This document shows, one piece after another, positions 1-64,000 of a stretch of 64,000 nt of DNA. This DNA comes from Planktothrix tepida PCC 9214 (lineage in GTDB: Bacteria; Cyanobacteriota; Cyanobacteriia; Cyanobacteriales; Microcoleaceae), in assembly GCF_900009145.1 (NCBI RefSeq), contig NZ_LN889782.1:1433246-1497245 (forward strand). The letters are read 5' to 3'. The notes below the pieces were generated by a model, which was not told where the DNA came from, did no database searches, and was given only the letters and a program-made list of their open reading frames with translations. Within the stretch, counting starts at the first letter, position 1, and each line of letters starts with the position of its first letter. Made by a program: the position numbers and the translations under genes.

Positions 1-1
1 T

Positions 2-3000
2 TTTACGCTCAGTTATGGATTATGGGCAACAAGTATTTGGATTACCAGTAGTTTGGTTTTCAAGATTCCACTCAGTTTTAGTTTGATTTTTACAATTGTA
101 GGGCTGAGTTACGCCCCCCAAATGTTAGGGTTTTTAATTGGTTTACCTTATTTAGGAATTGCCATTGGGGTATTGCTTTCAATTTGGAGTTTACTCGCTC
201 AATTTGTAGGATTAGAAACCATTGCCATTTTTGATGATTGGTCAGCTTTTATTTGTACTTTAATCGGGTGGGTTGTCTTACAAATTCTGCAACGAACCAT
301 TGGTCGTCCGATTTTAGCATTTAGCCGCTGGTTATCAAATTGGGCGGCGGGTACTTCATTAATTACAGACCCAAAACAATTAGAACAAATGCTCATGGAT
401 GGCAGTGATCCGCAACTGGTTACTGTTGGTAAAGAACTTTGGTTAGAAGCAGAACAGCAAGAAGAAACACCCCAACGAAAACCCTCATCTTGGATTAAAT
501 TTATTGCTATAGCTGCCTTAGCTTTATTATTAGTTTTAATCTTGACCCCCACTGATAAAAATCCTTTTTACATCTGGTTTGGATTATTAAATGATTCTTT
601 CCGATTAGGTTTAAAATTAATTCAATATAGTTTAATCGCCCTGTTAATTTCTATTATTTTAACGCCCCTAGAATCCTTAAGCTGGTGGGCAGGATGGTAT
701 GGATCTCAACCGTTACAAAATCCTGGGCAATTAGTAGAAGAAGCTTGCCCAGATACTCCCATCAATCATTATGTTGTGTATTTAGATGGCATCAATCAAG
801 GTTCCTATCAATATTTACCCGAAGTTGAACGCTTTTTAGATGATTTAGCAACAGCAACTCCTGATAATATTGCCATTGTTAAAGGGATTATGCCCTATTC
901 TGTCACCAATAAGCCCTTAACTAAAAATCGACCCTTCGCCTTTTTGTGGCGCATTGTAGATTCAATGGCGGTTAACAATCCTGCTAATCCCATTGGGTTT
1001 ATTATTAATGCTCGAAATGTTGTTGCAGTGGCTGTTTCAGCCGATCCTCGTTATGGCCCGATTCAAAATCAAGGTTTAGCACAGGTTTTGTATAATAGTT
1101 TACTCAATTATGGTTATCCCCTCGGTAGTTCGATTCCGGTGACGTTAATTGGCTATAGCGGTGGGGGTCAGATGTCGATGGGGGCTGCAACCTTCCTCAA
1201 ACGCACCCTTAATGCTCCGATTACGGTGATTTCTATTGCAGGGGTCATCAGTGGAAATACGGGGGCAATGGTGACAGAACATCTCTATCATCTTGTTGGT
1301 GAAAAAGATAGTGTTGAAAAAGTGGGTGCAATTATTTTCCCTGGACGCTGGCCAATTGCGTTATTATCTAATTGGAATTGTGCCAAACGCCGAGGAAAAA
1401 TTAGTTTTATTTCTTTAGGGCCCGTCGGACACAATATGATGGGTGGCCCGATGGGAGATGAGAAGCTCCCGAATGGTAAAACATTTCTCGAACAAACCGT
1501 TGATATTGTCACCGGAATTTTATTAGAAAATTGGGAACTGACCGGGTTACCACCGGAGACGTTTAAAAAACCCAGTAACTATGAACGCTACAAACAAGCT
1601 CCTTTTAATCAAATTAATTATTATCCGATTCAACAAACCCTTAATTCTCAATATTATCAACCCGTAGGAACGTGGATAGGTCGCTTAATTTTACCCGAAG
1701 AATCAGAACGTCAGCGCGTCAAAGGCGTGTTGTTTGAAATTTATCATGCGGATGATAAAAATCAACATCGAATCGGGCAAATTGTCAATTTGAGATGGGA
1801 TTTTGACAACCCTGCTGTTAAATTAAGAGTGCAATTAGTTACCCAAGATTTAAACTTTATTGATCAGGTCAGAGTAAGTGAATCCCAGGGAAATATTCAC
1901 CCGGAACGGATTAATGGTTGGTCAAAAGTTGACCCCTTAGAATCCATCGCAGGAGCTAGACCCCAGGATGATGTGATTGTTTTGTTAAAAGAGCCTGTGC
2001 TTTTAAAAGATACCGGAGCAGAACCTCCAAGTCTCTATATTCAGCATGATCCTGTAGAAATTACAGGTCGATTTTATGGATTAGTTACGTTTGTTAAAAA
2101 TTTAGGAAAAGACATCTTTTTAGTTCGTCATTATCAACCCCAATCTCAAGGATTTGACGGCTCTGAAGAAAAAGTCTATTTGCCTTCTGTGATAGCTAAT
2201 CGAGATGAGATTTTGTCTTCGGTTAATCAAGATTTAGAACACTCTCCGATTAATCCTTCAGGATGGTATATTTTTGGGCAAAAAAATATTGATGGTCAAT
2301 TTGTTGTCCAAGCACTCGCCCCTCGTCGATTATTTTCCCTCAATCCAGATGTTGTGATTTCTGGACAACAACAAACCCTAGATTATATTAATCATGAATA
2401 CTGGAAAAATAAAGTTACCCCCAAAGGGGAAATTAAGACGATTTTACTCAATCCTAATCAGGAGAATTCGATTTATTCTGTCCATCCTGAATCCCTTTGG
2501 CAAGAAGGTGATCGCGCTTTATTAATGCACGTTTATGGAGGCATTGGAGGGCCGAATGGAGATCATACTCCCTTTGGGATTTACTTCGGACATTTTGCCT
2601 ATGGCATAGCTACGGTTGTGCGCGATCGCATCACCCAAGAGTTACGCTTTAATATTGAGTATCGCCAAATTTATACCCATAATTGTGATGGGATTATTTC
2701 AGCAAATTTAGACTGGACACGGTACGCAGGAGATCGTCAATTTGGATGGTTAGGATGTCGTCCTTTTACCGATATTCTGATTAAATTTCCTCCCCTAACT
2801 CAAGATTATGATTTTGATGGGTTCAAATTTTCTCCCTTGGATGTGGTGATTAATGAACTTGATATTATGACGGCTCGATATCGCATTGGAGATGGTACCG
2901 GAACCACCTTTGTCAGTGCGATTAATTCCTGTTCTCAAGATTCCAGTCAAGCCTTGTACTTATCTCTCAGACGAATGCTGGCTCAATTTGAATTAAATCC

Positions 3001-3388
3001 CTTATTAATGAAATGGTTGCGAGAAAATCCTGACCATGAACAAACCGAACGATTCTTCCAATTAAATACCTTAGTGAGAAGTTTAGAAAAGATCTTAACG
3101 CCGATGGGAAAAGTCAGGAAAGATTGGCAATACAGTGCCCCAACTTTAGGTCGTTTTCCAGAAGAAACCCCTTTAAAAACCTTATCTCGATTAGCGGATA
3201 GTTGGCGATCTTTATTACCTCGATTAATTAACGATCAAATCGCCATGATCTTTCTACAATTAGGAGCTTATGTCTGGATTCTCCGCACGAATCAAGTCGG
3301 CGGTAACGATTCCTCCATTGAACCCCTAATTCCTACAGATTTTTGGTTTGGCGTTCCTAAACTGGAACACTTTAAATATGATTCATGA
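2..3388 (+). CDS. Large membrane-anchored alpha/beta-hydrolase-like protein, 5'-truncated
   Basis: The reading frame is open from base 2, so the true start lies left of the window. A TTG at 53 is only the first possible internal start and is unlikely to be real. The N-terminal quarter holds hydrophobic helices (coded around 60-240, 485-550 and 585-690), consistent with a membrane anchor. A GYSGGGQ nucleophile-elbow motif is coded at 1151-1171, as in serine hydrolases of the alpha/beta fold. The last third is soluble and rich in aromatic residues and I do not recognise it. At over 1,120 residues it is long for a hydrolase. The catalytic Asp and His cannot be assigned by eye, so hydrolase activity is inferred from one motif. 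Confidence 0.7.
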   Translation, partial: FTLSYGLWATSIWITSSLVFKIPLSFSLIFTIVGLSYAPQMLGFLIGLPYLGIAIGVLLSIWSLLAQFVGLETIAIFDDWSAFICTLIGWVVLQILQRTIGRPILAFSRWLSNWAAGTSLITDPKQLEQMLMDGSDPQLVTVGKELWLEAEQQEETPQRKPSSWIKFIAIAALALLLVLILTPTDKNPFYIWFGLLNDSFRLGLKLIQYSLIALLISIILTPLESLSWWAGWYGSQPLQNPGQLVEEACPDTPINHYVVYLDGINQGSYQYLPEVERFLDDLATATPDNIAIVKGIMPYSVTNKPLTKNRPFAFLWRIVDSMAVNNPANPIGFIINARNVVAVAVSADPRYGPIQNQGLAQVLYNSLLNYGYPLGSSIPVTLIGYSGGGQMSMGAATFLKRTLNAPITVISIAGVISGNTGAMVTEHLYHLVGEKDSVEKVGAIIFPGRWPIALLSNWNCAKRRGKISFISLGPVGHNMMGGPMGDEKLPNGKTFLEQTVDIVTGILLENWELTGLPPETFKKPSNYERYKQAPFNQINYYPIQQTLNSQYYQPVGTWIGRLILPEESERQRVKGVLFEIYHADDKNQHRIGQIVNLRWDFDNPAVKLRVQLVTQDLNFIDQVRVSESQGNIHPERINGWSKVDPLESIAGARPQDDVIVLLKEPVLLKDTGAEPPSLYIQHDPVEITGRFYGLVTFVKNLGKDIFLVRHYQPQSQGFDGSEEKVYLPSVIANRDEILSSVNQDLEHSPINPSGWYIFGQKNIDGQFVVQALAPRRLFSLNPDVVISGQQQTLDYINHEYWKNKVTPKGEIKTILLNPNQENSIYSVHPESLWQEGDRALLMHVYGGIGGPNGDHTPFGIYFGHFAYGIATVVRDRITQELRFNIEYRQIYTHNCDGIISANLDWTRYAGDRQFGWLGCRPFTDILIKFPPLTQDYDFDGFKFSPLDVVINELDIMTARYRIGDGTGTTFVSAINSCSQDSSQALYLSLRRMLAQFELNPLLMKWLRENPDHEQTERFFQLNTLVRSLEKILTPMGKVRKDWQYSAPTLGRFPEETPLKTLSRLADSWRSLLPRLINDQIAMIFLQLGAYVWILRTNQVGGNDSSIEPLIPTDFWFGVPKLEHFKYDS

Positions 3389-3556
3389 TCCCCAAATTTC
3401 CTGAAATTGGCCCAACTCTGAACCCAATTTAAGATTTATTGCAAAAATGAACGTCTAATAACGGTAAAATAAATTCCGTTCAGAACCCGCAGTTTAGGTT
3501 GGCATCCCAAATCCTGATGTTTGCGATTCAATTCGGGATGACCACAAAACTGGGGA

Positions 3557-4666
3557 TTGTTCACAAGGTCAAATCAAAATTTCGTGCAATTATCCAATCG
3601 TTCTAACCAGTCAACCCTAAACCCCTTACCGAGTACAACCTCAGAGTTACCCTTTACTCTTCAAGATGTGAAAGCTGCGATTCCCGCCTACTGCTTTGAA
3701 CCCTCGGTGTGGAAATCTCTGAGTTACTTCTTTATTGATATTTCCATCATTGCAGCCCTTTATTTCATCGCCTATAAACTCGATTCTTGGCTATTTTTCC
3801 CCATTTTCTGGGTGATGCAAGGAACGATGTTTTGGGCCTTATTCGTTGTCGGCCATGATTGCGGTCATGGGTCTTTCTCAAAAATCAAATGGCTAAATAA
3901 CTTAATTGGCCATCTCTCCCATATCCCCATTCTTGTCCCCTATCACGGTTGGCGAATTAGCCACAGAACCCATCACGGAAATACCGGAAATATTGACACG
4001 GATGAAAGTTGGTATCCGGTGACGGAAACTAAGTTTAATATCATGCCTTGGTATGAAAAGCTATTTCGCTTTTATATCCCGTTACTGGCTTATCCGATTT
4101 ATCTATTTCGGCGCTCTCCCAATCGTCAAGGGTCTCATTTTCTTCCCAGTAGCCCCCTATTTAAACCGTCGGAAAAATGGGATATTATTACCAGTACATC
4201 CCTGATGATTGTCATGGTAGGGTTTTTAGGATTCCTAACTTATCAGTTTGGATGGCTATTTTTTGTCAAATACTATTTCATGCCCTATTTAGTATTTGTC
4301 ATGTGGCTGGATTTGGTCACTTACTTACATCATACCGAAGCCGATATTCCCTGGTATCGGGGGGATGATTGGAATTTCCTTAAAGGAGCATTATCGACCA
4401 TTGACCGAGATTATGGGTTTATTAACCCGATTCATCATGATATTGGGACTCACGTTGCTCACCACATTTTCTTGAGTATTCCCCACTATCATTTAAGAAC
4501 AGCCACAGAAGCGATTAAACCCCTTTTAGGTGACTATTATCGTTACTCAACTGAACCGATTTGGAAGAGTTTTATTCAATCCTATTGGTCTTGTCATTTT
4601 GTTCCTGATAACGGTTCAAAAGTCTATTATCAATCCGGTTGGAATTCTGACAAAACCGTTGATTAA
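3557..4666 (+). CDS. desB: Omega-3 (delta-15) acyl-lipid desaturase DesB
   Basis: Introduces the omega-3 double bond into membrane-lipid acyl chains, using ferredoxin and O2 at the thylakoid and cytoplasmic membranes. The three His boxes of the family are present: HDCGH near residue 99, HRTHH near 135 and HVAHH near 300, with hydrophobic segments between them. The flanking sequence (VPYHGWRISHRTHH, then DTDESWYP) is typical of the omega-3 branch rather than DesA. Length (369) fits the family. The listed start is TTG; a GTG at 3584 in the same frame is equally plausible, and neither has a good ribosome binding site. In other cyanobacteria desB is cold-induced; no regulatory site was recognised here. 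Confidence 0.95.
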   Translation: MFTRSNQNFVQLSNRSNQSTLNPLPSTTSELPFTLQDVKAAIPAYCFEPSVWKSLSYFFIDISIIAALYFIAYKLDSWLFFPIFWVMQGTMFWALFVVGHDCGHGSFSKIKWLNNLIGHLSHIPILVPYHGWRISHRTHHGNTGNIDTDESWYPVTETKFNIMPWYEKLFRFYIPLLAYPIYLFRRSPNRQGSHFLPSSPLFKPSEKWDIITSTSLMIVMVGFLGFLTYQFGWLFFVKYYFMPYLVFVMWLDLVTYLHHTEADIPWYRGDDWNFLKGALSTIDRDYGFINPIHHDIGTHVAHHIFLSIPHYHLRTATEAIKPLLGDYYRYSTEPIWKSFIQSYWSCHFVPDNGSKVYYQSGWNSDKTVD

Positions 4667-4685
4667 AAACTGATCAATTCAGAAG

Positions 4686-4718
4686 CGGGGTTTCAGATTA
4701 GAAATCCCGTTTTTTTTT
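4686..4718 (+). terminator. Rho-independent terminator of desB
   Basis: A 9-bp stem (4686-4694 with 4701-4709, one G-U pair) and 6-nt loop are followed by a run of nine T. It lies 20 bases after the desB stop codon. Confidence 0.85.
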
Positions 4719-4785
4719 CTAAAAGTTGAAAAATTAACTCTGAATTTGATATGAACAATTTTATATGGGGTGAGAATATCTGTTT

Positions 4786-5136
4786 ATGTCTTTTTACCAG
4801 CAAAACCTAGAAGCCTTTCTGCAACTGTTACAGCAACAACCTCAATTATTTACCGAGTCAAAACGTCAAGAATTACTTGCTGTAATTGAACCGCTACCGG
4901 ATGAGATTGAAACGTTATCCGTTGCGATCGCCAGTTGGTATGAAACAGATGATGAAATTGTTGATGCTCAGTTAGATATCCTCAATAATTCTATTTTAAT
5001 GGCTAATAATTCGTCTAGCGATGCGATCGCCCCATTAGCACTAGCTCGTTTTTCTAAAAATAACGTTGATGATGTCCCTAAATTGAATCAACCGTTAAAT
5101 AAAGAAACCTTAAAAAAGGCTATTCAAACATTATAA
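4786..5136 (+). CDS. Small acidic protein of unknown function
   Basis: A 116-residue protein that I do not recognise. It is Gln-rich at the N-terminus and acidic in the middle, with no signal peptide or membrane segment; it is predicted cytoplasmic and mostly helical. The frame contains two HIP1 octamers (near 4924 and 5023), which are common in coding sequence of this genome. It starts at ATG 4786, downstream of the desB terminator, so it is probably transcribed on its own. Codon use resembles the neighbours, which supports a real gene. Confidence 0.6.
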   Translation: MSFYQQNLEAFLQLLQQQPQLFTESKRQELLAVIEPLPDEIETLSVAIASWYETDDEIVDAQLDILNNSILMANNSSSDAIAPLALARFSKNNVDDVPKLNQPLNKETLKKAIQTL

Positions 5137-5165
5137 CTAAAAATCTGGCTTAACCCCTCCCTACA

Positions 5166-5287
5166 AACTGATAACTGATAACTGATAACTGGTACAGACG
5201 CGCCATGGCACGTCTCTACTGATAACTGGTACAGACGCGCCATGGCACGTCTCTACTGATAACTGATAACTGATAACTGATAACTGT
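5166..5287. repeat. Composite tandem repeat: TGATAAC heptamers with two 37-bp units
   Basis: TGATAAC/ACTGATA heptamers run on both sides of two identical 37-bp units that begin at 5191 and 5228. Each unit has a near-palindromic core reading GACGCGCCATGGCACGTC. Heptanucleotide arrays of this kind are known in cyanobacteria as STRRs. The array lies between two convergent genes. Confidence 0.9.
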
Positions 5288-5289
5288 AA

Positions 5290-6006
5290 TTATTGAATTT
5301 TAACGTTTAATTGATAGGTTGCATTCCCACGAGTTCCCCCAACAATAATTTCATACGTTCCCGTTGCGGGTAACTTTAAACTAGATTGGGTGGCTTCTGT
5401 TTTTAAAACCTGTCCATTGGGAGCGATAACATCAAAAACAGCGTTATTTTCTAACGAGGTCATTTTAAGATCCATTCTCTGGCCTTGATTCGCTTTTAAT
5501 AAATAAATGTCTCGACTTCCTCGAACAACAGATTGAGACACAGTAGCTGAATTTTTCCCCGGTGCGAAACGAATTTGAGAAACTAAACACGGTTGTTTTT
5601 GATAAACTACTCGTCCCGTATTCAAAGAATCACCTGTTAACGTCCAGGTTTCTTTAGTTTTTTGAGTATCTAACTCAATTTTTGTGGTAACATTTAAGGA
5701 TAATTTATTCCCATTTTTCGTTCCTTGTAACGTTTGAGTATAGGACGTATAATAAGATTCTTTTTGATTATGAATTGTAGCTTCCACTCGACCCGTGACT
5801 TTATTTCCCTCAATATAAATCCGGGCAATGGAGTCCATATTATCATCAGCAACTGAAAAACAATAGCCTTGAATAGAAGCAGAGGAATTAGAATTTTGAG
5901 CCAATTGTATCGGAGGATGGCTAGGAACCGAGGCTACAACATTAATTTGGGGTGTAACATTCAGAAACGTTCCTGCAACGGCGACAAATCCTAATAATTT
6001 CATCAT
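5290..6006 (-). CDS. Secreted protein with C-terminal PPC-like beta domain
   Basis: A 238-residue protein. The N-terminus has a short hydrophobic stretch compatible with a signal peptide (about residues 1-25). The middle part (about 45-145) is Thr/Ser-rich and beta-prone. The C-terminal 90 residues resemble the bacterial pre-peptidase C-terminal (PPC) fold: alternating strands, a phrase like FDVIAPNGQVL, and a closing GTYEIIVGG. PPC domains usually sit on secreted proteins and aid export or adhesion. No catalytic domain is visible. It lies 47 bases downstream of the AAA-WD40 gene on the same strand, so co-transcription is possible. Confidence 0.65.
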   Translation of the reverse strand: MMKLLGFVAVAGTFLNVTPQINVVASVPSHPPIQLAQNSNSSASIQGYCFSVADDNMDSIARIYIEGNKVTGRVEATIHNQKESYYTSYTQTLQGTKNGNKLSLNVTTKIELDTQKTKETWTLTGDSLNTGRVVYQKQPCLVSQIRFAPGKNSATVSQSVVRGSRDIYLLKANQGQRMDLKMTSLENNAVFDVIAPNGQVLKTEATQSSLKLPATGTYEIIVGGTRGNATYQLNVKIQ

Positions 6007-6053
6007 TATTCTTACCCGGTTGACTATTAAATATTTACTGGTTTTTAGGGTTT

Positions 6054-9000
6054 CTAATTCCCTGATTTAAACATTTTCTGACATAAGGTTCTGTCTTCAG
6101 GACTAACTCTTAAATTTGTTTTTAAATAATCTTGTACCCAATTGCAAGCATAAGCAAAATCATTCAAGGTTAAAACTTGATCTAAATTCCATAATATAAC
6201 GGTTTTATCGGCACTGGCTGAAATCAAGGTTTTGCTATCGGGACTAAACTTAACATCATAAACTTCATTATCATGAGCATTCAAGGTTTTAACTAAAGTG
6301 CCATCCATTTTCCAAAGTTTAATCGTTTTATCTTGACTAGCAGAAGCAATAAATTTTTGGTCAGGACTAAAAGCCACCGCCATAACAGTTCCAGTATGTC
6401 CCCTTAAGGTATGTTCATCCATAAAGGATTTCAGCGATGGATTCCACCGCCACAATTTTATCGTTTGATCTCGACTAGCTGAAGCTAAAACCTGTCCATC
6501 AGGACTAAAAGCCACATCCCAAACCCCATCTTGATGACCCGTTAAAGTTTGTAACAGTTGACCCTGGAAATTCCAAATTTTAACGGTATTATCGTCAGAA
6601 CTAGAGGCAATCCATTGACGTTCAGGCTGAATTGAGATTCCCCAGACTTGACCCTGATGACCCTCCAAGGTCTGGCGCAGTTTGCCATCGAGTCCCCAGA
6701 TTTTAATGGTTTTATCCCAACTTCCCGAAATCAGAGATTGACTATCAGGACTAAATTTCACATCCCAAACTCCCCATTTATGCCCCTTTAGGGTTTTATC
6801 AGGTTGGGTGTTTAACAATCCTGTCTGAGTTCTTTGCCAGAGTTTAATGGTTGCATCATCAGAGGTTGAGGCTAACCAGCGACCATCAGGGCTAAATTCT
6901 ACCCGATTCACCCGCCACAGATGTCCAGTTTTCAAGGTTTGTAATAATCGACCCTTATTCGTCCAGAGTTTAATGGTTTTATCTAAGGAAGAGGAAGCAA
7001 TAATTTGACCATCAGGGCTGAAATTAACCCCCCAAACGGTATCTTCATGTCCAATCAAGGGCATCACCAAAGAATAGCCGATTTTCGAGAGTTTAATGCT
7101 TTTATCCCAACTCGCAGAAGCAAGGGTTTGACTATCGGGACTAAACGCAACAGCACTGACTTCTCCCAGATGTTGCCATAATGTTTTATAGGGGTTATAC
7201 AAGGAAGTCGTGGAATCTTTTCGCCAAAGTTGGATTTGTTGATTCCGAATTCCTCCCGCTAAGAATTTGCCATTAGGACTAAACGCCACACCCCAAACTT
7301 CATCTTCAAAGGGGCCAAAGGTCTGGAGTAACACCCCCTCCCGACTCCAGAGTTTAATCGTTTTATCCCGACTGGCGGAAGCCAACTGTTGACTATCAGC
7401 ACTCCAAGCCACCGACATCACCTCAGCTTCATGTCCGGTGAGGGTTTTTAACAATGTGCCATCGGATTTCCAAATTTTAACCGTTTGATCTTCACCTCCA
7501 GAGGCGAATCTTTGACCATCGGGACTAAAGGAAACGGTTTTAATTTTTTCAGTATGGGCGGCTATGGTTTTTAATAGTTTCCCTTCTACTGTCCATAATT
7601 TAAGGGTTTTATCAAAACTGGCGGAGATAAGTTTATCTTCGGTGGGACTAAAACTCACAGCCATCACCGGGTCTTCATGTCCAGTCAGGGTTCTAACATA
7701 AGTTCCATCGGTTTTCCAAAGTTTAATCGTTTTGTCGTTACTGCTGGAAGCCAGAAGAGGTTGACGGGGACTAAAAGCAATACTAAAAATGGCATCCTGA
7801 TGTCCTATCAGGGTTTTTAACAGTGTGCCATCGGGTTTCCAGAGTTTAATCGTTTTATCCATACCCCCAGAGGCAATTAAATCTCCTTTGGGACTAAACG
7901 CTACGGAATGAATGAGGCTGGTATGTCCCAAGAGTTGATTATATTCTTGAATTCCATAAACGGATTTTTGTAAAGTTAACTGCACAGTTTCACGGGTTTC
8001 GGAATCAACATGGGGTAAGGTTTGCAATTGTTTATAAGCTTTCATCGATTGAATTAAAGCTTCAAATCGTTGATTTAGGGCAAATAAAGCTTCAGAAGAT
8101 TGGCGTAAAGCTTTCATTTCATTGGTTTTTGCTTGCTGTTCATTAACTCTCGCTTGATGATATTGAAACCAACTAATTCCACTTAATCCAATGGCAATAA
8201 TTAAGGCACTACTCACCGATAATAGTAAAAATCGTTGCAGTTTTGCCGTTTGTTTTTCTTGCAGGAGTCGGGCTTCTGTTTCTCGCATTTTTGCGGCTTC
8301 TAAAGCTTGCTGCATTTCCCGGCGATCTAATTCTTCACTTTTGGCTAAAAATTGATAATCTAAATCAGTAATACTGCGACCACTTGACCAATTTTGGGCT
8401 TCTTTTAAGGCTTGTCCTCGTAAGAGTCGGGAAGAATCTTGTTGATTTGATTGTACCCAGGCATCAAAAGCTTGAGAATAGGGACGCAGGCTACTGAGTT
8501 GTTGGGTGACCCAATCGGCATCAAATACTTCTTGATAAATTCGGTTTTTGACCCGGAGAATTCCGCCAGTTTTGATGGCTAAACCGGATAAAATCAGTTC
8601 TGATTGTTCGTTACTATCATCCGTTAAAACTTCTAATCCCTGAAGAATATTTTGATAGATACCGAGGATTCTTCCTAAGCGATAGTGATTGTATTCTATG
8701 CGGTTACGGATGGTTCTTAAATGTTCCGGTTCATCTTGGGATTCCCATTTATAAATTATATGCGATCGCACTAAGGATTCTACCCAAAATCCTTCCGTAC
8801 CCGGAGGAATTGTTAAAACATCATTGCGGGTTTCTTGAGCCGAATTAAGTACCAATTGACAAATTTTTTGAGTTAAAAAGGGTTGTCCTCCTGTCCAATT
8901 AATAATTTCCCGCATCACAGCCTGAGCATTGGTAATTTTTTTCTCTAAGCCTGGAATTAACGGTTTAACCTCATTGAGGGTAAAGCCTTCTAATTCAATG

Positions 9001-9611
9001 GCTGTCCCAATATTAAAGGGGGTACGATTGCGATCAGAAATTAAATCGGATGGTGTTGCAACCCCAAATAAGGCAAAGCTAACCCGGTTATATTCAGGAT
9101 TAATTGCTCTTTGGTTATAACAAAACCGAATAAAAGCAAAAAAATCATCAACTTTAAAATTTAAGCTTAAAATACTATCAATTTCATCTACAAAAATAAT
9201 TAAGTTTTTATCGGGAAATTGCGTTAATAAAATATCCTCTATAAAATTGCTTAACCGTTGAACCACTGAAATATCTTCTTCTTCTTTCCACCAATTCTTT
9301 AAATTAAATTTCCCTAAAAGGTTAAATCCGCGCCATAATTCGCTAACAATTCCTTTATACCATTGTTGCGCTGTTACCATTTCGCTGCCAATGCGCGTCA
9401 TGTCTAAAGTTGTACACTGAAAGCCTTCCTGTTGTAAACGATAACGAGTTTTAACCAGCAAAGAGGATTTCCCCATTTGTCGAGAATTTAAAACATAACA
9501 AAAATTCCCTTGTTTTAATTGAGAATATAAATCTGAATCCGCTTTGCGGACAACATAAGTCGAAGCATCTTGGGCTAAACTTCCCCCAATTTGATAGTTA
9601 GAATAAATCAT
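6054..9611 (-). CDS. AAA-like ATPase with membrane segment and 14 WD40 repeats
   Basis: Domains in order: an AAA_35-like P-loop domain with SRQMGKSS (residues 43-50) as Walker A and LIIFVDEID (137-145) as Walker B; a helical linker; one membrane helix at about 460-480; a coiled-coil stretch; then WD40 repeats from about 560 to 1150. I count 14 repeats by their GH...SPDG...IKLW pattern, enough for two seven-bladed propellers. This architecture resembles STAND-type signalling ATPases, in which the propeller senses a ligand and the ATPase switches state. Such proteins are common in filamentous cyanobacteria, but their ligands are unknown. The effector domain, if any, is not obvious. Confidence 0.9.
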   Translation of the reverse strand: MIYSNYQIGGSLAQDASTYVVRKADSDLYSQLKQGNFCYVLNSRQMGKSSLLVKTRYRLQQEGFQCTTLDMTRIGSEMVTAQQWYKGIVSELWRGFNLLGKFNLKNWWKEEEDISVVQRLSNFIEDILLTQFPDKNLIIFVDEIDSILSLNFKVDDFFAFIRFCYNQRAINPEYNRVSFALFGVATPSDLISDRNRTPFNIGTAIELEGFTLNEVKPLIPGLEKKITNAQAVMREIINWTGGQPFLTQKICQLVLNSAQETRNDVLTIPPGTEGFWVESLVRSHIIYKWESQDEPEHLRTIRNRIEYNHYRLGRILGIYQNILQGLEVLTDDSNEQSELILSGLAIKTGGILRVKNRIYQEVFDADWVTQQLSSLRPYSQAFDAWVQSNQQDSSRLLRGQALKEAQNWSSGRSITDLDYQFLAKSEELDRREMQQALEAAKMRETEARLLQEKQTAKLQRFLLLSVSSALIIAIGLSGISWFQYHQARVNEQQAKTNEMKALRQSSEALFALNQRFEALIQSMKAYKQLQTLPHVDSETRETVQLTLQKSVYGIQEYNQLLGHTSLIHSVAFSPKGDLIASGGMDKTIKLWKPDGTLLKTLIGHQDAIFSIAFSPRQPLLASSSNDKTIKLWKTDGTYVRTLTGHEDPVMAVSFSPTEDKLISASFDKTLKLWTVEGKLLKTIAAHTEKIKTVSFSPDGQRFASGGEDQTVKIWKSDGTLLKTLTGHEAEVMSVAWSADSQQLASASRDKTIKLWSREGVLLQTFGPFEDEVWGVAFSPNGKFLAGGIRNQQIQLWRKDSTTSLYNPYKTLWQHLGEVSAVAFSPDSQTLASASWDKSIKLSKIGYSLVMPLIGHEDTVWGVNFSPDGQIIASSSLDKTIKLWTNKGRLLQTLKTGHLWRVNRVEFSPDGRWLASTSDDATIKLWQRTQTGLLNTQPDKTLKGHKWGVWDVKFSPDSQSLISGSWDKTIKIWGLDGKLRQTLEGHQGQVWGISIQPERQWIASSSDDNTVKIWNFQGQLLQTLTGHQDGVWDVAFSPDGQVLASASRDQTIKLWRWNPSLKSFMDEHTLRGHTGTVMAVAFSPDQKFIASASQDKTIKLWKMDGTLVKTLNAHDNEVYDVKFSPDSKTLISASADKTVILWNLDQVLTLNDFAYACNWVQDYLKTNLRVSPEDRTLCQKMFKSGN

Positions 9612-9699
9612 GAGATCTAGGGAACACCGAACAGCTTAATGGGTAGCCCTATATTATTTTTTGAGCCTCTTGCCTTAAGATACTCATTAATGGTATAGG

Positions 9700-10602
9700 A
9701 TGACAGAACATTTTAATCTGCCTAAAAATCTAACACAGATGAACAAAAAACTGGCTGTTTCTCTCTTGACTCTTCTGTTTACCGTTAATTTTCCCTTATT
9801 AGGTTGGGCCGAAACCGTGTTAGAAAAAGTAAACCGGACAGGGGTGCTGACCGCAGGGGTGAGGACGGATGCGGTTCCCTTTGGTTATACGGACAAAAAT
9901 AACGCCTTACAAGGGTATTCTGTTGATTTAATTAAATTGATTCAACAGCGTTTAGAAAAACAATTGAATAAACCGATTAAATTAGACTTAAAAACCGTCA
10001 CCTTAAAAAATCGATTTACTCAAATAGAAACAGGTCAATTAGATATTGTCTGTGAAGCCACCAGTATTACACCAGAACGAGAAGAAACCGTTGATTTTTC
10101 CATTCCCTATTTTACCAGTGGAATTCAACTGTTAGTCCGAGAAGCGGATGCAGAACGTTTAGATCCCACAAAAGCCTCAGAAACTCAATTAGAAACTATC
10201 CAAGAAAATAATATCACCGTTGGATTCTTACTGGGAACCACAACAGATGATGAATTCCGTCCGATTTATCCTGAAGCAAAATGGCAAGTTGTTGGTAGTC
10301 GTGCGGATGGAATTCGGCGGTTAAGATCAGAAGAAATTGATTTAATTGCGAGTGATGGAATTCTATTATTAGGTGAATTATGGGAACAAGGGGAAGACTT
10401 TAAAGCGTTTCGTTTAGTACCTGAACAACCTTTAACCTTTGAAAATTACGGCTGTATTTTACCTCAAAATAGTGCTCAATGGGGAACCTTGGTGAACCAA
10501 ACTATTACCTCTCAAGAAAATACTCAACTCTGGAATCAATGGTTTGATCCTAAAACAGGGCGTTTTCCTTACCAACGTTTTCAAAGTAAAGCCAAACCTT
10601 AA
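9700..10602 (+). CDS. Family 3 extracellular solute-binding protein (amino-acid type)
   Basis: Periplasmic binding protein of the SBP_bac_3 family, usually the receptor of an ABC importer for polar amino acids. A signal peptide follows the second Met (residue 14, base 9739), ending near AETVLEK; this second Met may be the real start. The mature part shows the family phrases GVRTDAVPFGY, LQGYSVDL and EATSITPEREETVDFSIPYF. No permease or ATPase gene is adjacent, so it is an orphan receptor here. The ligand cannot be read from the sequence. It is divergent from the AAA-WD40 gene, with about 90 bases between the starts. Confidence 0.88.
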   Translation: MTEHFNLPKNLTQMNKKLAVSLLTLLFTVNFPLLGWAETVLEKVNRTGVLTAGVRTDAVPFGYTDKNNALQGYSVDLIKLIQQRLEKQLNKPIKLDLKTVTLKNRFTQIETGQLDIVCEATSITPEREETVDFSIPYFTSGIQLLVREADAERLDPTKASETQLETIQENNITVGFLLGTTTDDEFRPIYPEAKWQVVGSRADGIRRLRSEEIDLIASDGILLLGELWEQGEDFKAFRLVPEQPLTFENYGCILPQNSAQWGTLVNQTITSQENTQLWNQWFDPKTGRFPYQRFQSKAKP

Positions 10603-10631
10603 AGGGGAAAGTCCTCTCCCTTTACTTTTTA
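10601..10631 (+). terminator. Probable terminator of the solute-binding protein gene
   Basis: AAAGGG(G) at 10601-10607 pairs with the CTCCCTTT ending at 10623, followed by a weak T-rich tail. It begins at the stop codon. Confidence 0.5.
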
Positions 10632-10674
10632 TTCCTCGGATCATTAGTGTCAACTTCAGCCGAAAACCTCTGAT

Positions 10675-10750
10675 TAGATCCCCCTAAATCCCCCTTAAAA
10701 AAGGGAACTTTGAACTCTAATCCTCCCCTTTGAAAGGTAGGGGGGATCTA
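10675..10750. repeat. MITE-like inverted repeat element, 76 bp
   Basis: The ends TAGATCCCCCTA (from 10675) and TAGGGGGGATCTA (to 10750) are inverted copies with one extra base on the right. The inside is made of CCCCTT/AAGGGG stretches that can fold further. It carries no gene. A related fragment (AATCCCCCTACCCCCCTTA) occurs near 36761, so the element is probably dispersed. Confidence 0.7.
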
Positions 10751-10814
10751 GGACTAGAAAACAATCAACGAACTTTCGGTAATAAGCCTATTTTTAGCCT
10801 TAAAAATATAGGTT

Positions 10815-11150
10815 TTAACCATTAGAGGACGGAACATTCGGTTTTATTAACCGTTGAATACTAACGTATATTGCTAATAGCATTACTCCTACCGATAGGA
10901 AACTAAATAAAACCGTTCCCATTGTGAATAAACCTACAACCAGGGTACGAACTGCTGTTGATATTTGAATCACCGTAAAATTCTCGGATTGAATGGGTTT
11001 GTTAGCGAATTTTTCAGCGATAATATGGGTTAATTTATAAAAGACTAAGGCAACTCCCCCATACATTAACCCATTCGTAATACAACGGAATAAATTAATA
11101 GTATCTGTTTGTGAGGTCGTTTGAGGTGTTTTAGAAGTAGGTTCAGTCAT
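10815..11150 (-). CDS. DUF3082-like small membrane protein
   Basis: A 111-residue protein with a Thr/Ser-rich cytoplasmic N-terminus and two hydrophobic helices (about residues 24-48 and 68-98). It matches my memory of DUF3082, a cyanobacterial family often found next to ispE. It starts only 3 bases after the ispE stop, so the two are almost certainly co-transcribed. Function is unknown. Confidence 0.75.
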   Translation of the reverse strand: MTEPTSKTPQTTSQTDTINLFRCITNGLMYGGVALVFYKLTHIIAEKFANKPIQSENFTVIQISTAVRTLVVGLFTMGTVLFSFLSVGVMLLAIYVSIQRLIKPNVPSSNG

Positions 11151-11153
11151 AGT

Positions 11154-12101
11154 TTATGAGTGTGCTAAACGAATACCAGTAGAAATAAATTTTGCTGTCC
11201 AAAACTCTAATTCTGGGTTAGCGATTTGGGTTTTTACAGCTTCTAAAACCCGTAAAGCTTCGGCTTCAGATTCTGTTAAGGCAAACACCGTTGGCCCGGA
11301 ACCGGACATCATGGTTCCCAGAACACCTTGAGCCTCAAAAGCTTCTCGAAGTTGTAAGACTTGGGGATATTCGGGTAAGGCGACTTTCTCTAAATCATTG
11401 TGCAGTAATTTACCAATTTCTGCCCCATCTCGGTGCATAATTGCAGAAACCATCGGCCCAGAATGAACCCGTTGTTGGCGAGTTTGTAAATCCTGGGCTG
11501 CTGAAATGTAGGTATCGTTAAACTGTTGACGATAGGTTTTATAAGCCCAAACTGTCGAAATTCCCAAGTTCCGATATTTAGCTAAAACCACATACAAATG
11601 ATCTAAATTTGTGAGGGGAGAAAGGGCTTCACCTCGTCCCGTTGCTAAAGCAGTTCCGCCTTGAATACAAAAGGGAACATCGGAACCAATTTGAGCCGCT
11701 AATTCTTCTAATTCACTTTGAGTTAAACCTAATTGCCACATTAAATCTAAACCGACTAAAACTGCCGCTGCATCTGTTGAACCTCCGGCTAAACCTGCGG
11801 CTATAGGAATATTTTTTTTGATATTAATTTCCACTCCCCCAAATTGTGCCATAGCATCGGGGAATTGTTGGGCTAATAATGCCGCCGCCCGATAAGCTAA
11901 ATTGGTTTGATCATTGGGAACTTCTGCATGAGCACAGCGCACACTAATGGTATCAATTCCAATCGATTGAATGTCAATTTGATCGGCTAAACTAATACTT
12001 TGGAGTACCATCGCCAATTCATGATATCCATCGGGGCGATCGCCTATAATTTCTAAGTAGAGGTTAATTTTTGCCGGAGCAATTAAAGAATAGGAACGCA
12101 T
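11154..12101 (-). CDS. ispE: 4-diphosphocytidyl-2-C-methyl-D-erythritol kinase IspE
   Basis: GHMP kinase of the MEP isoprenoid pathway. It phosphorylates CDP-methylerythritol at the 2-hydroxyl, leading to carotenoids, the chlorophyll phytyl tail and quinones. The N-terminal APAKINLYLEI carries the conserved Lys11; the ATP-binding loop PIAAGLAGGSTDAA is at residues 99-112; the catalytic Asp141 lies in IGSDVPFCIQGG; and the C-terminal GSGPTVFAL closes the fold. Length (315) is normal. It is followed after 3 bases by the DUF3082 gene. Confidence 0.96.
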   Translation of the reverse strand: MRSYSLIAPAKINLYLEIIGDRPDGYHELAMVLQSISLADQIDIQSIGIDTISVRCAHAEVPNDQTNLAYRAAALLAQQFPDAMAQFGGVEINIKKNIPIAAGLAGGSTDAAAVLVGLDLMWQLGLTQSELEELAAQIGSDVPFCIQGGTALATGRGEALSPLTNLDHLYVVLAKYRNLGISTVWAYKTYRQQFNDTYISAAQDLQTRQQRVHSGPMVSAIMHRDGAEIGKLLHNDLEKVALPEYPQVLQLREAFEAQGVLGTMMSGSGPTVFALTESEAEALRVLEAVKTQIANPELEFWTAKFISTGIRLAHS

Positions 12102-12158
12102 TTGTATTCAGAAGTCAGGAGACAGGAGACAGGCAACAGGAAACAAGAAATACACAGA

Positions 12159-12998
12159 CTATATATCTGTTACTAATTCCGTTGTTTCCAGAAGATTAGC
12201 CAAATTTACCCATTGTTCAACGCTGAGGTCTTCGGCGCGAACTTGGGGGTTAATCTCTAATTGTTCCAGTAATTGGGTTAATTGATCTCGACTGACCACA
12301 CTTTGTAAATTATTTCTTAACATTTTGCGTTTGCTGGAGAAGCCTAATTTTAGTAAGGTTTCCAGATAGGACGGGTTAGAGGCGGGATGTTCGATGGGAC
12401 GGGGACGCAAACGAATCACCGCAGAATCCACTTTTGGCGGGGGATAAAAGGCTTTTGCGGGGACATCACAGATATAATCGCAGTCGGCGAGATATTGGAC
12501 TCGCACAGACAACGCTCCAAAGGTTTTAGACCCTGCATGGGCGGTGATGCGTTGGGCGACTTCTTTTTGAACTAACAGGACAATTAATTCATAGGGGTTG
12601 GGGTTTGGTTCCGCAATGGTTCCTAATAATTGTTCAACAATTGGCCCGGTAATATTATAGGGAATATTAGCAACAACTTTATTAAGATTTTGGAAATTGG
12701 GAAAATCCTGTAATTGCCCCTTAATATCTAGGGTTAAAATATCTCCTTGTAGCAATAAAAAATTATCCAGATCTCCAAATCTTTTAACCAGATTTTTGCA
12801 TAAATCCGTATCAATTTCGACCGCGACGACAGATTGAGCCACCGATAGCAATTGAGTGGTTAGAATTCCGGTTCCAGGGCCGATTTCTAATAACCGATCT
12901 GAAGGAGATAATAATGCAGATTTAACAATTTTACTTAACGCTTTTTCGCTGCGTAACCAATGTTGAGCAAATTGTTTTCGAGGTTGGGGCGATCGCAT
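12159..12998 (-). CDS. rsmA: 16S rRNA dimethyladenosine transferase RsmA (KsgA)
   Basis: SAM-dependent dimethylation of two adjacent adenines near the 3' end of 16S rRNA during 30S maturation. The SAM loop LEIGPGTGIL and the catalytic NIPYN motif are both present and well spaced. I chose the inner ATG (12998) because family members begin close to a PRKQFAQHWL phrase. The longer frame starts at 13025 and would overlap the upstream gene by 20 bases. Neither start has a strong ribosome binding site. It is probably co-transcribed with the NTF2-like gene upstream, and perhaps with ispE 57 bases downstream. Confidence 0.95.
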   Translation of the reverse strand: MRSPQPRKQFAQHWLRSEKALSKIVKSALLSPSDRLLEIGPGTGILTTQLLSVAQSVVAVEIDTDLCKNLVKRFGDLDNFLLLQGDILTLDIKGQLQDFPNFQNLNKVVANIPYNITGPIVEQLLGTIAEPNPNPYELIVLLVQKEVAQRITAHAGSKTFGALSVRVQYLADCDYICDVPAKAFYPPPKVDSAVIRLRPRPIEHPASNPSYLETLLKLGFSSKRKMLRNNLQSVVSRDQLTQLLEQLEINPQVRAEDLSVEQWVNLANLLETTELVTDI

Positions 12999-13005
12999 AG
13001 ATGAA

Positions 13006-13389
13006 TTAAATAATGGGACTACCATGATGATGAATTAAATACCATTTATTCGCCATCCGAGTATAAATATTCGTTGCCATTGATGTTGCTTGCAGGCGAC
13101 GGCGACCGACAATTTGCATCACATTTTCTGTTAAAATAACATAAGCAATATCTCCATTAATTTCCGTTGAGATAACCTCAGTTTCAATTTCCAAATATTG
13201 AGTGGCTTTAAAAATTTGCTCCCAGGAAGCTCGAATTGCTTCCCATCCTTTCACCGCTTTCCGTCCAGGGTGAATGCAAACCGAAGCAGTTCCCTTTGAC
13301 CAAATGGTACTCATTGCTTCTAAATCCTGTTTTTCAAAAGCTCGATAAAACGCTTTATTGATCGTTAATACAAGTTGTTCATCCGTCAT
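13006..13389 (-). CDS. NTF2-like / SnoaL-type fold protein
   Basis: A 127-residue single-domain protein whose pattern (N-terminal helix with YRAFEKQDLEAM, then WEAIRASW, and a C-terminal sheet ending WYLIHHHGSP) fits the DUF4440/SnoaL_3 group of the NTF2-like superfamily. These small cone-shaped proteins bind or turn over small molecules in very varied ways, so no substrate can be assigned. The position immediately upstream of rsmA suggests one transcript. Confidence 0.8.
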   Translation of the reverse strand: MTDEQLVLTINKAFYRAFEKQDLEAMSTIWSKGTASVCIHPGRKAVKGWEAIRASWEQIFKATQYLEIETEVISTEINGDIAYVILTENVMQIVGRRRLQATSMATNIYTRMANKWYLIHHHGSPII

Positions 13390-13575
13390 AACGCTGAAGT
13401 AGGGTGAGGGGGTGAGGGAAGCCAGAATAAGCGGATCTCTTCACAAGTGGCCCGAATTATGTCAGTATCATTTCCAGCATCAGGTGTTAGGGATCGGTTA
13501 ACGGTTAACCGTTGGCTATCAACCGTCAACATCAGAATGTGACAGACTCGCTCAACTTCTCACCCAAAATAGGCC

Positions 13576-14685
13576 GTGTCAAATCGAACTCAATTGTTAG
13601 TTAGTCGTGTTTTAGTGGCTGTGATTGCCATGACCACACCACAAATTGCTCAAGCTACGGAAATTGTAGCTCAAGCCAACCCCCAAGCCAACAAACAGCT
13701 TAATGATTTGTTAGAACAGGGCCGAAAGTTGGTGGATGCTGGAGATCTGGAAAATGCCATTACCATCTATACCCAAGCGGTTTCTTTAGATCCTAGAAAC
13801 GCTAAAATTTATTCCGGGATTGCCTATTTAGAAGCGTTACGCGGTAACTTCCAAGTTGCGGCTCAATATTATCAAAATGCCTTAATCCTAGAACCGAATA
13901 ATGCAGATTTTCAGTATGGTTTAGGGTTTAGTTTAGCCAATTTACAACAATATGATGCGGCGGCGGATGCCTATCGTCGAGCGACAATGCTCAAACGCGA
14001 TAATATTCAAGCCCATCAAGGATTAGCAGCAACGTTATTCCGTAAAGGAGACTATAAGGGGGCGATTCAAGCTTATCAAACGATTATTACTCTTGATCCT
14101 CGCAATTGGCAAGCCTATTCTTCAATGGGAATGGCATTTCTGAAGCAAGAAAACGTGATGAAAGCCTTAGAAGTGCTGCAACAAGCGGCGATGATAGCAC
14201 CCAATGAAGCGAGTATTCAAATTAAATTAGGGGCGGCTTTACTTAAATATGGCGATCGCAATGGGGGTGTTGCCGCCTTTGAACGTGCCGCCCAACTCGC
14301 TCCCCGTGATGGCGATGTGCAATTCCAAATTGGTGAAATTTTTAAAGCTGAGGAAAACTGGGAAGCCGCCAGCCAAGCTTATCAACGGGCTTTAGCGTTA
14401 AAACCAACTTTGATGGAAGCGAATGCAGCCCTTGGAGAATTGCAACTCGCACAACAAGATTATGTCGGGGCAATTATTAGTTATCGTCGGGTGATTGAAA
14501 ATAATCCCAATGATGCCTCTGCCCATTTTAATATGGGATTGGCACTGAAAGGACGAGGCAGTCGGGAGCAACAAGCGATCGCTTCTTTTCAAAAAGCCTT
14601 AGAACTTTATCAGCAACAAGGCAATCCCGAAGGCGTCAAGAAAACCCAAGCTGCTTTACAGCAATTACAACCGAAGAAAAAGTAA
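13576..14685 (+). CDS. Secreted TPR-repeat protein
   Basis: Starts at GTG 13576. A signal peptide of about 27 residues ends after QIAQA. The rest is a continuous array of about eight tetratricopeptide repeats (repeated A..Y..A..L.P pattern between residues 40 and 350) ending in a basic tail. TPR arrays make protein-binding scaffolds, so a periplasmic assembly or scaffold role is likely, with partners unknown. A HIP1-flanked hairpin lies just downstream. Confidence 0.85.
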   Translation: MSNRTQLLVSRVLVAVIAMTTPQIAQATEIVAQANPQANKQLNDLLEQGRKLVDAGDLENAITIYTQAVSLDPRNAKIYSGIAYLEALRGNFQVAAQYYQNALILEPNNADFQYGLGFSLANLQQYDAAADAYRRATMLKRDNIQAHQGLAATLFRKGDYKGAIQAYQTIITLDPRNWQAYSSMGMAFLKQENVMKALEVLQQAAMIAPNEASIQIKLGAALLKYGDRNGGVAAFERAAQLAPRDGDVQFQIGEIFKAEENWEAASQAYQRALALKPTLMEANAALGELQLAQQDYVGAIISYRRVIENNPNDASAHFNMGLALKGRGSREQQAIASFQKALELYQQQGNPEGVKKTQAALQQLQPKKK

Positions 14686-14698
14686 ATTGATGTCATTA

Positions 14699-14760
14699 GC
14701 GATCGCATTTCCCTGAAAAACTAAGTTTTTGATAAGCTGTTTTTAGGAAGGTGCGATCGC
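14699..14760. repeat. Imperfect hairpin with HIP1 octamers at both ends
   Basis: GCGATCGCA at 14699 and TGCGATCGC ending at 14760 frame a stem of about 21 positions with mostly T-G type mismatches, and a loop near 14721-14737. It lies 14 bases after the TPR gene stop and could end its transcript or stabilise its 3' end. Confidence 0.6.
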
Positions 14761-14925
14761 ACAAAGTCATATCAAAAACCTGTGTCATCATCTGTAGCAA
14801 ACATTTAAAGATGGAATAAGTACCCAAACATAATTATTGACACATTTCTAATTCTCTATTCCCTGCGAAGCACTGAGCTTGTCGAAGTGTTCCCTGTTCC
14901 CTCTTGAAAATAGGAGTATTCACCG

Positions 14926-15255
14926 ATGCAACTGGAAGATTATTTTGACTTTCAACGACCTGATGATATTCGAGTCAAAGGAACGCGAATCGGAATTGAA
15001 ACCATCCTATATGATTTCATTCATCGTGCTCGTACTCCCGAACAAATTGCTCAAACTTATCCATCTCTTAACTTAGAACAAGTTTATGCGACTATCCTTT
15101 ATTATCTACACAATAAAGAAGCCGTTAGTAACTACATTGCAGATTGGTTGGAGTGGAGCCACCAGCAACTAAAAGCACAACAACTTAATCCATCCCCTTC
15201 TGCTATTCGCTTGAGAAAACTAAGAGCCGAAAGAGAGGCTATCGAGAAAGGATAA
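14926..15255 (+). CDS. DUF433 antitoxin-like protein
   Basis: A 109-residue protein with the DUF433 winged-helix pattern (IRVKGTRIGIETILYDF, then EQIAQTYPSLNLEQVYATILYYL), which is the antitoxin half of many VapB45-like pairs. The basic C-terminal tail probably wraps the toxin. The last base of its TAA stop is the first base of the next gene's ATG (TAATG), indicating translational coupling. A ribosome binding site (AGGAG) precedes ATG 14926. Confidence 0.85.
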   Translation: MQLEDYFDFQRPDDIRVKGTRIGIETILYDFIHRARTPEQIAQTYPSLNLEQVYATILYYLHNKEAVSNYIADWLEWSHQQLKAQQLNPSPSAIRLRKLRAEREAIEKG

Positions 15256-15635
15256 TGCCTTTAAAATATTTGCTGGATGAAAATGTAGATCCGATCTACA
15301 AAATAGGATTAAGTAAAATTGAGTCAGATTTAATCGTTTGGGCTGTGGGTGAACCTTACTCTCCCCCTAGAGGTACTTTAGATCCAGAAATTTTACTTTG
15401 GTGCGAGGAGTATAATTTTATATTGGTGACGAATAACCGTAAATCTATGCCTGTCCACTTGCTCGATCACATCAACGAAGGTCGTCATATACCAGGCATT
15501 TTTATTCTCAATGTTAAGTTAACTGTGGGGCAAAATATTAATGAGTTGATTTTCTTAGCACAGGTATCTTTTGAAGGTGAATATCAAGACCAAATTATTC
15601 ATTTGCCCCATAGTTATGTTTTAGGAGTGCAATAA
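15255..15635 (+). CDS. DUF5615 PIN-like toxin
   Basis: A 126-residue PIN-like protein. It has the N-terminal LLDENVDP acidic motif, an internal LDPEILLWCEEYNFILVTNNRKSM block and a late LNVKLT strand, as in DUF5615 ribonuclease toxins paired with DUF433. It is predicted to cleave RNA when freed from its partner; activity is inferred from the family. It overlaps the antitoxin gene by one base. Confidence 0.85.
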   Translation: MPLKYLLDENVDPIYKIGLSKIESDLIVWAVGEPYSPPRGTLDPEILLWCEEYNFILVTNNRKSMPVHLLDHINEGRHIPGIFILNVKLTVGQNINELIFLAQVSFEGEYQDQIIHLPHSYVLGVQ

Positions 15636-16042
15636 TCGCCCCTAACAAATTATCCTGACTAGGGGAAACCTGTGCAAGGGTACTTCCAAGGTTTCATCAA
15701 TTATCCAGAGTTAGTCTATTAAATGCTGTTAATACCAGGTCATGATTTACCTATAGGGGAATTTCAGCCGGATTTTTGACCTCAGTTTAAGGAATAAAAT
15801 TAAAAGGGGAGGTTGAGAAACCCAGTTTTTTGATTGTTGTGAAATTTTTGGAACTGTTTCAGATTTGCTTAGTCCTATTTTTTAGGGTACATTATAACAA
15901 TTGCCAAAACTTAGGATATAGACACTTGACGGGTACGAGTGGGGGGAACCTTGCCCCTACGACTGTTAACTGTCTGTTCTCCACACCTTTCTTTTTCTCC
16001 TGTTTCCTACTATCAATATTATTTCTGAGTGAGGAGTCCAAT
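15636..16042. other. Gene-free stretch upstream of the YkuD gene
   Basis: About 400 bases without a supported gene. A reading frame from 15830 continues into the YkuD gene, but its translation is Cys/Phe-rich and unlike a protein domain. A copy of the dispersed TGCCCCTAC repeat lies near 15950, and a GAGAAACCCAG-type repeat near 15813. The promoter of the YkuD gene should be here but was not identified. Confidence 0.6.
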
Positions 16043-16660
16043 ATGACCGCCAGAGTCAACACTCAATTTTTATCTCAATCTTTTATCGCTACTGGTATTA
16101 GCCTAGCCACTTTATTCTTATTAGGACAACCTATAAAAGCGCAAACTTCGGTTTCACCGGAAACGGTCAGTTCTTCATCTTCTACGGTTGTTCCTATCCT
16201 TCCCGCTCAAAACCTCAACCCGGATGTTCCCCCCTTAGATGACCCCGGTTTATTTTTACCATCCTTAGAGCAGCCAAGACGTCTGGTTCTACGGTTGGGT
16301 CAACGTCGGGTTTATCTCTATCAAGGAGAACAAGTTGTTGTTAGTTATCCCGTTGCTGTGGGTAAAGAAGGATGGGAAACGCCGACGGGGAATTTTAAAG
16401 TGATGCAAAAAATTGAAAATCCCGTTTGGCAAGACCCCTGGACGGGAGAAGTTCGTTCTCCAGGCCCTAATAGTGCGTTAGGATTACGTTGGATTGGGTT
16501 CTGGACAGATGGAAAAGATGTGATTGGGTTTCATGGAACCCCTACAATCAATTCAATTGGACAAGCCGCCTCCCATGGCTGTGTCAGGATGCGGAATGAG
16601 GATGTTGTAGCTTTATTTGAACAGGTGGAAGTCGGAACTCCGGTTATTGTTGAACCTTAA
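16043..16660 (+). CDS. L,D-transpeptidase, YkuD family, secreted
   Basis: Cross-links peptidoglycan stems or attaches proteins to them in the periplasm. The start is ATG 16043, preceded by GAGGAG; the frame is open further upstream but not convincing as protein. A signal peptide ends near QPIKAQ. The YkuD domain fills the C-terminal 125 residues with the catalytic motif HGTP...ASHGCVRM (His, Ser, Cys and Arg all present). A linker rich in Ser and Pro separates it from the signal peptide. It stands alone and ends in a good terminator. Confidence 0.93.
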   Translation: MTARVNTQFLSQSFIATGISLATLFLLGQPIKAQTSVSPETVSSSSSTVVPILPAQNLNPDVPPLDDPGLFLPSLEQPRRLVLRLGQRRVYLYQGEQVVVSYPVAVGKEGWETPTGNFKVMQKIENPVWQDPWTGEVRSPGPNSALGLRWIGFWTDGKDVIGFHGTPTINSIGQAASHGCVRMRNEDVVALFEQVEVGTPVIVEP

Positions 16661-16686
16661 ATATTTGATGTTCTATAGAGATTTTC

Positions 16687-16726
16687 AGGAATCACATCGA
16701 GTTCAAACTCATCTGATTCCTTTTTT
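16687..16726 (+). terminator. Rho-independent terminator of the YkuD gene
   Basis: AGGAATCA (16687-16694) pairs perfectly with TGATTCCT (16714-16721). The inner GAGT/ACTC can also pair, and T runs follow. Confidence 0.8.
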
Positions 16727-16812
16727 GATTGTCTCAAAAGACATCAAAGATCTGATAAGCTAAGGCGTATTAAGGTTATTTGAAAATTAATGCTCACCCA
16801 AGGGGAGGAATG

Positions 16813-17358
16813 ATGGCGCGGAAACGTCTTTCCGATATGGTACGGCAGGAAACTGAAAAAAGTGCAACGGCTGAAGTGGAAGTTGTCGTCGATGAAAGTG
16901 GGGTTGGAGTTCAATCGACTGCCTCACCTACAGAATTTGAGGCTCAACCCGACTTATTAGAGAAAATTGTTGAGTTGAAAACACATTTAGAAACGGCTCA
17001 AAAACAAGAACATTCCCTTCAAGAAAAAGTTTTAAAATTACAAGCTGAATTAGATGATAAAAATCAATTTATTGACCGCATGAAAACCGAAATTCAAGAG
17101 GCAGATTTAAAAGGAAAATTACAAAAAGCGCAAGAGGCTGCGTTACAATTATCCGAGGCAAATTCTAAATTAATTGATGAATTGAAAAACCTAAAGGAAG
17201 AAAATGAATCGTTGAAAAATGCCTTACAACTTAAAGCGCAACCACCACAATCTAAAGCCATTGTCAAACCCAAGGCTACATTAATCCCTCGTCCCTATTC
17301 TTCCCCCTCTCAACCTGTTTCTAATGATGATTTTTCCAGTAGCACTTGGTTGCTGTAG
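16813..17358 (+). CDS. Coiled-coil protein of unknown function
   Basis: The N-terminus MARKRLSDMVRQE is basic and helical. It is followed by an acidic linker, then a long heptad-patterned coiled coil (about residues 45-135, rich in Leu, Lys, Glu and Gln) and a Pro/Ser-rich tail. The start at the second ATG (16813) is chosen because GGGGAGG at 16802-16808 is too close to the first ATG (16810). No enzymatic domain is visible. The short basic head before a coiled coil would suit a DNA- or membrane-tethered structural role, but that is a guess. Confidence 0.7.
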   Translation: MARKRLSDMVRQETEKSATAEVEVVVDESGVGVQSTASPTEFEAQPDLLEKIVELKTHLETAQKQEHSLQEKVLKLQAELDDKNQFIDRMKTEIQEADLKGKLQKAQEAALQLSEANSKLIDELKNLKEENESLKNALQLKAQPPQSKAIVKPKATLIPRPYSSPSQPVSNDDFSSSTWLL

Positions 17359-17377
17359 AGACTAATATAAAAGAAAA

Positions 17378-17400
17378 GGGCGAGAAAACCTCGCCCCTAC
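17378..17400. repeat. Dispersed palindromic repeat (GGGCGAG...CTCGCCCCTAC)
   Basis: An inverted repeat with a short AT-rich centre. Related copies are seen at 21941-21968, 21981-22005 and 38531-38559. It lies between convergent genes and may act as a bidirectional hairpin. Confidence 0.7.
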
Positions 17401-17420
17401 ATGGATTAATCGGTTAATCT

Positions 17421-18539
17421 CTAAGCGGGATTAGCTTGCAAACGCTGCTCTAATAAGCGACGAATCGATGCTTTTTCAATAAATCCCACTAACACCCCAT
17501 TGCGAACAACGGGTAATTCATTTAATTGTTGTTGTTCTAAGACAGTTACCACGTCTAATAGTGGTTGTTGAGCATCAACAGTTGTTGAAAATTCCACAGG
17601 TTGCATCACTTCTTGAACTTGAATTAACGGCCATTGAGAGGTCGGAATTGTTTTCAGGTCATCCCCACTAATTTGACCGACTAATTCCCCGGCTTCATTG
17701 GTAACTAAAAATTGACGAGTTGCGGTTTTTCCAATAATATAATCGTTGACAAAGGTTCGTAAAGAAAGGGTTTGAGGAACAATCGGATTTTCATCAACTA
17801 GGGCATCCTCTGCGGTAAATTGAGATAATTGATTGCGGAGGGTGGCATCTTTGGCTAAAATTCCGGCATTACTTAACAGGAACCAACCGATTAAAATTGT
17901 CCAGAAATTAATCGAACCTCCGGCAAATAGAGGTAAAAATCCTAATAAAATTGCTAACCAACCAAATCCTTGACCGACGCGACTGGCAAATACAATGCCT
18001 TTAAATTGATTACCTGTAATTTTCCAGATGAGTGCTTTGAGAATATTGCCACCATCGAGGGGTAAACCGGGAATTAAATTAAAGACCGCTAAAGCTAAAT
18101 TGACATAAGCTAAGAGATTAATTAAGGCTGTTAATGGGGCTGCGATGGTTAAAGAAGAACCCATCAAAGTTAACCCAACAAACAGGAATAAACTCACTAA
18201 TGGCCCAGCAATGGCAATCCAAAAAGCCCCAGCAGGTGTTTTTGCTTCTTGGTCTAAACTGGCTAATCCACCAAACAAAAATAAGCTAATTGATTTAACG
18301 TTAATTCCTTGTTTGATGGCGACAAAACTATGACCTAATTCATGGGCTAAAACAGAAGCAAATAACAGTAACGCAGCAATTAATCCTAATAGGAATGGCA
18401 GTCCTAAACCCAATTGGGGAAATTGGGCTGCTAAACTTCCGCCATAACTTAAGGTCATTAATGCCAGAACAATAAACCAGGAAACATTAATATAAAAAGG
18501 GATTCCGAATAAATTACCGACGCGAATAGAGCCATTCAT
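17421..18539 (-). CDS. Site-2-type metalloprotease with two CBS domains
   Basis: Intramembrane zinc protease of the M50 family. HELGHS at residues 66-71 and the second zinc ligand in LPLDGGN (Asp162) are both present, within about six hydrophobic segments. Two CBS domains (about residues 245-365) form the soluble C-terminus and may bind adenine nucleotides to control activity. Family members cut membrane-bound regulators such as anti-sigma factors; no such target gene is adjacent. Length (372) is normal for this CBS-carrying subgroup. Confidence 0.92.
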   Translation of the reverse strand: MNGSIRVGNLFGIPFYINVSWFIVLALMTLSYGGSLAAQFPQLGLGLPFLLGLIAALLLFASVLAHELGHSFVAIKQGINVKSISLFLFGGLASLDQEAKTPAGAFWIAIAGPLVSLFLFVGLTLMGSSLTIAAPLTALINLLAYVNLALAVFNLIPGLPLDGGNILKALIWKITGNQFKGIVFASRVGQGFGWLAILLGFLPLFAGGSINFWTILIGWFLLSNAGILAKDATLRNQLSQFTAEDALVDENPIVPQTLSLRTFVNDYIIGKTATRQFLVTNEAGELVGQISGDDLKTIPTSQWPLIQVQEVMQPVEFSTTVDAQQPLLDVVTVLEQQQLNELPVVRNGVLVGFIEKASIRRLLEQRLQANPA

Positions 18540-18786
18540 GTTGGCTACCTCTCAACTCATCCAAAAGCCAATTCAACTTCTGGTTGTTCATAACCCTATC
18601 GTAACGAATTGTAAAAAAACTGAGCAATCCGCCCCAGGTTGTAAATACTAGACGATTGAGTACGGTTTTCCGCTTTGACAATCAAGAAATACTCAGGCAT
18701 TGTTCTTATGAAATTGGGTTTCTCAACGTCCAATCTCGATTTTATCCCCTTAATTAGAACCGGAAACCCGGTTTCTGGGGTGAACT

Positions 18787-19773
18787 CTAAACTTGATAAT
18801 AAGAACGATACCACTCTACAAATCGTTGGACTCCCACTTCAATTGAAGTATTGGGTTGAAAGTTTACATCTTGAATTAAAGCATCGACATCAGCATAGGT
18901 CATGGGCACATCTCCGGGTTGAATGGGCATAAAGTTTTTAATGGCAGGTTTACCTAATGTTGCTTCTAATACTTCAATTAAATGCAACAATTCAACGGGT
19001 TGATTATTACCAATATTATACACTTTATAGGGGGCTGTTGTATGTTGATTTTCACCCGGTTGAGGAATTCTATCTAAGGTACGAATTACGCCTTCGACAA
19101 TATCATCAATATAGGTAAAATCTCGTTGCATTTTTCCATAATTAAACACATCAATGGGTTTATCTTCGAGAATGGCTTTGGTAAAAATAAACATTGCCAT
19201 ATCGGGACGACCCCAAGGGCCATAAACAGTAAAAAATCGTAATCCCGTTGAGGGAATATTGTATAAATGGCTATAACTATGGGCGATTAATTCATTAGCT
19301 TTTTTAGTTGCTGCATATAAGCTGACGGGATAGTCTACATTATCTTCAACGGAAAAGGGAATTTTCTTATTTTCCCCATAAACGGAACTGGAAGAGGCAT
19401 ATACTAAATGTTGAATTTGAGAATGGCGACAGCCTTCTAAAATATTCAAAAATCCGACTAAATTACTATCAAGATAAGCATAGGGATTTTTTAAAGAATA
19501 TCGTACTCCTGCTTGGGCGGCAAGATGAGCCACTCGTTCAAAATTTCCCTCAGTAAATAACTGATTCATTCCCTCTCGGTCAGCTAAATCTAGTTTTTTA
19601 AAAGTAAATCCTTCCCGATTTTTTAATTGGTCTAAACGGGCGTGTTTCAGAGACACATCATAATAATCATTAATATTATCAATTCCGATAACAGTATCTC
19701 CTCGGTCTAATAACCGTTGACACAAATGAAATCCAATAAATCCAGCCGCACCAGTGACTAATAAATTTGCCAT
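18787..19773 (-). CDS. UDP-sugar 4-epimerase, CapI/UDP-glucuronate epimerase type
   Basis: Extended short-chain dehydrogenase. The NAD loop GAAGFIG is at 8-14, the catalytic Tyr153-x3-Lys157 pair is in SLYAATKK, and SSSSVYG precedes it. The DNINDYYD phrase near residue 32 is typical of UDP-glucuronate 4-epimerases (CapI) and related enzymes. It lies 4 bases downstream of a UDP-sugar dehydrogenase, so the two probably act in sequence: oxidation to a uronic acid, then C4 epimerisation. It could work on UDP-GlcA or UDP-GlcNAcA. Confidence 0.9.
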
Positions 19774-19777
19774 TTTT

Positions 19778-21067
19778 TTATAAACTCCAGTAGTGAATAT
19801 GAGAGGGAATTAAATTAGGGTTAAGAACAGACTTGACATCCATCACGACACCTTTATTTCCTAAACACCCTAATAGTTTTTCTACAGGAAGGTCGAGGTA
19901 AGTTTGATGGGGAACCGCAAGAATCATCGCATCTAGGTTCAATAAATCTGACCACTTTACTAATGTCATAGCATATTCTTGTTGAGTGGCAACAGGGTCA
20001 GCTAAGGGGTCATGAATTAACGGTTGAATTCTAAATTGATGAAGTTCCGCCACAATATCAGGAACGCGACTATTGCGTAAATCAGGTACATTTTCTTTAA
20101 AGGTTAATCCTAAAATTCCAACTTTTGCACTAGGAATGGAACAATTGGCTTGAATTAACAGTTTAACTAAACGTTGAGCTAAATAAGTTCCCATGCTATC
20201 ATTAATCCGTCTTCCCGCTAAAATAACTTGGGGATGATAGCCTAATTCTTCGGCTTTTGCCGTTAAATAATACGGGTCAACACCAATACAATGACCGCCA
20301 ACTAATCCAGGGGTAAAAGGTAAAAAGTTCCATTTGGTTCTAGCTGCATTTAATACATCTTGAGTGCGGATATTTAAGTGATCAAAAATAATAGCTAATT
20401 CATTCATTAAAGCAATATTTAAGTCTCGTTGAATATTTTCTATCACTTTCGCTGCTTCTGCAACTTTAATCGAAGGTGCACGATAAACCCCGGCTTGAAT
20501 AATGCAGCTATAAACTTCAGTAATACTATTTAAGGTGGGTTCATCTTCTCCTGAAACCACTTTCACAATTTTTTCTAAGGTATGGGATTTATCCCCCGGA
20601 TTAATTCGTTCTGGAGAATAGCCTAATTTAAAATCAATTCCTTGTTTTAAACCAGAAATTTGGGCTAATATTTTACCACAGATTTCTTCTGTTACCCCTG
20701 GATAAACCGTTGATTCATAAACAATAATATCTCCGGGTTTTATTACTTTTCCTAAGAGTTCAGAAGCTTTAATTAAGGGGGTTAAGTTGGGTTGATTATT
20801 TTTATCAACAGGCGTGGGAACTGCTACAATATAAAAGTTACAGTCTTTTAAATCTTGAAGAGATGCTGTAAATTTTAAAGATGAATTTTTTAACCGTTCT
20901 GGGTCAATTTCTCCGGTAATATCAATTCCTTGTTTTAAAGCTTCAACTCGTTCTAGTTTAATATCAAATCCAACGGTTTCGGGGAAAACTTCAGCAAAGG
21001 CAATGGCAACAGGTAAACCTACATATCCTAAACCAAGAACAGCAATGCGATGGGAATGAGAATACAT
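19778..21067 (-). CDS. UDP-sugar 6-dehydrogenase, TviB/WbpO-like
   Basis: NAD-dependent two-step oxidation of a UDP-hexose to the uronic acid. The dinucleotide loop GLGYVGLP (12-19), the central [10 protein letters not shown], and the catalytic Cys260 in [12 protein letters not shown] are intact. The [10 protein letters not shown] and [11 protein letters not shown] wording is closer to the TviB/WbpO group (UDP-N-acetylhexosamine substrates) than to classical UDP-glucose dehydrogenases, so UDP-GlcNAc or UDP-GalNAc is the likely substrate. It is first in a tight pair with the epimerase. Confidence 0.92.
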
Positions 21068-21096
21068 TATGATTTGAAAGATAAAAGATTAGGGGA

Positions 21097-21921
21097 TTAT
21101 GACATCGAACAAGAATTAATCACGTCACCCGCCGTTCTAAAAGTATACCCTAATTGTTGTAACCAATATAGTAAACAATTTAGGGTTTTTAAGGCTGAAC
21201 CTTGTTGACGAGTATACCATACTTTTGCTCCCCAGGGAATTGATAAATCCTCGACGGAATAGGCTGGAATAAAATCAAAGGGGTGCATATAAACTTGAAC
21301 AATAGGCGGAAGGGGAGAAACTGAGGATAACAGTTGAATTAAGGATAATTGAAATAAATCAATCCATAATAACCCCATCGGTAATGGAATTAAGGGTAAA
21401 CTATTAACGGGAATTTCCCAGATATTATCTTGTAAATAGGGTTCAATTGGAACATTTTGATTATTAAACCGAGAAGGCATTTTTCCAGCAAAAACCGAGG
21501 AATCATACTCATAATTAGTTTGTTTTAAATACTGATATAATCCTTCAGGAATTCGAGCTTGAGGCGCACGAAATCCTCGTATTTTTTGACCTGTATACTC
21601 TTCTAAAATCGCTTTTGATTTTGCTAATTCTTTGATAATCTCATCTTTTGATAGTTCAGGCATTTTTCGATGGGTAAAACCATGAGAACCGATTTCAAAT
21701 TTTTTTTGAATCGAAATATTAATTTCTTCTTGAATATAGGGAACAATTTCTCCATTAATAAATAAAGTTGCGGGGCATTGATATTGATTTAGAATCTCAA
21801 AAATCTTCGGTAAACCCACTTTAACTCCTCGAATTGTTTCTGTAGAAGCGGGAAGTCTTCCTCCCCAGTCCGTTTCAACATCAATGGAAATAATTGCTGT
21901 TTTAGATAATTTTTGATTCAT
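21097..21921 (-). CDS. Polysaccharide deacetylase (NodB-like, CE4)
   Basis: A 274-residue protein. An SIDVETDWGG motif (Asp14) and GSHGFTHRKM (His80, His84) give the metal triad of carbohydrate esterase family 4, and RGFRAPQ is the conserved Arg motif. There is no signal peptide, so it would act in the cytoplasm or on a membrane-bound intermediate. Within the sugar block it could N-deacetylate a lipid-linked or nucleotide-linked acetamido sugar. A dispersed palindromic repeat separates it from the GT2 gene upstream. Confidence 0.85.
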   Translation of the reverse strand: MNQKLSKTAIISIDVETDWGGRLPASTETIRGVKVGLPKIFEILNQYQCPATLFINGEIVPYIQEEINISIQKKFEIGSHGFTHRKMPELSKDEIIKELAKSKAILEEYTGQKIRGFRAPQARIPEGLYQYLKQTNYEYDSSVFAGKMPSRFNNQNVPIEPYLQDNIWEIPVNSLPLIPLPMGLLWIDLFQLSLIQLLSSVSPLPPIVQVYMHPFDFIPAYSVEDLSIPWGAKVWYTRQQGSALKTLNCLLYWLQQLGYTFRTAGDVINSCSMS

Positions 21922-22000
21922 GATTTTATCCTCCTAACTCTGTAAGGGCGGGGTTCTCCCGCCCCTACGTTTTCTGACCCAGGGTGGGCGAACCTCGCCC

Positions 22001-22924
22001 CTACATCTGTTTCATTTCTCGACGAATTGCTGATAATTGATCCGCTAATATTCCATAGAAAAAGATTATGATTCCTGATAATAATATAATCACATCTCGA
22101 TCCGCTAGGTTATCTTCTAATATTATGCCTGAAATCGAACTAATTAAACCTGCAACAATTAAAAATAAACTGACGGGTAAAAATACTCTTAAAGGGGCAA
22201 ATAACACCACAATTCTAATAATTAACAAAATGGTATTTAATCCATCTCTAACAATTTTAACTGAACTGGGACGACCCACTCGTTGATTAATAATAATCGG
22301 AACCCACTGAATTAACCACCCATTATTAATTAAGGCAATGGTTGTTGTGGTACTAAAGGAAAATCCATCGGGGGCAAGGTGCATACAATCAAAAATTGCT
22401 TCTCGTCTCATGACTCTTAAGCCCGAATTTAAGTCAGGAATCTTCCATCCTGTCACCCAATTCGCTACCCATTTTAAGATTAATTTTCCAGGTTTTCTTA
22501 AAAATGGAACAGGTGAATTATAACGAGTTCCTATCGCAACATCTGCATCGCCTAACGCCATTAATAAACTCGCTAATTGTTCAGCATCGTGTTGACCATC
22601 AGCATCTGCAATGGCAATTAATCCATATTTTGCTTTACGAATTCCTGTTTTTAAAGCCGCACCATAACCCCGATTTCGACCCTGACGAATGACTTTTGCT
22701 CCCGCTTGCTTTGCCTTTTCTGCTGTTGAATCCGTTGAACAATCATCAACCACTAAAACCTCAAATTCGCCTCCAGTTGGTTTCAAGAGGTTAATCATTC
22801 CCGTCACAACCGTTGCAATTGCGGCTTCTTCATTAAAGGCAGGAATGACTAAAGACAGTCCTTTTCCTTCCGCTAAGGTTGTTTGAATTGCCGTTGTTAA
22901 CTCTCCATCCACCACTTGATACAT
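22001..22924 (-). CDS. Glycosyltransferase family 2, polyprenyl-phosphate sugar synthase type
   Basis: An N-terminal GT-A domain with LVIPAFNEE, VVDDCSTDST and ADADGQHD motifs, followed by two membrane helices at the C-terminus. This resembles dolichol/undecaprenyl-phosphate mannosyl- or glucosyltransferases that load a sugar onto the lipid carrier. The stop codon TAG is provided by the edge of a dispersed palindromic repeat (21981-22005). It is divergent from the membrane protein at 23022, a GT-C candidate that could use the lipid-linked sugar. Confidence 0.9.
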   Translation of the reverse strand: MYQVVDGELTTAIQTTLAEGKGLSLVIPAFNEEAAIATVVTGMINLLKPTGGEFEVLVVDDCSTDSTAEKAKQAGAKVIRQGRNRGYGAALKTGIRKAKYGLIAIADADGQHDAEQLASLLMALGDADVAIGTRYNSPVPFLRKPGKLILKWVANWVTGWKIPDLNSGLRVMRREAIFDCMHLAPDGFSFSTTTTIALINNGWLIQWVPIIINQRVGRPSSVKIVRDGLNTILLIIRIVVLFAPLRVFLPVSLFLIVAGLISSISGIILEDNLADRDVIILLSGIIIFFYGILADQLSAIRREMKQM

Positions 22925-23021
22925 ATCGTTTATCTGCTGAATTTCTCAACCTATTGTATTATCTGAAAGGATCAGACTCGGATTTCGGGTCAATTATATC
23001 TGATTTTGGATCAATTTTTAG

Positions 23022-24728
23022 ATGCTAGTATCCCGTCTCCAGAAGTTTTTAACCGCCCCAGAAGATCATCGATTTAGCCCTCGAATGATCTTTTGGTTGA
23101 CCTTGAGTCTAGTTTTCTCCATTAGTTTTGCCATTCCGCCTTTACAAAAAGCTTTCAGTGGAGAATATTTAATCATGGATGATGCCCGACAACATCTATT
23201 TTGGATGCAACGGTTTGTTGATCCTGATTTATTTCCTAATGATTTAATTGCTGATTTTTATCAATCCATTACGCCTTCGGGTGTGAGTGGATTTTATCAT
23301 TTGATGGCAAATTTAGGGATTAATCCTCTGCTTTTAAATAAGATTTTACCTTTATTTTTAGGATTATTAACGACTCTTTTTTGCTTTGGGATTTGTATTG
23401 AACTTTTACCTGTCCCAACGGTTGGTTTTATTGGGTCTTTATTGTTGAATCAAAATCTTTGGTTACATGGGGAATTAACAACGGCTGTTAGTAGCGGTTT
23501 TGCTTATCCCGCGTTTCTATCTTTTCTCTATTTCTTGTTACGTCGATCTCCTCTGGGCGTGGGAATTTGTATGGCAATTATGGGGAATATTTATAGCCCC
23601 TTAATGTTAGTTGCTTCTGGGGTTTTAATTTTGCGGTTAATTCAGTGGGAAAAAGGGAAACTGCAATTTTCTAATAATCGTCAGGATTATATCATTTCGG
23701 CTGTTGGTTTAGGGGTTGCAACCTTAGTGATTATCCCTTATTTTTTCTCTACTTCTGAATATGGCCCGACCATTTCAGCCCAAGAAGCTAAAACGATGCC
23801 GGAATTTTTAGATAAGGGAAGAACAGCATTTTTCTATAGCAATAGGGGGTTAAATTTTTGGTTTAAAAATAGTCGCAGTGGCCTTAAAATTTCCCTGAAT
23901 CCGCCTTTAGTTATATTAGGATTTTTCTTACCAATTTTGTTCCGATTTCCCCGTCAGTTTCCGTTGGTGGAAAAAATTAGTTCTAAAATTAATATTCTGC
24001 TGTATTTAATCCTAACATCTATAGGGTTATTTGCGATCGCCCATCTCTTATTGTTTAAGTTATTTCTTCCCAGTCGCTACACCAGTCATAGTTTCCGCAT
24101 CATTTTAGCGATTTCAACAGCAATTTTTTTAATTGTTGTCTTAGATGGGATTTTTCAAGCTACTCTTAAACAAATTATTGCTTTAGCATCAACGGTTGTA
24201 TTTAGTTTTGTGCTAATTTTTTATCCGTTTTTTATTTGGGGAAAAGCTTTTCCACGAACTGCTTATACCATTGGAACAGATCCAGCAGTTTATCAGTTTT
24301 TACAACAACAACCGAAAGATACTTTAACGGCTTCTTTATCCTTAGAAGCAGATAATTTACCCATTTTTTCTCAACGTCCGGTTTTAGTTTCCTGGGAACA
24401 CGCTTTACCGTATCAAAAGGGATATTATCGTCAAATTAAACCTAGGGTTTTAGATTTAATTTTTGCCCAATATAGCCCCAATTTAGACACAGTGAAACAG
24501 TTTATTCAGAAGTATGGCGTTGATTATTTTCTGATTGATCAAAAAGCTTTCAGTCCTGAATATATGACCGAGAATGTTTGGTTTAAACAATGGCCAGATC
24601 AAGGAAAACAAGCCTTAAGTCAACTTCAAGGAAAACAACAACCGATCCTGTTACAATCGTGGAATCGTTGTACTATCTATCAAAATCAACTCTATCGTCT
24701 GGTAAAAGCAGATTGTCTCATCAAATAA
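23022..24728 (+). CDS. Polytopic membrane protein, possible GT-C glycosyltransferase
   Basis: 568 residues with about ten to twelve hydrophobic segments and a soluble C-terminal part of about 150 residues. An acidic pair in MDDARQH lies in the first external loop (about residues 51-57), the position of the catalytic Asp in GT-C enzymes that use polyprenyl-phosphate sugars. I do not recognise the family. It is divergent from the lipid-carrier GT2, which supports a shared pathway. The GT-C assignment is inference from topology and the DD motif. Confidence 0.7.
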   Translation: MLVSRLQKFLTAPEDHRFSPRMIFWLTLSLVFSISFAIPPLQKAFSGEYLIMDDARQHLFWMQRFVDPDLFPNDLIADFYQSITPSGVSGFYHLMANLGINPLLLNKILPLFLGLLTTLFCFGICIELLPVPTVGFIGSLLLNQNLWLHGELTTAVSSGFAYPAFLSFLYFLLRRSPLGVGICMAIMGNIYSPLMLVASGVLILRLIQWEKGKLQFSNNRQDYIISAVGLGVATLVIIPYFFSTSEYGPTISAQEAKTMPEFLDKGRTAFFYSNRGLNFWFKNSRSGLKISLNPPLVILGFFLPILFRFPRQFPLVEKISSKINILLYLILTSIGLFAIAHLLLFKLFLPSRYTSHSFRIILAISTAIFLIVVLDGIFQATLKQIIALASTVVFSFVLIFYPFFIWGKAFPRTAYTIGTDPAVYQFLQQQPKDTLTASLSLEADNLPIFSQRPVLVSWEHALPYQKGYYRQIKPRVLDLIFAQYSPNLDTVKQFIQKYGVDYFLIDQKAFSPEYMTENVWFKQWPDQGKQALSQLQGKQQPILLQSWNRCTIYQNQLYRLVKADCLIK

Positions 24729-24733
24729 CCCGC

Positions 24734-24761
24734 AGGGTGCGTAAGCGCAGCGCACACACTA
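24734..24761. repeat. Dispersed GGTGCGT...GCGCACAC repeat
   Basis: A short inverted element (AGGGTGCGTAAGCGCAGCGC) in the gap after the membrane protein gene. A related GGTGCGTCGAACGCACC copy sits at 44010-44033. Confidence 0.5.
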
Positions 24762-24832
24762 CCTGACATTTTATTATCGCAGTTTTTGACACACTCACCA
24801 GCTAACCATAGGCTCATTTAGGGAGGTCAATC

Positions 24833-27364
24833 ATGTTAAAAAAAAGTTTAATTAATCTCGGAATTTTACCAATTTTTTTATTTAGTAATTTTACCTTAAT
24901 TTCTCTCAAAAATCAACCTCCGACCTCGGTTGAAAGTTATAAACCTGATCCAGCAACATTATTTAACCAAGGAAAACAATATTATCAACAAGGACAATAT
25001 ACTCAAGCTGCTGATATTTTACAACAGTCTATTTTAGGGTTCTCTCAACAAGGAGATGTTGTTAATCAAGCGATCGCTTTAAGTAATCTATCATTAGTTT
25101 TACAACAATTAGGACAATGGGAACAAGCCGAAAAAGTTCTACAGGAAAGTTTGGCTTTAATTCAAGATTTATCCTTTCCTAAAAAGCCTTTAATTCTAGC
25201 TCAAATTTTAGAGATTCAAGGTCAATTAGAACTTACCCAAGGACAACCTGAACAAGCCATTAAAACTTGGCAAAAAGCGTTTAAACTTTATGCGGAAGCG
25301 GGAAATTTGTTAGGAGAAATTACTAACCAAATAAACCAAGCAACGGCTTTACAAACCTTGGGACTCTATCGACAATCTTTAAAAATGTTAACAGAAGTTA
25401 ATGAAACCCTGAAATCTCAACCGGATTCTTTAATTAAAGTAACGGCTTTATTAAGTTTAGGCAATACTTTAAAAAAAGTGGGAGATTTAACAACGGCTCA
25501 AGCTGTTTTGCAAGAAAGTTTAGAGTTAGCAAAAAATTCTAATTATTCTCAAGTTTTAAGCCAAATTTATTTAAGTTTAGCCAATCTTAATCGCGCTCAA
25601 AATAATTCTGATGTCGCTTTAGAAAATTATCAAAAGGCAGTAAAAACAGCATCGAATAGTTTAGAAAGACTGCAAGCTTTGATTAATGAATATAGTTTAC
25701 TGATTGATTTAAAACAAGACAAAGAAGCAGAAACTCTATCGAAGGAAATTCAAGATTCTATTTCTCAAATTCCCGTGAGTCGGAGTTTGGTTTATGCTAT
25801 GGTTAATTTTACAAATTCTTTAATAAAGTTAAATTCAAGTTCTAATGATTCTAAAATTATTGATTTATTAAATACTGCAATTCAATCTTCTAAAACTTTA
25901 ACAGATCTCCGTTCTGAATCTTACGCTTTAGGAAGTTTAGGGAAATTTTATGAACAAAATCAACAACCCTTAGAAGCTCAGAAATTAACTGAACAAGCGT
26001 TATTAATTGCTCAATCTATTAATGCTTCTGATATTGCTTATCAATGGCAATGGCAACTAGGAAGACTTCTAAAACAACAAAATCAGAAAGACCAAGCGAT
26101 CGCTGCTTATACTGAAGCGGTTAATACTTTAAAATTTCTCAGAAAAGACTTAGTTGCGATTAACCAAGATGTGCAATTCTCCTTTCGAGAAAGTGTAGAA
26201 CCTGTTTATCGAGAATTAGTCGATTTAATTTTACAATCTCCGACTCCCGATAACCTAAAAACGGCCCGTGAATTGATAGAATCCTTACAACTTGCTGAAC
26301 TCGATAACTTTTTCCAAGAAGCGTGTTTAGATCAAGAAATTAAACCTCAAGAAATTGATCAAATTGATCCCAATGCAGCCATCATTTATCCGATTATTTT
26401 AGCCAATCGTTTAGAAGTTATTCTCTCAATTCCGGGTCAACCTTTACGCCACTATTCTACCGAAATTTCTCAACAACAGGTTGAAAATACAATTCGTCAA
26501 TTACGACTGTCTTTTCAACCGATATTTTCTACAAAAGAACGATTGGAATTATCTCAAAAAGTTTACGATTGGCTCATTCGTCCGGCTGAAGCTGATCTCA
26601 AAAATAGCTCAATTAAAACCTTAGTCTTTGTTTTAGATGGTTCTCTGCGAAATGTGCCAATGGCTGCCCTTTATGATGGCAAAAATTATCTAGTTCAAAA
26701 CTATAATTTAGCTCTAACTCCAGGTTTACAACTCTTAGCTTCTCAATCTTTAAAACGAAATCAAATTAAAGCCTTAACTGTTGGGTTAAGTGAAGCTCGT
26801 CAAGGGTTTTCGGCTTTACCTGCCGTTGCGTCTGAACTTGAAAAAATTCAGGCAGAAGTTCCGACAAAAGTTTTATTAAATCAACAATTTACCCGTGAGG
26901 CTGTTCAACAACAAATTCAAGAAACCCCCTTTCCCATTGTTCATTTAGCCACCCATGGACAATTTAGTTCTAAAGCGGAAGATACTTTTTTATTAACCTG
27001 GGATAGTCGAATTAATGTTAAGGATTTAGATGATTTTCTCAGCCGTCGCCAACGGGGAGAACAAAATCCGGTAGAATTATTAGTCTTAAGTGCTTGCGAA
27101 ACCGCAACAGGAGATCAACGGGCTGCTTTAGGATTAGCGGGTGTAGCGGTGCGTTCTGGGGCACGGAGTACCCTAGCGACGTTATGGCAAGTTAACGATA
27201 CCTCTACCGCCTCCTTGATGGCAGAATTTTATCAAGAATTAACTCAGCAACAAATCAGTAAAGCCGAAGCTCTGCGTCAAGCGCAGTTAAAGCTGTTACA
27301 ACAGCCAAAATATCAAGATCCCTATTATTGGGCTCCCTTTGTTTTGGTGGGAAATTGGCAATAG
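24833..27364 (+). CDS. Exported TPR protein with C-terminal CHAT (caspase-like) protease domain
   Basis: The N-terminus MLKKSLINLG plus a hydrophobic stretch (to about residue 25) looks like a signal peptide or anchor. Tetratricopeptide repeats cover about residues 40-440. The last 280 residues are a CHAT domain with the catalytic His in HLATHG (about residue 708) and the Cys in LSACETATG (about 755), both intact. CHAT is a caspase-like Cys protease fold. GGAGG-type ribosome binding site before ATG 24833. It is the first of three co-directional genes (DUF928 and CHASE2 cyclase follow). Confidence 0.93.
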   Translation: MLKKSLINLGILPIFLFSNFTLISLKNQPPTSVESYKPDPATLFNQGKQYYQQGQYTQAADILQQSILGFSQQGDVVNQAIALSNLSLVLQQLGQWEQAEKVLQESLALIQDLSFPKKPLILAQILEIQGQLELTQGQPEQAIKTWQKAFKLYAEAGNLLGEITNQINQATALQTLGLYRQSLKMLTEVNETLKSQPDSLIKVTALLSLGNTLKKVGDLTTAQAVLQESLELAKNSNYSQVLSQIYLSLANLNRAQNNSDVALENYQKAVKTASNSLERLQALINEYSLLIDLKQDKEAETLSKEIQDSISQIPVSRSLVYAMVNFTNSLIKLNSSSNDSKIIDLLNTAIQSSKTLTDLRSESYALGSLGKFYEQNQQPLEAQKLTEQALLIAQSINASDIAYQWQWQLGRLLKQQNQKDQAIAAYTEAVNTLKFLRKDLVAINQDVQFSFRESVEPVYRELVDLILQSPTPDNLKTARELIESLQLAELDNFFQEACLDQEIKPQEIDQIDPNAAIIYPIILANRLEVILSIPGQPLRHYSTEISQQQVENTIRQLRLSFQPIFSTKERLELSQKVYDWLIRPAEADLKNSSIKTLVFVLDGSLRNVPMAALYDGKNYLVQNYNLALTPGLQLLASQSLKRNQIKALTVGLSEARQGFSALPAVASELEKIQAEVPTKVLLNQQFTREAVQQQIQETPFPIVHLATHGQFSSKAEDTFLLTWDSRINVKDLDDFLSRRQRGEQNPVELLVLSACETATGDQRAALGLAGVAVRSGARSTLATLWQVNDTSTASLMAEFYQELTQQQISKAEALRQAQLKLLQQPKYQDPYYWAPFVLVGNWQ

Positions 27365-27493
27365 ATTTGTAACTCTGAAGATAGGTTAATAAAATTAAAG
27401 TATTAGTGCATCATCCAAGACCCGTGATCTAACAGGAGTCCTCTTGACTCTAGTTCAATTCTTTCTGAGTATTCTTTGGAGACTCATACTTTT

Positions 27494-28285
27494 ATGTTTC
27501 ACAACCGTTTGCACCAGCACTGGATTAGCCTATCTCTCCTGACCCTTGTGGGGGGAGCTTTTGTTCCGCAACTGTCCGTTATGGCTCAACCAACCCGTTC
27601 AGAGGGAATCCAAATTAGCATGGCTTTTGAACCCCCACCAGGGGAAGGAATGCCCAGCCGCACTGCCGGAGGAGGGTCTCGCGGTCAAACTCTGGCTGCG
27701 ATTCAAACCGCACCCCCCTTAATGGCCTTAGTTCCGGCATTTTATTCTCAAACCAATCGCCAAGAAACGGATATTAAAGGATTGACGGTTGCGGCTACCC
27801 CGACATTCTTTTTCTATGTTCCTGCAATTCCGGCAAAAGAAGCCGCTTTTAGCTTAAAAGATGAAAATAACAACGATATTTACCAAACTCGTTTAACGCT
27901 TCCCAATCAACCCGGTATCCTCAGTATTGCTCTACCAAAAGATACTCCTCCGTTAAAAATTGGTCAAACCTATCGTTGGTCATTTGGGGTGATTTACAAC
28001 GATGAAAACGCGCAGGAACCTAAAGTTGTGTTTGTAAGCGGGGAAGTCACCAGAACAGAACCCGATGCCACGTTAACAGCTAAACTACAACAAGCTAAAC
28101 CCCTAGAACAAGCTAAAATTTATGCTGAAAATGGAATTTGGTTTGAAAGTTTAGCCACTTTAGCCCAACTGCGTCAAAATCAACCGATGGATGAAACATT
28201 AACCAAGCAATGGAATGAACTGTTACAATCCGTTGGTTTAGAATCCATTGCGAATCAACCGTTTGTGAATGCGCTTGAGAACTAA
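27494..28285 (+). CDS. DUF928 secreted protein
   Basis: The start is ATG 27494, preceded by GGAGA at 27478-27482; an in-frame TTG at 27476 is less likely. A signal peptide ends near LSVMAQ. The mature protein has the family features: a GGGSRG stretch, then a LMALVPAF phrase and a beta-rich core with TFFFYVPAIP. DUF928 is mainly cyanobacterial and of unknown function, predicted periplasmic. It lies between a CHAT-TPR gene and a CHASE2 cyclase. Confidence 0.85.
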   Translation: MFHNRLHQHWISLSLLTLVGGAFVPQLSVMAQPTRSEGIQISMAFEPPPGEGMPSRTAGGGSRGQTLAAIQTAPPLMALVPAFYSQTNRQETDIKGLTVAATPTFFFYVPAIPAKEAAFSLKDENNNDIYQTRLTLPNQPGILSIALPKDTPPLKIGQTYRWSFGVIYNDENAQEPKVVFVSGEVTRTEPDATLTAKLQQAKPLEQAKIYAENGIWFESLATLAQLRQNQPMDETLTKQWNELLQSVGLESIANQPFVNALEN

Positions 28286-28301
28286 TTAAGGTTAAACTCG
28301 A

Positions 28302-30260
28302 ATGAAGTATGGAGTTATGAAACAAAAACAAACGGTCTTCAGACTTCATACTTTCAGATGGAAATCTTCTGGGCAATGGCTGAAGTTATTTCGTTATTTA
28401 TGGTTAAGTCCTGTGATAACGGCTTCAGTTATTGCCCTGCAAAGTACAGGTTTTTTACAACTTTTAGATTGGGCAACCTTTGATCAATTTGTGCGGTGGC
28501 GCCCCCTAGAACCTCCTGATTCCCGGATTGTCATTGTTACTATCGATGAACCGGATTTGAAAAAGCTAGGGCAATGGCCGATTCCTGATGCTATTTTAGC
28601 ACAATTAATAGAAAAAATAAAGCTTCAAAAACCGATTGCGATTGGATTAGATATTTATCGGAATTTACCTGTTCAACCGGGACATGAGGATTTAATTAAG
28701 GTATTTAAAACAACCCCGAATTTAGTGGGTGTAGAGAAAGTTGTTGAGGATCAAAATCGAGCTTCCATTGAACCGCCTCCGATTTTAAAAGATAAAAATC
28801 AAGTGGGGGCGGCGGATTTAATTTTAGATGCAGATGGCAAAATTAGACGGGCATTATTATCTATAAAACCCCCAGAACGTCCTACGATTTTAAATTTAGG
28901 GGCGACCGTTGCTTTACTTTATTTACAAACTCAAGGGATTATCCCTAAAATGACTGCGAATCAGCAAGTCAAATTAGGAAAAGCTGAATTTACACGATTT
29001 ACAGAAAATGATGGCGGTTATGTTCGCGCTGATGATGATGGCTATCAAATTTTATTAAATTATCGGGGATCGCAGGATAATTTTCATAAAATTTCCATGA
29101 CTCAAGTGTTAAATAATGAGATTCCACCGGATTTTTTTCATGATAAAATTGTATTCATTGGCCCCTTTGCTCAAAGTTTAAATGATCTATTTTTTACTCC
29201 TTATACCAGTAATTTATTTAGTATTAATGATCGTACACCAGGGGTAATTATTCATGCTAATATTGCCAGCCAACTGATTAGTAGTGCTATCGATGGACGC
29301 ACCTTAATTCATGTTTGGTCAGATCGGACAGAATGGTTTTGGGTGTTTCTTTGGTCAACGGTTGGTAGCAGTTTAGGATGGATTTATGGGGGAACCCGTT
29401 GGACAGTTTATTGGTTGATTTTAGCCAGTGGAGGTTTAATTATTATTTCTTATAGTGCTTTTATTAGTGGTTGGTGGCTTCCCTTAGTTTCTCCCTTATT
29501 AGCATTAGTCAGTTCTGGGATGGTGGTTACGGCTTATATTGCTAATGTTGAACGTCAAGATCGAAAAATGGTGATGACGTTATTTCAACGGTATGTTACC
29601 CCCAAAATTGCGGAAACAATATGGCAAAATCGAGAGGATTTATTACAAAAAGGTCAAATTTTAGGGCAGAAAATGATAGCAACTGTCCTGTTTACGGATA
29701 TTAAAGGTTTTAGTACCATTGCTGAACGCATGGAACCCGCAATGTTAATGACTTGGTTAAATGAATATATGAATGCCATGGCGAATATTGTGTTTGAACA
29801 TGATGGGGTTGTTGATAAATTTATGGGGGATGCTATTATGGCAGTATTTGGAGTTCCTATTCCTCGAAATAGTACCCAAGAAATTGCTCAAGATGCAACT
29901 TCTGCGGTATCCTGTGCCTTAGCGATGGGAGAAAAATTGCGAGTGCTTAATCAACATTGGCAACAACAAAATCAACCCCTAATTTCTATGAGAATTGGAA
30001 TTGCTACCGGAGTTGTCGTTACTGGAAGTTTAGGCAGTTCTCAACGGATGGAATATACAACTTTAGGCGATAGTGTTAATATTGCTGCGCGTTTAGAAAG
30101 TTATGATAAATCCTTTTATAGTGAGGGAACCTGCCGGATTTTAATGAATGAAGAAACCCATCAACAAATTAATGGCAAGTTTCCCACTCGTTACGTCGGT
30201 CGTGTGCAATTATATGGACGTCAACAGTTAATTAATATTTATCAAGCAATCAACGATTAA
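28302..30260 (+). CDS. CHASE2-domain class III nucleotide cyclase (probably adenylate)
   Basis: A first membrane helix (about residues 28-50), a CHASE2 sensor domain outside the membrane (about 55-330), three further helices (about 340-420), then a class III cyclase domain (about 455-650). Metal-binding motifs VLFTDIKGFS and VDKFMGDAIMAVFG and the transition-state motif LGDSVNIAARLE are intact. The Lys in VDKFMGD suggests ATP rather than GTP as substrate; this is not proof. It lies 16 bases after the DUF928 gene. An ATG at 28317 preceded by TGGAG is an alternative start. Confidence 0.92.
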   Translation: MKYGVMKQKQTVFRLHTFRWKSSGQWLKLFRYLWLSPVITASVIALQSTGFLQLLDWATFDQFVRWRPLEPPDSRIVIVTIDEPDLKKLGQWPIPDAILAQLIEKIKLQKPIAIGLDIYRNLPVQPGHEDLIKVFKTTPNLVGVEKVVEDQNRASIEPPPILKDKNQVGAADLILDADGKIRRALLSIKPPERPTILNLGATVALLYLQTQGIIPKMTANQQVKLGKAEFTRFTENDGGYVRADDDGYQILLNYRGSQDNFHKISMTQVLNNEIPPDFFHDKIVFIGPFAQSLNDLFFTPYTSNLFSINDRTPGVIIHANIASQLISSAIDGRTLIHVWSDRTEWFWVFLWSTVGSSLGWIYGGTRWTVYWLILASGGLIIISYSAFISGWWLPLVSPLLALVSSGMVVTAYIANVERQDRKMVMTLFQRYVTPKIAETIWQNREDLLQKGQILGQKMIATVLFTDIKGFSTIAERMEPAMLMTWLNEYMNAMANIVFEHDGVVDKFMGDAIMAVFGVPIPRNSTQEIAQDATSAVSCALAMGEKLRVLNQHWQQQNQPLISMRIGIATGVVVTGSLGSSQRMEYTTLGDSVNIAARLESYDKSFYSEGTCRILMNEETHQQINGKFPTRYVGRVQLYGRQQLINIYQAIND

Positions 30261-30534
30261 AAGGGAACAGGGAACAGGGAACAGGGATAATACTTCTAGC
30301 TATTTCATATCACTTTTAAATTATTACAACCTATTTGGGATTGCTATATGATTTTTAATATTAGTATTTCTGCTTTCGCCCCCTATTCACCATTCCCCAA
30401 TCGTAATTCGTAATTCGTAATTGCCTATTGCCTATTGCCTATTGCCTATTGCCTATAGCAAGATTGCCTATTGCCTGTTCCCTGTTCCCTGTTCCCTGTT
30501 CCCTCTTAAAACTTAAGTAGGACGGATTTCCGAA
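30261..30534. repeat. Mosaic of heptanucleotide tandem repeats (STRRs)
   Basis: GGAACAG-type heptamers at 30262-30286, then ATTCGTA units (from 30401), ATTGCCT units (from about 30418) and TTCCCTG units to about 30505. The first and last arrays are inverted copies of each other and could pair over about 220 bases. No gene is seen. The array ends about 30 bases before the CIRCE operator of groEL. Confidence 0.9.
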
Positions 30535-30561
30535 CTAGCACTCGGAACAGTTGAGTGCTAA
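30535..30561 (+). promoter_or_regulatory. CIRCE operator (HrcA site) of groEL
   Basis: Half sites CTAGCACTC (30535-30543) and GAGTGCTAA (30553-30561) with a 9-base spacer. They differ by one base from the perfect CIRCE inverted repeat, and the site is 32 bases upstream of the groEL ATG. HrcA represses at CIRCE and is released on heat stress. Confidence 0.95.
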
Positions 30562-30581
30562 AGTAACCTATTGGTGATTAA

Positions 30582-32267
<1,686 letters not shown>

Positions 32268-32314
32268 AATGCCGTGATCTCACATCCCTGCTGATCTCTA
32301 GCTAGGGCTTGCTG

Positions 32315-32360
32315 AAGCAACGGATCTACTCTGGTCATTGAGAAATATCCGTTGCTTTAA
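32315..32360 (+). terminator. Hairpin, probable groEL terminator
   Basis: AAGCAACGGAT (32315-32325) pairs perfectly over 11 bp with ATCCGTTGCTT (32347-32357) around a 21-base loop. The T-tract is weak, so it may instead be a 3'-end stabiliser. Confidence 0.55.
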
Positions 32361-32722
32361 TAACTTGTTTTAATTAATCAGGCAAAATAATTTTGTTTTT
32401 TAAAAGATTGTTAGGAATTTTTGATATTTTATTGAGAATAACTTTCAAATAGTTGACGAGATTATCGGGGTTCTGGTATCATTGAAAAAACAGCACCAAA
32501 GGGCTTATTGTGTCTAATTGTAAAAATGAAGGCTAAAACCCCGATTGTGTCGTTCAATCTGTTGGTTTTATAACTAAATTTCGGCGTATCGATGCACGAA
32601 TTTTGGGAAAGGAATGTTAAGCAACAGATAGAGGTATTGACAAAATGAACAATTTATGGTGTAGTCCTTAAAAGCTGGGTTGGTAACAAGCTTTAATTCG
32701 TGAAATTCAACTGAAACTAGAT
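32361..32722. other. Gene-free stretch between groEL and the DUF3370 gene
   Basis: About 360 AT-rich bases between convergent genes. The only structure noticed is a distant 9-bp inverted pair ATCGGGGTT (32464) / AACCCCGAT (32537). No convincing gene or RNA was seen. Confidence 0.6.
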
Positions 32723-34081
32723 TTATTTTAACGGTAATGTTTGCACCGTCAAAACTTGAGGAGCAGACGCATCTGGAGGATAAAGAAAATCAACTTTAAC
32801 AGGTCTGGTTTCTTTGGGTTTTAAGGTTAATTTGACTAACGGTTCTCCGGGTTGACCCCGTTTTTGTACTAAATGAACATAGCGAGTTTGGGATTTTCCT
32901 TGCTCATCTTTATAACTAAATCGAACTGTTCCTCGGAAAAACACTTGGGGTGCGGGGGGGTCAAAAAACCTTAAGCCGGGTTGGGATAATTTTTCTTCTT
33001 TGATGGGAGTTTGTAACGTTAAAATAACCGTTTGGAGTTGATTGGTAGGGTTATGTAAGGGTAAATTTAAGTTATATTCTATGCCATAATTTCCATGAGC
33101 TTGATAAGCAGTATCAGGATATCGAACGACTAAGGGAGCACTTTGAATTTGATTAGTTCCTAACTGTCCTCTTGGTAATGTTGCAAGAGGATAAGAAAAA
33201 GCTTCTCCCGGTTTAGGAATCGTTAAAATAGAATTATTAGTATCAACAATATTGCCATTCCAACGGGAACCTAATGCAACTCCAGCGACTCTTCCATAAA
33301 TGATTTGTTGAGGATTTGTATTCGGTGGTGTCGGAGTGCGATCGCGCGGTGTTACTAATGTTCCTAACTTTAATAATTGTTCCCATTCTGTTAATGTGGG
33401 TGCAATTTCGGTTCTATTTTGTTGCACCGTTGCATATTTCGCTAAACTGGCAATATAAACTTCTCCATTACTTTCTAAACGCATTAAGGTTGACCGACCA
33501 TTTAAAGGCGGTTCTAAATTTTTAACCGGAATGGGTGCATTTAATAATAGACGACTGCTTTGGGGCGGAATCACAATTTTTTCAACAAATTCAGGTTGTC
33601 GTTTTCCCCTTAAAATATCACTCATGACCCGACTTCCTGGCCCTGCATAAATATTCCCATTAATATTATCTAAAACAGCATCCAGAGGAATAAATGGAGC
33701 ATCGGGTTGACTTAAATAACTCGCGGCTTGTAAAATATGAATTGTAATAGGTTTATTGCCTGGATTATAAGCTAATATTCCTAAATAAAGCGTTCTTAAA
33801 TCGTTTTCTTGGGCAGGTTTAGCGACGTGGTGGGCAAAAATATCAAATTTACCTTTAAAAGGAAAATTTAAGTGGGCTTCTGGTTGTTTTTTATCGGTTT
33901 GGGGAAAGGTTGAAAGTAAAATTCCTTCGTTTAAAATTAGTTCAGGACTATTACTATTAAAAACAGGGATTTGATCTAATTGTCCGGGTAACGGTCGCAC
34001 TTCTTGAGGTTGTACAATTTCCCGCGCAGGAGGGGCAGCTTGGGCTAATAAAGTTAAACTGAGAAATAAGGGTAAAATCAT
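32723..34081 (-). CDS. DUF3370 secreted protein
   Basis: A 452-residue protein that fits the cyanobacterial DUF3370 family: a signal peptide (residues 1-16, ending LLAQA), a QEVRPLPGQLDQIPVFNSN opening, and a beta-rich body with YAGPGSRVMSDILRG. Predicted periplasmic or cell-surface, function unknown. It stands alone on the minus strand between groEL and tRNA-Asn. Confidence 0.85.
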   Translation of the reverse strand: MILPLFLSLTLLAQAAPPAREIVQPQEVRPLPGQLDQIPVFNSNSPELILNEGILLSTFPQTDKKQPEAHLNFPFKGKFDIFAHHVAKPAQENDLRTLYLGILAYNPGNKPITIHILQAASYLSQPDAPFIPLDAVLDNINGNIYAGPGSRVMSDILRGKRQPEFVEKIVIPPQSSRLLLNAPIPVKNLEPPLNGRSTLMRLESNGEVYIASLAKYATVQQNRTEIAPTLTEWEQLLKLGTLVTPRDRTPTPPNTNPQQIIYGRVAGVALGSRWNGNIVDTNNSILTIPKPGEAFSYPLATLPRGQLGTNQIQSAPLVVRYPDTAYQAHGNYGIEYNLNLPLHNPTNQLQTVILTLQTPIKEEKLSQPGLRFFDPPAPQVFFRGTVRFSYKDEQGKSQTRYVHLVQKRGQPGEPLVKLTLKPKETRPVKVDFLYPPDASAPQVLTVQTLPLK

Positions 34082-34200
34082 CCTTGTTATTAAAATAGAC
34101 AGAACAATATCCTACGTTTCTCAACAGAAATGCAGGATACTGATTGAAATACCAGATCAGGTTATGGTCTGATTTAATATTCAAATATTATTGGGGTGAA

Positions 34201-34272
34201 CTCCTCGGGTGGGATTCGAACCTACGACCAATCGGTTAACAGCCGACCGCTCTACCGCTGAGCTACCGAGGA
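34201..34272 (-). tRNA. tRNA-Asn (GUU)
   Basis: Full cloverleaf on the minus strand: acceptor TCCTCGG pairs with CCGAGGA, D arm GCTC...GAGC, anticodon GTT at 34240-34238, T arm with GGTTCGAATCC. The discriminator is G, and no CCA is encoded. Confidence 0.97.
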
Positions 34273-34393
34273 ACGTTGTGTCTCTCTTTTAGCCACAGTT
34301 AATTATAGTAGCGCCAAACCCTAGAATTTTGCAAGCCTTTTTGAAAAAATTTTTTGAAGTTTGATTTTAAATCCTGAAAAGCCTTTATAGAGG

Positions 34394-34942
34394 CTATTTT
34401 AAGCCCATTCTCAACTGAGCGAGGCGGGTTTGAGCCTCTGCATCTAGGGAACTCGCCAAGAAACGACTAGACGATTGCTTCCGGGGTTGATGACGGCGTT
34501 GGCGACGGCGGGTTGTAGCTTCCACCGCTTCGGCTAATTGTTCGGCGGACAGCCATTCAGCCCCATAACCCGTGACCGTCAACTGTTGAGCGCGGTCTGA
34601 AGTGGCGACAATTAATCGACGTCGGGACAACCGCAATTGACGACCCAAAGAAGCACAGAGTTTTTCAATATAAGTATCTGCGGTTTGTCCAAAACCTGTA
34701 TAATGAATCGACACATTGCGGGTAATGGCTTCGCTAAAACTGGGAGTATTTTGATAGTGGGCATCAAACACAATGCGAGCATCTAACCCTTCAAAGGCAC
34801 TATAGTCCACTAACGTTTCAATCAAGTGTCTACGGGCTTCTTCCATCCCGTCACCATCCCGTTTCTGTCGCAATAGCGGCCATATTCCAATAATGTTATA
34901 GCCGTCTACGAATAAGACAGCTTTAGCGAGAGAGCTACTCAT
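34394..34942 (-). CDS. YacP-like NYN (PIN-fold) ribonuclease
   Basis: A 182-residue protein matching the YacP/Rae1 family: LFVDGYNIIG near the N-terminus (first catalytic Asp), RIVFDAHY and GFGQTADTYIE in the middle, and ATSDRAQQ with the last acidic site. Bacillus Rae1 is a ribosome-associated endonuclease; a similar role is possible here. The C-terminal tail is very basic (TTRRRQRRHQPRK) and may bind RNA. Confidence 0.85.
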   Translation of the reverse strand: MSSSLAKAVLFVDGYNIIGIWPLLRQKRDGDGMEEARRHLIETLVDYSAFEGLDARIVFDAHYQNTPSFSEAITRNVSIHYTGFGQTADTYIEKLCASLGRQLRLSRRRLIVATSDRAQQLTVTGYGAEWLSAEQLAEAVEATTRRRQRRHQPRKQSSSRFLASSLDAEAQTRLAQLRMGLK

Positions 34943-35124
34943 GGTTCAGTTGTTAAATAAGCTTGCAAGGGTTGGACGATTAATAAAAATACGCCCAAGG
35001 TTAATTTTTTCTTTACATATTATCACAGAACTATACAGTTGATGGTTGACCGTTAACTGTATAGTGTTCCCGGTGAAGCGGATTACTCATTTCTGAAAAG
35101 TACATTTCAGGATACGATAGGATT

Positions 35125-35976
35125 ATGGCTACTATCGATATCCAGGGAGTTAAACACACTTACGAATTGACGTCGCCCACCTCATCGGGTGACGTACTGG
35201 TTTTTATTCACGGTTGGTTATTGAGTCGTCATTACTGGCAACCCGTCATCGACCTATTAGCCCCACAATATCAATGTTTATCTTATGATTTACGAGGATT
35301 TGGAGATTCTCAACTGTTGGCGGGAAACCCCTCACGACTCGCCGTTTATACCCCCATTTCCTACGCTGAAGATTTAGCCATTCTGTTGGACACCCTAAAC
35401 CTCAACAATGCTTGGTTAGTGGGTCATTCTCTAGGGGGAACCATTGCCCTTTTAGGAGCGGATAAACTGCCAGAACAGGTGAAAGGCGTTATTTGTGTGA
35501 ATGCGGGTGGGGGAATTTACTTAAAAGAGGAATTTGAGAAATTTCGTTCCGTTGGTGAACAAATTGTTAAATTTCGCCCCCGATGGTTGTGTTATTTACC
35601 GTTATTGGATTTAATCTTTACCCGCGCTCAAGTCGCCTGTCCCCTCAAACAACGGTGGGGACGACAACGGTTAATCGATTTTGTCATTGCCCATCCTGAA
35701 GCCGCATTAGGGGCATTATTAGATTCTACAACCGAAGCGGAAGTCCATCGTTTACCCCAGGTGGTGTCTCGACTGCAACAACCCGTTTATTTTATAGCGG
35801 GACTGCAAGATGGAATTATGGAACCTCAATATGTTCGCCATTTAGCCAGTTTTCATTGGCTATTTCGTCAAGGGGATAACAATGTGATTGAGATCCCCAA
35901 CTGTGGGCATTTAGCCATGGTGGAACAAACCCATACCGTTGTTGAGCACATCAAAACGATTATAAATCAGTATTAA
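35125..35976 (+). CDS. Alpha/beta hydrolase
   Basis: A 283-residue single-domain serine hydrolase. FIHGW forms the oxyanion region, GHSLGG gives the nucleophile Ser102, the Asp is in GLQDGIMEP (about residue 232) and the His in NCGHLAMVE (about 264). There is no signal peptide. The substrate is unknown; esterases, epoxide hydrolases and C-C hydrolases share this pattern. It is divergent from the YacP gene. Confidence 0.9.
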   Translation: MATIDIQGVKHTYELTSPTSSGDVLVFIHGWLLSRHYWQPVIDLLAPQYQCLSYDLRGFGDSQLLAGNPSRLAVYTPISYAEDLAILLDTLNLNNAWLVGHSLGGTIALLGADKLPEQVKGVICVNAGGGIYLKEEFEKFRSVGEQIVKFRPRWLCYLPLLDLIFTRAQVACPLKQRWGRQRLIDFVIAHPEAALGALLDSTTEAEVHRLPQVVSRLQQPVYFIAGLQDGIMEPQYVRHLASFHWLFRQGDNNVIEIPNCGHLAMVEQTHTVVEHIKTIINQY

Positions 35977-36014
35977 ATCAAGGTTAAGGGATCATTAAAC
36001 TGTTCCCCATCCCC

Positions 36015-36503
36015 CTATACATGACGTCCCATAATCACTAAATCTCGTTCAATGCCATCTAAATTAGCAACTTTGGGTAAATAACCCCATTGTTTAAACT
36101 CAAAAGTTTCAAATAATTTTAAACTCGGTTGATTGTGAGCAAAAATTAACGCCACTAAAGCTTTTAATCCTAACTTAGGACTGTGATTTAGGGCTTGGGT
36201 TAATAGTCTTTTACCAATTCCTTGACCTTGATACTCAGGATGAATATAAATACTGAGTTCTGCGGTACTCTGATAAGCTGGACGACCATAGAACGCCTGA
36301 AAACTTAACCAGCCTACAATTTGGTGATCTAACTCGACGACCCACACCGGACGAGTTTGGGCTTTGTGTTCCTGATACCAAGAAATTCGGCTTTCGACGG
36401 ATATTGGTTCTAAATCAGCCGTTGCTGTGCGTCCCGGAACCGCCGCGTTATAAATCTCTACAATTGTTGGTAAGTCCGTCTCCACTGCGTCCCGAATCTG
36501 CAT
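36015..36503 (-). CDS. GNAT family N-acetyltransferase
   Basis: Acetyl-CoA-dependent acetyltransferase. Family phrases are MQIRDAVETDLPTIVEIYN at the start, and the acetyl-CoA loop YQGQGIGKRLL in the C-terminal half. It resembles the phosphinothricin acetyltransferase-like subgroup (NAAVPGRTATAD). The frame is open to an ATG at 36551, but the inner ATG (36503) begins where the family usually does. The substrate cannot be told. Confidence 0.88.
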   Translation of the reverse strand: MQIRDAVETDLPTIVEIYNAAVPGRTATADLEPISVESRISWYQEHKAQTRPVWVVELDHQIVGWLSFQAFYGRPAYQSTAELSIYIHPEYQGQGIGKRLLTQALNHSPKLGLKALVALIFAHNQPSLKLFETFEFKQWGYLPKVANLDGIERDLVIMGRHV

Positions 36504-36803
36504 ACCCATCCTAACCCCTGTTTGCCCCATAATTCCCCCTACACCCATCATCTTAAAAAACCTAGTGTAGTCGAGTCAGAATCAAGTTCTCAAGATGGGT
36601 TCGGCACAAAAAATATGTCCATTTTTTGCTAATCAGGGGAATCTTCACTCTTAATCCGTCTAACCTCTGAATTGGTTGTGATCTTGATTTTTTTAGCCCA
36701 AAGACTCATCCCAGAAGGAGGGCAAATTAAGTTAAACTCAGCAAAGGCAGGACAAATTCAATCCCCCTACCCCCCTTAAGCGCTCTATTCTTGATCCTAA
36801 TAT

Positions 36804-37805
36804 ATGGCAACTCAACTTAGTGAATTAGAAACTCAACTGGAAGACTTACGCGCCGAGGGAATAACAGCGATCGCAGCTTGTCAAACCTTGGATGAATTAG
36901 AACAATTACGAATTAACTATTTAGGCAAAAAAGGTAAAGTTTCTGTAGTTTTAGGGGCTATGGGAAAACTTGACCCCAGTGAACGACCTCGCATTGGAGC
37001 GTTAGCCAATGAGGTTAAAAAAGCCTTAGAAACGGGTTTAGAGGAAACACGCACCGCTTTACAGCGTGCCCAACTCGAAGCCCAACTTCAGTCGGAAACC
37101 CTGGATGTGACGATGCCAGGAGTTTATCATTCCCAAGGTCGAATTCATCCCCTCAATGGCATTATTGATCGCGCTTTAGACATTTTTGTGGGGTTGGGGT
37201 ATACCGTTGCTTCTGGCCCGGAAATGGAAACGGACTATTATAATTTTGAAGCCTTAAATACCCCCCCGGATCACCCTGCACGGGATATGCAGGATACGTT
37301 TTATTTACCCGATGGCAATTTATTAAGAACCCATACCTCATCGGTACAAATTCGCTACATGGAACAACATCAACCCCCCATCCGCATTGTCGCACCGGGT
37401 CGGGTTTATCGTCGGGATACTGTTGATGCGACCCATGCGGCGGTGTTCCATCAAATTGAACTCTTAGCCATTGAAGAAGGGTTGCGGTTTACAGATTTAA
37501 AAGGAACCATTAAAGAGTTTCTCCGACAAATGTTTGGGGATTTACCCGTGCGCTTCCGGGCGAGTTATTTCCCCTTTACCGAACCTTCGGCGGAAGTCGA
37601 TTTACAATGGCAAGGAAAATGGCTAGAAGTGTTAGGATGTGGCATGGTTGATCCTAATGTTTTAAAAGCTGCCGGGTATGACCCCGAAAAATACACGGGA
37701 TTTGCAGCAGGTTTTGGTGTAGAACGGTTTGCGATGGTTCTCCATCAAATTGATGATATTCGGCGGGTTTATGCCAGCGATTTACGCTTTTTACGTCAGT
37801 TCTAA
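36804..37805 (+). CDS. pheS: Phenylalanyl-tRNA synthetase alpha subunit
   Basis: Charges tRNA-Phe together with PheT. The N-terminal coiled coil (about 1-90) is followed by the class II catalytic core with [26 protein letters not shown] (motif 2), [13 protein letters not shown] and GFGVERFAM (motif 3). Length (333) is standard. pheT is not adjacent, which is usual in cyanobacteria. Confidence 0.97.
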
Positions 37806-37844
37806 TAAAAAAAAATGTGTGGGATTTAATGAGGAGTGAAATTC

Positions 37845-38492
37845 ATGAATAATTTTCGATTAAGGAGTCAGTCCTTTCGAGTTTTGGCATTCGTTGTATT
37901 AGCCGTAATGGGAAGTCAATTACCCACCTTAGCTAATATTCAAACCAAACCCCAAACCCCGAATTCGGACACCCAAATCGCTCAAAGTCGTTCCAGTTTG
38001 TGCCGTCGCATTGGCGAACCTCAAGGATTAGCAGTTCATGCGCGACCGACTCCAAATTCCCCTGTTGTTGGTGGAGTGGGTTTTAAAACGGAAGTTACCT
38101 TAGCCGATAATTCTCAAGGAACTCGTGGCCCCGATGGTCGGACTTGGATTGAAATTACTGCCCCTGTAAAAGGTTATATTTCTAATGGTTTTCCTGATGC
38201 AACGGGTAATTTATTAGACTGTGGAAATCAAGCGGAAAATCCTAAGCCAACACCCGTGAGTCTGTGTCGTCAAATTGATTTATATGCCGCACCGAAAGGG
38301 GTTGTTGTACGGGAAAAACCCTCTCGATTTTCTGAACGAGTTGGGGGTGTTGCTTCAGGAGCACGGGTAAGATTAGTTGAGAATTATAAATTAATTCCTG
38401 ATACTAATGGTGAAAAACGGGATTGGGTTGAAATTAGTGAGCCTCTGGAGGGATATATCTCGGCTAATACGTTAATTATGTGTCGAAGATAG
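37845..38492 (+). CDS. Secreted protein with two bacterial SH3 domains
   Basis: Starts at ATG 37845 with GAGGAG eight bases upstream. A signal peptide ends near LPTLA. Two SH3b-like units follow (VHARPTPNSP...GYISNG at about 60-120 and VVREKPSRFS...GYISANT at about 145-212), each with flanking Cys. Such domains bind cell-wall peptides or other partners in the periplasm. No catalytic domain is present. Confidence 0.82.
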   Translation: MNNFRLRSQSFRVLAFVVLAVMGSQLPTLANIQTKPQTPNSDTQIAQSRSSLCRRIGEPQGLAVHARPTPNSPVVGGVGFKTEVTLADNSQGTRGPDGRTWIEITAPVKGYISNGFPDATGNLLDCGNQAENPKPTPVSLCRQIDLYAAPKGVVVREKPSRFSERVGGVASGARVRLVENYKLIPDTNGEKRDWVEISEPLEGYISANTLIMCRR

Positions 38493-38530
38493 GGACTATA
38501 GGAAGTCGGGGGAGTTATTTTGAGATCAGT

Positions 38531-38559
38531 TGTAAGGGCGAGATCACCTCGCCCCTACA
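38531..38559. repeat. Dispersed palindromic repeat copy
   Basis: TGTAAGGGCGAGA...CTCGCCCCTACA, the same element as at 17378 and 21941. Confidence 0.7.
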
Positions 38560-38602
38560 TCGGAAATTCATTTTAAGGATTTGGGATTTAATAAAATTAA
38601 AA

Positions 38603-39169
38603 ATGAGAAAATACTTAATTTTAGGTTCAGGAATTTTAACAAATATTTGCTTAATTTTTCCCCTATCTATTAATACCTTAGCTGAATCCCTAGGAAATCT
38701 TAATAATACTCAAATACAGTCCTTAGAAAATTTAGGTATTCCGGTAGCCCTCCCGAACTATATTCCACCGGAGTTCAGTGTTTCTAAATTCACAACTCAA
38801 GGCTCCCCAACTTCGGGACGATCCAGTTATGAAATTCTTTATCGAAATTCCGATAATCACTGTTTCTATATTTCTGGATTTATGGGGGGTACGGGTGGCC
38901 CAGAAGCCGGATTTTTATTCCCAATTGAAACACCGTTATTTGGAAAAACGACAATTAATATCGGGGCGGTTTTTGAGGGGAGTTCCTATAATCAAACCCC
39001 CTCACCCGAACAGTTAAATTCTCCTCAATCTGAAATCTGGAGTTTTTCAGTTAAAGATTCAGTAATTTACGGAATTGGAACTGAGGAAAAACGGGAGGGC
39101 TGCACAATTAATCAAACGATTACCCCCCTAGAAATTAAAAAAATTATGCAATCCATGACTTGGTTATAG
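38603..39169 (+). CDS. Secreted protein of unknown function
   Basis: ATG 38603 is chosen; the frame is open further upstream but runs through a dispersed repeat. A signal peptide ends near INTLA. The 188-residue product is Gly/Ser/Thr-rich and likely beta-structured, with two Cys. I do not recognise it. It follows the SH3 protein gene on the same strand, with a repeat between. Confidence 0.7.
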   Translation: MRKYLILGSGILTNICLIFPLSINTLAESLGNLNNTQIQSLENLGIPVALPNYIPPEFSVSKFTTQGSPTSGRSSYEILYRNSDNHCFYISGFMGGTGGPEAGFLFPIETPLFGKTTINIGAVFEGSSYNQTPSPEQLNSPQSEIWSFSVKDSVIYGIGTEEKREGCTINQTITPLEIKKIMQSMTWL

Positions 39170-39172
39170 GGT

Positions 39173-40435
39173 TTAATTTTTCTCAAGAAGTTGTAAAAAA
39201 TAACCCAATAAATACAATGATCCACAGAGAACAGGTAATGTATTTTCCTCGGTAATAGCCACTTCTAAGGCAGGAATTAAATCTGGATAAACTTCACAAC
39301 AGTTTAAACCAGGACACAAAGTTTTAGCAAGAGTAGCTAACTGTTCTGGTTCTGCATAAGGATGATCGGGAATGGGAACTAAATATAATCGATCACCGGG
39401 TCTTAATACGGCTTTAAAAATATTAGTATGATCTTTAGTTGATAACATTCCCATCACCCAAGTGACTGAGGAAATCTGCAAATTGTCTACATATTGACGT
39501 AAAGCTTCTGCGGCTGCTGGATTATGAGCTCCATCAATCAGTAACCGATGATTTTGCCAGGTTATCCATTGTAATCGTCCTGGCCATTGAGCCTTTTCTA
39601 TCCCTTTAGCGATCGCCTCCTCTGAAATATTCCATCCTTGCTGACCCAGGATTTGTGCCGTTGCAATGGCGATCGCAGAATTCATTAACTGTATCTTGCC
39701 GAATAGGGGTAAAGGGTATTCTAAACCCTGATAACGGGCAATGGGGAAGGAATTGAGGCGGTTTTGCTCCCCAACCCAAACCGCAGGTTTAACCCAAGTC
39801 ACCGGACAGTTAAATTCACTCGCACGGCGTTGAATCACCTTTTCAGCTTCTGATGGTAAAACACCGACGACAACCGGACATCCAGGTTTAAGAATTCCCG
39901 CTTTTTCAAAGGCGATCTCTGCAAGTGTTGAACCCAAATATTCTTGATGATCTAAACTAATGGAAGTAATCACACTGACCAAAGGATGATCACAAACATT
40001 TGTGGCATCTAAACGTCCCCCTAATCCCACTTCAATGACAGCAATATCTACCTTTTTTTGGGCAAAATATAGCCAAGCTGCCAATGTCACAACTTCAAAC
40101 AGAGTTGGAGGAGGTTCATCGGGTAAAATTGCGTCTTCGACTTGTTGTAAAACTTGTAAAAAATCGAGTTTTGAAATCGGTTGCTCATTAATACATAAGC
40201 GTTCTGTCCAATCTATTAAATGAGGAGAAATGTAGCGCCCGACACGATAACCAGCCTGTGTCAAAATAGAAGACAGGTAAGAACATACAGAACCCTTGCC
40301 ATTTGTGCCTGCGATATGGATGATAGGAACATCAAAGTGAGGATTTCCTAAACGTTCCAGGAGTTGTTGAATGCGTTCTAAACCCAAATGAATGCCAAAC
40401 TGTTGATATCGTTGTAGAAATGTTTCCATATTCAC
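39173..40435 (-). CDS. folC: Folylpolyglutamate / dihydrofolate synthase FolC
   Basis: Adds glutamate to dihydropteroate and tetrahydrofolates. The Mur-ligase-like fold shows GTNGKGS (residues 43-49) as P-loop, GGRLDATNV, an SLDHQEYLG region and LLIDGAHNPAA. Length (420) is typical. It is convergent with the secreted protein gene, with stops 3 bases apart. Confidence 0.95.
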   Translation of the reverse strand: MNMETFLQRYQQFGIHLGLERIQQLLERLGNPHFDVPIIHIAGTNGKGSVCSYLSSILTQAGYRVGRYISPHLIDWTERLCINEQPISKLDFLQVLQQVEDAILPDEPPPTLFEVVTLAAWLYFAQKKVDIAVIEVGLGGRLDATNVCDHPLVSVITSISLDHQEYLGSTLAEIAFEKAGILKPGCPVVVGVLPSEAEKVIQRRASEFNCPVTWVKPAVWVGEQNRLNSFPIARYQGLEYPLPLFGKIQLMNSAIAIATAQILGQQGWNISEEAIAKGIEKAQWPGRLQWITWQNHRLLIDGAHNPAAAEALRQYVDNLQISSVTWVMGMLSTKDHTNIFKAVLRPGDRLYLVPIPDHPYAEPEQLATLAKTLCPGLNCCEVYPDLIPALEVAITEENTLPVLCGSLYLLGYFLQLLEKN

Positions 40436-40549
40436 CCTATTGAATTACAACTTTTACTGCCCTTTAAGAATACTGTTGAACAGGTTACTATTAAATACTA
40501 TGCAATGATATTCTATCTCTAAAATCAGTAGTAAAACCGGGAGATTAGC

Positions 40550-43210
40550 GTGAAATTGAGATTAATTCGATATGGTATCCATAAAATTTTATATGAAACT
40601 TCATTCTGGATAGGTGGATTTGTGGGAATTTTGATTGTAAGTGCCATCGAAATTTCCAAAGATATGGGTTTCTGGGTTCCTATCCCCTTTGTAATAATGG
40701 GTTTTTCCGTAATATTATGCGCGAATTTAGGAGGATTAAAAACCGGATTAGCCTGCACCAGCGTTATTTCTATTTATATTATCTATATCGCTTGGATAAA
40801 ATGGGTTCCTAGTGTTTTCACCCCAGAACCCATTCGGATTAGTTTAGTGATTTTATTGATTTTGATAACGGCTATTTTATTGGGAAGAACAACCGATAAA
40901 AAAAATTTAGTAATTCAAACTTTAAAAACAACTCAAAATGAGCTAAAAAAACGAGTATTAGAATTAGCCGAAACCAATGCTTTATTAGATCGGGAAAATC
41001 AAGAACGTCAACAAGCAGAGGCGGTTTTACAAAGCTTAATCTTAGAGACTGCATCCGTAACAGGGGTTGAATTTTTTCCCGCCTTAGCCCAACATTTAGG
41101 GTTAACTTTAGGGTTTCGCTATGTTATTGTCACAGAAGTTATACAAGAAATACCCGGACGAGTACGAACCTTGGCTTTTTGGGGAGGCGATCACTTTTTA
41201 GAAAATACAGAACTTGATCTGGATCAAACCTTGTGTAATGAGATTAATAAAACTCGATCCTTAACCTATTTTTCTGACCGGGTTCAAGAACTTTTTCCTC
41301 ATCTTTCATTCTTAGTAAAATTGCAAGTTATCTCCTCTATTGGAGTTCCGATTATTAGTCATTCTGAACAAATTATTGGTTATTTATGTTTACTCCATGA
41401 TCAACCAATCAAAAATGAAGATCGAATACAATCTTTGATTCATATTTTTGCGGGACGAATTGTGGCGGAATTAGAACGAAAACAAGCAGAAGAAGCGCAA
41501 CAAAAAGCAGAAGCTAAATATAGAAGTATCTTTGAAAATGCTATTGAAGGAATTTTTCAATCTACACCTGATGGTTATTATCTTAGTGCTAATCCAGCCT
41601 TAGCTCGCATCTATGGTTACGATTCTCCCGAAGATTTAATCCAGAATCTTAGGAATATCTCAGAGCAATTATATGTTAATCCTAAAGAACGACAAGAATT
41701 TACCCAAATTATGCTAGAACAGGGTCAAATTTCGGGATTTGAATATCAAGTTTATCGCCAAGATAGACAAGTGATTTGGATTTCGGAAAATAGTCGTTCT
41801 GTTTATGATAATCAAGGCAATATTTTATATTATGAAGGAACGGTAGAAGATATTACCCAACGGAAACTGGCTGAAGAAAAGCTCCTTTATAATGCTTTTT
41901 ATGATGAACTTACAAGCTTACCTAATCGAGCTTTATTTATTGATCGGGTACAACAATCTTTAACCCATTCTCAACGCCGTTCTGATAGTTTATTTGCTGT
42001 TTTATATGTGGATTTAGATCGCTTTAAAGTCATTAATGATAGTTTAGGACACGCCGTAGGAAATCAACTATTAATCGATTTAAGTCAACGATTGATCAAT
42101 ACAGTTCGAGAAGGAGATACTGTCGCCCGTTTAAATGGAGATGAATTTGCCGTTTTAGTAGAAGATATTCAAGAGATTGAAGACGCTACTCAAATTGCAG
42201 AACGCATTTCCCTAACTTTATCCCAACCTTTTCAACTCGAACAACAAGAAGTATTTACGAGTGCTAGTATTGGAATTACTTTTAATTTTCAAAGTAGCGG
42301 ACATCTCTATGAATCCGCAGAAGAATTATTACAAGATGCCGACACAGCCATGCGTCATGCTAAATATTTAGGACAAGGATCTCCTCAACTTTTTGATCAA
42401 AGAATGCAGAAAAATTTCCGCAGTCGGTTACAGTTAGAAACGGATTTAAGACGGGCAATTGAACGGGATGAATTGTTATTAAATTATCAATTAATTGTAT
42501 CATTGTTAACAGGAGAAATTGCCGGATTTGAAGCCTTAGTGCGTTGGAATCATCCGAAACGGGGTTTAGTTTCCCCTGTACAATTTATTCCTTTAGCTGA
42601 AGAAACCGGGTTAATTGTTCCTATAGGAGAATGGGTGTTAAGAACCGCTTGTAAACAAATGCGTCAATGGCAAATTGAACAATTAGTGAATCATAATGTG
42701 ACAATGAGTGTGAATGTTGCGGGACGGCAATTTGCTCAACTTAAACTTGTTAATATGATTCAAGATATTTTGCAAGAAACAGGTTTAGATGCTAAACTTT
42801 TACGGTTAGAAATTACAGAAGGGGTGATTATGGAGCATTTTGAATCTGCTACCACCCAATTACAACAACTGCGAGATTTAGGAATTCAATTGTCAATTGA
42901 TGATTTCGGGACAGGATATTCTTCTTTAAGTCGGTTACAACAATTTCCCATTGATATTTTAAAAATTGATCGATCTTTTGTTAGTCCATTAGGAAGTAAA
43001 GCGGAAAATCGAGAAATTGTAGAAACGATTATTAATTTAGCGGTTAATTTAAAAATGAGTGTTGTTGCTGAAGGGGTAGAAACCTTGGAGCAAATCTTAG
43101 AATTAAAACAATTAGGCTGCCATTATGGACAGGGATATTTCTTTTCTCGTCCCTTGGATAGTGAGGGAATTAAACAGTTAATTCTTAATCATCAATTTAA
43201 GTATTTATAG
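40550..43210 (+). CDS. GAF-PAS-GGDEF-EAL c-di-GMP protein with degenerate GGDEF
   Basis: Starts at GTG 40550 with GGGAG upstream. Three or four N-terminal membrane helices (about residues 15-110), a coiled coil, a GAF-like domain (about 165-310), a PAS domain (about 325-445), then GGDEF and EAL. The GGDEF signature reads NGDEF (about residue 529), with the first Gly replaced. The RxxD inhibitory site is kept five residues before it. The EAL part looks active (GFEALVRW, NVAGRQF, LEITEG and DDFGTGYSS). Net activity is probably phosphodiesterase, with the GGDEF as sensor or weak cyclase. Confidence 0.93.
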   Translation: MKLRLIRYGIHKILYETSFWIGGFVGILIVSAIEISKDMGFWVPIPFVIMGFSVILCANLGGLKTGLACTSVISIYIIYIAWIKWVPSVFTPEPIRISLVILLILITAILLGRTTDKKNLVIQTLKTTQNELKKRVLELAETNALLDRENQERQQAEAVLQSLILETASVTGVEFFPALAQHLGLTLGFRYVIVTEVIQEIPGRVRTLAFWGGDHFLENTELDLDQTLCNEINKTRSLTYFSDRVQELFPHLSFLVKLQVISSIGVPIISHSEQIIGYLCLLHDQPIKNEDRIQSLIHIFAGRIVAELERKQAEEAQQKAEAKYRSIFENAIEGIFQSTPDGYYLSANPALARIYGYDSPEDLIQNLRNISEQLYVNPKERQEFTQIMLEQGQISGFEYQVYRQDRQVIWISENSRSVYDNQGNILYYEGTVEDITQRKLAEEKLLYNAFYDELTSLPNRALFIDRVQQSLTHSQRRSDSLFAVLYVDLDRFKVINDSLGHAVGNQLLIDLSQRLINTVREGDTVARLNGDEFAVLVEDIQEIEDATQIAERISLTLSQPFQLEQQEVFTSASIGITFNFQSSGHLYESAEELLQDADTAMRHAKYLGQGSPQLFDQRMQKNFRSRLQLETDLRRAIERDELLLNYQLIVSLLTGEIAGFEALVRWNHPKRGLVSPVQFIPLAEETGLIVPIGEWVLRTACKQMRQWQIEQLVNHNVTMSVNVAGRQFAQLKLVNMIQDILQETGLDAKLLRLEITEGVIMEHFESATTQLQQLRDLGIQLSIDDFGTGYSSLSRLQQFPIDILKIDRSFVSPLGSKAENREIVETIINLAVNLKMSVVAEGVETLEQILELKQLGCHYGQGYFFSRPLDSEGIKQLILNHQFKYL

Positions 43211-43273
43211 CCTGGTTTGGAAAAATGCGATTACCGTTAGCTGTATTAAAAAAAATCAACAAAATAATTAAAT

Positions 43274-43696
43274 TTAGATTTCAGCAGGAATTATTAAATT
43301 AATCATTTCATGCTGATTTTTGCGATAAATTCTAAAATCACTATCTAAGGTTAATATAGAGCTCCCTGGAATTAATTCACTCATTCTTACTAAACAAGCA
43401 TCGGCTAAGGACATCGGTACATTCTGATAACGCTGCATTAAATTTCCAATGACTTCAATTTCTTCTGTTAAATGAAAGGGAATTTTAATTACTCCCGATT
43501 TCAATAAAGCAATGACAGCTTTCTCTCCTCCATAAGTCCTATGCAGCAAAAAACACGCTTCAGAAATAACCGCTTCACAAGTAAATAATGGAAATTGACT
43601 TTTTCCCCATTCACTCACTGCCCAACTATGATATTGATCTTGGCGTTTGAGATAAGATACTAATGGCCCTGTATCCAATAAGATCTTATTTCTCAT
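43274..43696 (-). CDS. PIN-domain ribonuclease toxin (VapC-like)
   Basis: A 140-residue PIN protein with Asp8 in LLDTGPL, a Glu in VISEACF, LADACLVRM and LTLDSDF, covering the four acidic metal ligands. It sits 3 bases after a DUF2281-like antitoxin gene and should be its toxin. Target unknown; VapC relatives cut tRNA or rRNA. Confidence 0.88.
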   Translation of the reverse strand: MRNKILLDTGPLVSYLKRQDQYHSWAVSEWGKSQFPLFTCEAVISEACFLLHRTYGGEKAVIALLKSGVIKIPFHLTEEIEVIGNLMQRYQNVPMSLADACLVRMSELIPGSSILTLDSDFRIYRKNQHEMINLIIPAEI

Positions 43697-43699
43697 TTT

Positions 43700-43951
43700 T
43701 TACCAATTACCCTGCAAATACTTTTTATTGGTAGAAAGGTCAGAAGGGCCACCTTCTAAGCAACCTGCAAACTCTTGAGCAACTTCATAGGCTGAAATCT
43801 TTTGTTGTTCTTCTTCTGGAGGTTGAATTTCTTGTTTTTGGGCTTTAAAATGCAAAAATTCAATAAAACTAATCACTTCCTCCTGTTGTTGAAGCGGTAA
43901 GGTTTTAATCATCTCGACAATAGCTTCTGCTTGAGTGATTGTTTGAGTCAT
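43700..43951 (-). CDS. DUF2281-like antitoxin
   Basis: An 83-residue protein whose opening (AEAIVEMIKTLPLQQQEEVISFIEFL) matches the DUF2281 antitoxin pattern. The acidic, Gln-rich C-terminal tail likely neutralises the PIN toxin coded just downstream. First gene of the pair. Confidence 0.85.
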   Translation of the reverse strand: MTQTITQAEAIVEMIKTLPLQQQEEVISFIEFLHFKAQKQEIQPPEEEQQKISAYEVAQEFAGCLEGGPSDLSTNKKYLQGNW

Positions 43952-44009
43952 CGTATTTTCCTATTGTTTTTAATAATATAAATTCTAAATTAGAATTCTT
44001 TTACTAAGA

Positions 44010-44033
44010 AAGGTGCGTCGAACGCACCCTACA
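44010..44033. repeat. GGTGCGT...ACGCACC palindrome
   Basis: A short inverted repeat ending in CCTACAG, related to the copy near 24734. It lies between the antitoxin gene and trnL. Confidence 0.55.
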
Positions 44034-44052
44034 GATTGATAATTTTTAGGTA

Positions 44053-44395
44053 TGGGGGCGGTGGGACTTGAACCCACACGACCGGGTAAGGGTCAACGGA
44101 TTTTCATTCTCCCGCAGCTTTCGCTACTGCCCATTGGCGTTGAGAATTGGACTCTCTCTTTACCCTCGGCTTAACGTTAGGGTAGCTCCCGTCGAGTCTC
44201 TGCACCTTCCAAAGTTTTGATTTTAGATTGGGGAAATTCCCTCATTTCTAAAGTCTTTGGCTTGGCTCAGGATTGCCTTGTCTGACGTATCAGATTTAGG
44301 TTTCCCTGAATTTGAGAGCTTACACTTGAGGAATTTCTCACCTCAAGGCTCAATTTACCTTAAGTCCGTAGCGTCTACCATTCCGCCACGCCCCC
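44053..44395 (-). tRNA. tRNA-Leu (UAA), split by a group I intron
   Basis: The 5' exon is 44395-44362 and ends GGACTT. The 3' exon is 44104-44053 and begins AAAATCC. Together they make an 86-base tRNA-Leu with a long variable arm, acceptor GGGGGCG/CGCCCCC and discriminator A. The split falls after the first anticodon base (U|AA), the standard cyanobacterial and chloroplast site. CCA is not encoded. Confidence 0.96.
44105..44361 (-). other. Group I intron in trnL-UAA
   Basis: A 257-base insert that follows a U at the 5' splice site and ends in G, as group I introns do. Conserved core phrases (TTGAGCCTTGA, TTCAGGGAAACCTAAATCTG, then AGACTCGACGGGAGCTACC) are recognisable. No ORF is inside. Known relatives self-splice. 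Confidence 0.95.
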
Positions 44396-44618
44396 GTATT
44401 GGGTGATGTGTTTATTTGTTTTTTATAACCACATTTTTATATTTAAGCATTTTATTTTGATTTAGGCAAGTGTTTTTTCAATTTTTTTTCGGAAACCGCT
44501 CAATCCCTTTCTAGTCAAAGTTTTGGGCTGACATCGCCACGCCTAAACCTCCCTCATTTCCCTAACTAAGGTTTAGATCTGGCCATTGCCAATGATGGCT
44601 TTGTGGTTATAGTGACTC

Positions 44619-45398
44619 TTATTCTTCAGTTTGTTGTTGAGCATAATTCAGATTCTTTTGATATTCTATAACCTTTTTTTGAGCAATTTCATAATTAGGG
44701 TCAGATGAAGGAGTTGATTTCATCATGTCAATAGCACTTTGCCATTCATTGACAACTAAATTCCACTCCTCTTTAGATTTTGCAGATTGAGCTAAAGTAG
44801 CTGCACGGGTAGCTTTATTAACAGCTTCTCGAAAGTAATTAACTGGAATTGATGATTTTTCAGGTGAAGGAGAAGCAGGAATAGGACTAGACTCTTGTGG
44901 AGAATGTAAAGTGTTAGGATAATTTTTTGGTAAAAATAAAATAGAATAAATGCTTAATATTAAAGCAATAAACCCGATTAAACAAGAACCTATCGCTAAA
45001 TTTTGGTTCAACTGAACATTATTTTTAAATGTAGCTAAAAAAACGTTAGTTTCCTCTAACCTTTTTTCTAAATTTTCTAACTGAGTTTTGTTGTGTTCAA
45101 TTTCAGATTCAGTCTGATTTCCAGTTTCGCTAATTTTAGTCAAAATATCTTGCTCCTTTTTGATTAAAACATTAAAATTTTCATTCCAATATTTCTTATA
45201 TTCTTGATAATCATTCGATAGAGACTTAATTTGTTGTTGAGTATGATCTAAATTAATAGAGTTTTTGAATAATTGGTCTTGATACTTTATTGATAATTGA
45301 TCTAATTCTTGCTTGATTTGAGCTAAATCATCAATGACTTTCGCTGCTTCTTGAAAGCGTTTTTGTAGTTTAGCTAGTTCGTTTTCAACTGAATTCAT
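44619..45398 (-). CDS. Coiled-coil membrane protein, second gene of an unrecognised pair
   Basis: Residues 1-130 are a continuous coiled coil. A single strong membrane helix follows (about 134-158), then a Ser/Pro linker, and a helical C-terminal domain of about 80 residues (NYFREAVNKATRAATLAQSAKSKEEWNLVVNEWQSAI, a pattern seen in several cyanobacterial anchored proteins). No enzyme motif is seen. It starts 12 bases after its partner, so the two are likely one operon. Confidence 0.75.
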   Translation of the reverse strand: MNSVENELAKLQKRFQEAAKVIDDLAQIKQELDQLSIKYQDQLFKNSINLDHTQQQIKSLSNDYQEYKKYWNENFNVLIKKEQDILTKISETGNQTESEIEHNKTQLENLEKRLEETNVFLATFKNNVQLNQNLAIGSCLIGFIALILSIYSILFLPKNYPNTLHSPQESSPIPASPSPEKSSIPVNYFREAVNKATRAATLAQSAKSKEEWNLVVNEWQSAIDMMKSTPSSDPNYEIAQKKVIEYQKNLNYAQQQTEE

Positions 45399-45410
45399 GG
45401 TTTAATTTCC

Positions 45411-47426
45411 TTATGGTTTTAAAAGATGATTCAGGTTTTTAATCCCTGGTTTAAGAGAAATACAAGCTTCACAGATTTGAGTCATTGCCTGAATTTTATG
45501 AATTAATTCATCATCTAAATTAACTAATTTGTCTGTTGTATTGTTTTCTAAAATTTCTATTGTATTCAATTGATAGATTTGTTTTAACTCAGGTAATAAA
45601 TTTTGCAAAATAGAATCTAATTTATCATTATAAAACTTGGGAAACTTAGAAGCAACATCTCGAACATCAGAATATTTTAATGATTTTGGCTTTTCCCATA
45701 ATTCTTGGTAAATCAATCGATTTTCAGTAAAAACTAAACCCATTTTCCCTGAACCGAACATACTTTGATCTACAAATGCTAACACTCTTTCCCCAGGTTC
45801 AAGATTAGCATATTTATAAAGTGCGTTTGCCAGTTTATCCAGAGGAATATTAGGAGCTAAAAAATATTCATCGCTGGGTTCTGAGAAATAATAGTTAAAA
45901 ACGTTTAAGAGCTCATGAGTTTGATGTTCTAATAATGTATAAAGCCTAGCTTCTATTTCTTTAAGTACCTGTTTCGGATTATTTTTTTGATTTTTCAGTA
46001 ATTTATAAATTCCAAAACCTGCAACCCCAGCAATTAAAGCAACCCCTCCTGTCATAACACCCACACCACCCAAAGCCGACATAATCGCACTATAAGCGGC
46101 CGCCCCCGATAAGGTGCTAATGGCTGTTCCTGTACCCGCGACACCAAAAGCCCCCACCGCAGCCCAAGCCGTTGCAAGAGTCGCCGCGCTGGTTAATGTT
46201 CCTGCAACCGCAGCGATACCTAAATTCACTCGATCTTGTGTGTCCATTTGAGAAACAGATACAATTGACACTAAAGCGGCGGCTCCAATTAATGCTGCCC
46301 CTCCTGTGACAACGGCTAATCCCCCTAACATTCCTAAACCTCCTGCGGCAACAGAGCCTCCTCCTAAAGCCGCGAGTGTTGCGTTGGTTGCGGCTCCACC
46401 TGCTAAACCTCCAATTGCAACTTTGGTTCCGGCTTGTACTCCTAAATTCCCCAAAACAGCATGAGCATTGGGAACAATTTGAGCCGCTGTTCTAACAGAC
46501 TTAGTAACTGTTTTTACCTTATCTATAATATCTTCTGGGTTTTCCTGATTCTTTTGCTCAAACAGTCCATCTGAGGCTAACTTATAAATAATTTTGCATT
46601 CTTCTGGAATATCTGAGCCTAGAACTAATTTCTCTAATTTAAGTAATTGCTGAAGGTCAGTAATTTTTTGATTATCTCGAACTTGAATATAAACTGATAA
46701 ATATTTTTCTTGGTCGTCTTCCAATAAAAAATTTCGTTCAATTAAATCAATAATAAATAATTCGGTTGTTAGTGCTTTGGATTTTATACTAGCATTCAAG
46801 TATCTCTGTTTAACCTCTATGGGAAGATTAGAATTAGTAAGAATTGAATCCAGATCGTTAAGATAATTTAGCTCACTAATAGCTTCACCTGCTCTAACAG
46901 ATTGATAAATTCCTCTTAAGGCTTGTTTTTGATCGTCAGAAATATGAGCAGATTCTAACGCTTTTTCTAAACATTGCTCTATCCAGAGTAAGCGATAATT
47001 TTCGCTGGCTAATTGATATTTTTGAAAAAATTCAGGATCTAAATTTTTCTGATTGCTGGTAACGATAAAATCTAATAAATCAATAGCTGCTATATCATCA
47101 TTTAACTGCTCCGATGTTATGCTTTCATAAGCTTTTATACATCTAATTTTGCTATCCTGCTTAATCTCACAATCGGTAACTAAATTGTTAATAATTTTGG
47201 AATAATGATTATTTTTATCGTATAAAGTATGGAGAATTAGCAGAACATCATTTTGAGCTAAACCCGTCTTTTTTAATCTGAGTTTATATCCTTCTTGAAG
47301 TTGCTCAGGAATATTAACATTATAGGATTTTCCTGAACGTAGAGTTACTTTTCGGTTTCCACCCTGATTGGCAATCTGATTAGAAATAAAAATGTGATAA
47401 ATTTCTTCTAACATAAATGGCTTCAC
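45411..47426 (-). CDS. Large protein with glycine-zipper membrane region and PH-like C-terminus
   Basis: A 671-residue protein that I do not recognise as a whole. Residues about 20-65 resemble the beta-sheet substrate domain of DnaJ-type proteins (weak). Residues 70-310 are all-helical. Residues about 325-475 are extremely Gly/Ala-rich with several hydrophobic segments (GGLAGGAATNATLAALGGG style), like glycine-zipper pores or channel inserts. The C-terminal 170 residues contain ERVLAFVDQS...GLVFTENRLIYQ, the pattern of bacterial PH-like domains. No catalytic residues were found. Confidence 0.8.
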   Translation of the reverse strand: MKPFMLEEIYHIFISNQIANQGGNRKVTLRSGKSYNVNIPEQLQEGYKLRLKKTGLAQNDVLLILHTLYDKNNHYSKIINNLVTDCEIKQDSKIRCIKAYESITSEQLNDDIAAIDLLDFIVTSNQKNLDPEFFQKYQLASENYRLLWIEQCLEKALESAHISDDQKQALRGIYQSVRAGEAISELNYLNDLDSILTNSNLPIEVKQRYLNASIKSKALTTELFIIDLIERNFLLEDDQEKYLSVYIQVRDNQKITDLQQLLKLEKLVLGSDIPEECKIIYKLASDGLFEQKNQENPEDIIDKVKTVTKSVRTAAQIVPNAHAVLGNLGVQAGTKVAIGGLAGGAATNATLAALGGGSVAAGGLGMLGGLAVVTGGAALIGAAALVSIVSVSQMDTQDRVNLGIAAVAGTLTSAATLATAWAAVGAFGVAGTGTAISTLSGAAAYSAIMSALGGVGVMTGGVALIAGVAGFGIYKLLKNQKNNPKQVLKEIEARLYTLLEHQTHELLNVFNYYFSEPSDEYFLAPNIPLDKLANALYKYANLEPGERVLAFVDQSMFGSGKMGLVFTENRLIYQELWEKPKSLKYSDVRDVASKFPKFYNDKLDSILQNLLPELKQIYQLNTIEILENNTTDKLVNLDDELIHKIQAMTQICEACISLKPGIKNLNHLLKP

Positions 47427-47735
47427 TATTCCCTTGAAGAGATATAATAACTTGAGATTGATTAATTGTCATCAGTAAATTTACGGAAAAAAGCATCCCG
47501 TTATTCCTAAAGTTATACTGGGGAGAGTAACAGATAAATAAAATAGACAACCGAAGACATCCTAGAAGAATTACTTGCTGATGAATCCTAAACTCATTAA
47601 AACTTTCTAACTGTTGATTAGTTCCCATTCATAACGATGCGCTCTTTTGGTGCGGAAACACGCGATCGCTATTGTTATAATCTATAGCAATCTGTGTAGA
47701 AGTTGTAATTATTTATTGTGAAATATCTAAACTTT
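47427..47735. other. Gene-free stretch upstream of the membrane-pair operon
   Basis: About 300 AT-rich bases. It should hold the promoter of the two-gene operon. It contains a HIP1 octamer near 47662, and a minus-strand frame (47380-47628) that is not convincing as a gene. Confidence 0.5.
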
Positions 47736-48434
47736 CTAATTTTCAAAAATCAAGTTAACTAAACTTTTTAAATCCGGCACTTCTAAATCCGGTTGAGCAG
47801 TGGCGGGTTTGGTTGCACCTCCTCCAGGTTTTCCTTGACGACGATTGACCCAAACCGTTGTTAAGCCTAAACTTTTGGCTGTAGCAATATCATGAAAAAT
47901 ACTCTGGGCAATGTGCAGTAATTGATGAGAAGAAAGCCCTGTTTTATTTAAAGCAAATTCAAAATTATGAGGAGACGGTTTATAGGATTGAGCTTGTTGG
48001 GCGGTAATAATGTGATCAAATTCTATTTGCAGATGTTTATTAGTTTGGGCAAATAAATCATCATCAATATTAGAAATAATAACCAATTTATACTTTTGTT
48101 TTAAGGCTTTAAGAGCTTCTACCGTATCCGAAAAAGGTTGCCAATCTTGAATTGAATTCGCTAAACTCTCTAATTCCGGGGGAGTCGGAGAAAACCCTAA
48201 ACGTTCTCCGAACTTTTGTACCACTTCTCGGAGAATTTCTCGATAGGTTTTATAGTCTCCGCTTTGAGCTTCTGGTTCTAAGATGGCAAATAATTCCAGT
48301 AACTCTTGATTACTCATTTTAATCCCATGAGCCTTGACTAATTGTTGTAAAACGGGAGTAATCCCGCTTTCCCAATCAATTAAAGTCCCGTAACAGTCAA
48401 AGCTCAAGGCTGTAAATTGATTAAATTGAATCAT
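47736..48434 (-). CDS. HAD hydrolase, haloacid dehalogenase type II-like
   Basis: HAD superfamily enzyme of 232 residues. The nucleophile is in SFDCYGTLIDWESG (Asp13), motif II is VIISNID, motif III Lys is in SYKPSPHNFE, and motif IV lies near SIFHDIATAKSLG. The DCYGTLIDWE wording is typical of the type II haloacid dehalogenase subgroup, though the true substrate may be a phosphate ester. It stands alone. Confidence 0.88.
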   Translation of the reverse strand: MIQFNQFTALSFDCYGTLIDWESGITPVLQQLVKAHGIKMSNQELLELFAILEPEAQSGDYKTYREILREVVQKFGERLGFSPTPPELESLANSIQDWQPFSDTVEALKALKQKYKLVIISNIDDDLFAQTNKHLQIEFDHIITAQQAQSYKPSPHNFEFALNKTGLSSHQLLHIAQSIFHDIATAKSLGLTTVWVNRRQGKPGGGATKPATAQPDLEVPDLKSLVNLIFEN

Positions 48435-48510
48435 GATAATTTTAGGGAAATTTTAAGGGGGAACCTGATATCGCCTTCTCAATTCTGGAGAATTGTTAAA
48501 ATCTAGCGGA

Positions 48511-49809
48511 TTAACCTTTACCAATGACTGATAACCCTTCAACAATAATCGAAGGAGTATAACAAGACCCATTCCAAGAGGCATCACCCCCTAATTCTAC
48601 AACTTGTTTGAGGGCTGTATAAACATTCCCCGCCACCATTGTATTTTTCACCCGTCCGACAATTTCACCCTTTTCAATCCGATATCCTAAATCAACATTA
48701 ATGGAAAAATCCCCACTCATTCCCGCACTTCCTCCTAACATTTGATCGACGATTAACCCCCGATCTAAACTTTGGATTAATTCATTTAAAGACCTTTTTC
48801 CGGGTTTTACTAACAAATTAAATAACCCTGGTGTCGGATAACTGCCTAAATGGGTACGAAATCCGTTTCCGGTTGTACCGCTTCCCAAGGTGCGACCTGT
48901 GGTTAAGTCGGTATAAAACAGTTGTAAAACCCCCTTTTCAATAAAGGTAATGGGACGGGTGGGAATTCCTTCGTCATCAAAGGGACAACTATAGGGGCCT
49001 GTGTCGGGTTCCTGAGATAAGGTTAAGAGGGGAGACATCACCGGGGTTGTTAAGCGATCGCTCCAAGGAGAAGCCCCTTCCAAGACCTGTTTGCCATTCA
49101 AGGCGGCGGAAATGGTTCCCCAAAGCATATCGGCGGCTTTAGCGGTGAATAACACCGGAATCCGGGACATAGGAGAAGGGACATTATTTTTAGCCCAATT
49201 TAACCGCATTAAAATTCGTTCAGCCAGGAGGGTGGGTTCCAGAAAATCCCGTTGGGTCTGGCCATCAGAAACCGCTAAAAAATCATCCCCCCGAACCCAT
49301 TCCGTTTCCACATAACCACTGAGGGTGGTGTCGGTATGGCGACATTCCAGTCCCCGTGAGTTAATCAAGCGAATCGATTCCACTTCACAATCCCATTCCG
49401 CCATACATAAGACATCGGGATAGGAAGAGCGAATTAATTCAATCGCCTGTTTCCCCCAACTAACCAATTGTTCAACGGGTACAACTTCCCCAATATCAGG
49501 ATAGTGGGATGGAGTCGTTGATTCGGTCAGTTCAATGGTTTCGGGTTCATTGAGGGTACTCAAGGAAATCGCCCGTTCAACTAATTTTTTCGGTTCCACT
49601 GGGCCATAAGCAACCGCTAAACCCGGACGGCCATCTCGCCAAAGTCGCAAGGTTGTCCCTTCCGATTGGCTACTTTCGAGTTGTTTCAGTCGATTGGCTT
49701 CAAAAAATATCGGCTTGGATAGGGATTGAGATTGGAACACTTCCGCAGCCTCAGCGCCCGATGCGGCAGCTAACTCTAATAGCTGTTCGGCGGATTGGTC
49801 GTAGGTCAT
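48511..49809 (-). CDS. pmbA: TldD/PmbA family protein, PmbA type
   Basis: The PmbA half of the TldD-PmbA system, known in E. coli for microcin B17 maturation and CcdA degradation. Family marks are AAASGAEAAEV at the start and GLIVDQMLGGSAGMSGDFSINVDLGYRIEKGE with VKNTMVAGN near the C-terminus. PmbA lacks the HExxxH zinc site of TldD and none is seen here. No tldD gene is adjacent. Length (432) is normal. Confidence 0.9.
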   Translation of the reverse strand: MTYDQSAEQLLELAAASGAEAAEVFQSQSLSKPIFFEANRLKQLESSQSEGTTLRLWRDGRPGLAVAYGPVEPKKLVERAISLSTLNEPETIELTESTTPSHYPDIGEVVPVEQLVSWGKQAIELIRSSYPDVLCMAEWDCEVESIRLINSRGLECRHTDTTLSGYVETEWVRGDDFLAVSDGQTQRDFLEPTLLAERILMRLNWAKNNVPSPMSRIPVLFTAKAADMLWGTISAALNGKQVLEGASPWSDRLTTPVMSPLLTLSQEPDTGPYSCPFDDEGIPTRPITFIEKGVLQLFYTDLTTGRTLGSGTTGNGFRTHLGSYPTPGLFNLLVKPGKRSLNELIQSLDRGLIVDQMLGGSAGMSGDFSINVDLGYRIEKGEIVGRVKNTMVAGNVYTALKQVVELGGDASWNGSCYTPSIIVEGLSVIGKG

Positions 49810-49908
49810 GGATGGTAGTCATGGCATAGCGTCATCGTCCATCCTACCGTGATCGGTGATTCCTATTCCCTATTTCTATGGAGACGACTTACGGCGGTGG
49901 AGGACATT

Positions 49909-50634
49909 CTAAACGCTACCTTGACGGAGTAAATCGGTAATTTCCCGGTGACAATACTGGGTCAACTCTTCTACGGCTTTTCGGGCTTGTTTCCCTTGAT
50001 ATTGACGTTGTACTCGCGGGGTAATCCAATAGGGACGGCCAATTAAGATTTGGATTCTTCGATAGAGAATCATCGGATGCCAACCCGGTTGATCAAATAA
50101 GGGTTCAGTTGGATCAAATACACGCAGTAACCGCAAAGGAATTGCTGACGGTAAGGTTTGTTCTTCTAATGTTGCGATCGCCACAGGTAAAACCGCTAGG
50201 TCTGAGACCCCTGAACGTAACGCTAAATGAGCAAATCCCCGTTGAAAGGTTCCAACAACATTTGGTTGGGTTTGTTGTAACATTGGGGTTGCTCCTTCGG
50301 GAAAGATCCCCACCATTTGTCGTTGGTTTAACAGTTGGGTTGCTTGTTTGAAAAACTGTTGAGGTCGATGTTCAGGTTCATCAAAGGGGAAGGCTCCAAA
50401 TGTCGTGACAAGTTCACGCAAAAGCGGTACTTGACCCATATAATGATGGGATGCAAAACGAAGGGTACGGCCGACACCTGCGGTTAAGACAATCGGATCA
50501 ATAACGCTGCGATGGTTACTTACCACAATCGCAGGGCCTGTTTCAGGAATTCGATCTTCATAGGAAATGAACATCTGTATTCCCAATACGCTCACCAGCC
50601 ACCGACAACTCAATCCCGTTTGATCAAAGAACAT
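49909..50634 (-). CDS. 1-acyl-sn-glycerol-3-phosphate acyltransferase-like PlsC
   Basis: Lysophosphatidate acyltransferase family, with the catalytic NHRSVID box (HX4D, His41 and Asp46) and FPEG (111-114). A hydrophobic N-terminus suggests membrane association. Likely makes phosphatidic acid for membrane lipids. Several PlsC paralogues exist in cyanobacteria, so the exact acceptor is open. Confidence 0.88.
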   Translation of the reverse strand: MFFDQTGLSCRWLVSVLGIQMFISYEDRIPETGPAIVVSNHRSVIDPIVLTAGVGRTLRFASHHYMGQVPLLRELVTTFGAFPFDEPEHRPQQFFKQATQLLNQRQMVGIFPEGATPMLQQTQPNVVGTFQRGFAHLALRSGVSDLAVLPVAIATLEEQTLPSAIPLRLLRVFDPTEPLFDQPGWHPMILYRRIQILIGRPYWITPRVQRQYQGKQARKAVEELTQYCHREITDLLRQGSV

Positions 50635-50955
50635 GAATCACCAACACACTGCTTGAATCGGGTTACATTGACGCTAAAAACTTAAGACTTGTTTGAGAAT
50701 TTTGAGAAACTTTAAAGAAAATATTATAATCTATAAGTTTCGGTGTCATGTACTGTGAAATTTTTGTTCAGGTACTAGACAGAAACACCCTAAAAAGCGC
50801 GAATTTCTACACCTGTAGAGTGAGCGTGGACATCAATAAAAAGTGCTCTTAACATCACCGGAGAAATCCGTGAAGGAGAAATCCTCCAACCCAATTAAAC
50901 GCCCTACTGAGGCGGGTCTAACAAGAACAATATCGGTAGCCTCCATTTGTTTAAT
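50635..50955. other. Gene-free leader region upstream of metG
   Basis: About 320 bases. The distal half (50859-50916) is structured: CGGA-GAAA-TCCG (50859-50870) and AGGA-GAAA-TCCT (50874-50885) are two tandem mini-hairpins with GAAA tetraloops, and CGCC/GGCG pairs shortly after. It may be a structured 5' leader. No known riboswitch class was recognised. Confidence 0.5.
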
Positions 50956-52563
50956 ATGAAATTGACACAGACCCATTTCAATACCTTTACCCTGACAACA
51001 CCTCTCTATTATGTCAATGATGTTCCTCACATTGGTAGTGCTTACACCACAATGGCTGCCGATGCCATTGCTCGGTTCCAGCGACTTCAAGGAAAATCTG
51101 TCCTATTAATTACTGGAACCGATGAACATGGTCAAAAAATTCAACGTACCGCCGAGGAGTTAGGGCGTTCTCCCCAAGCTCACTGCGATCAAATTGCCGA
51201 TGGTTTTGCTTCCTTGTGGCAACACTTGAATATTCAGTATGATCGCTTTAGTCGCACGACAGCACCTCGCCATGAAGCCATCGTCAATGAGTTTTTTCAA
51301 CGGGTTTGGAATCAAGGAGATATCTATCTCAGCCAACAACAAGGCTGGTATTGTGTCGCCTGTGAAGAATACAAAGAAGAACGAGAATTAGAACAGAAAA
51401 AATACTGCCCCATCCATACCAATAAAGCCCTAGAATGGCGAGATGAGCAGAACTATTTTTTTCGGCTGTCTCAATACCAAAAACAGCTAGAAACTTTATA
51501 TCAAGAGCATCCTGACTTTATTCAGCCAGAAAGTCGGCGCAACGAAGTCATCAATTTTGTTAAGCAAGGATTACAAGATTTTTCGATTTCTCGCGTTAAT
51601 ATTGACTGGGGATTTCCCGTTCCCTGTGATCCAAGCCATACCATTTATGTTTGGTTTGATGCGTTGTTAGGCTATATAACGGCGTTGCTTGACCCAGAGG
51701 ATGAACCCACCTTAGAAAATGCTTTATCGAAACGGTGGCCGATTAATTTACACCTAATTGGTAAAGATATTTTAAGATTTCATGCCATTTACTGGCCCGC
51801 TATGTTGATGTCGGCTGGCTTATCTCTTCCCGGTCGTATCTTTGGACACGGTTTTTTGACCAAAGATGGGAAGAAGATGGGCAAAAGCTTGGGAAATACC
51901 CTTGATCCCGTTGCTTTAGTCAATCAATATGGTGCTGATGCGATTCGCTTTTATTTCTTGAAAGAGATAGAATTTGGACAGGATGGTGATTATAGTCAAA
52001 CTCGGTTTATTCATACCGTTAATGCTAACTTAGCCAATGACTTAGGAAACTTACTCAACCGCACGCTGAAAATGGCGTTTAAATACTTTAACGGTTGTGT
52101 TCCTGATGTTAACGGTGAGGATATCCCCAAGGATGATGCCCTGAAATCCCTCGGTCTGACCTTGGCAGATACTGTCACTCAAGCCTATGATGCTCTGGCG
52201 TTTAGCGAAGTTTGTACGGCTATTTTCACCTTAGTTCAAGCCGGAAATAAATACATTGATGACAAAGCTCCTTGGAGTTTGTACAAGCAAGGAAAACAGG
52301 AAGCGGTTTCCCAAGTCTTGTACTCCGTTTTAGAATCCGTTCGACTGGCAGCTTATCTTTTGTCCCCCATCATTCCCAATATTAGCACTCGGATTTATCA
52401 ACAATTGGGATACACCCTCGATTTCAATGATCAGACTATACTAGCGACAGCACTGTCCTTTGACATCCATGCTGTTTGGGGCGCGTTACCTGCTAATCAA
52501 CCCTTGCAGGAAGCGCAACCTGTCTTTAGACGCTTGGAAGATGCAGAGGGAGCATCATCCTAA
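50956..52563 (+). CDS. metG: Methionyl-tRNA synthetase
   Basis: Class I synthetase charging initiator and elongator tRNA-Met. The HIGS motif is in PLYYVNDVPHIGSAY, the zinc-finger region in CVACEEYKEEREL...YCPIH, and the KMSKS loop reads KKMGKS (about residue 308). ATG 50956 is chosen over an in-frame TTG at 50947. Length (535) suits the cyanobacterial form, and no C-terminal dimerisation domain was noticed. Confidence 0.96.
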   Translation: MKLTQTHFNTFTLTTPLYYVNDVPHIGSAYTTMAADAIARFQRLQGKSVLLITGTDEHGQKIQRTAEELGRSPQAHCDQIADGFASLWQHLNIQYDRFSRTTAPRHEAIVNEFFQRVWNQGDIYLSQQQGWYCVACEEYKEERELEQKKYCPIHTNKALEWRDEQNYFFRLSQYQKQLETLYQEHPDFIQPESRRNEVINFVKQGLQDFSISRVNIDWGFPVPCDPSHTIYVWFDALLGYITALLDPEDEPTLENALSKRWPINLHLIGKDILRFHAIYWPAMLMSAGLSLPGRIFGHGFLTKDGKKMGKSLGNTLDPVALVNQYGADAIRFYFLKEIEFGQDGDYSQTRFIHTVNANLANDLGNLLNRTLKMAFKYFNGCVPDVNGEDIPKDDALKSLGLTLADTVTQAYDALAFSEVCTAIFTLVQAGNKYIDDKAPWSLYKQGKQEAVSQVLYSVLESVRLAAYLLSPIIPNISTRIYQQLGYTLDFNDQTILATALSFDIHAVWGALPANQPLQEAQPVFRRLEDAEGASS

Positions 52564-52670
52564 TTCAAAACCGTTTAAGTGATAGTCTAGTTTAACATAA
52601 AACATCCTTTTCAATTGGTTTACTTTACCCATACTCCGATCATTTTTTTCATAAAAAAAGAGGTATAAGA

Positions 52671-53285
52671 ATGTTGAATAATATCAATCATGGAGAACTT
52701 TTTACTCCTGAACAAGTTCTTGAAAACAGGGGCCGAGTTGCCATTTTTATCGATGGTTCTAATCTATTTTATGCCGCTTTACAATTGGGAATCGAAATAG
52801 ATTACACCAAATTATTATGTCGTTTAACGGCTGGTTCTCGGTTGTTACGCTCCTTTTTCTATACAGGAGTAGATCGCACCAATGAGAAGCAACAAGGCTT
52901 TTTATTATGGATGCGACGCAATGGTTATCGTGTCATTGCTAAAGATTTAGTTCAACTTCCTGATGGCTCCAAAAAAGCTAATTTAGATGTAGAAATAGCC
53001 GTTGATATGATGGCTTTAGTGGGTTCTTATGATACCGCCGTTTTGGTGAGTGGAGATGGAGATTTAGCGTATGCGGTGGACTCCGTAAGTTATCGTGGGG
53101 TGCGGGTGGAAGTCGTGAGTTTGCGATCAATGACCAGTGACAGTTTAATTAATGTCGCGGATCGCTATATTGATTTAGAAATGATCAAAGAAGATATCCA
53201 AAAAACACCCCGCAGTCCCAACTACACCTACCGTCCCCTATCAGGAATTAGTTTAATAGATGGGCAAATTATAGAAGATTCTTAG
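52671..53285 (+). CDS. LabA-like NYN-domain protein
   Basis: A 204-residue NYN/PIN-fold protein with AIFIDGSNLFYA (Asp28), KANLDVEIAVDM (Asp106 and Asp112) and VLVSGDGDLAYAVD (Asp129 and Asp131). It matches the LabA/DUF88 family; LabA in Synechococcus is a circadian-output factor. Whether this is the LabA orthologue or a paralogue needs a tree. Predicted nuclease fold, cytoplasmic. Confidence 0.9.
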   Translation: MLNNINHGELFTPEQVLENRGRVAIFIDGSNLFYAALQLGIEIDYTKLLCRLTAGSRLLRSFFYTGVDRTNEKQQGFLLWMRRNGYRVIAKDLVQLPDGSKKANLDVEIAVDMMALVGSYDTAVLVSGDGDLAYAVDSVSYRGVRVEVVSLRSMTSDSLINVADRYIDLEMIKEDIQKTPRSPNYTYRPLSGISLIDGQIIEDS

Positions 53286-53413
53286 AAGAATCACAGGAGT
53301 AAAAACTTACCTAGTTCCTAGTTTTTACTCCTCAATTTCTAAACTTTTGAACTCCTAAATTGTTATAACACTCGCAGCAATTGTTAGGACATAGATTGGT
53401 TCACTTTCTATCT

Positions 53414-53444
53414 ATTCCCTGTTCCCTGTTCCCTGTTCCCTGTT
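53414..53444. repeat. TTCCCTG heptamer array next to lptC
   Basis: Four heptamers of the STRR type end about 10 bases before the lptC start, where a ribosome binding site would normally be. Confidence 0.85.
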
Positions 53445-53454
53445 ATAAAATTAG

Positions 53455-54582
53455 ATGCGGTTGTTACTCCTTTGGGTGATAATTTTAGTCGGAATTTCTG
53501 CCTGCGCCCCAAAAAACGTCGAACCAACTTCAACGGACGCTAAATCGAAGACTTCTAAAGAATTTGAACGGACATTAACCTTAGATGATGTTACGTTAGA
53601 ACAAGCTGATGAACAAGGAAAATTACTCTGGAACATTAAAGCCAAACAAGTTAGTTATAGTAAAGACCAGAAAATGGCAACCGTGAAAAATCCGGTTGGA
53701 GAACTATATGATCAAGGGAAACTTCTATATAAAATTAAGGCAGATCAAGGAGAATTTGAACAGAATAGCAAACGAATTTTTCTACGCAATAATATTGTAG
53801 CAACTGATCCCAATACAGGCTTAGTTTTGAAGGGAAAAGAGTTAGAATGGATTGTCCAACAAAATATTATTGCGGTGCGGAATGGCGTTACAGGAGATCA
53901 TGCTCAACTTCAAGCCATTGCTAAAGAAGTTCAGGTTTTTTATCGTCAAAAACGGGTAGAATTTTGGGATAAAGCCACGGTTAGTTCTAAAAATCCTGTT
54001 GTCAAGTTACAAAGTGATCATATTGTTTGGTTATGGGAACAACAACTATTAACCAGTAATTTAAAAACCCAAATTGAACGATATCAAAATCAAACCATTA
54101 CAGACCGAGGGGTTGCAGAAACCGCCGAAATGAATTTAAAAACCCAAATTGCTACCCTCAGAAAAAATGCCCAAATTGCTTTATCTCAACCTCCGTTACA
54201 AATTTCCAGTAATGAATTACAATGGAATTATCAGAAACGTACCATTAGTTCCCCTCAATTTATTACCATTATTGAACGAGAACAACAAGTTACTGTGACC
54301 GCTAATCAAGGTTGGGGAGATTTAAAAGATAATATCTTTTATTTAACCGGAAATGTTGTTGGTATTGGCGCAAAACGTCAAGCACAACTCAATTCTAATT
54401 TACTGACTTGGTATGTTCCTCAACAGTCTTTTTCCGCCGAAGGAAATGTGGTCTATCGTCAAATTGATCCCCCGTTTAATTTAATGGGGGAAAAAGCCGT
54501 TGGTAAATTTGAGAATGATACCGTTGTTGTCAGTGGCGGGAATACAGGAACCCCTGTCGTTACGGAAATTGTACCGGAATAG
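53455..54582 (+). CDS. lptC: LptC-family LPS export lipoprotein
   Basis: Periplasmic bridge protein of the LPS transport machine. The lipobox ISAC gives Cys17 after a short hydrophobic signal. The body is made of repeated beta strands typical of the OstA/LptC fold (LWNIKAKQVSYSK, IKADQGEFEQ, GEKAVGKFENDTVVV). At 375 residues it is longer than E. coli LptC (191), as is usual in cyanobacteria. ATG at 53455. Confidence 0.88.
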   Translation: MRLLLLWVIILVGISACAPKNVEPTSTDAKSKTSKEFERTLTLDDVTLEQADEQGKLLWNIKAKQVSYSKDQKMATVKNPVGELYDQGKLLYKIKADQGEFEQNSKRIFLRNNIVATDPNTGLVLKGKELEWIVQQNIIAVRNGVTGDHAQLQAIAKEVQVFYRQKRVEFWDKATVSSKNPVVKLQSDHIVWLWEQQLLTSNLKTQIERYQNQTITDRGVAETAEMNLKTQIATLRKNAQIALSQPPLQISSNELQWNYQKRTISSPQFITIIEREQQVTVTANQGWGDLKDNIFYLTGNVVGIGAKRQAQLNSNLLTWYVPQQSFSAEGNVVYRQIDPPFNLMGEKAVGKFENDTVVVSGGNTGTPVVTEIVPE

Positions 54583-54607
54583 CTAAATAGTTCTCATTGT
54601 CATTTGT

Positions 54608-55321
54608 TTATAAAATATGGCGATAGATATGTAACGGTAATTTTGTCCGTTTTTTAAAATCTAGAAAAGACTTATAACCCCCACGCTGTTGACGTTCTAA
54701 AACAATGATTTTAGCAGCATTGATGTTTAGTCCTAATTCAACTAATTCATCAATTGACAACACATTTAACCGTCGCCAGGAATGATGGATTTCTTTATTA
54801 ATATCAAAACTGAATAAAATTAACGGTGCGATTCGTTGTAGCGTTGATTGAGGAATGCCAATTAATTCTGAAAGTTCTTCTAAACTCGTAAAATTGTAAC
54901 CTTCCCGTTTCATTTCTTCTATTTGATTGGCATAAACAATCGGTAAATCTAATCCATGTACTAAATCATGTTTGGAGCAATTATTAATATCAATTTTATC
55001 TCGATGTTTAGCAATTAATTGGATGAGATGAGATTCGTTTGAACTCGATAAAGGATTATGAAAAGTTTTAGCTAAAAATTCTTTTCTCAGAGCGATCGCT
55101 GTTATAATTTGACCGATCCAAACTATGCCAGCAAAGGACGTATTTGATAAAATAAAAGCCGCAGCGACAAACCCTAACCCTGTATAAATCCAAGATTGAG
55201 TTTTGGTTTTATTTCCCGCATAGACAATGGCTAACCCACCTAATACAGGAAATAAAGACCAGTATAACCACTGCGGAACTTTCTGAAACCATCGAGATAG
55301 ATTGGACACGTTTAATGTCAC
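54608..55321 (-). CDS. Membrane protein with two helix-hairpin-helix motifs
   Basis: Two or three membrane helices at the N-terminus (about residues 15-85), then a soluble part with two helix-hairpin-helix units (INNCSKHDLVHGLDL...FTSLEELSELIGIP at about 115-165, and LSIDELVELGLN...FKKRTKLP at about 190-232). HhH units of the ComEA type bind DNA non-specifically, but they also occur in proteins with other roles. It is the last of three close minus-strand genes. Confidence 0.78.
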   Translation of the reverse strand: MTLNVSNLSRWFQKVPQWLYWSLFPVLGGLAIVYAGNKTKTQSWIYTGLGFVAAAFILSNTSFAGIVWIGQIITAIALRKEFLAKTFHNPLSSSNESHLIQLIAKHRDKIDINNCSKHDLVHGLDLPIVYANQIEEMKREGYNFTSLEELSELIGIPQSTLQRIAPLILFSFDINKEIHHSWRRLNVLSIDELVELGLNINAAKIIVLERQQRGGYKSFLDFKKRTKLPLHIYRHIL

Positions 55322-55333
55322 TCCTGTTGCTAT

Positions 55334-55681
55334 TTACAGTTCATTTAATAATTTCCGGCGTTTTTCTTCATATTCTTCGGCGGTAATGGCATCTTGATCA
55401 TACAGTTTTTTCAGTTGAGAGAGTGCTACAGTAATATCCTGTGCAGAACGACTTCCATCTAAAACTGAGTAAGGAATACCTGGATTAAATTTAGCATTGA
55501 ACGCTTGATCCGACATTAACAATAAACCTAGAAAATCAAAAAAGGCTAGAAATCCGGGAATAAAAGTCCAAGAAAACAATAAATAAAGAATTCCGCCTAA
55601 ATTTTCCCCTAAATAAAACTTATGAACTCCAAATATCCCTAAAAAGAAAGCCAGTAACGCGGCTACGATTTTATTTTTCAT
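55334..55681 (-). CDS. TM2-domain protein with short C-terminal helix
   Basis: A TM2 domain (AALLAFFLGIFGVHKFYLGENLGGILYLLF...FLAFFDFLGLL) covers the first 60 residues. The C-terminal LKKLYDQDAITAEEYEEKRRKLL is SHOCT-like. 115 residues. Function unknown. It is 12 bases upstream of the HhH gene on the same strand, so co-transcribed. Confidence 0.85.
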   Translation of the reverse strand: MKNKIVAALLAFFLGIFGVHKFYLGENLGGILYLLFSWTFIPGFLAFFDFLGLLLMSDQAFNAKFNPGIPYSVLDGSRSAQDITVALSQLKKLYDQDAITAEEYEEKRRKLLNEL

Positions 55682-55740
55682 TGAGTGATCTCCTGAAGGT
55701 CAAGGGTTAAAATTGTTAATGAGATTAAAATGAGTCGCAA

Positions 55741-55965
55741 CTAAAGATCTTTATTCAGGTTCTGGCTTTTGGAAAGCCGACCCATGAGAAAATATAACAA
55801 AATGATAGCAGTTTGTAGTTCAAGGATTGTCAAATAGCCCTTAACAAAAAAGTTAACATCCCAAGTAGAATTGCAATAAAAAATTAGAATACCTAGCACA
55901 GTGTAGGGAAGAAAACGAAATCGACTCCAGAAGGGTCTGGGTTGATCGGTCTTAGCAGGAGTCAT
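55741..55965 (-). CDS. Small membrane protein of unknown function
   Basis: A 74-residue protein with two hydrophobic segments (about residues 19-34 and 44-62) and polar ends. I do not recognise it. It lies 59 bases upstream of the TM2 gene on the same strand and may be the first of the three-gene run. Confidence 0.55.
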   Translation of the reverse strand: MTPAKTDQPRPFWSRFRFLPYTVLGILIFYCNSTWDVNFFVKGYLTILELQTAIILLYFLMGRLSKSQNLNKDL

Positions 55966-56234
55966 GTTAAATTTTCCATCCTCATGAGTCAGAACTCAAA
56001 CCTTAATAAGATTCGTCAATACTCTATATAAGTTTAACACATCAAACTTGAACGATTCCTGATGATTGAGCCTGCAATTTTTCCTCAGTCTAACAATATA
56101 TAGACCAGTCCTGTCTGGGGTATTAGGACATAGACTGATGCTAAAACCGCGCACAGAAAACTCTTTTCCAGCCTATTCCCTGTTCTCTGTTTCCTGTTCC
56201 CTATTCCCTGCTATACCTTTTTTTGTAAAAACTC

Positions 56235-56275
56235 GTATCCTGTGCTACACCATCTCTCAAAAGATTTGCTATCTT
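56235..56275 (+). promoter_or_regulatory. NtcA-activated promoter of nblA
   Basis: GTA (56235)-N8-TAC (to 56248) is a perfect NtcA box. 21 bases later TATCTT (56270-56275) fits the TAN3T -10 box. This spacing is the canonical class II NtcA layout. Transcription should start near 56282, about 85 bases before the nblA ATG. Confidence 0.9.
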
Positions 56276-56366
56276 CATAGTAGGCATCTCCCTAGAGGAG
56301 AATGGACAATTTGTCAAACAGTTGTTACAGTTATTAATAATACTAGAGAACTGATAGGAGTCAACC

Positions 56367-56564
56367 ATGAATCAACCCGCAGAACTATCTCTTGAGCAAC
56401 AATTTAGCCTGACTTCCTTTAAGCTGCAAGTCGGTCAAATGAGCCGAGAACAGGCGCAGGAATTTTTAATCAATCTCTATGAACACATGATGGTGCGGGA
56501 AAATATGTATCAGCATTTTCTCAAACACCATTGGGGTCTGGAGCCTAATTTTGTACAAGAATAA
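56367..56564 (+). CDS. nblA: Phycobilisome degradation protein NblA
   Basis: A 65-residue adaptor that binds phycobilisomes and targets them to Clp proteolysis during nitrogen or sulfur starvation. The family pattern is clear: LSLEQQFSLTSFKLQVGQMSREQAQEFL in the first helix and HHWGLEP near the end. A ribosome binding site AGGAG lies at 56356-56360. An NtcA box and -10 box upstream predict induction by nitrogen starvation. Confidence 0.97.
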   Translation: MNQPAELSLEQQFSLTSFKLQVGQMSREQAQEFLINLYEHMMVRENMYQHFLKHHWGLEPNFVQE

Positions 56565-56575
56565 AACCAGAAGGT

Positions 56576-56610
56576 GTCGCAGTCGGCGACCTCTATCTCT
56601 CACTTTTTTT
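56576..56610 (+). terminator. Probable terminator of nblA
   Basis: GTCGC (56576-56580) pairs with GCGAC (56586-56590), with a T7 run at 56604-56610 a little downstream. Confidence 0.5.
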
Positions 56611-56738
56611 CAAGGCGTGGGAACAAGTTAGGGGTAATGGGGCGTCAACCTGCTTCTTCAAGGTCAAGCTCTTGACTCAAGTTAGGTTAACTCACCCGTG
56701 AATGAGGTTGAAATGGGAAACTAATCCTAAACGATGAT

Positions 56739-57191
56739 TTATGATTTCCGTTCTAAAGTTGCTTCCATAACACTAATTAAATTCAGAGTATGTCCTGCCA
56801 TGATTCCACTAGAATAATAATAATGGTTGAGATCAACTTGTCTGAGGGTTTCAAACCCATTGCGACGTTGGCGGTCATCTCCTAACACTCGATAACGTTG
56901 CACAATCGATTCAGGGCCAACTAAACCTTCCCCTTCAATTTTGCCCAATTGACTGTGCTGTAAAACAAACGTATATTCTCTTTCGTTACTGTCTAATCTT
57001 CCCCGATACTGTAAAACAATATCTTCTCGATCTTGGCTGGGAAATACTAATTTTGTCACCATACTGAACCAGTCGCTTTGAGGCCAAGCAACAACTGTTT
57101 TTCCGCGAACGGCTATCGGCATTTCATTGCGATCAAGCCAATTTCCTTCTAATAACCATTGACCAGATTCCATTAAAAATGTGTGAGCCAC
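56739..57191 (-). CDS. Unknown soluble beta-rich protein
   Basis: A 150-residue protein that I do not recognise. It appears mainly beta-stranded (GQWLLEGNWL, YTFVLQHSQLGKIEGEGLVG) with an aromatic patch (LNHYYYSSG), and has no signal peptide or membrane segment. The overall feel is lipocalin-like, but no family could be named. It stands alone between nblA and anmK. Confidence 0.65.
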   Translation of the reverse strand: MAHTFLMESGQWLLEGNWLDRNEMPIAVRGKTVVAWPQSDWFSMVTKLVFPSQDREDIVLQYRGRLDSNEREYTFVLQHSQLGKIEGEGLVGPESIVQRYRVLGDDRQRRNGFETLRQVDLNHYYYSSGIMAGHTLNLISVMEATLERKS

Positions 57192-57297
57192 AGTCCCACC
57201 CTTATTCTTCGCAGCTAGACTGAAAATTTTTAACCGATAGAAAACACAGAACTTCTAGTTTGCGAGATTATATGTTATCTATTGAAGTTCTTTACTT

Positions 57298-58449
57298 TCA
57301 TGGTATCACGTTGGGAGTAAAGACAGTATGAATTTCTCCCAGTAACACCTCAGAAACTGCCCCTGTTACTGAAGGTAAATTTCCAGGGATTCCTAACCAG
57401 CGCCAATAGGCTAAAACGGCAAACGTGATCGCTTCTTTAAAATCAGCATTTAAGCCTAGTTCAGAAGTGGAAAAAACAGGAATCGGATTAAACAAAGTCT
57501 GTAACCGATATTTCAAATAGCGGTTATGGCTTCCCCCCCCACACAATAAAATTTCATCGGGTAACTGGGGCAAAAATTGACAATAACTGTGATAAATTGA
57601 AGCAGCGGTTAATTCAGTTAATGTCGCTAAAACATCGGCTGCACTTAACTTATAGGGTTCTAGTTCCGTTAAACAGCGTTGCCAATAGTCCCAACCAAAT
57701 AATTCTCGTCCCGTCGATTTTGGGGGCGGTTGTTGAAAAAAATCTTGCTGTAACCATTGTTCTACCAAAGGCAGACAAGGCGTTCCCGTCGCTGCCCAGG
57801 CTCCATCTTTGTCATAACTTTGAGTGCCTTGGGAAAAATATTGTACCGCTAAATCCAGTAACGTATTTCCCGGCCCGGTATCCCAACCTAAGATCGGGGT
57901 AGAGTTCAGTTTCGGTAAATAAGTAACATTGCCAATTCCCCCGATATTTTGAATACAGCGATGATATTGGGGATGACGCAGCAGATAAGCATCCAGAATG
58001 GGAACCAGAGGTGCTCCATGACCTCCGGCGGCAATATCCCCCACCCTAAAGTTACTCACCGTTGTGATCCCTGTTAAATGGGCAATGAGTTCCCCCCGTC
58101 CCAGTTGCAGACTGTAACCGAGTTGGGTGCTTTGGGGAGGACGATGAAACACCGTTTGTCCGTGGGAACCAATGAGATCGGCTGGTTGAGAAGACTGTTG
58201 TAAGGTCATGACAGCCTGAGCAAAGGTTCGGGCGATCGCATCATCCAATTGAGCTAATTCTGCCAGGGAGAGGGGGGTTCCACTGCACACCTGCAAAATT
58301 TGCGATCGCAACTCCGAAGGATAGGGATAAGTTGCTCCTGTCACGAATTCCACCGTCAGATCCCGTTGGCAACCCGTAATCTCAACTAGAGCGACATCAA
58401 TCCCATCAACGGAGGTTCCACTGATCAAACCCATTACACGCATTATCAA
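57298..58449 (-). CDS. anmK: Anhydro-N-acetylmuramic acid kinase AnmK
   Basis: Recycles peptidoglycan anhydro-MurNAc to MurNAc-6-phosphate using ATP. Motifs: [15 protein letters not shown] at the start, [38 protein letters not shown] and [12 protein letters not shown]. An inner ATG at 58443 is an alternative start. Length (383) is typical. It begins 10 bases after the PP2C gene stop on the same strand. Confidence 0.95.
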
Positions 58450-58459
58450 TTACCGGGGA

Positions 58460-59200
58460 TTAACTCTCTACCGATCCAACCGCGACCACAATAACGGTAA
58501 TATTGTCCCGCCCTTCCCGGTCTTTTGCTTCTTTGACTAAAGCCTTCGCTGCGGCTTCACAAGCTCGAATGGATTTGAGGTTAGCCGTGATGATTGTATC
58601 TGAAAGTTCTTCCGTCAACCCATCACTACACAACAACAAACGATCTCCCGGTTGTACATCCATCTGATCAATACTAATTTCCGAAAGATCTTCGCGTCCC
58701 AAACATTGAGACAGAACATGACGCCAAGGATGAGAACGAGCCTCATCAGCAGTTAAGGCATTACGTTTCACCGCTTGAGCCACCCAAGTTTGATCTTCTG
58801 TAATTTGTTGTAACTGATGTCCGCGCAAACGATATAAACGAGAATCTCCGACATTGGCAAACCAAGGGTTCTCCTGATCTTCTCGGAATAAGGCGACAAC
58901 CGCCGTTGTTCCCATGTCGGAGCGTTCAGGATGTTTTTGTTGATCCTTTAAAATAGCGTTGTTGGCGGCGACAAACGCATTTTTGAGGAGAATTGGGGAT
59001 TGATCAGAACTCTCCCAATGCTCAAGGATGTATTCTTTAATGGTTTGGGAGGCAATCAAACTCGCCTCCTGACCTCCGGCGTGTCCGCCCATGCCATCAG
59101 CAACAATGAAAAAACGGCCATCAGGATCAATATAGTAAGCATCTTGGTTGACGTTCCGAACATTGCCTGTATCCGTCATCCCAGCGAAATAACGTTTCAT
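58460..59200 (-). CDS. PPM/PP2C-type protein phosphatase
   Basis: Metal-dependent Ser/Thr phosphatase of the bacterial PP2C family. With the start at ATG 59200 it opens MKRYFAGMTDTGNVRNVNQDA. Metal motifs VADGMGGHAGG, LLCSDGLTEE and GRDNITVIVV are all present. The frame is open to a TTG at 59233, but family members usually start here. It is likely co-transcribed with anmK. Confidence 0.93.
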   Translation of the reverse strand: MKRYFAGMTDTGNVRNVNQDAYYIDPDGRFFIVADGMGGHAGGQEASLIASQTIKEYILEHWESSDQSPILLKNAFVAANNAILKDQQKHPERSDMGTTAVVALFREDQENPWFANVGDSRLYRLRGHQLQQITEDQTWVAQAVKRNALTADEARSHPWRHVLSQCLGREDLSEISIDQMDVQPGDRLLLCSDGLTEELSDTIITANLKSIRACEAAAKALVKEAKDREGRDNITVIVVAVGSVES

Positions 59201-59333
59201 ACACAAATATTGGTTGATATCTAAAACTCCCAAGCGGGTTTTATCCTAAAATTTTCCAATATCTGCTGATCAGGATGCGTTTAAAGAGGGCTAGGATCAA
59301 TCAAAATCTCGGAGTCTAAACGGAATCGTTGAT

Positions 59334-61103
59334 TTACATCATCCGATCCAAACGATCAATCCGTCGCAACAACCTTAAGAAAGCAATTCCTAGACCAACA
59401 GCTAAGAATAATACAACGAGAGCTAATCCCACCTTATCACTAATCAATAACAGTGTAGCTGATAGAGTGAAGGCACTGATCAGTACCGCGTAATTTGTCC
59501 CCATTTGGACATTACTCACCCGTCTTAATACCCGGTCGGTTTCCGCAAGACGAACCCGCATTCGGATATCTCCTTGTTCGAGTTTTTCCAAGGTATCTTC
59601 AATGCGTCCGGGTAAGCCTAACGCAGAAGAACTCACTTGAACCGCTTGGCGGCTGAGTTCATTAAAAATACTATTCGCGGTATTGGGAAGATTTCCATTA
59701 GACATAAGCTGCATGGCAAACGGCTGTGCCACCTCCATAAAGTTAAATTCCGGGTCGAGTCCTTTTCCGACGCCTTCTAAGGTCGAGAAAGCCCGCATTA
59801 CAAAGGTAAAGGTTGCGGGAAATCGAAAGGGTTGGTCATAAGCAATTTCATAAAGATCATCACTAATGGAAGCAATAGATTGATTTTCAAAGGGTTGATC
59901 CATAAAGTGATCTAACATATATTGAATCGACCGACGCACCGGCCCCATATCCCCTGTGGGTGCGAGTGCTCCGACCGCAATCAAAGATTTCATCACCCGA
60001 TCCCCATCTTTTTGAGTAATCCCAAATAGGGTTTCCATGAGTTTTTCTCGCAGATTGGACGTAATTTGTCCCATCATGCCAAAATCATAAAAAATCAGTT
60101 CGCCACCGGGACTGACCGCAATATTTCCGGGGTGGGGATCGGCATGGAAAAAGCCATGATTTAGGAGTTGTTGTAAATAAGCTTTAGCTCCCATTTGGGC
60201 AAGTTCTTTGCGATCAAGTCCTGATGCTTCCAAGGCTTCATAATTGCTAATTTTAATCCCTGGAATATATTCTAAGGTCAGAACTCTAGGGGAGGTATAT
60301 TGCCAAGAAACTCGGGGTACTTTTACCCAATCACAATCGCGGAAATTACGGCGGAACGTATCGGCATTGCGACCTTCATTCAGGTAGTCAATTTCTAACC
60401 ATAAAATCCGGCAACATTCATCATAAATACCGACCCAATCTCGACCTTTTCCCCAACGGGGATGATTTTGGAAGTACCGAGCAATGCCTCGCAGAATCGC
60501 TAAATCAATTTCAAATAGTTTTTTCAGTCCGGGGCGCTGAACTTTAACAACAACGTCTGCACCGGAATGCAGTTGGGCTTTATGAACTTGACCCAAACTC
60601 GCTGCTGCTAAGGGAATCGGATCAAAATTTTGGAATAAATCTTGAACGGTTTTACCCAGATCTTCTAGGATAATTTCTTCGGCTTGTTCATAGCTGAAGG
60701 CGGGAACTTTATCTTGGAGTTTTGAGAGTTCTTCTACATATTCGATGGGAAATAAATCGGCACGGGTGGAAAAGAGTTGTCCAACTTTAATAAATGTTGG
60801 CCCTAAATCTAAAAAGGTTTCCCTCACCCATATCGCTTGTGCTCGACGACGAGCATTTTTTTTCTCTTCGGTAAAACCGCCCCGGTAACTCCATTTTTTA
60901 GCATCGATCCACAACCAAGTTAACCACGTCAATACAAACGTCCAAATATCAATAAAACGTCGTTGACGAGAATAATTTTTGCGGTTCCAACGATAAGCTT
61001 TTCCTCCATAATTCTGACGGAGGGGAGTTACAGAAGGCGGATTAATCCGTTGTTCCGCATCGGAACCCCGAATTGAGTGATTAACAGACACGACCGTTTC
61101 CAA
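59334..61103 (-). CDS. ABC1/UbiB-family atypical protein kinase
   Basis: 589 residues. The kinase-like core includes VKVQRPG (catalytic Lys), the HADPHPGNIA loop and YDFGMMG (metal-binding). Two hydrophobic helices at the C-terminus anchor it in a membrane. In plants and cyanobacteria ABC1 kinases affect plastoquinone, tocopherol or carotenoid metabolism. The target here is unknown. Confidence 0.93.
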   Translation of the reverse strand: METVVSVNHSIRGSDAEQRINPPSVTPLRQNYGGKAYRWNRKNYSRQRRFIDIWTFVLTWLTWLWIDAKKWSYRGGFTEEKKNARRRAQAIWVRETFLDLGPTFIKVGQLFSTRADLFPIEYVEELSKLQDKVPAFSYEQAEEIILEDLGKTVQDLFQNFDPIPLAAASLGQVHKAQLHSGADVVVKVQRPGLKKLFEIDLAILRGIARYFQNHPRWGKGRDWVGIYDECCRILWLEIDYLNEGRNADTFRRNFRDCDWVKVPRVSWQYTSPRVLTLEYIPGIKISNYEALEASGLDRKELAQMGAKAYLQQLLNHGFFHADPHPGNIAVSPGGELIFYDFGMMGQITSNLREKLMETLFGITQKDGDRVMKSLIAVGALAPTGDMGPVRRSIQYMLDHFMDQPFENQSIASISDDLYEIAYDQPFRFPATFTFVMRAFSTLEGVGKGLDPEFNFMEVAQPFAMQLMSNGNLPNTANSIFNELSRQAVQVSSSALGLPGRIEDTLEKLEQGDIRMRVRLAETDRVLRRVSNVQMGTNYAVLISAFTLSATLLLISDKVGLALVVLFLAVGLGIAFLRLLRRIDRLDRMM

Positions 61104-61147
61104 AATGAAGTTGACCCAATAAGTGCGTGTTTTTACTACAACAGAGT

Positions 61148-61477
61148 TTACACGGTACGATTGCGATAGCGTTGGAGTTCAGATCGTAATTCCGCCACTT
61201 CCGCCCGTAGTTCGTCAATGGTGGCTTGCAAATCTACAGGTTCACCGTTGGAGGATGGGGAGTTAAAGGGGGAGGAACTATCACTGACAACAGTTCCGGC
61301 TTCTTGGGAGGCGCGTTCCATCACCTGTTGGGTAAATTGTCGCAGATTTTCTTTCTGCTCGGCGTCAAATTTCCCCAGTTCACTCAGGAAGTTTGCCAGA
61401 CCATTTCCCAGTTGTTCGTACAGTCCTTCAGCTAAGGCGCGGCCGACAAAAAACGAATTCACGGCGGGTTTACTCAT
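61148..61477 (-). CDS. Small coiled-coil protein, DUF6825-like
   Basis: 109 residues: a helical N-terminus (FFVGRALAEGLYEQLGNGLANFL), a central Ser-rich linker and a C-terminal coiled coil (DLQATIDELRAEVAELRSELQRY). I associate it with a conserved cyanobacterial family (DUF6825) of unknown role, from memory only. A group II intron is inserted about 20 bases upstream of its ATG, between it and any original promoter. Confidence 0.72.
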   Translation of the reverse strand: MSKPAVNSFFVGRALAEGLYEQLGNGLANFLSELGKFDAEQKENLRQFTQQVMERASQEAGTVVSDSSSPFNSPSSNGEPVDLQATIDELRAEVAELRSELQRYRNRTV

Positions 61478-61542
61478 AAAACTTATAGTTTTGCTAACTA
61501 TTAGGGGTCGAGGGGGGCTTTACAACCCCCAACTCCCATTCA

Positions 61543-61576
61543 GAACCGTGCTTGCGACTTTCATCGCACACGGCTC
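61543..61576 (-). ncRNA. Group II intron domain V
   Basis: A 34-base hairpin with the near-invariant AGC-type start, GATGAAAGTCGC tip and paired GTG/CAC arms. It is the catalytic core of the ribozyme. Confidence 0.93.
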
Positions 61577-63310
61577 CTAGTCTAATTGTCTGTTATCATC
61601 AGAACATCCGGTTTCTTTTGGGTTGTACGACCCATCGGTTGCCGTTTTAGTATCGTGACAATGGCGATGTAATAATTGCAGATTTTTATATTCATCTTTA
61701 CCGCCTAGTGACGTGGGGATGATATGGTCGATCTCTGCAATATCTTCTGGGGTAAAATATTGTCCACAGAAATTGCATTTGCCTTTTTGCTTTTTGAGCA
61801 AAATTGCTACTCGTTTTGGGACATCATAAGATGTTCCTTTTCTTGTACTCCAATACATCCAGTTTCCGTCATACGGTGATGCTTCAGGTCTTACAGTTAC
61901 ATGACGAGTAATAGGTGTTTCTGCATGGGTAAGTAATCTGTAACCTTTTTGGGTTTCAAAATTCCATGTTCTATTACCGTTCTTTTTGAAATAATGTTTC
62001 AGATTTTTGTAACCTGCTTTACCACATCGGCTAACTGTCCATGCTCTTAATCTCAGCCATGTATTATGGTCTAAAAAGGAAAATGTTTCTTTGGAAACAG
62101 CTTTGGAATGGTAGTTACACCATCCTCTTATGACTGGATTTAGGCGTTTGATTAATGCGTATTGAGGTGCAGTTTTGTGGGTTTTAATCACTTCTTTCAC
62201 TTTATCCGCGTGAGCTTTAATTGCCTTTTTACTAGGTTTAATTAGGGTTTTAAATCCTAATTGTTTGGTGTTTCCTCCTGTTGTACCACAATGGTGTTTA
62301 CCAACTGGATATTGTCGGAAATTCCAACCTAGAAAATCGAATCCTGGTTGTACCTTTTCGTCTTTTACTTCGATTTCTCTCAGTGTGTGACAGATTCGGG
62401 TTTTAGTTGGTTTCAGTTCTAACCCGATGGGTTTTAACCATTCTTCGATAGCAATTTGGCACTGTTGTATGATTTCTAATTGTGGACTTATCACCACGAA
62501 ATCATCGGCATATCTGATGACTTGAGCTTGAACGCGGTTATTCTTTTTAGGGAATTTGTGTTTAATTAACTCAATCATTCCATCCAGTGCGATGTTAGCA
62601 AGTAAAGGACTGATGACCCCCCCTTGCGGAGTGCCCGCCTCTGTTGCTTCAAATATGCCGTTATCCATCACTCCAGCTTTCAACCATTGTCTGATTTGGG
62701 CTTTTATTGTTGATGGACAATCAATTTTGGACAGTAGGTAATCATGATTAATCTGGTCAAAACACTTTGAGATGTCAGCATCTAGGATGTAATATTCACC
62801 TTTGCTGATGCTTTGGAAGATTCGTGACATCGCGTCATGGGCAGAGCGTCCGGGTCTAAACCCGTAACTTTCACCCTCGAATCTGGCTTCCCATTGAGGT
62901 TCTAATGCCAATTTAACCAAGGCTTGCCTGACTCTATCTTGTAGAGTTGGGATTCCTAAAGGACGTTTTTCTCCGTTAGGTTTGGGTATCCATTTTCTTC
63001 GGAGTGGTTTCGCCTTTTGGTATTTACTCAGGTTTTGAGCAAGTTCTAGTCGTTGCTTGGGTGTGATGGATTTAATGCCATCAACCCCGGCTGTTTTCTT
63101 GCCCTGATTATCTTGAGTAACCCTTCTGATTGCTAAGAGTTTGGCGTAATATGACTTAACTAGAAGTTTTTGGAGCTTTCGAGCTTTCGCATTTTGTCCC
63201 GATAATGATGCTTGGTAAATTCTCTTTTGCAGCTTAAATACTACCCGTTGGACTTTCGCCCAATTGATAGAATTCCATGCTTCCGTAGTCTTGGTTATAC
63301 TCGTTTTCAC
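61577..63310 (-). CDS. ltrA: Group II intron reverse transcriptase/maturase with HNH endonuclease
   Basis: 577 residues. RT domain with GVDGIKSITP, GTPQGGVISPLLANI and the active site YADD (about residue 267), then the maturase (X) domain, and an HNH endonuclease domain (CNFCGQYF...EIDHIIP...LQLLHRHCH, about 510-560). All parts look intact, so the intron may be mobile. It is coded in domain IV of the intron. Confidence 0.96.
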   Translation of the reverse strand: MKTSITKTTEAWNSINWAKVQRVVFKLQKRIYQASLSGQNAKARKLQKLLVKSYYAKLLAIRRVTQDNQGKKTAGVDGIKSITPKQRLELAQNLSKYQKAKPLRRKWIPKPNGEKRPLGIPTLQDRVRQALVKLALEPQWEARFEGESYGFRPGRSAHDAMSRIFQSISKGEYYILDADISKCFDQINHDYLLSKIDCPSTIKAQIRQWLKAGVMDNGIFEATEAGTPQGGVISPLLANIALDGMIELIKHKFPKKNNRVQAQVIRYADDFVVISPQLEIIQQCQIAIEEWLKPIGLELKPTKTRICHTLREIEVKDEKVQPGFDFLGWNFRQYPVGKHHCGTTGGNTKQLGFKTLIKPSKKAIKAHADKVKEVIKTHKTAPQYALIKRLNPVIRGWCNYHSKAVSKETFSFLDHNTWLRLRAWTVSRCGKAGYKNLKHYFKKNGNRTWNFETQKGYRLLTHAETPITRHVTVRPEASPYDGNWMYWSTRKGTSYDVPKRVAILLKKQKGKCNFCGQYFTPEDIAEIDHIIPTSLGGKDEYKNLQLLHRHCHDTKTATDGSYNPKETGCSDDNRQLD

Positions 63311-63862
63311 CGTTTTTACTGCTAATTGAAACCTTACCTAACAACTAAACCGGAATCTATCAGCGTATCCTAAATATTACATCTAGGCTTTAGCTTCTGA
63401 CTCCATCTCTGGCCCTCATAACATACGCTTTAGATTTGTAGCTACCTAACAGTATTCGACCACTGTAGGAGTATATGAGGGGTTTTAACGTTCCTTGAAA
63501 ATGGGTTTATTGCCTTTAGAATCATCCTATCTGCCGGGGTACTTTTGGGAGTCTAAGTAAGTGTTATACGGAATTAACCTTACCTTTTATAGAGGGTTTG
63601 TTGAGCCCCCTACCTTTTCCCCTTGTTCTTTTGAACGCAGCGTAATCAAGTCAATTTCGCTACTTAATTTTTACGACAGTTCAAGCCGGATGTTTACTTT
63701 CGTTATTCTTGGGCAATTGGCTAGAGAAATTCTTAGATTTTGACTTAAATCCGTTTTCCCGTTACTCCCAGCTTCAGTGTTTTGATAATCAGTCTGACAC
63801 TGTGGGAATTGCCGAATCTCTTTGGAATAGGCTACCGTACTTTATTATTCGGAAAGCCGCAC

Positions 63863-64000
63863 CATTGACTCCGAGATTGACCTTCCTTTAAGGTCACATT
63901 TTCAAAGTTAAGATAGATTTAATTGGATTTACTATTGATTTAGCATCAATTACCAATTGTCTGAACCTATCTCCCTGCTTACGTTTCGGTGTTTAAACCT
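63863..64000. other. 5' exon flank of the group II intron
   Basis: 138 bases up to the window edge. No gene is seen on either strand. On the minus strand this is the region that lay upstream of the 61148-61477 gene before the intron inserted. Confidence 0.6.

Follow-up and report, generated by a model that had tools for sequence, protein, structure and literature searches.

Pairs of an exported protein and a CHASE2 receptor have precedents in bacteria, and the ligands of CHASE2 domains are stated to be unknown in the accessible text of two studies (PMC10581220, PMC5192318). In Magnetospirillum, the mtxA gene precedes a CHASE2-adenylate cyclase gene, and its deletion reportedly caused no phenotype under standard conditions (PMC4439547). 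This system resembles the locus analyzed here in that an exported protein with Ig-like and TPR parts adjoins a CHASE2-cyclase gene, but it belongs to a different phylum, and the available text of that paper names no CHAT, DUF928 or two-partner secretion (TPS) component (PMC4439547). Similarly, the BiofilmReg operon of Burkholderiales is described as comprising a response regulator, an exported LysM-FecR protein, a CHASE2 histidine kinase and a DUF4136 protein, the LysM-FecR proteins encoded before these kinases having a predicted signal peptide (PMC5192318). Here too the partner gene stands directly before the receptor gene, whereas the partner is a LysM-FecR rather than a DUF928 protein and no CHAT appears in the portion of the paper available (PMC5192318). 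The same LysM-FecR/CHASE2 arrangement was detected with Pfam in a Paraburkholderia plasmid and by eye in Cupriavidus metallidurans; Pfam gave no LysM or FecR match in the two partner proteins of our locus. A further relative is CyaK of Sinorhizobium meliloti, reported as a CHASE2-like, receptor-like cyclase that answers a plant signal (PMC5498481). The reading frame preceding cyaK resembles, by eye, a FecR plus TPR protein; the partner family differs from ours and no CHAT was seen among the listed ORFs of that locus. NsrA, an outer-membrane protein upstream of CyaK, is said to be required for signal perception.

Closer in taxonomy, a WD40/CHASE2/DUF928 cluster for which signal transduction was proposed has been reported in Nostoc punctiforme (PMC5587647), the only mention of DUF928 in the literature searched, most subscription papers lying outside it. 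CHASE2 and DUF928 were noted there as neighbors, but within a single-species WD40 cluster among seven surveyed, and the accessible text describes no general pairing and no CHAT or TPS protein (PMC5587647). A Trichodesmium metacaspase with a CHASE2 domain was listed in 2010 and, like the CHAT-CHASE2 fusions described below, combines CHASE2 with a caspase-like domain, although it was one protein in a metacaspase survey whose available text does not contain DUF928 (PMC2853523). Finally, the cyanobacterial CHAT protein HetF sits in the membrane and is reported to cleave PatU3 (PMC8406250, PMC12288457), a precedent for proteolysis by such a protein (PMC12288457); the main text of one of these papers, as available, does not mention CHASE2 (PMC8406250).

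The window analyzed here is a stretch of 64,000 nucleotides from Planktothrix tepida PCC 9214, which includes at 24833-30260 intact genes for a TPR-CHAT protein, a DUF928 protein and a CHASE2 receptor with a class III cyclase (Table 1). The original prediction had described three co-directional genes with intact CHAT His and Cys and cyclase metal motifs, and both statements were borne out: the ORFs and Pfam matches place all three genes on the + strand, and every one of these residues is present on alignment. The genes are separated by about 130 bp (CHAT to DUF928) and about 16 bp (DUF928 to CHASE2). Pfam scores were 216 bits for the CHAT domain, in addition to the TPRs, 217 bits for DUF928 (PF06051; cut-off 26), and 248 bits for CHASE2 plus 89.5 bits for Guanylate_cyc in the receptor. 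By its profile and its His/Cys pair, the first product is a predicted CHAT protease. The pair is complete in 78/78 linked CHAT genes and in 22/22 CHASE2-fused CHAT domains, the alignment having taken 78 of 80 linked genes and 22 of 23 fusions. Two specific identities were rejected for the window protein, namely HetF, whose equivalog model gives no match at E up to 0.001, and the Craspase TPR-CHAT protein Csx29 (20.4 bits against a cut-off of 300).

Table 1. Features of the CHAT, DUF928 and CHASE2-cyclase genes (positions in the window).
Feature	Position	Strand	Details and basis
TPR-CHAT gene	24833-27364	+	843 aa; ORF, Pfam
Weak N-terminal hydrophobic segment of TPR-CHAT; TPRs	TPRs ~24953-26128	+	Pfam, signal-peptide heuristic
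CHAT domain	26546-27355	+	Pfam
Catalytic His708 of CHAT (LATHGQ)	26954-26956	+	kept in 78/78 aligned DUF928-linked CHAT genes
Catalytic Cys755 of CHAT (LSACET)	27095-27097	+	kept in 78/78 aligned DUF928-linked CHAT genes
DUF928 gene	27476-28285; first ATG 27494	+	263 aa from first ATG
DUF928 product: signal peptide, predicted Ig/Fn3-like sandwich and four helices	27494-28285	+	heuristic, structure model
DUF928 domain	27668-28264	+	Pfam
CHASE2 receptor with class III nucleotide cyclase	28302-30260	+	652 aa; ORF, Pfam
CHASE2 domain, expected in periplasm	28416-29369	+	Pfam, structure model
Three predicted helices after CHASE2, taken as membrane helices (model residues 341-362, 367-388, 396-419)	29322-29558	+	
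Cyclase domain, adenylyl cyclase type: Asp466, Lys506, Asp510, Thr587, Asn593, Arg597	29679-30230	+	Pfam, alignment

The triad is real, conserved and coherent. Among the matches listed, the closest named DUF928 genes come from an uncultured Oscillatoriales and from Planktothrix or similar genomes (loci L188-L193, 83-75 percent identity), and all six of these loci contain the same triad beside the same upstream epimerase. The dN/dS ratio was 0.11-0.17 in nine comparisons (three triad genes in three of the six close loci). A scan for terminator-like sites found none between the triad genes and two inside the CHAT and DUF928 coding regions, fewer sites than in shuffled sequences. In Planktothrix the epimerase adjoins the triad; in the window, four genes (19778-24728) stand between them, encoding a sugar dehydrogenase-like protein, a polysaccharide deacetylase, a glycosyltransferase and a 568-aa protein without a Pfam match, which suggests a local insertion or rearrangement.

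This arrangement recurs within the same genome. Profile searches of its 6.78 Mb gave 8 DUF928, 11 CHASE2 and 35 CHAT matches, and a CHASE2 gene adjoins six of the eight DUF928 genes. Four of these loci are triads with a CHASE2-cyclase, and they show three gene orders, CHAT-DUF928-CHASE2 (two loci), CHAT-CHASE2-DUF928 and CHASE2-DUF928-CHAT, and in two further loci a CHAT-CHASE2 fusion is followed by DUF928. A third fusion, on contig C45, precedes a gene that resembles DUF928 but is divergent, scoring 21 bits where the cut-off is 26. No TPS domain lies within 8 kb of any of the eight DUF928 genes, and the window represents the three-gene form. The best explanation is that the genome holds several paralogous versions of a cyanobacterial module for outside-in signaling, the window triad among them.

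Across the phylum, DUF928 was present in 48 of the 146 genomes sampled, all 48 belonging to one class. Our survey covered 120 regions among the best matches listed of 226, eight regions of this genome and the window; domains were called with script-built profiles made from Pfam-confirmed members, which found 140 DUF928 genes in 128 of the 129 loci. Within 4 kb of these genes lay CHASE2 in 84 cases, CHAT in 49 (CHASE2 fusions not counted) and a TPS exoprotein in 38, and 31 genes had no CHASE2, CHAT, TPS or TpsB gene at that distance. The original prediction was to fall if co-occurrence stopped at close relatives, and it withstood this check: 31 of the 37 genomes with examined DUF928 loci have DUF928 and CHASE2 no more than 4 kb apart, and an unfused CHAT gene is within 4 kb in 35 of the 84 cases with CHASE2 nearby, in shuffled gene orders. 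For instance, a plasmid of Nostoc sp. TCL26-01 carries DUF1822, CHASE2 and DUF928 followed by CHAT on the opposite strand, and plasmid p1 of Planktothrix agardhii carries CHASE2 and DUF928 followed by CHAT and a ShlB/FhaC gene on the opposite strand. The candidate three-part signaling system originally proposed thus recurs as a linked system in varying orders, but its output is not always a cyclase.

We also measured linkage in 17 genomes, this one and 16 hand-picked DUF928-positive genomes with few contigs; two fragments were omitted, one of DUF928 (G099:C1:1637704), the other of TPS (G027:C1:2038946). CHASE2 lay within 3 kb of 44 of the 76 DUF928 genes, against 0.78 expected and a maximum of 4 in 1000 random placements; such placement ignores genome relatedness, so these ratios are not probabilities. 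At 8 kb, 49 of the 76 DUF928 genes had a CHASE2 neighbor and 27 had none, while 49 of the 110 CHASE2 genes had DUF928 and 61 did not. A chance neighborhood of three common families would draw on the abundance of CHAT and CHASE2 in this genome, yet against that observed excess it is extremely unlikely. The stronger point is the recurrence in different gene orders and several families.

As a control, we took 44 of the 61 CHASE2 loci that have no DUF928 gene within 8 kb (40 of 56 from the other genomes and 4 of 5 from this one), with distances measured from CHASE2, whereas the survey distances were measured from DUF928. Within 4 kb, none of the 44 had CHAT, and a single locus had TPS, accompanied by TpsB. 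CHAT and TPS genes, frequent where DUF928 and CHASE2 occur together and nearly absent here, therefore accompany the DUF928 form and not CHASE2 itself. In one control locus (L239) and in one locus outside this sample (L062), a divergent DUF928-like gene follows a CHAT-CHASE2 fusion; both products look exported, L239:4948-5673 by eye, and the former has no Pfam match while L062:7552-8307 scores below the Pfam cut-off. In two loci (L238, L253), CHASE2 without DUF928 stands beside an exported-looking, Pfam-confirmed FecR protein, and L243 appears similar by eye; a FecR-type neighbor is a possible alternative partner of cyanobacterial CHASE2.

TPS genes are associated more loosely. At 8 kb, 18 of the 76 DUF928 genes in the 17 genomes had a TPS domain (1.8 expected); at 3 kb only 3 did, with 0.74 expected and no simulation exceeding 5. 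In the survey, TPS lay within 4 kb of 25 of the 84 CHASE2-linked DUF928 genes; the other 59, the window's included, lacked it. Where TPS, CHAT, DUF928 and CHASE2 form a row of four genes, the CHAT gene often stands between TPS and DUF928. Rows with all four genes on one strand include two Microseira wollei loci (L231, and L194 with one extra gene between). Clusters of DUF928 with ShlB/FhaC-type and transglutaminase-core genes were observed in L055 by Pfam and in L083, L091, L113 and L133 by clustering, and constitute a second DUF928 context. These associations would suit a different arrangement, in which DUF928 and CHAT serve a TPS surface route as maturation or quality factors and CHASE2 only monitors that route, without binding DUF928 directly; the 8-kb excess, the recurring ShlB-type and transglutaminase-type context and the existence of single-chain TPS-CHAT proteins speak for it. 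We consider it unlikely, given the small number of TPS domains at 3 kb, the 59 CHASE2-linked genes lacking TPS at 4 kb, and covariation of DUF928 with CHASE2 that exceeds its covariation with the output domain or CHAT.

For 77 adjacent pairs from 30 genomes, DUF928 and CHASE2 distances correlated at 0.72; shuffling partners within genomes 1000 times gave 0.18 on average and never more than 0.36. Taken alone, the correlation of 0.72 could reflect co-inheritance. With near-identical pairs removed, DUF928 correlated at 0.76 with CHASE2 and at 0.50 with the cyclase of the same gene in 35 cyclase pairs (partial correlations 0.67 and 0.17), and at 0.91 with CHASE2 and 0.59 with the same-gene kinase in 21 kinase pairs (partials 0.87 and 0.01). 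Cytoplasmic domains evolve at other rates and are swapped, so these within-receptor comparisons are support and not proof. In 51 triads, filtered likewise, partial correlations were 0.77 for DUF928-CHASE2, 0.29 for DUF928-CHAT and 0.06 for CHASE2-CHAT, as if DUF928 stood between the other two and CHAT tracked CHASE2 mainly through it. Part of this covariation may stem from common descent and unequal domain rates. Indeed, neighbors covary through shared descent and linked genes move together, which is what would be seen if these were merely co-inherited, co-regulated envelope genes whose DUF928 and CHASE2 products never touch. That account is quite unlikely: the cyclase or kinase of the same gene is equally linked and covaries far less, the pair persists through reshuffled orders and swapped outputs, and the same pairing occurs with the MtxA fold in another phylum.

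The good structure model of DUF928 predicts an Ig-like sandwich with TPR-like helices, the fold combination of MtxA. On realignment, its best structural match is the periplasmic MtxA of Magnetospirillum; MtxA was absent from Foldseek's own top 50 for the model, and a search of PDB sequences with the DUF928 profile at E up to 10 gave 14 matches, none of them a chain named MtxA. The linkage and covariation of DUF928 with CHASE2, along with the MtxA precedent, support a role for the protein as a dedicated extracytoplasmic partner that would bind CHASE2.

The location of CHAT is less uniform. A simple signal-peptide heuristic of our own, with ORFs starting at a region edge left out, was positive for 151/188 DUF928 proteins, 65/80 linked CHAT proteins, 95/682 other ORFs and 0/22 CHAT-CHASE2 fusions; it caught 31/56 TPS proteins, which are exported by nature, and so misses many. 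Signal peptides had been predicted for the first two genes of the triad: that of DUF928 is clear, but the CHAT protein passes weakly while five of its six orthologues fail, and the signal sequence of this CHAT subfamily is atypical. An uncleaved anchor, or no export, is consequently possible for the window protein. The idea of an exported CHAT protease therefore agrees with the export-like N termini of most linked CHAT proteins and is not clear-cut for the window copy. In 21/22 fusions, the more positive side of the membrane helix preceding CHASE2 is the one bearing CHAT, which would place the fused CHAT inside the cell.

CHAT also forms the C-terminal part of TPS exoproteins. This genome encodes two such chains, each in one reading frame (C26:404395-408060, 1221 aa; C56:586723-595563, 2946 aa), and four more occur in other loci, one of them (L211) beside DUF928 and a CHASE2-cyclase. 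These single chains suggest that CHAT is a cargo of two-partner secretion there. At about C8:255615-260915, a TPS domain with a C-terminal CHAT may make a chain of about 1825 aa, as judged from equal open-frame lengths only. Against this background, the window TPR-CHAT might instead be cytoplasmic, or a membrane-anchored HetF-like protease, outside any exported branch, as its subfamily's weak signal sequence and the reported nature of HetF would allow. We regard this as very unlikely in view of the 65 linked CHAT proteins with export-like N termini, the occurrence of CHAT in TPS chains, and the best match of the HetF model in this genome, which is another gene (C56:463934-466357, 623 bits, under the cut-off of 1200 in that stretch). 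The CHAT-CHASE2 fusions score about 30 bits on the same model.

In the window receptor, the structure model predicts helices on both flanks of CHASE2; the hydrophobicity threshold is passed at residues 368 and 391 after the domain and is not reached by the N-terminal segment. Output classes were assigned with script-built profiles, with representatives checked by Pfam. Among the 84 CHASE2 genes in the survey loci, the output was a cyclase in 25, a histidine kinase in 16, GGDEF-EAL in 5 and SpoIIE in 1; 23 had CHAT at the N terminus, and 14 showed no recognized output or only a fragment. On a FastTree phylogeny of 115 CHASE2 rows (77 linked and 38 others), DUF928 linkage required 11 changes, against 32 when shuffled, and output type changed at least 12 times among the 77 linked receptors. 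Retention of DUF928 while the receptor interior is exchanged suggests that it belongs on the periplasmic side.

Alignment of the window cyclase to solved cyclases shows both metal Asp residues, the Asn/Arg pair, the Lys and the Thr. We take Lys506 and Thr587 to be the ATP-specificity positions, Asp466 and Asp510 the metal ligands, and Asn593 and Arg597 the catalytic pair. On these residues, the window enzyme probably makes cAMP. Among 46 aligned CHASE2-cyclases of DUF928 loci, the adenylyl-type Lys is absent in 18 (Glu in 16, Asp in 2) and Val (24) or Ile (8) takes the place of the Thr, so copies may differ in what they make. The proposal that the signal becomes cAMP accordingly suits the window, whose Lys and Thr are those of adenylyl cyclases, but not the family as a whole, in which outputs vary and those 18 cyclases lack the Lys.

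The reading we favor, and hold to be fairly probable, is that DUF928 is an exported partner of CHASE2, with CHAT upstream and CHASE2 relaying to whatever output each copy carries. The caspase-like TPR-CHAT protein, with its export-like N terminus in most copies, would act upstream of DUF928, most likely cleaving or holding either DUF928 or, in copies that have one, the TPS exoprotein; DUF928 so altered would engage CHASE2 differently, and CHASE2 would pass the change across its membrane helices, in the window to a class III cyclase whose residues are in place and which would probably produce cAMP. As in the original prediction, we infer that CHAT or DUF928 processes or presents the signal; the TPS exoproteins and the swapping of outputs had escaped that earlier picture.

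A bolder extension, which we offer tentatively as the less probable form, is an extracellular proteolytic cascade in which exported CHAT would cut the TPS protein or DUF928, and DUF928, as an MtxA-fold ligand or co-receptor, would switch CHASE2 receptors whose repeatedly swapped outputs comprise a cyclic nucleotide, a phosphorelay, c-di-GMP, a phosphatase and a second, internal caspase-like protease. If true, the partners long sought for CHASE2 would, across phyla, be DUF928/MtxA-like and FecR proteins. In either case, the small exported protein encoded beside many CHASE2 receptors is a concrete candidate partner for them that can be tested by binding; its structure has been predicted, and a parallel from another phylum is published. 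A partner role would give DUF928 its first function and would place caspase-like proteins on the outer side of a bacterial signaling route.

The original prediction knew of no description of such a system. This holds for the CHAT/DUF928/TPS form, for which we found no description in the literature searched, but the MtxA precedent had been missed. In that literature, which included few subscription papers, none joins CHASE2, a CHAT domain and cyanobacteria, or a CHAT domain with either two-partner secretion or hemagglutinin and cyanobacteria. Two features were found undescribed there, namely a caspase-like protein that appears to be exported and the TPS exoprotein of some family members. One further family appears at these loci: DUF1822 genes precede CHAT-CHASE2 fusions (L050:6383-7330, L062:10770-12140 and others), and DUF1822 lies within 4 kb of DUF928 in 16 survey loci.
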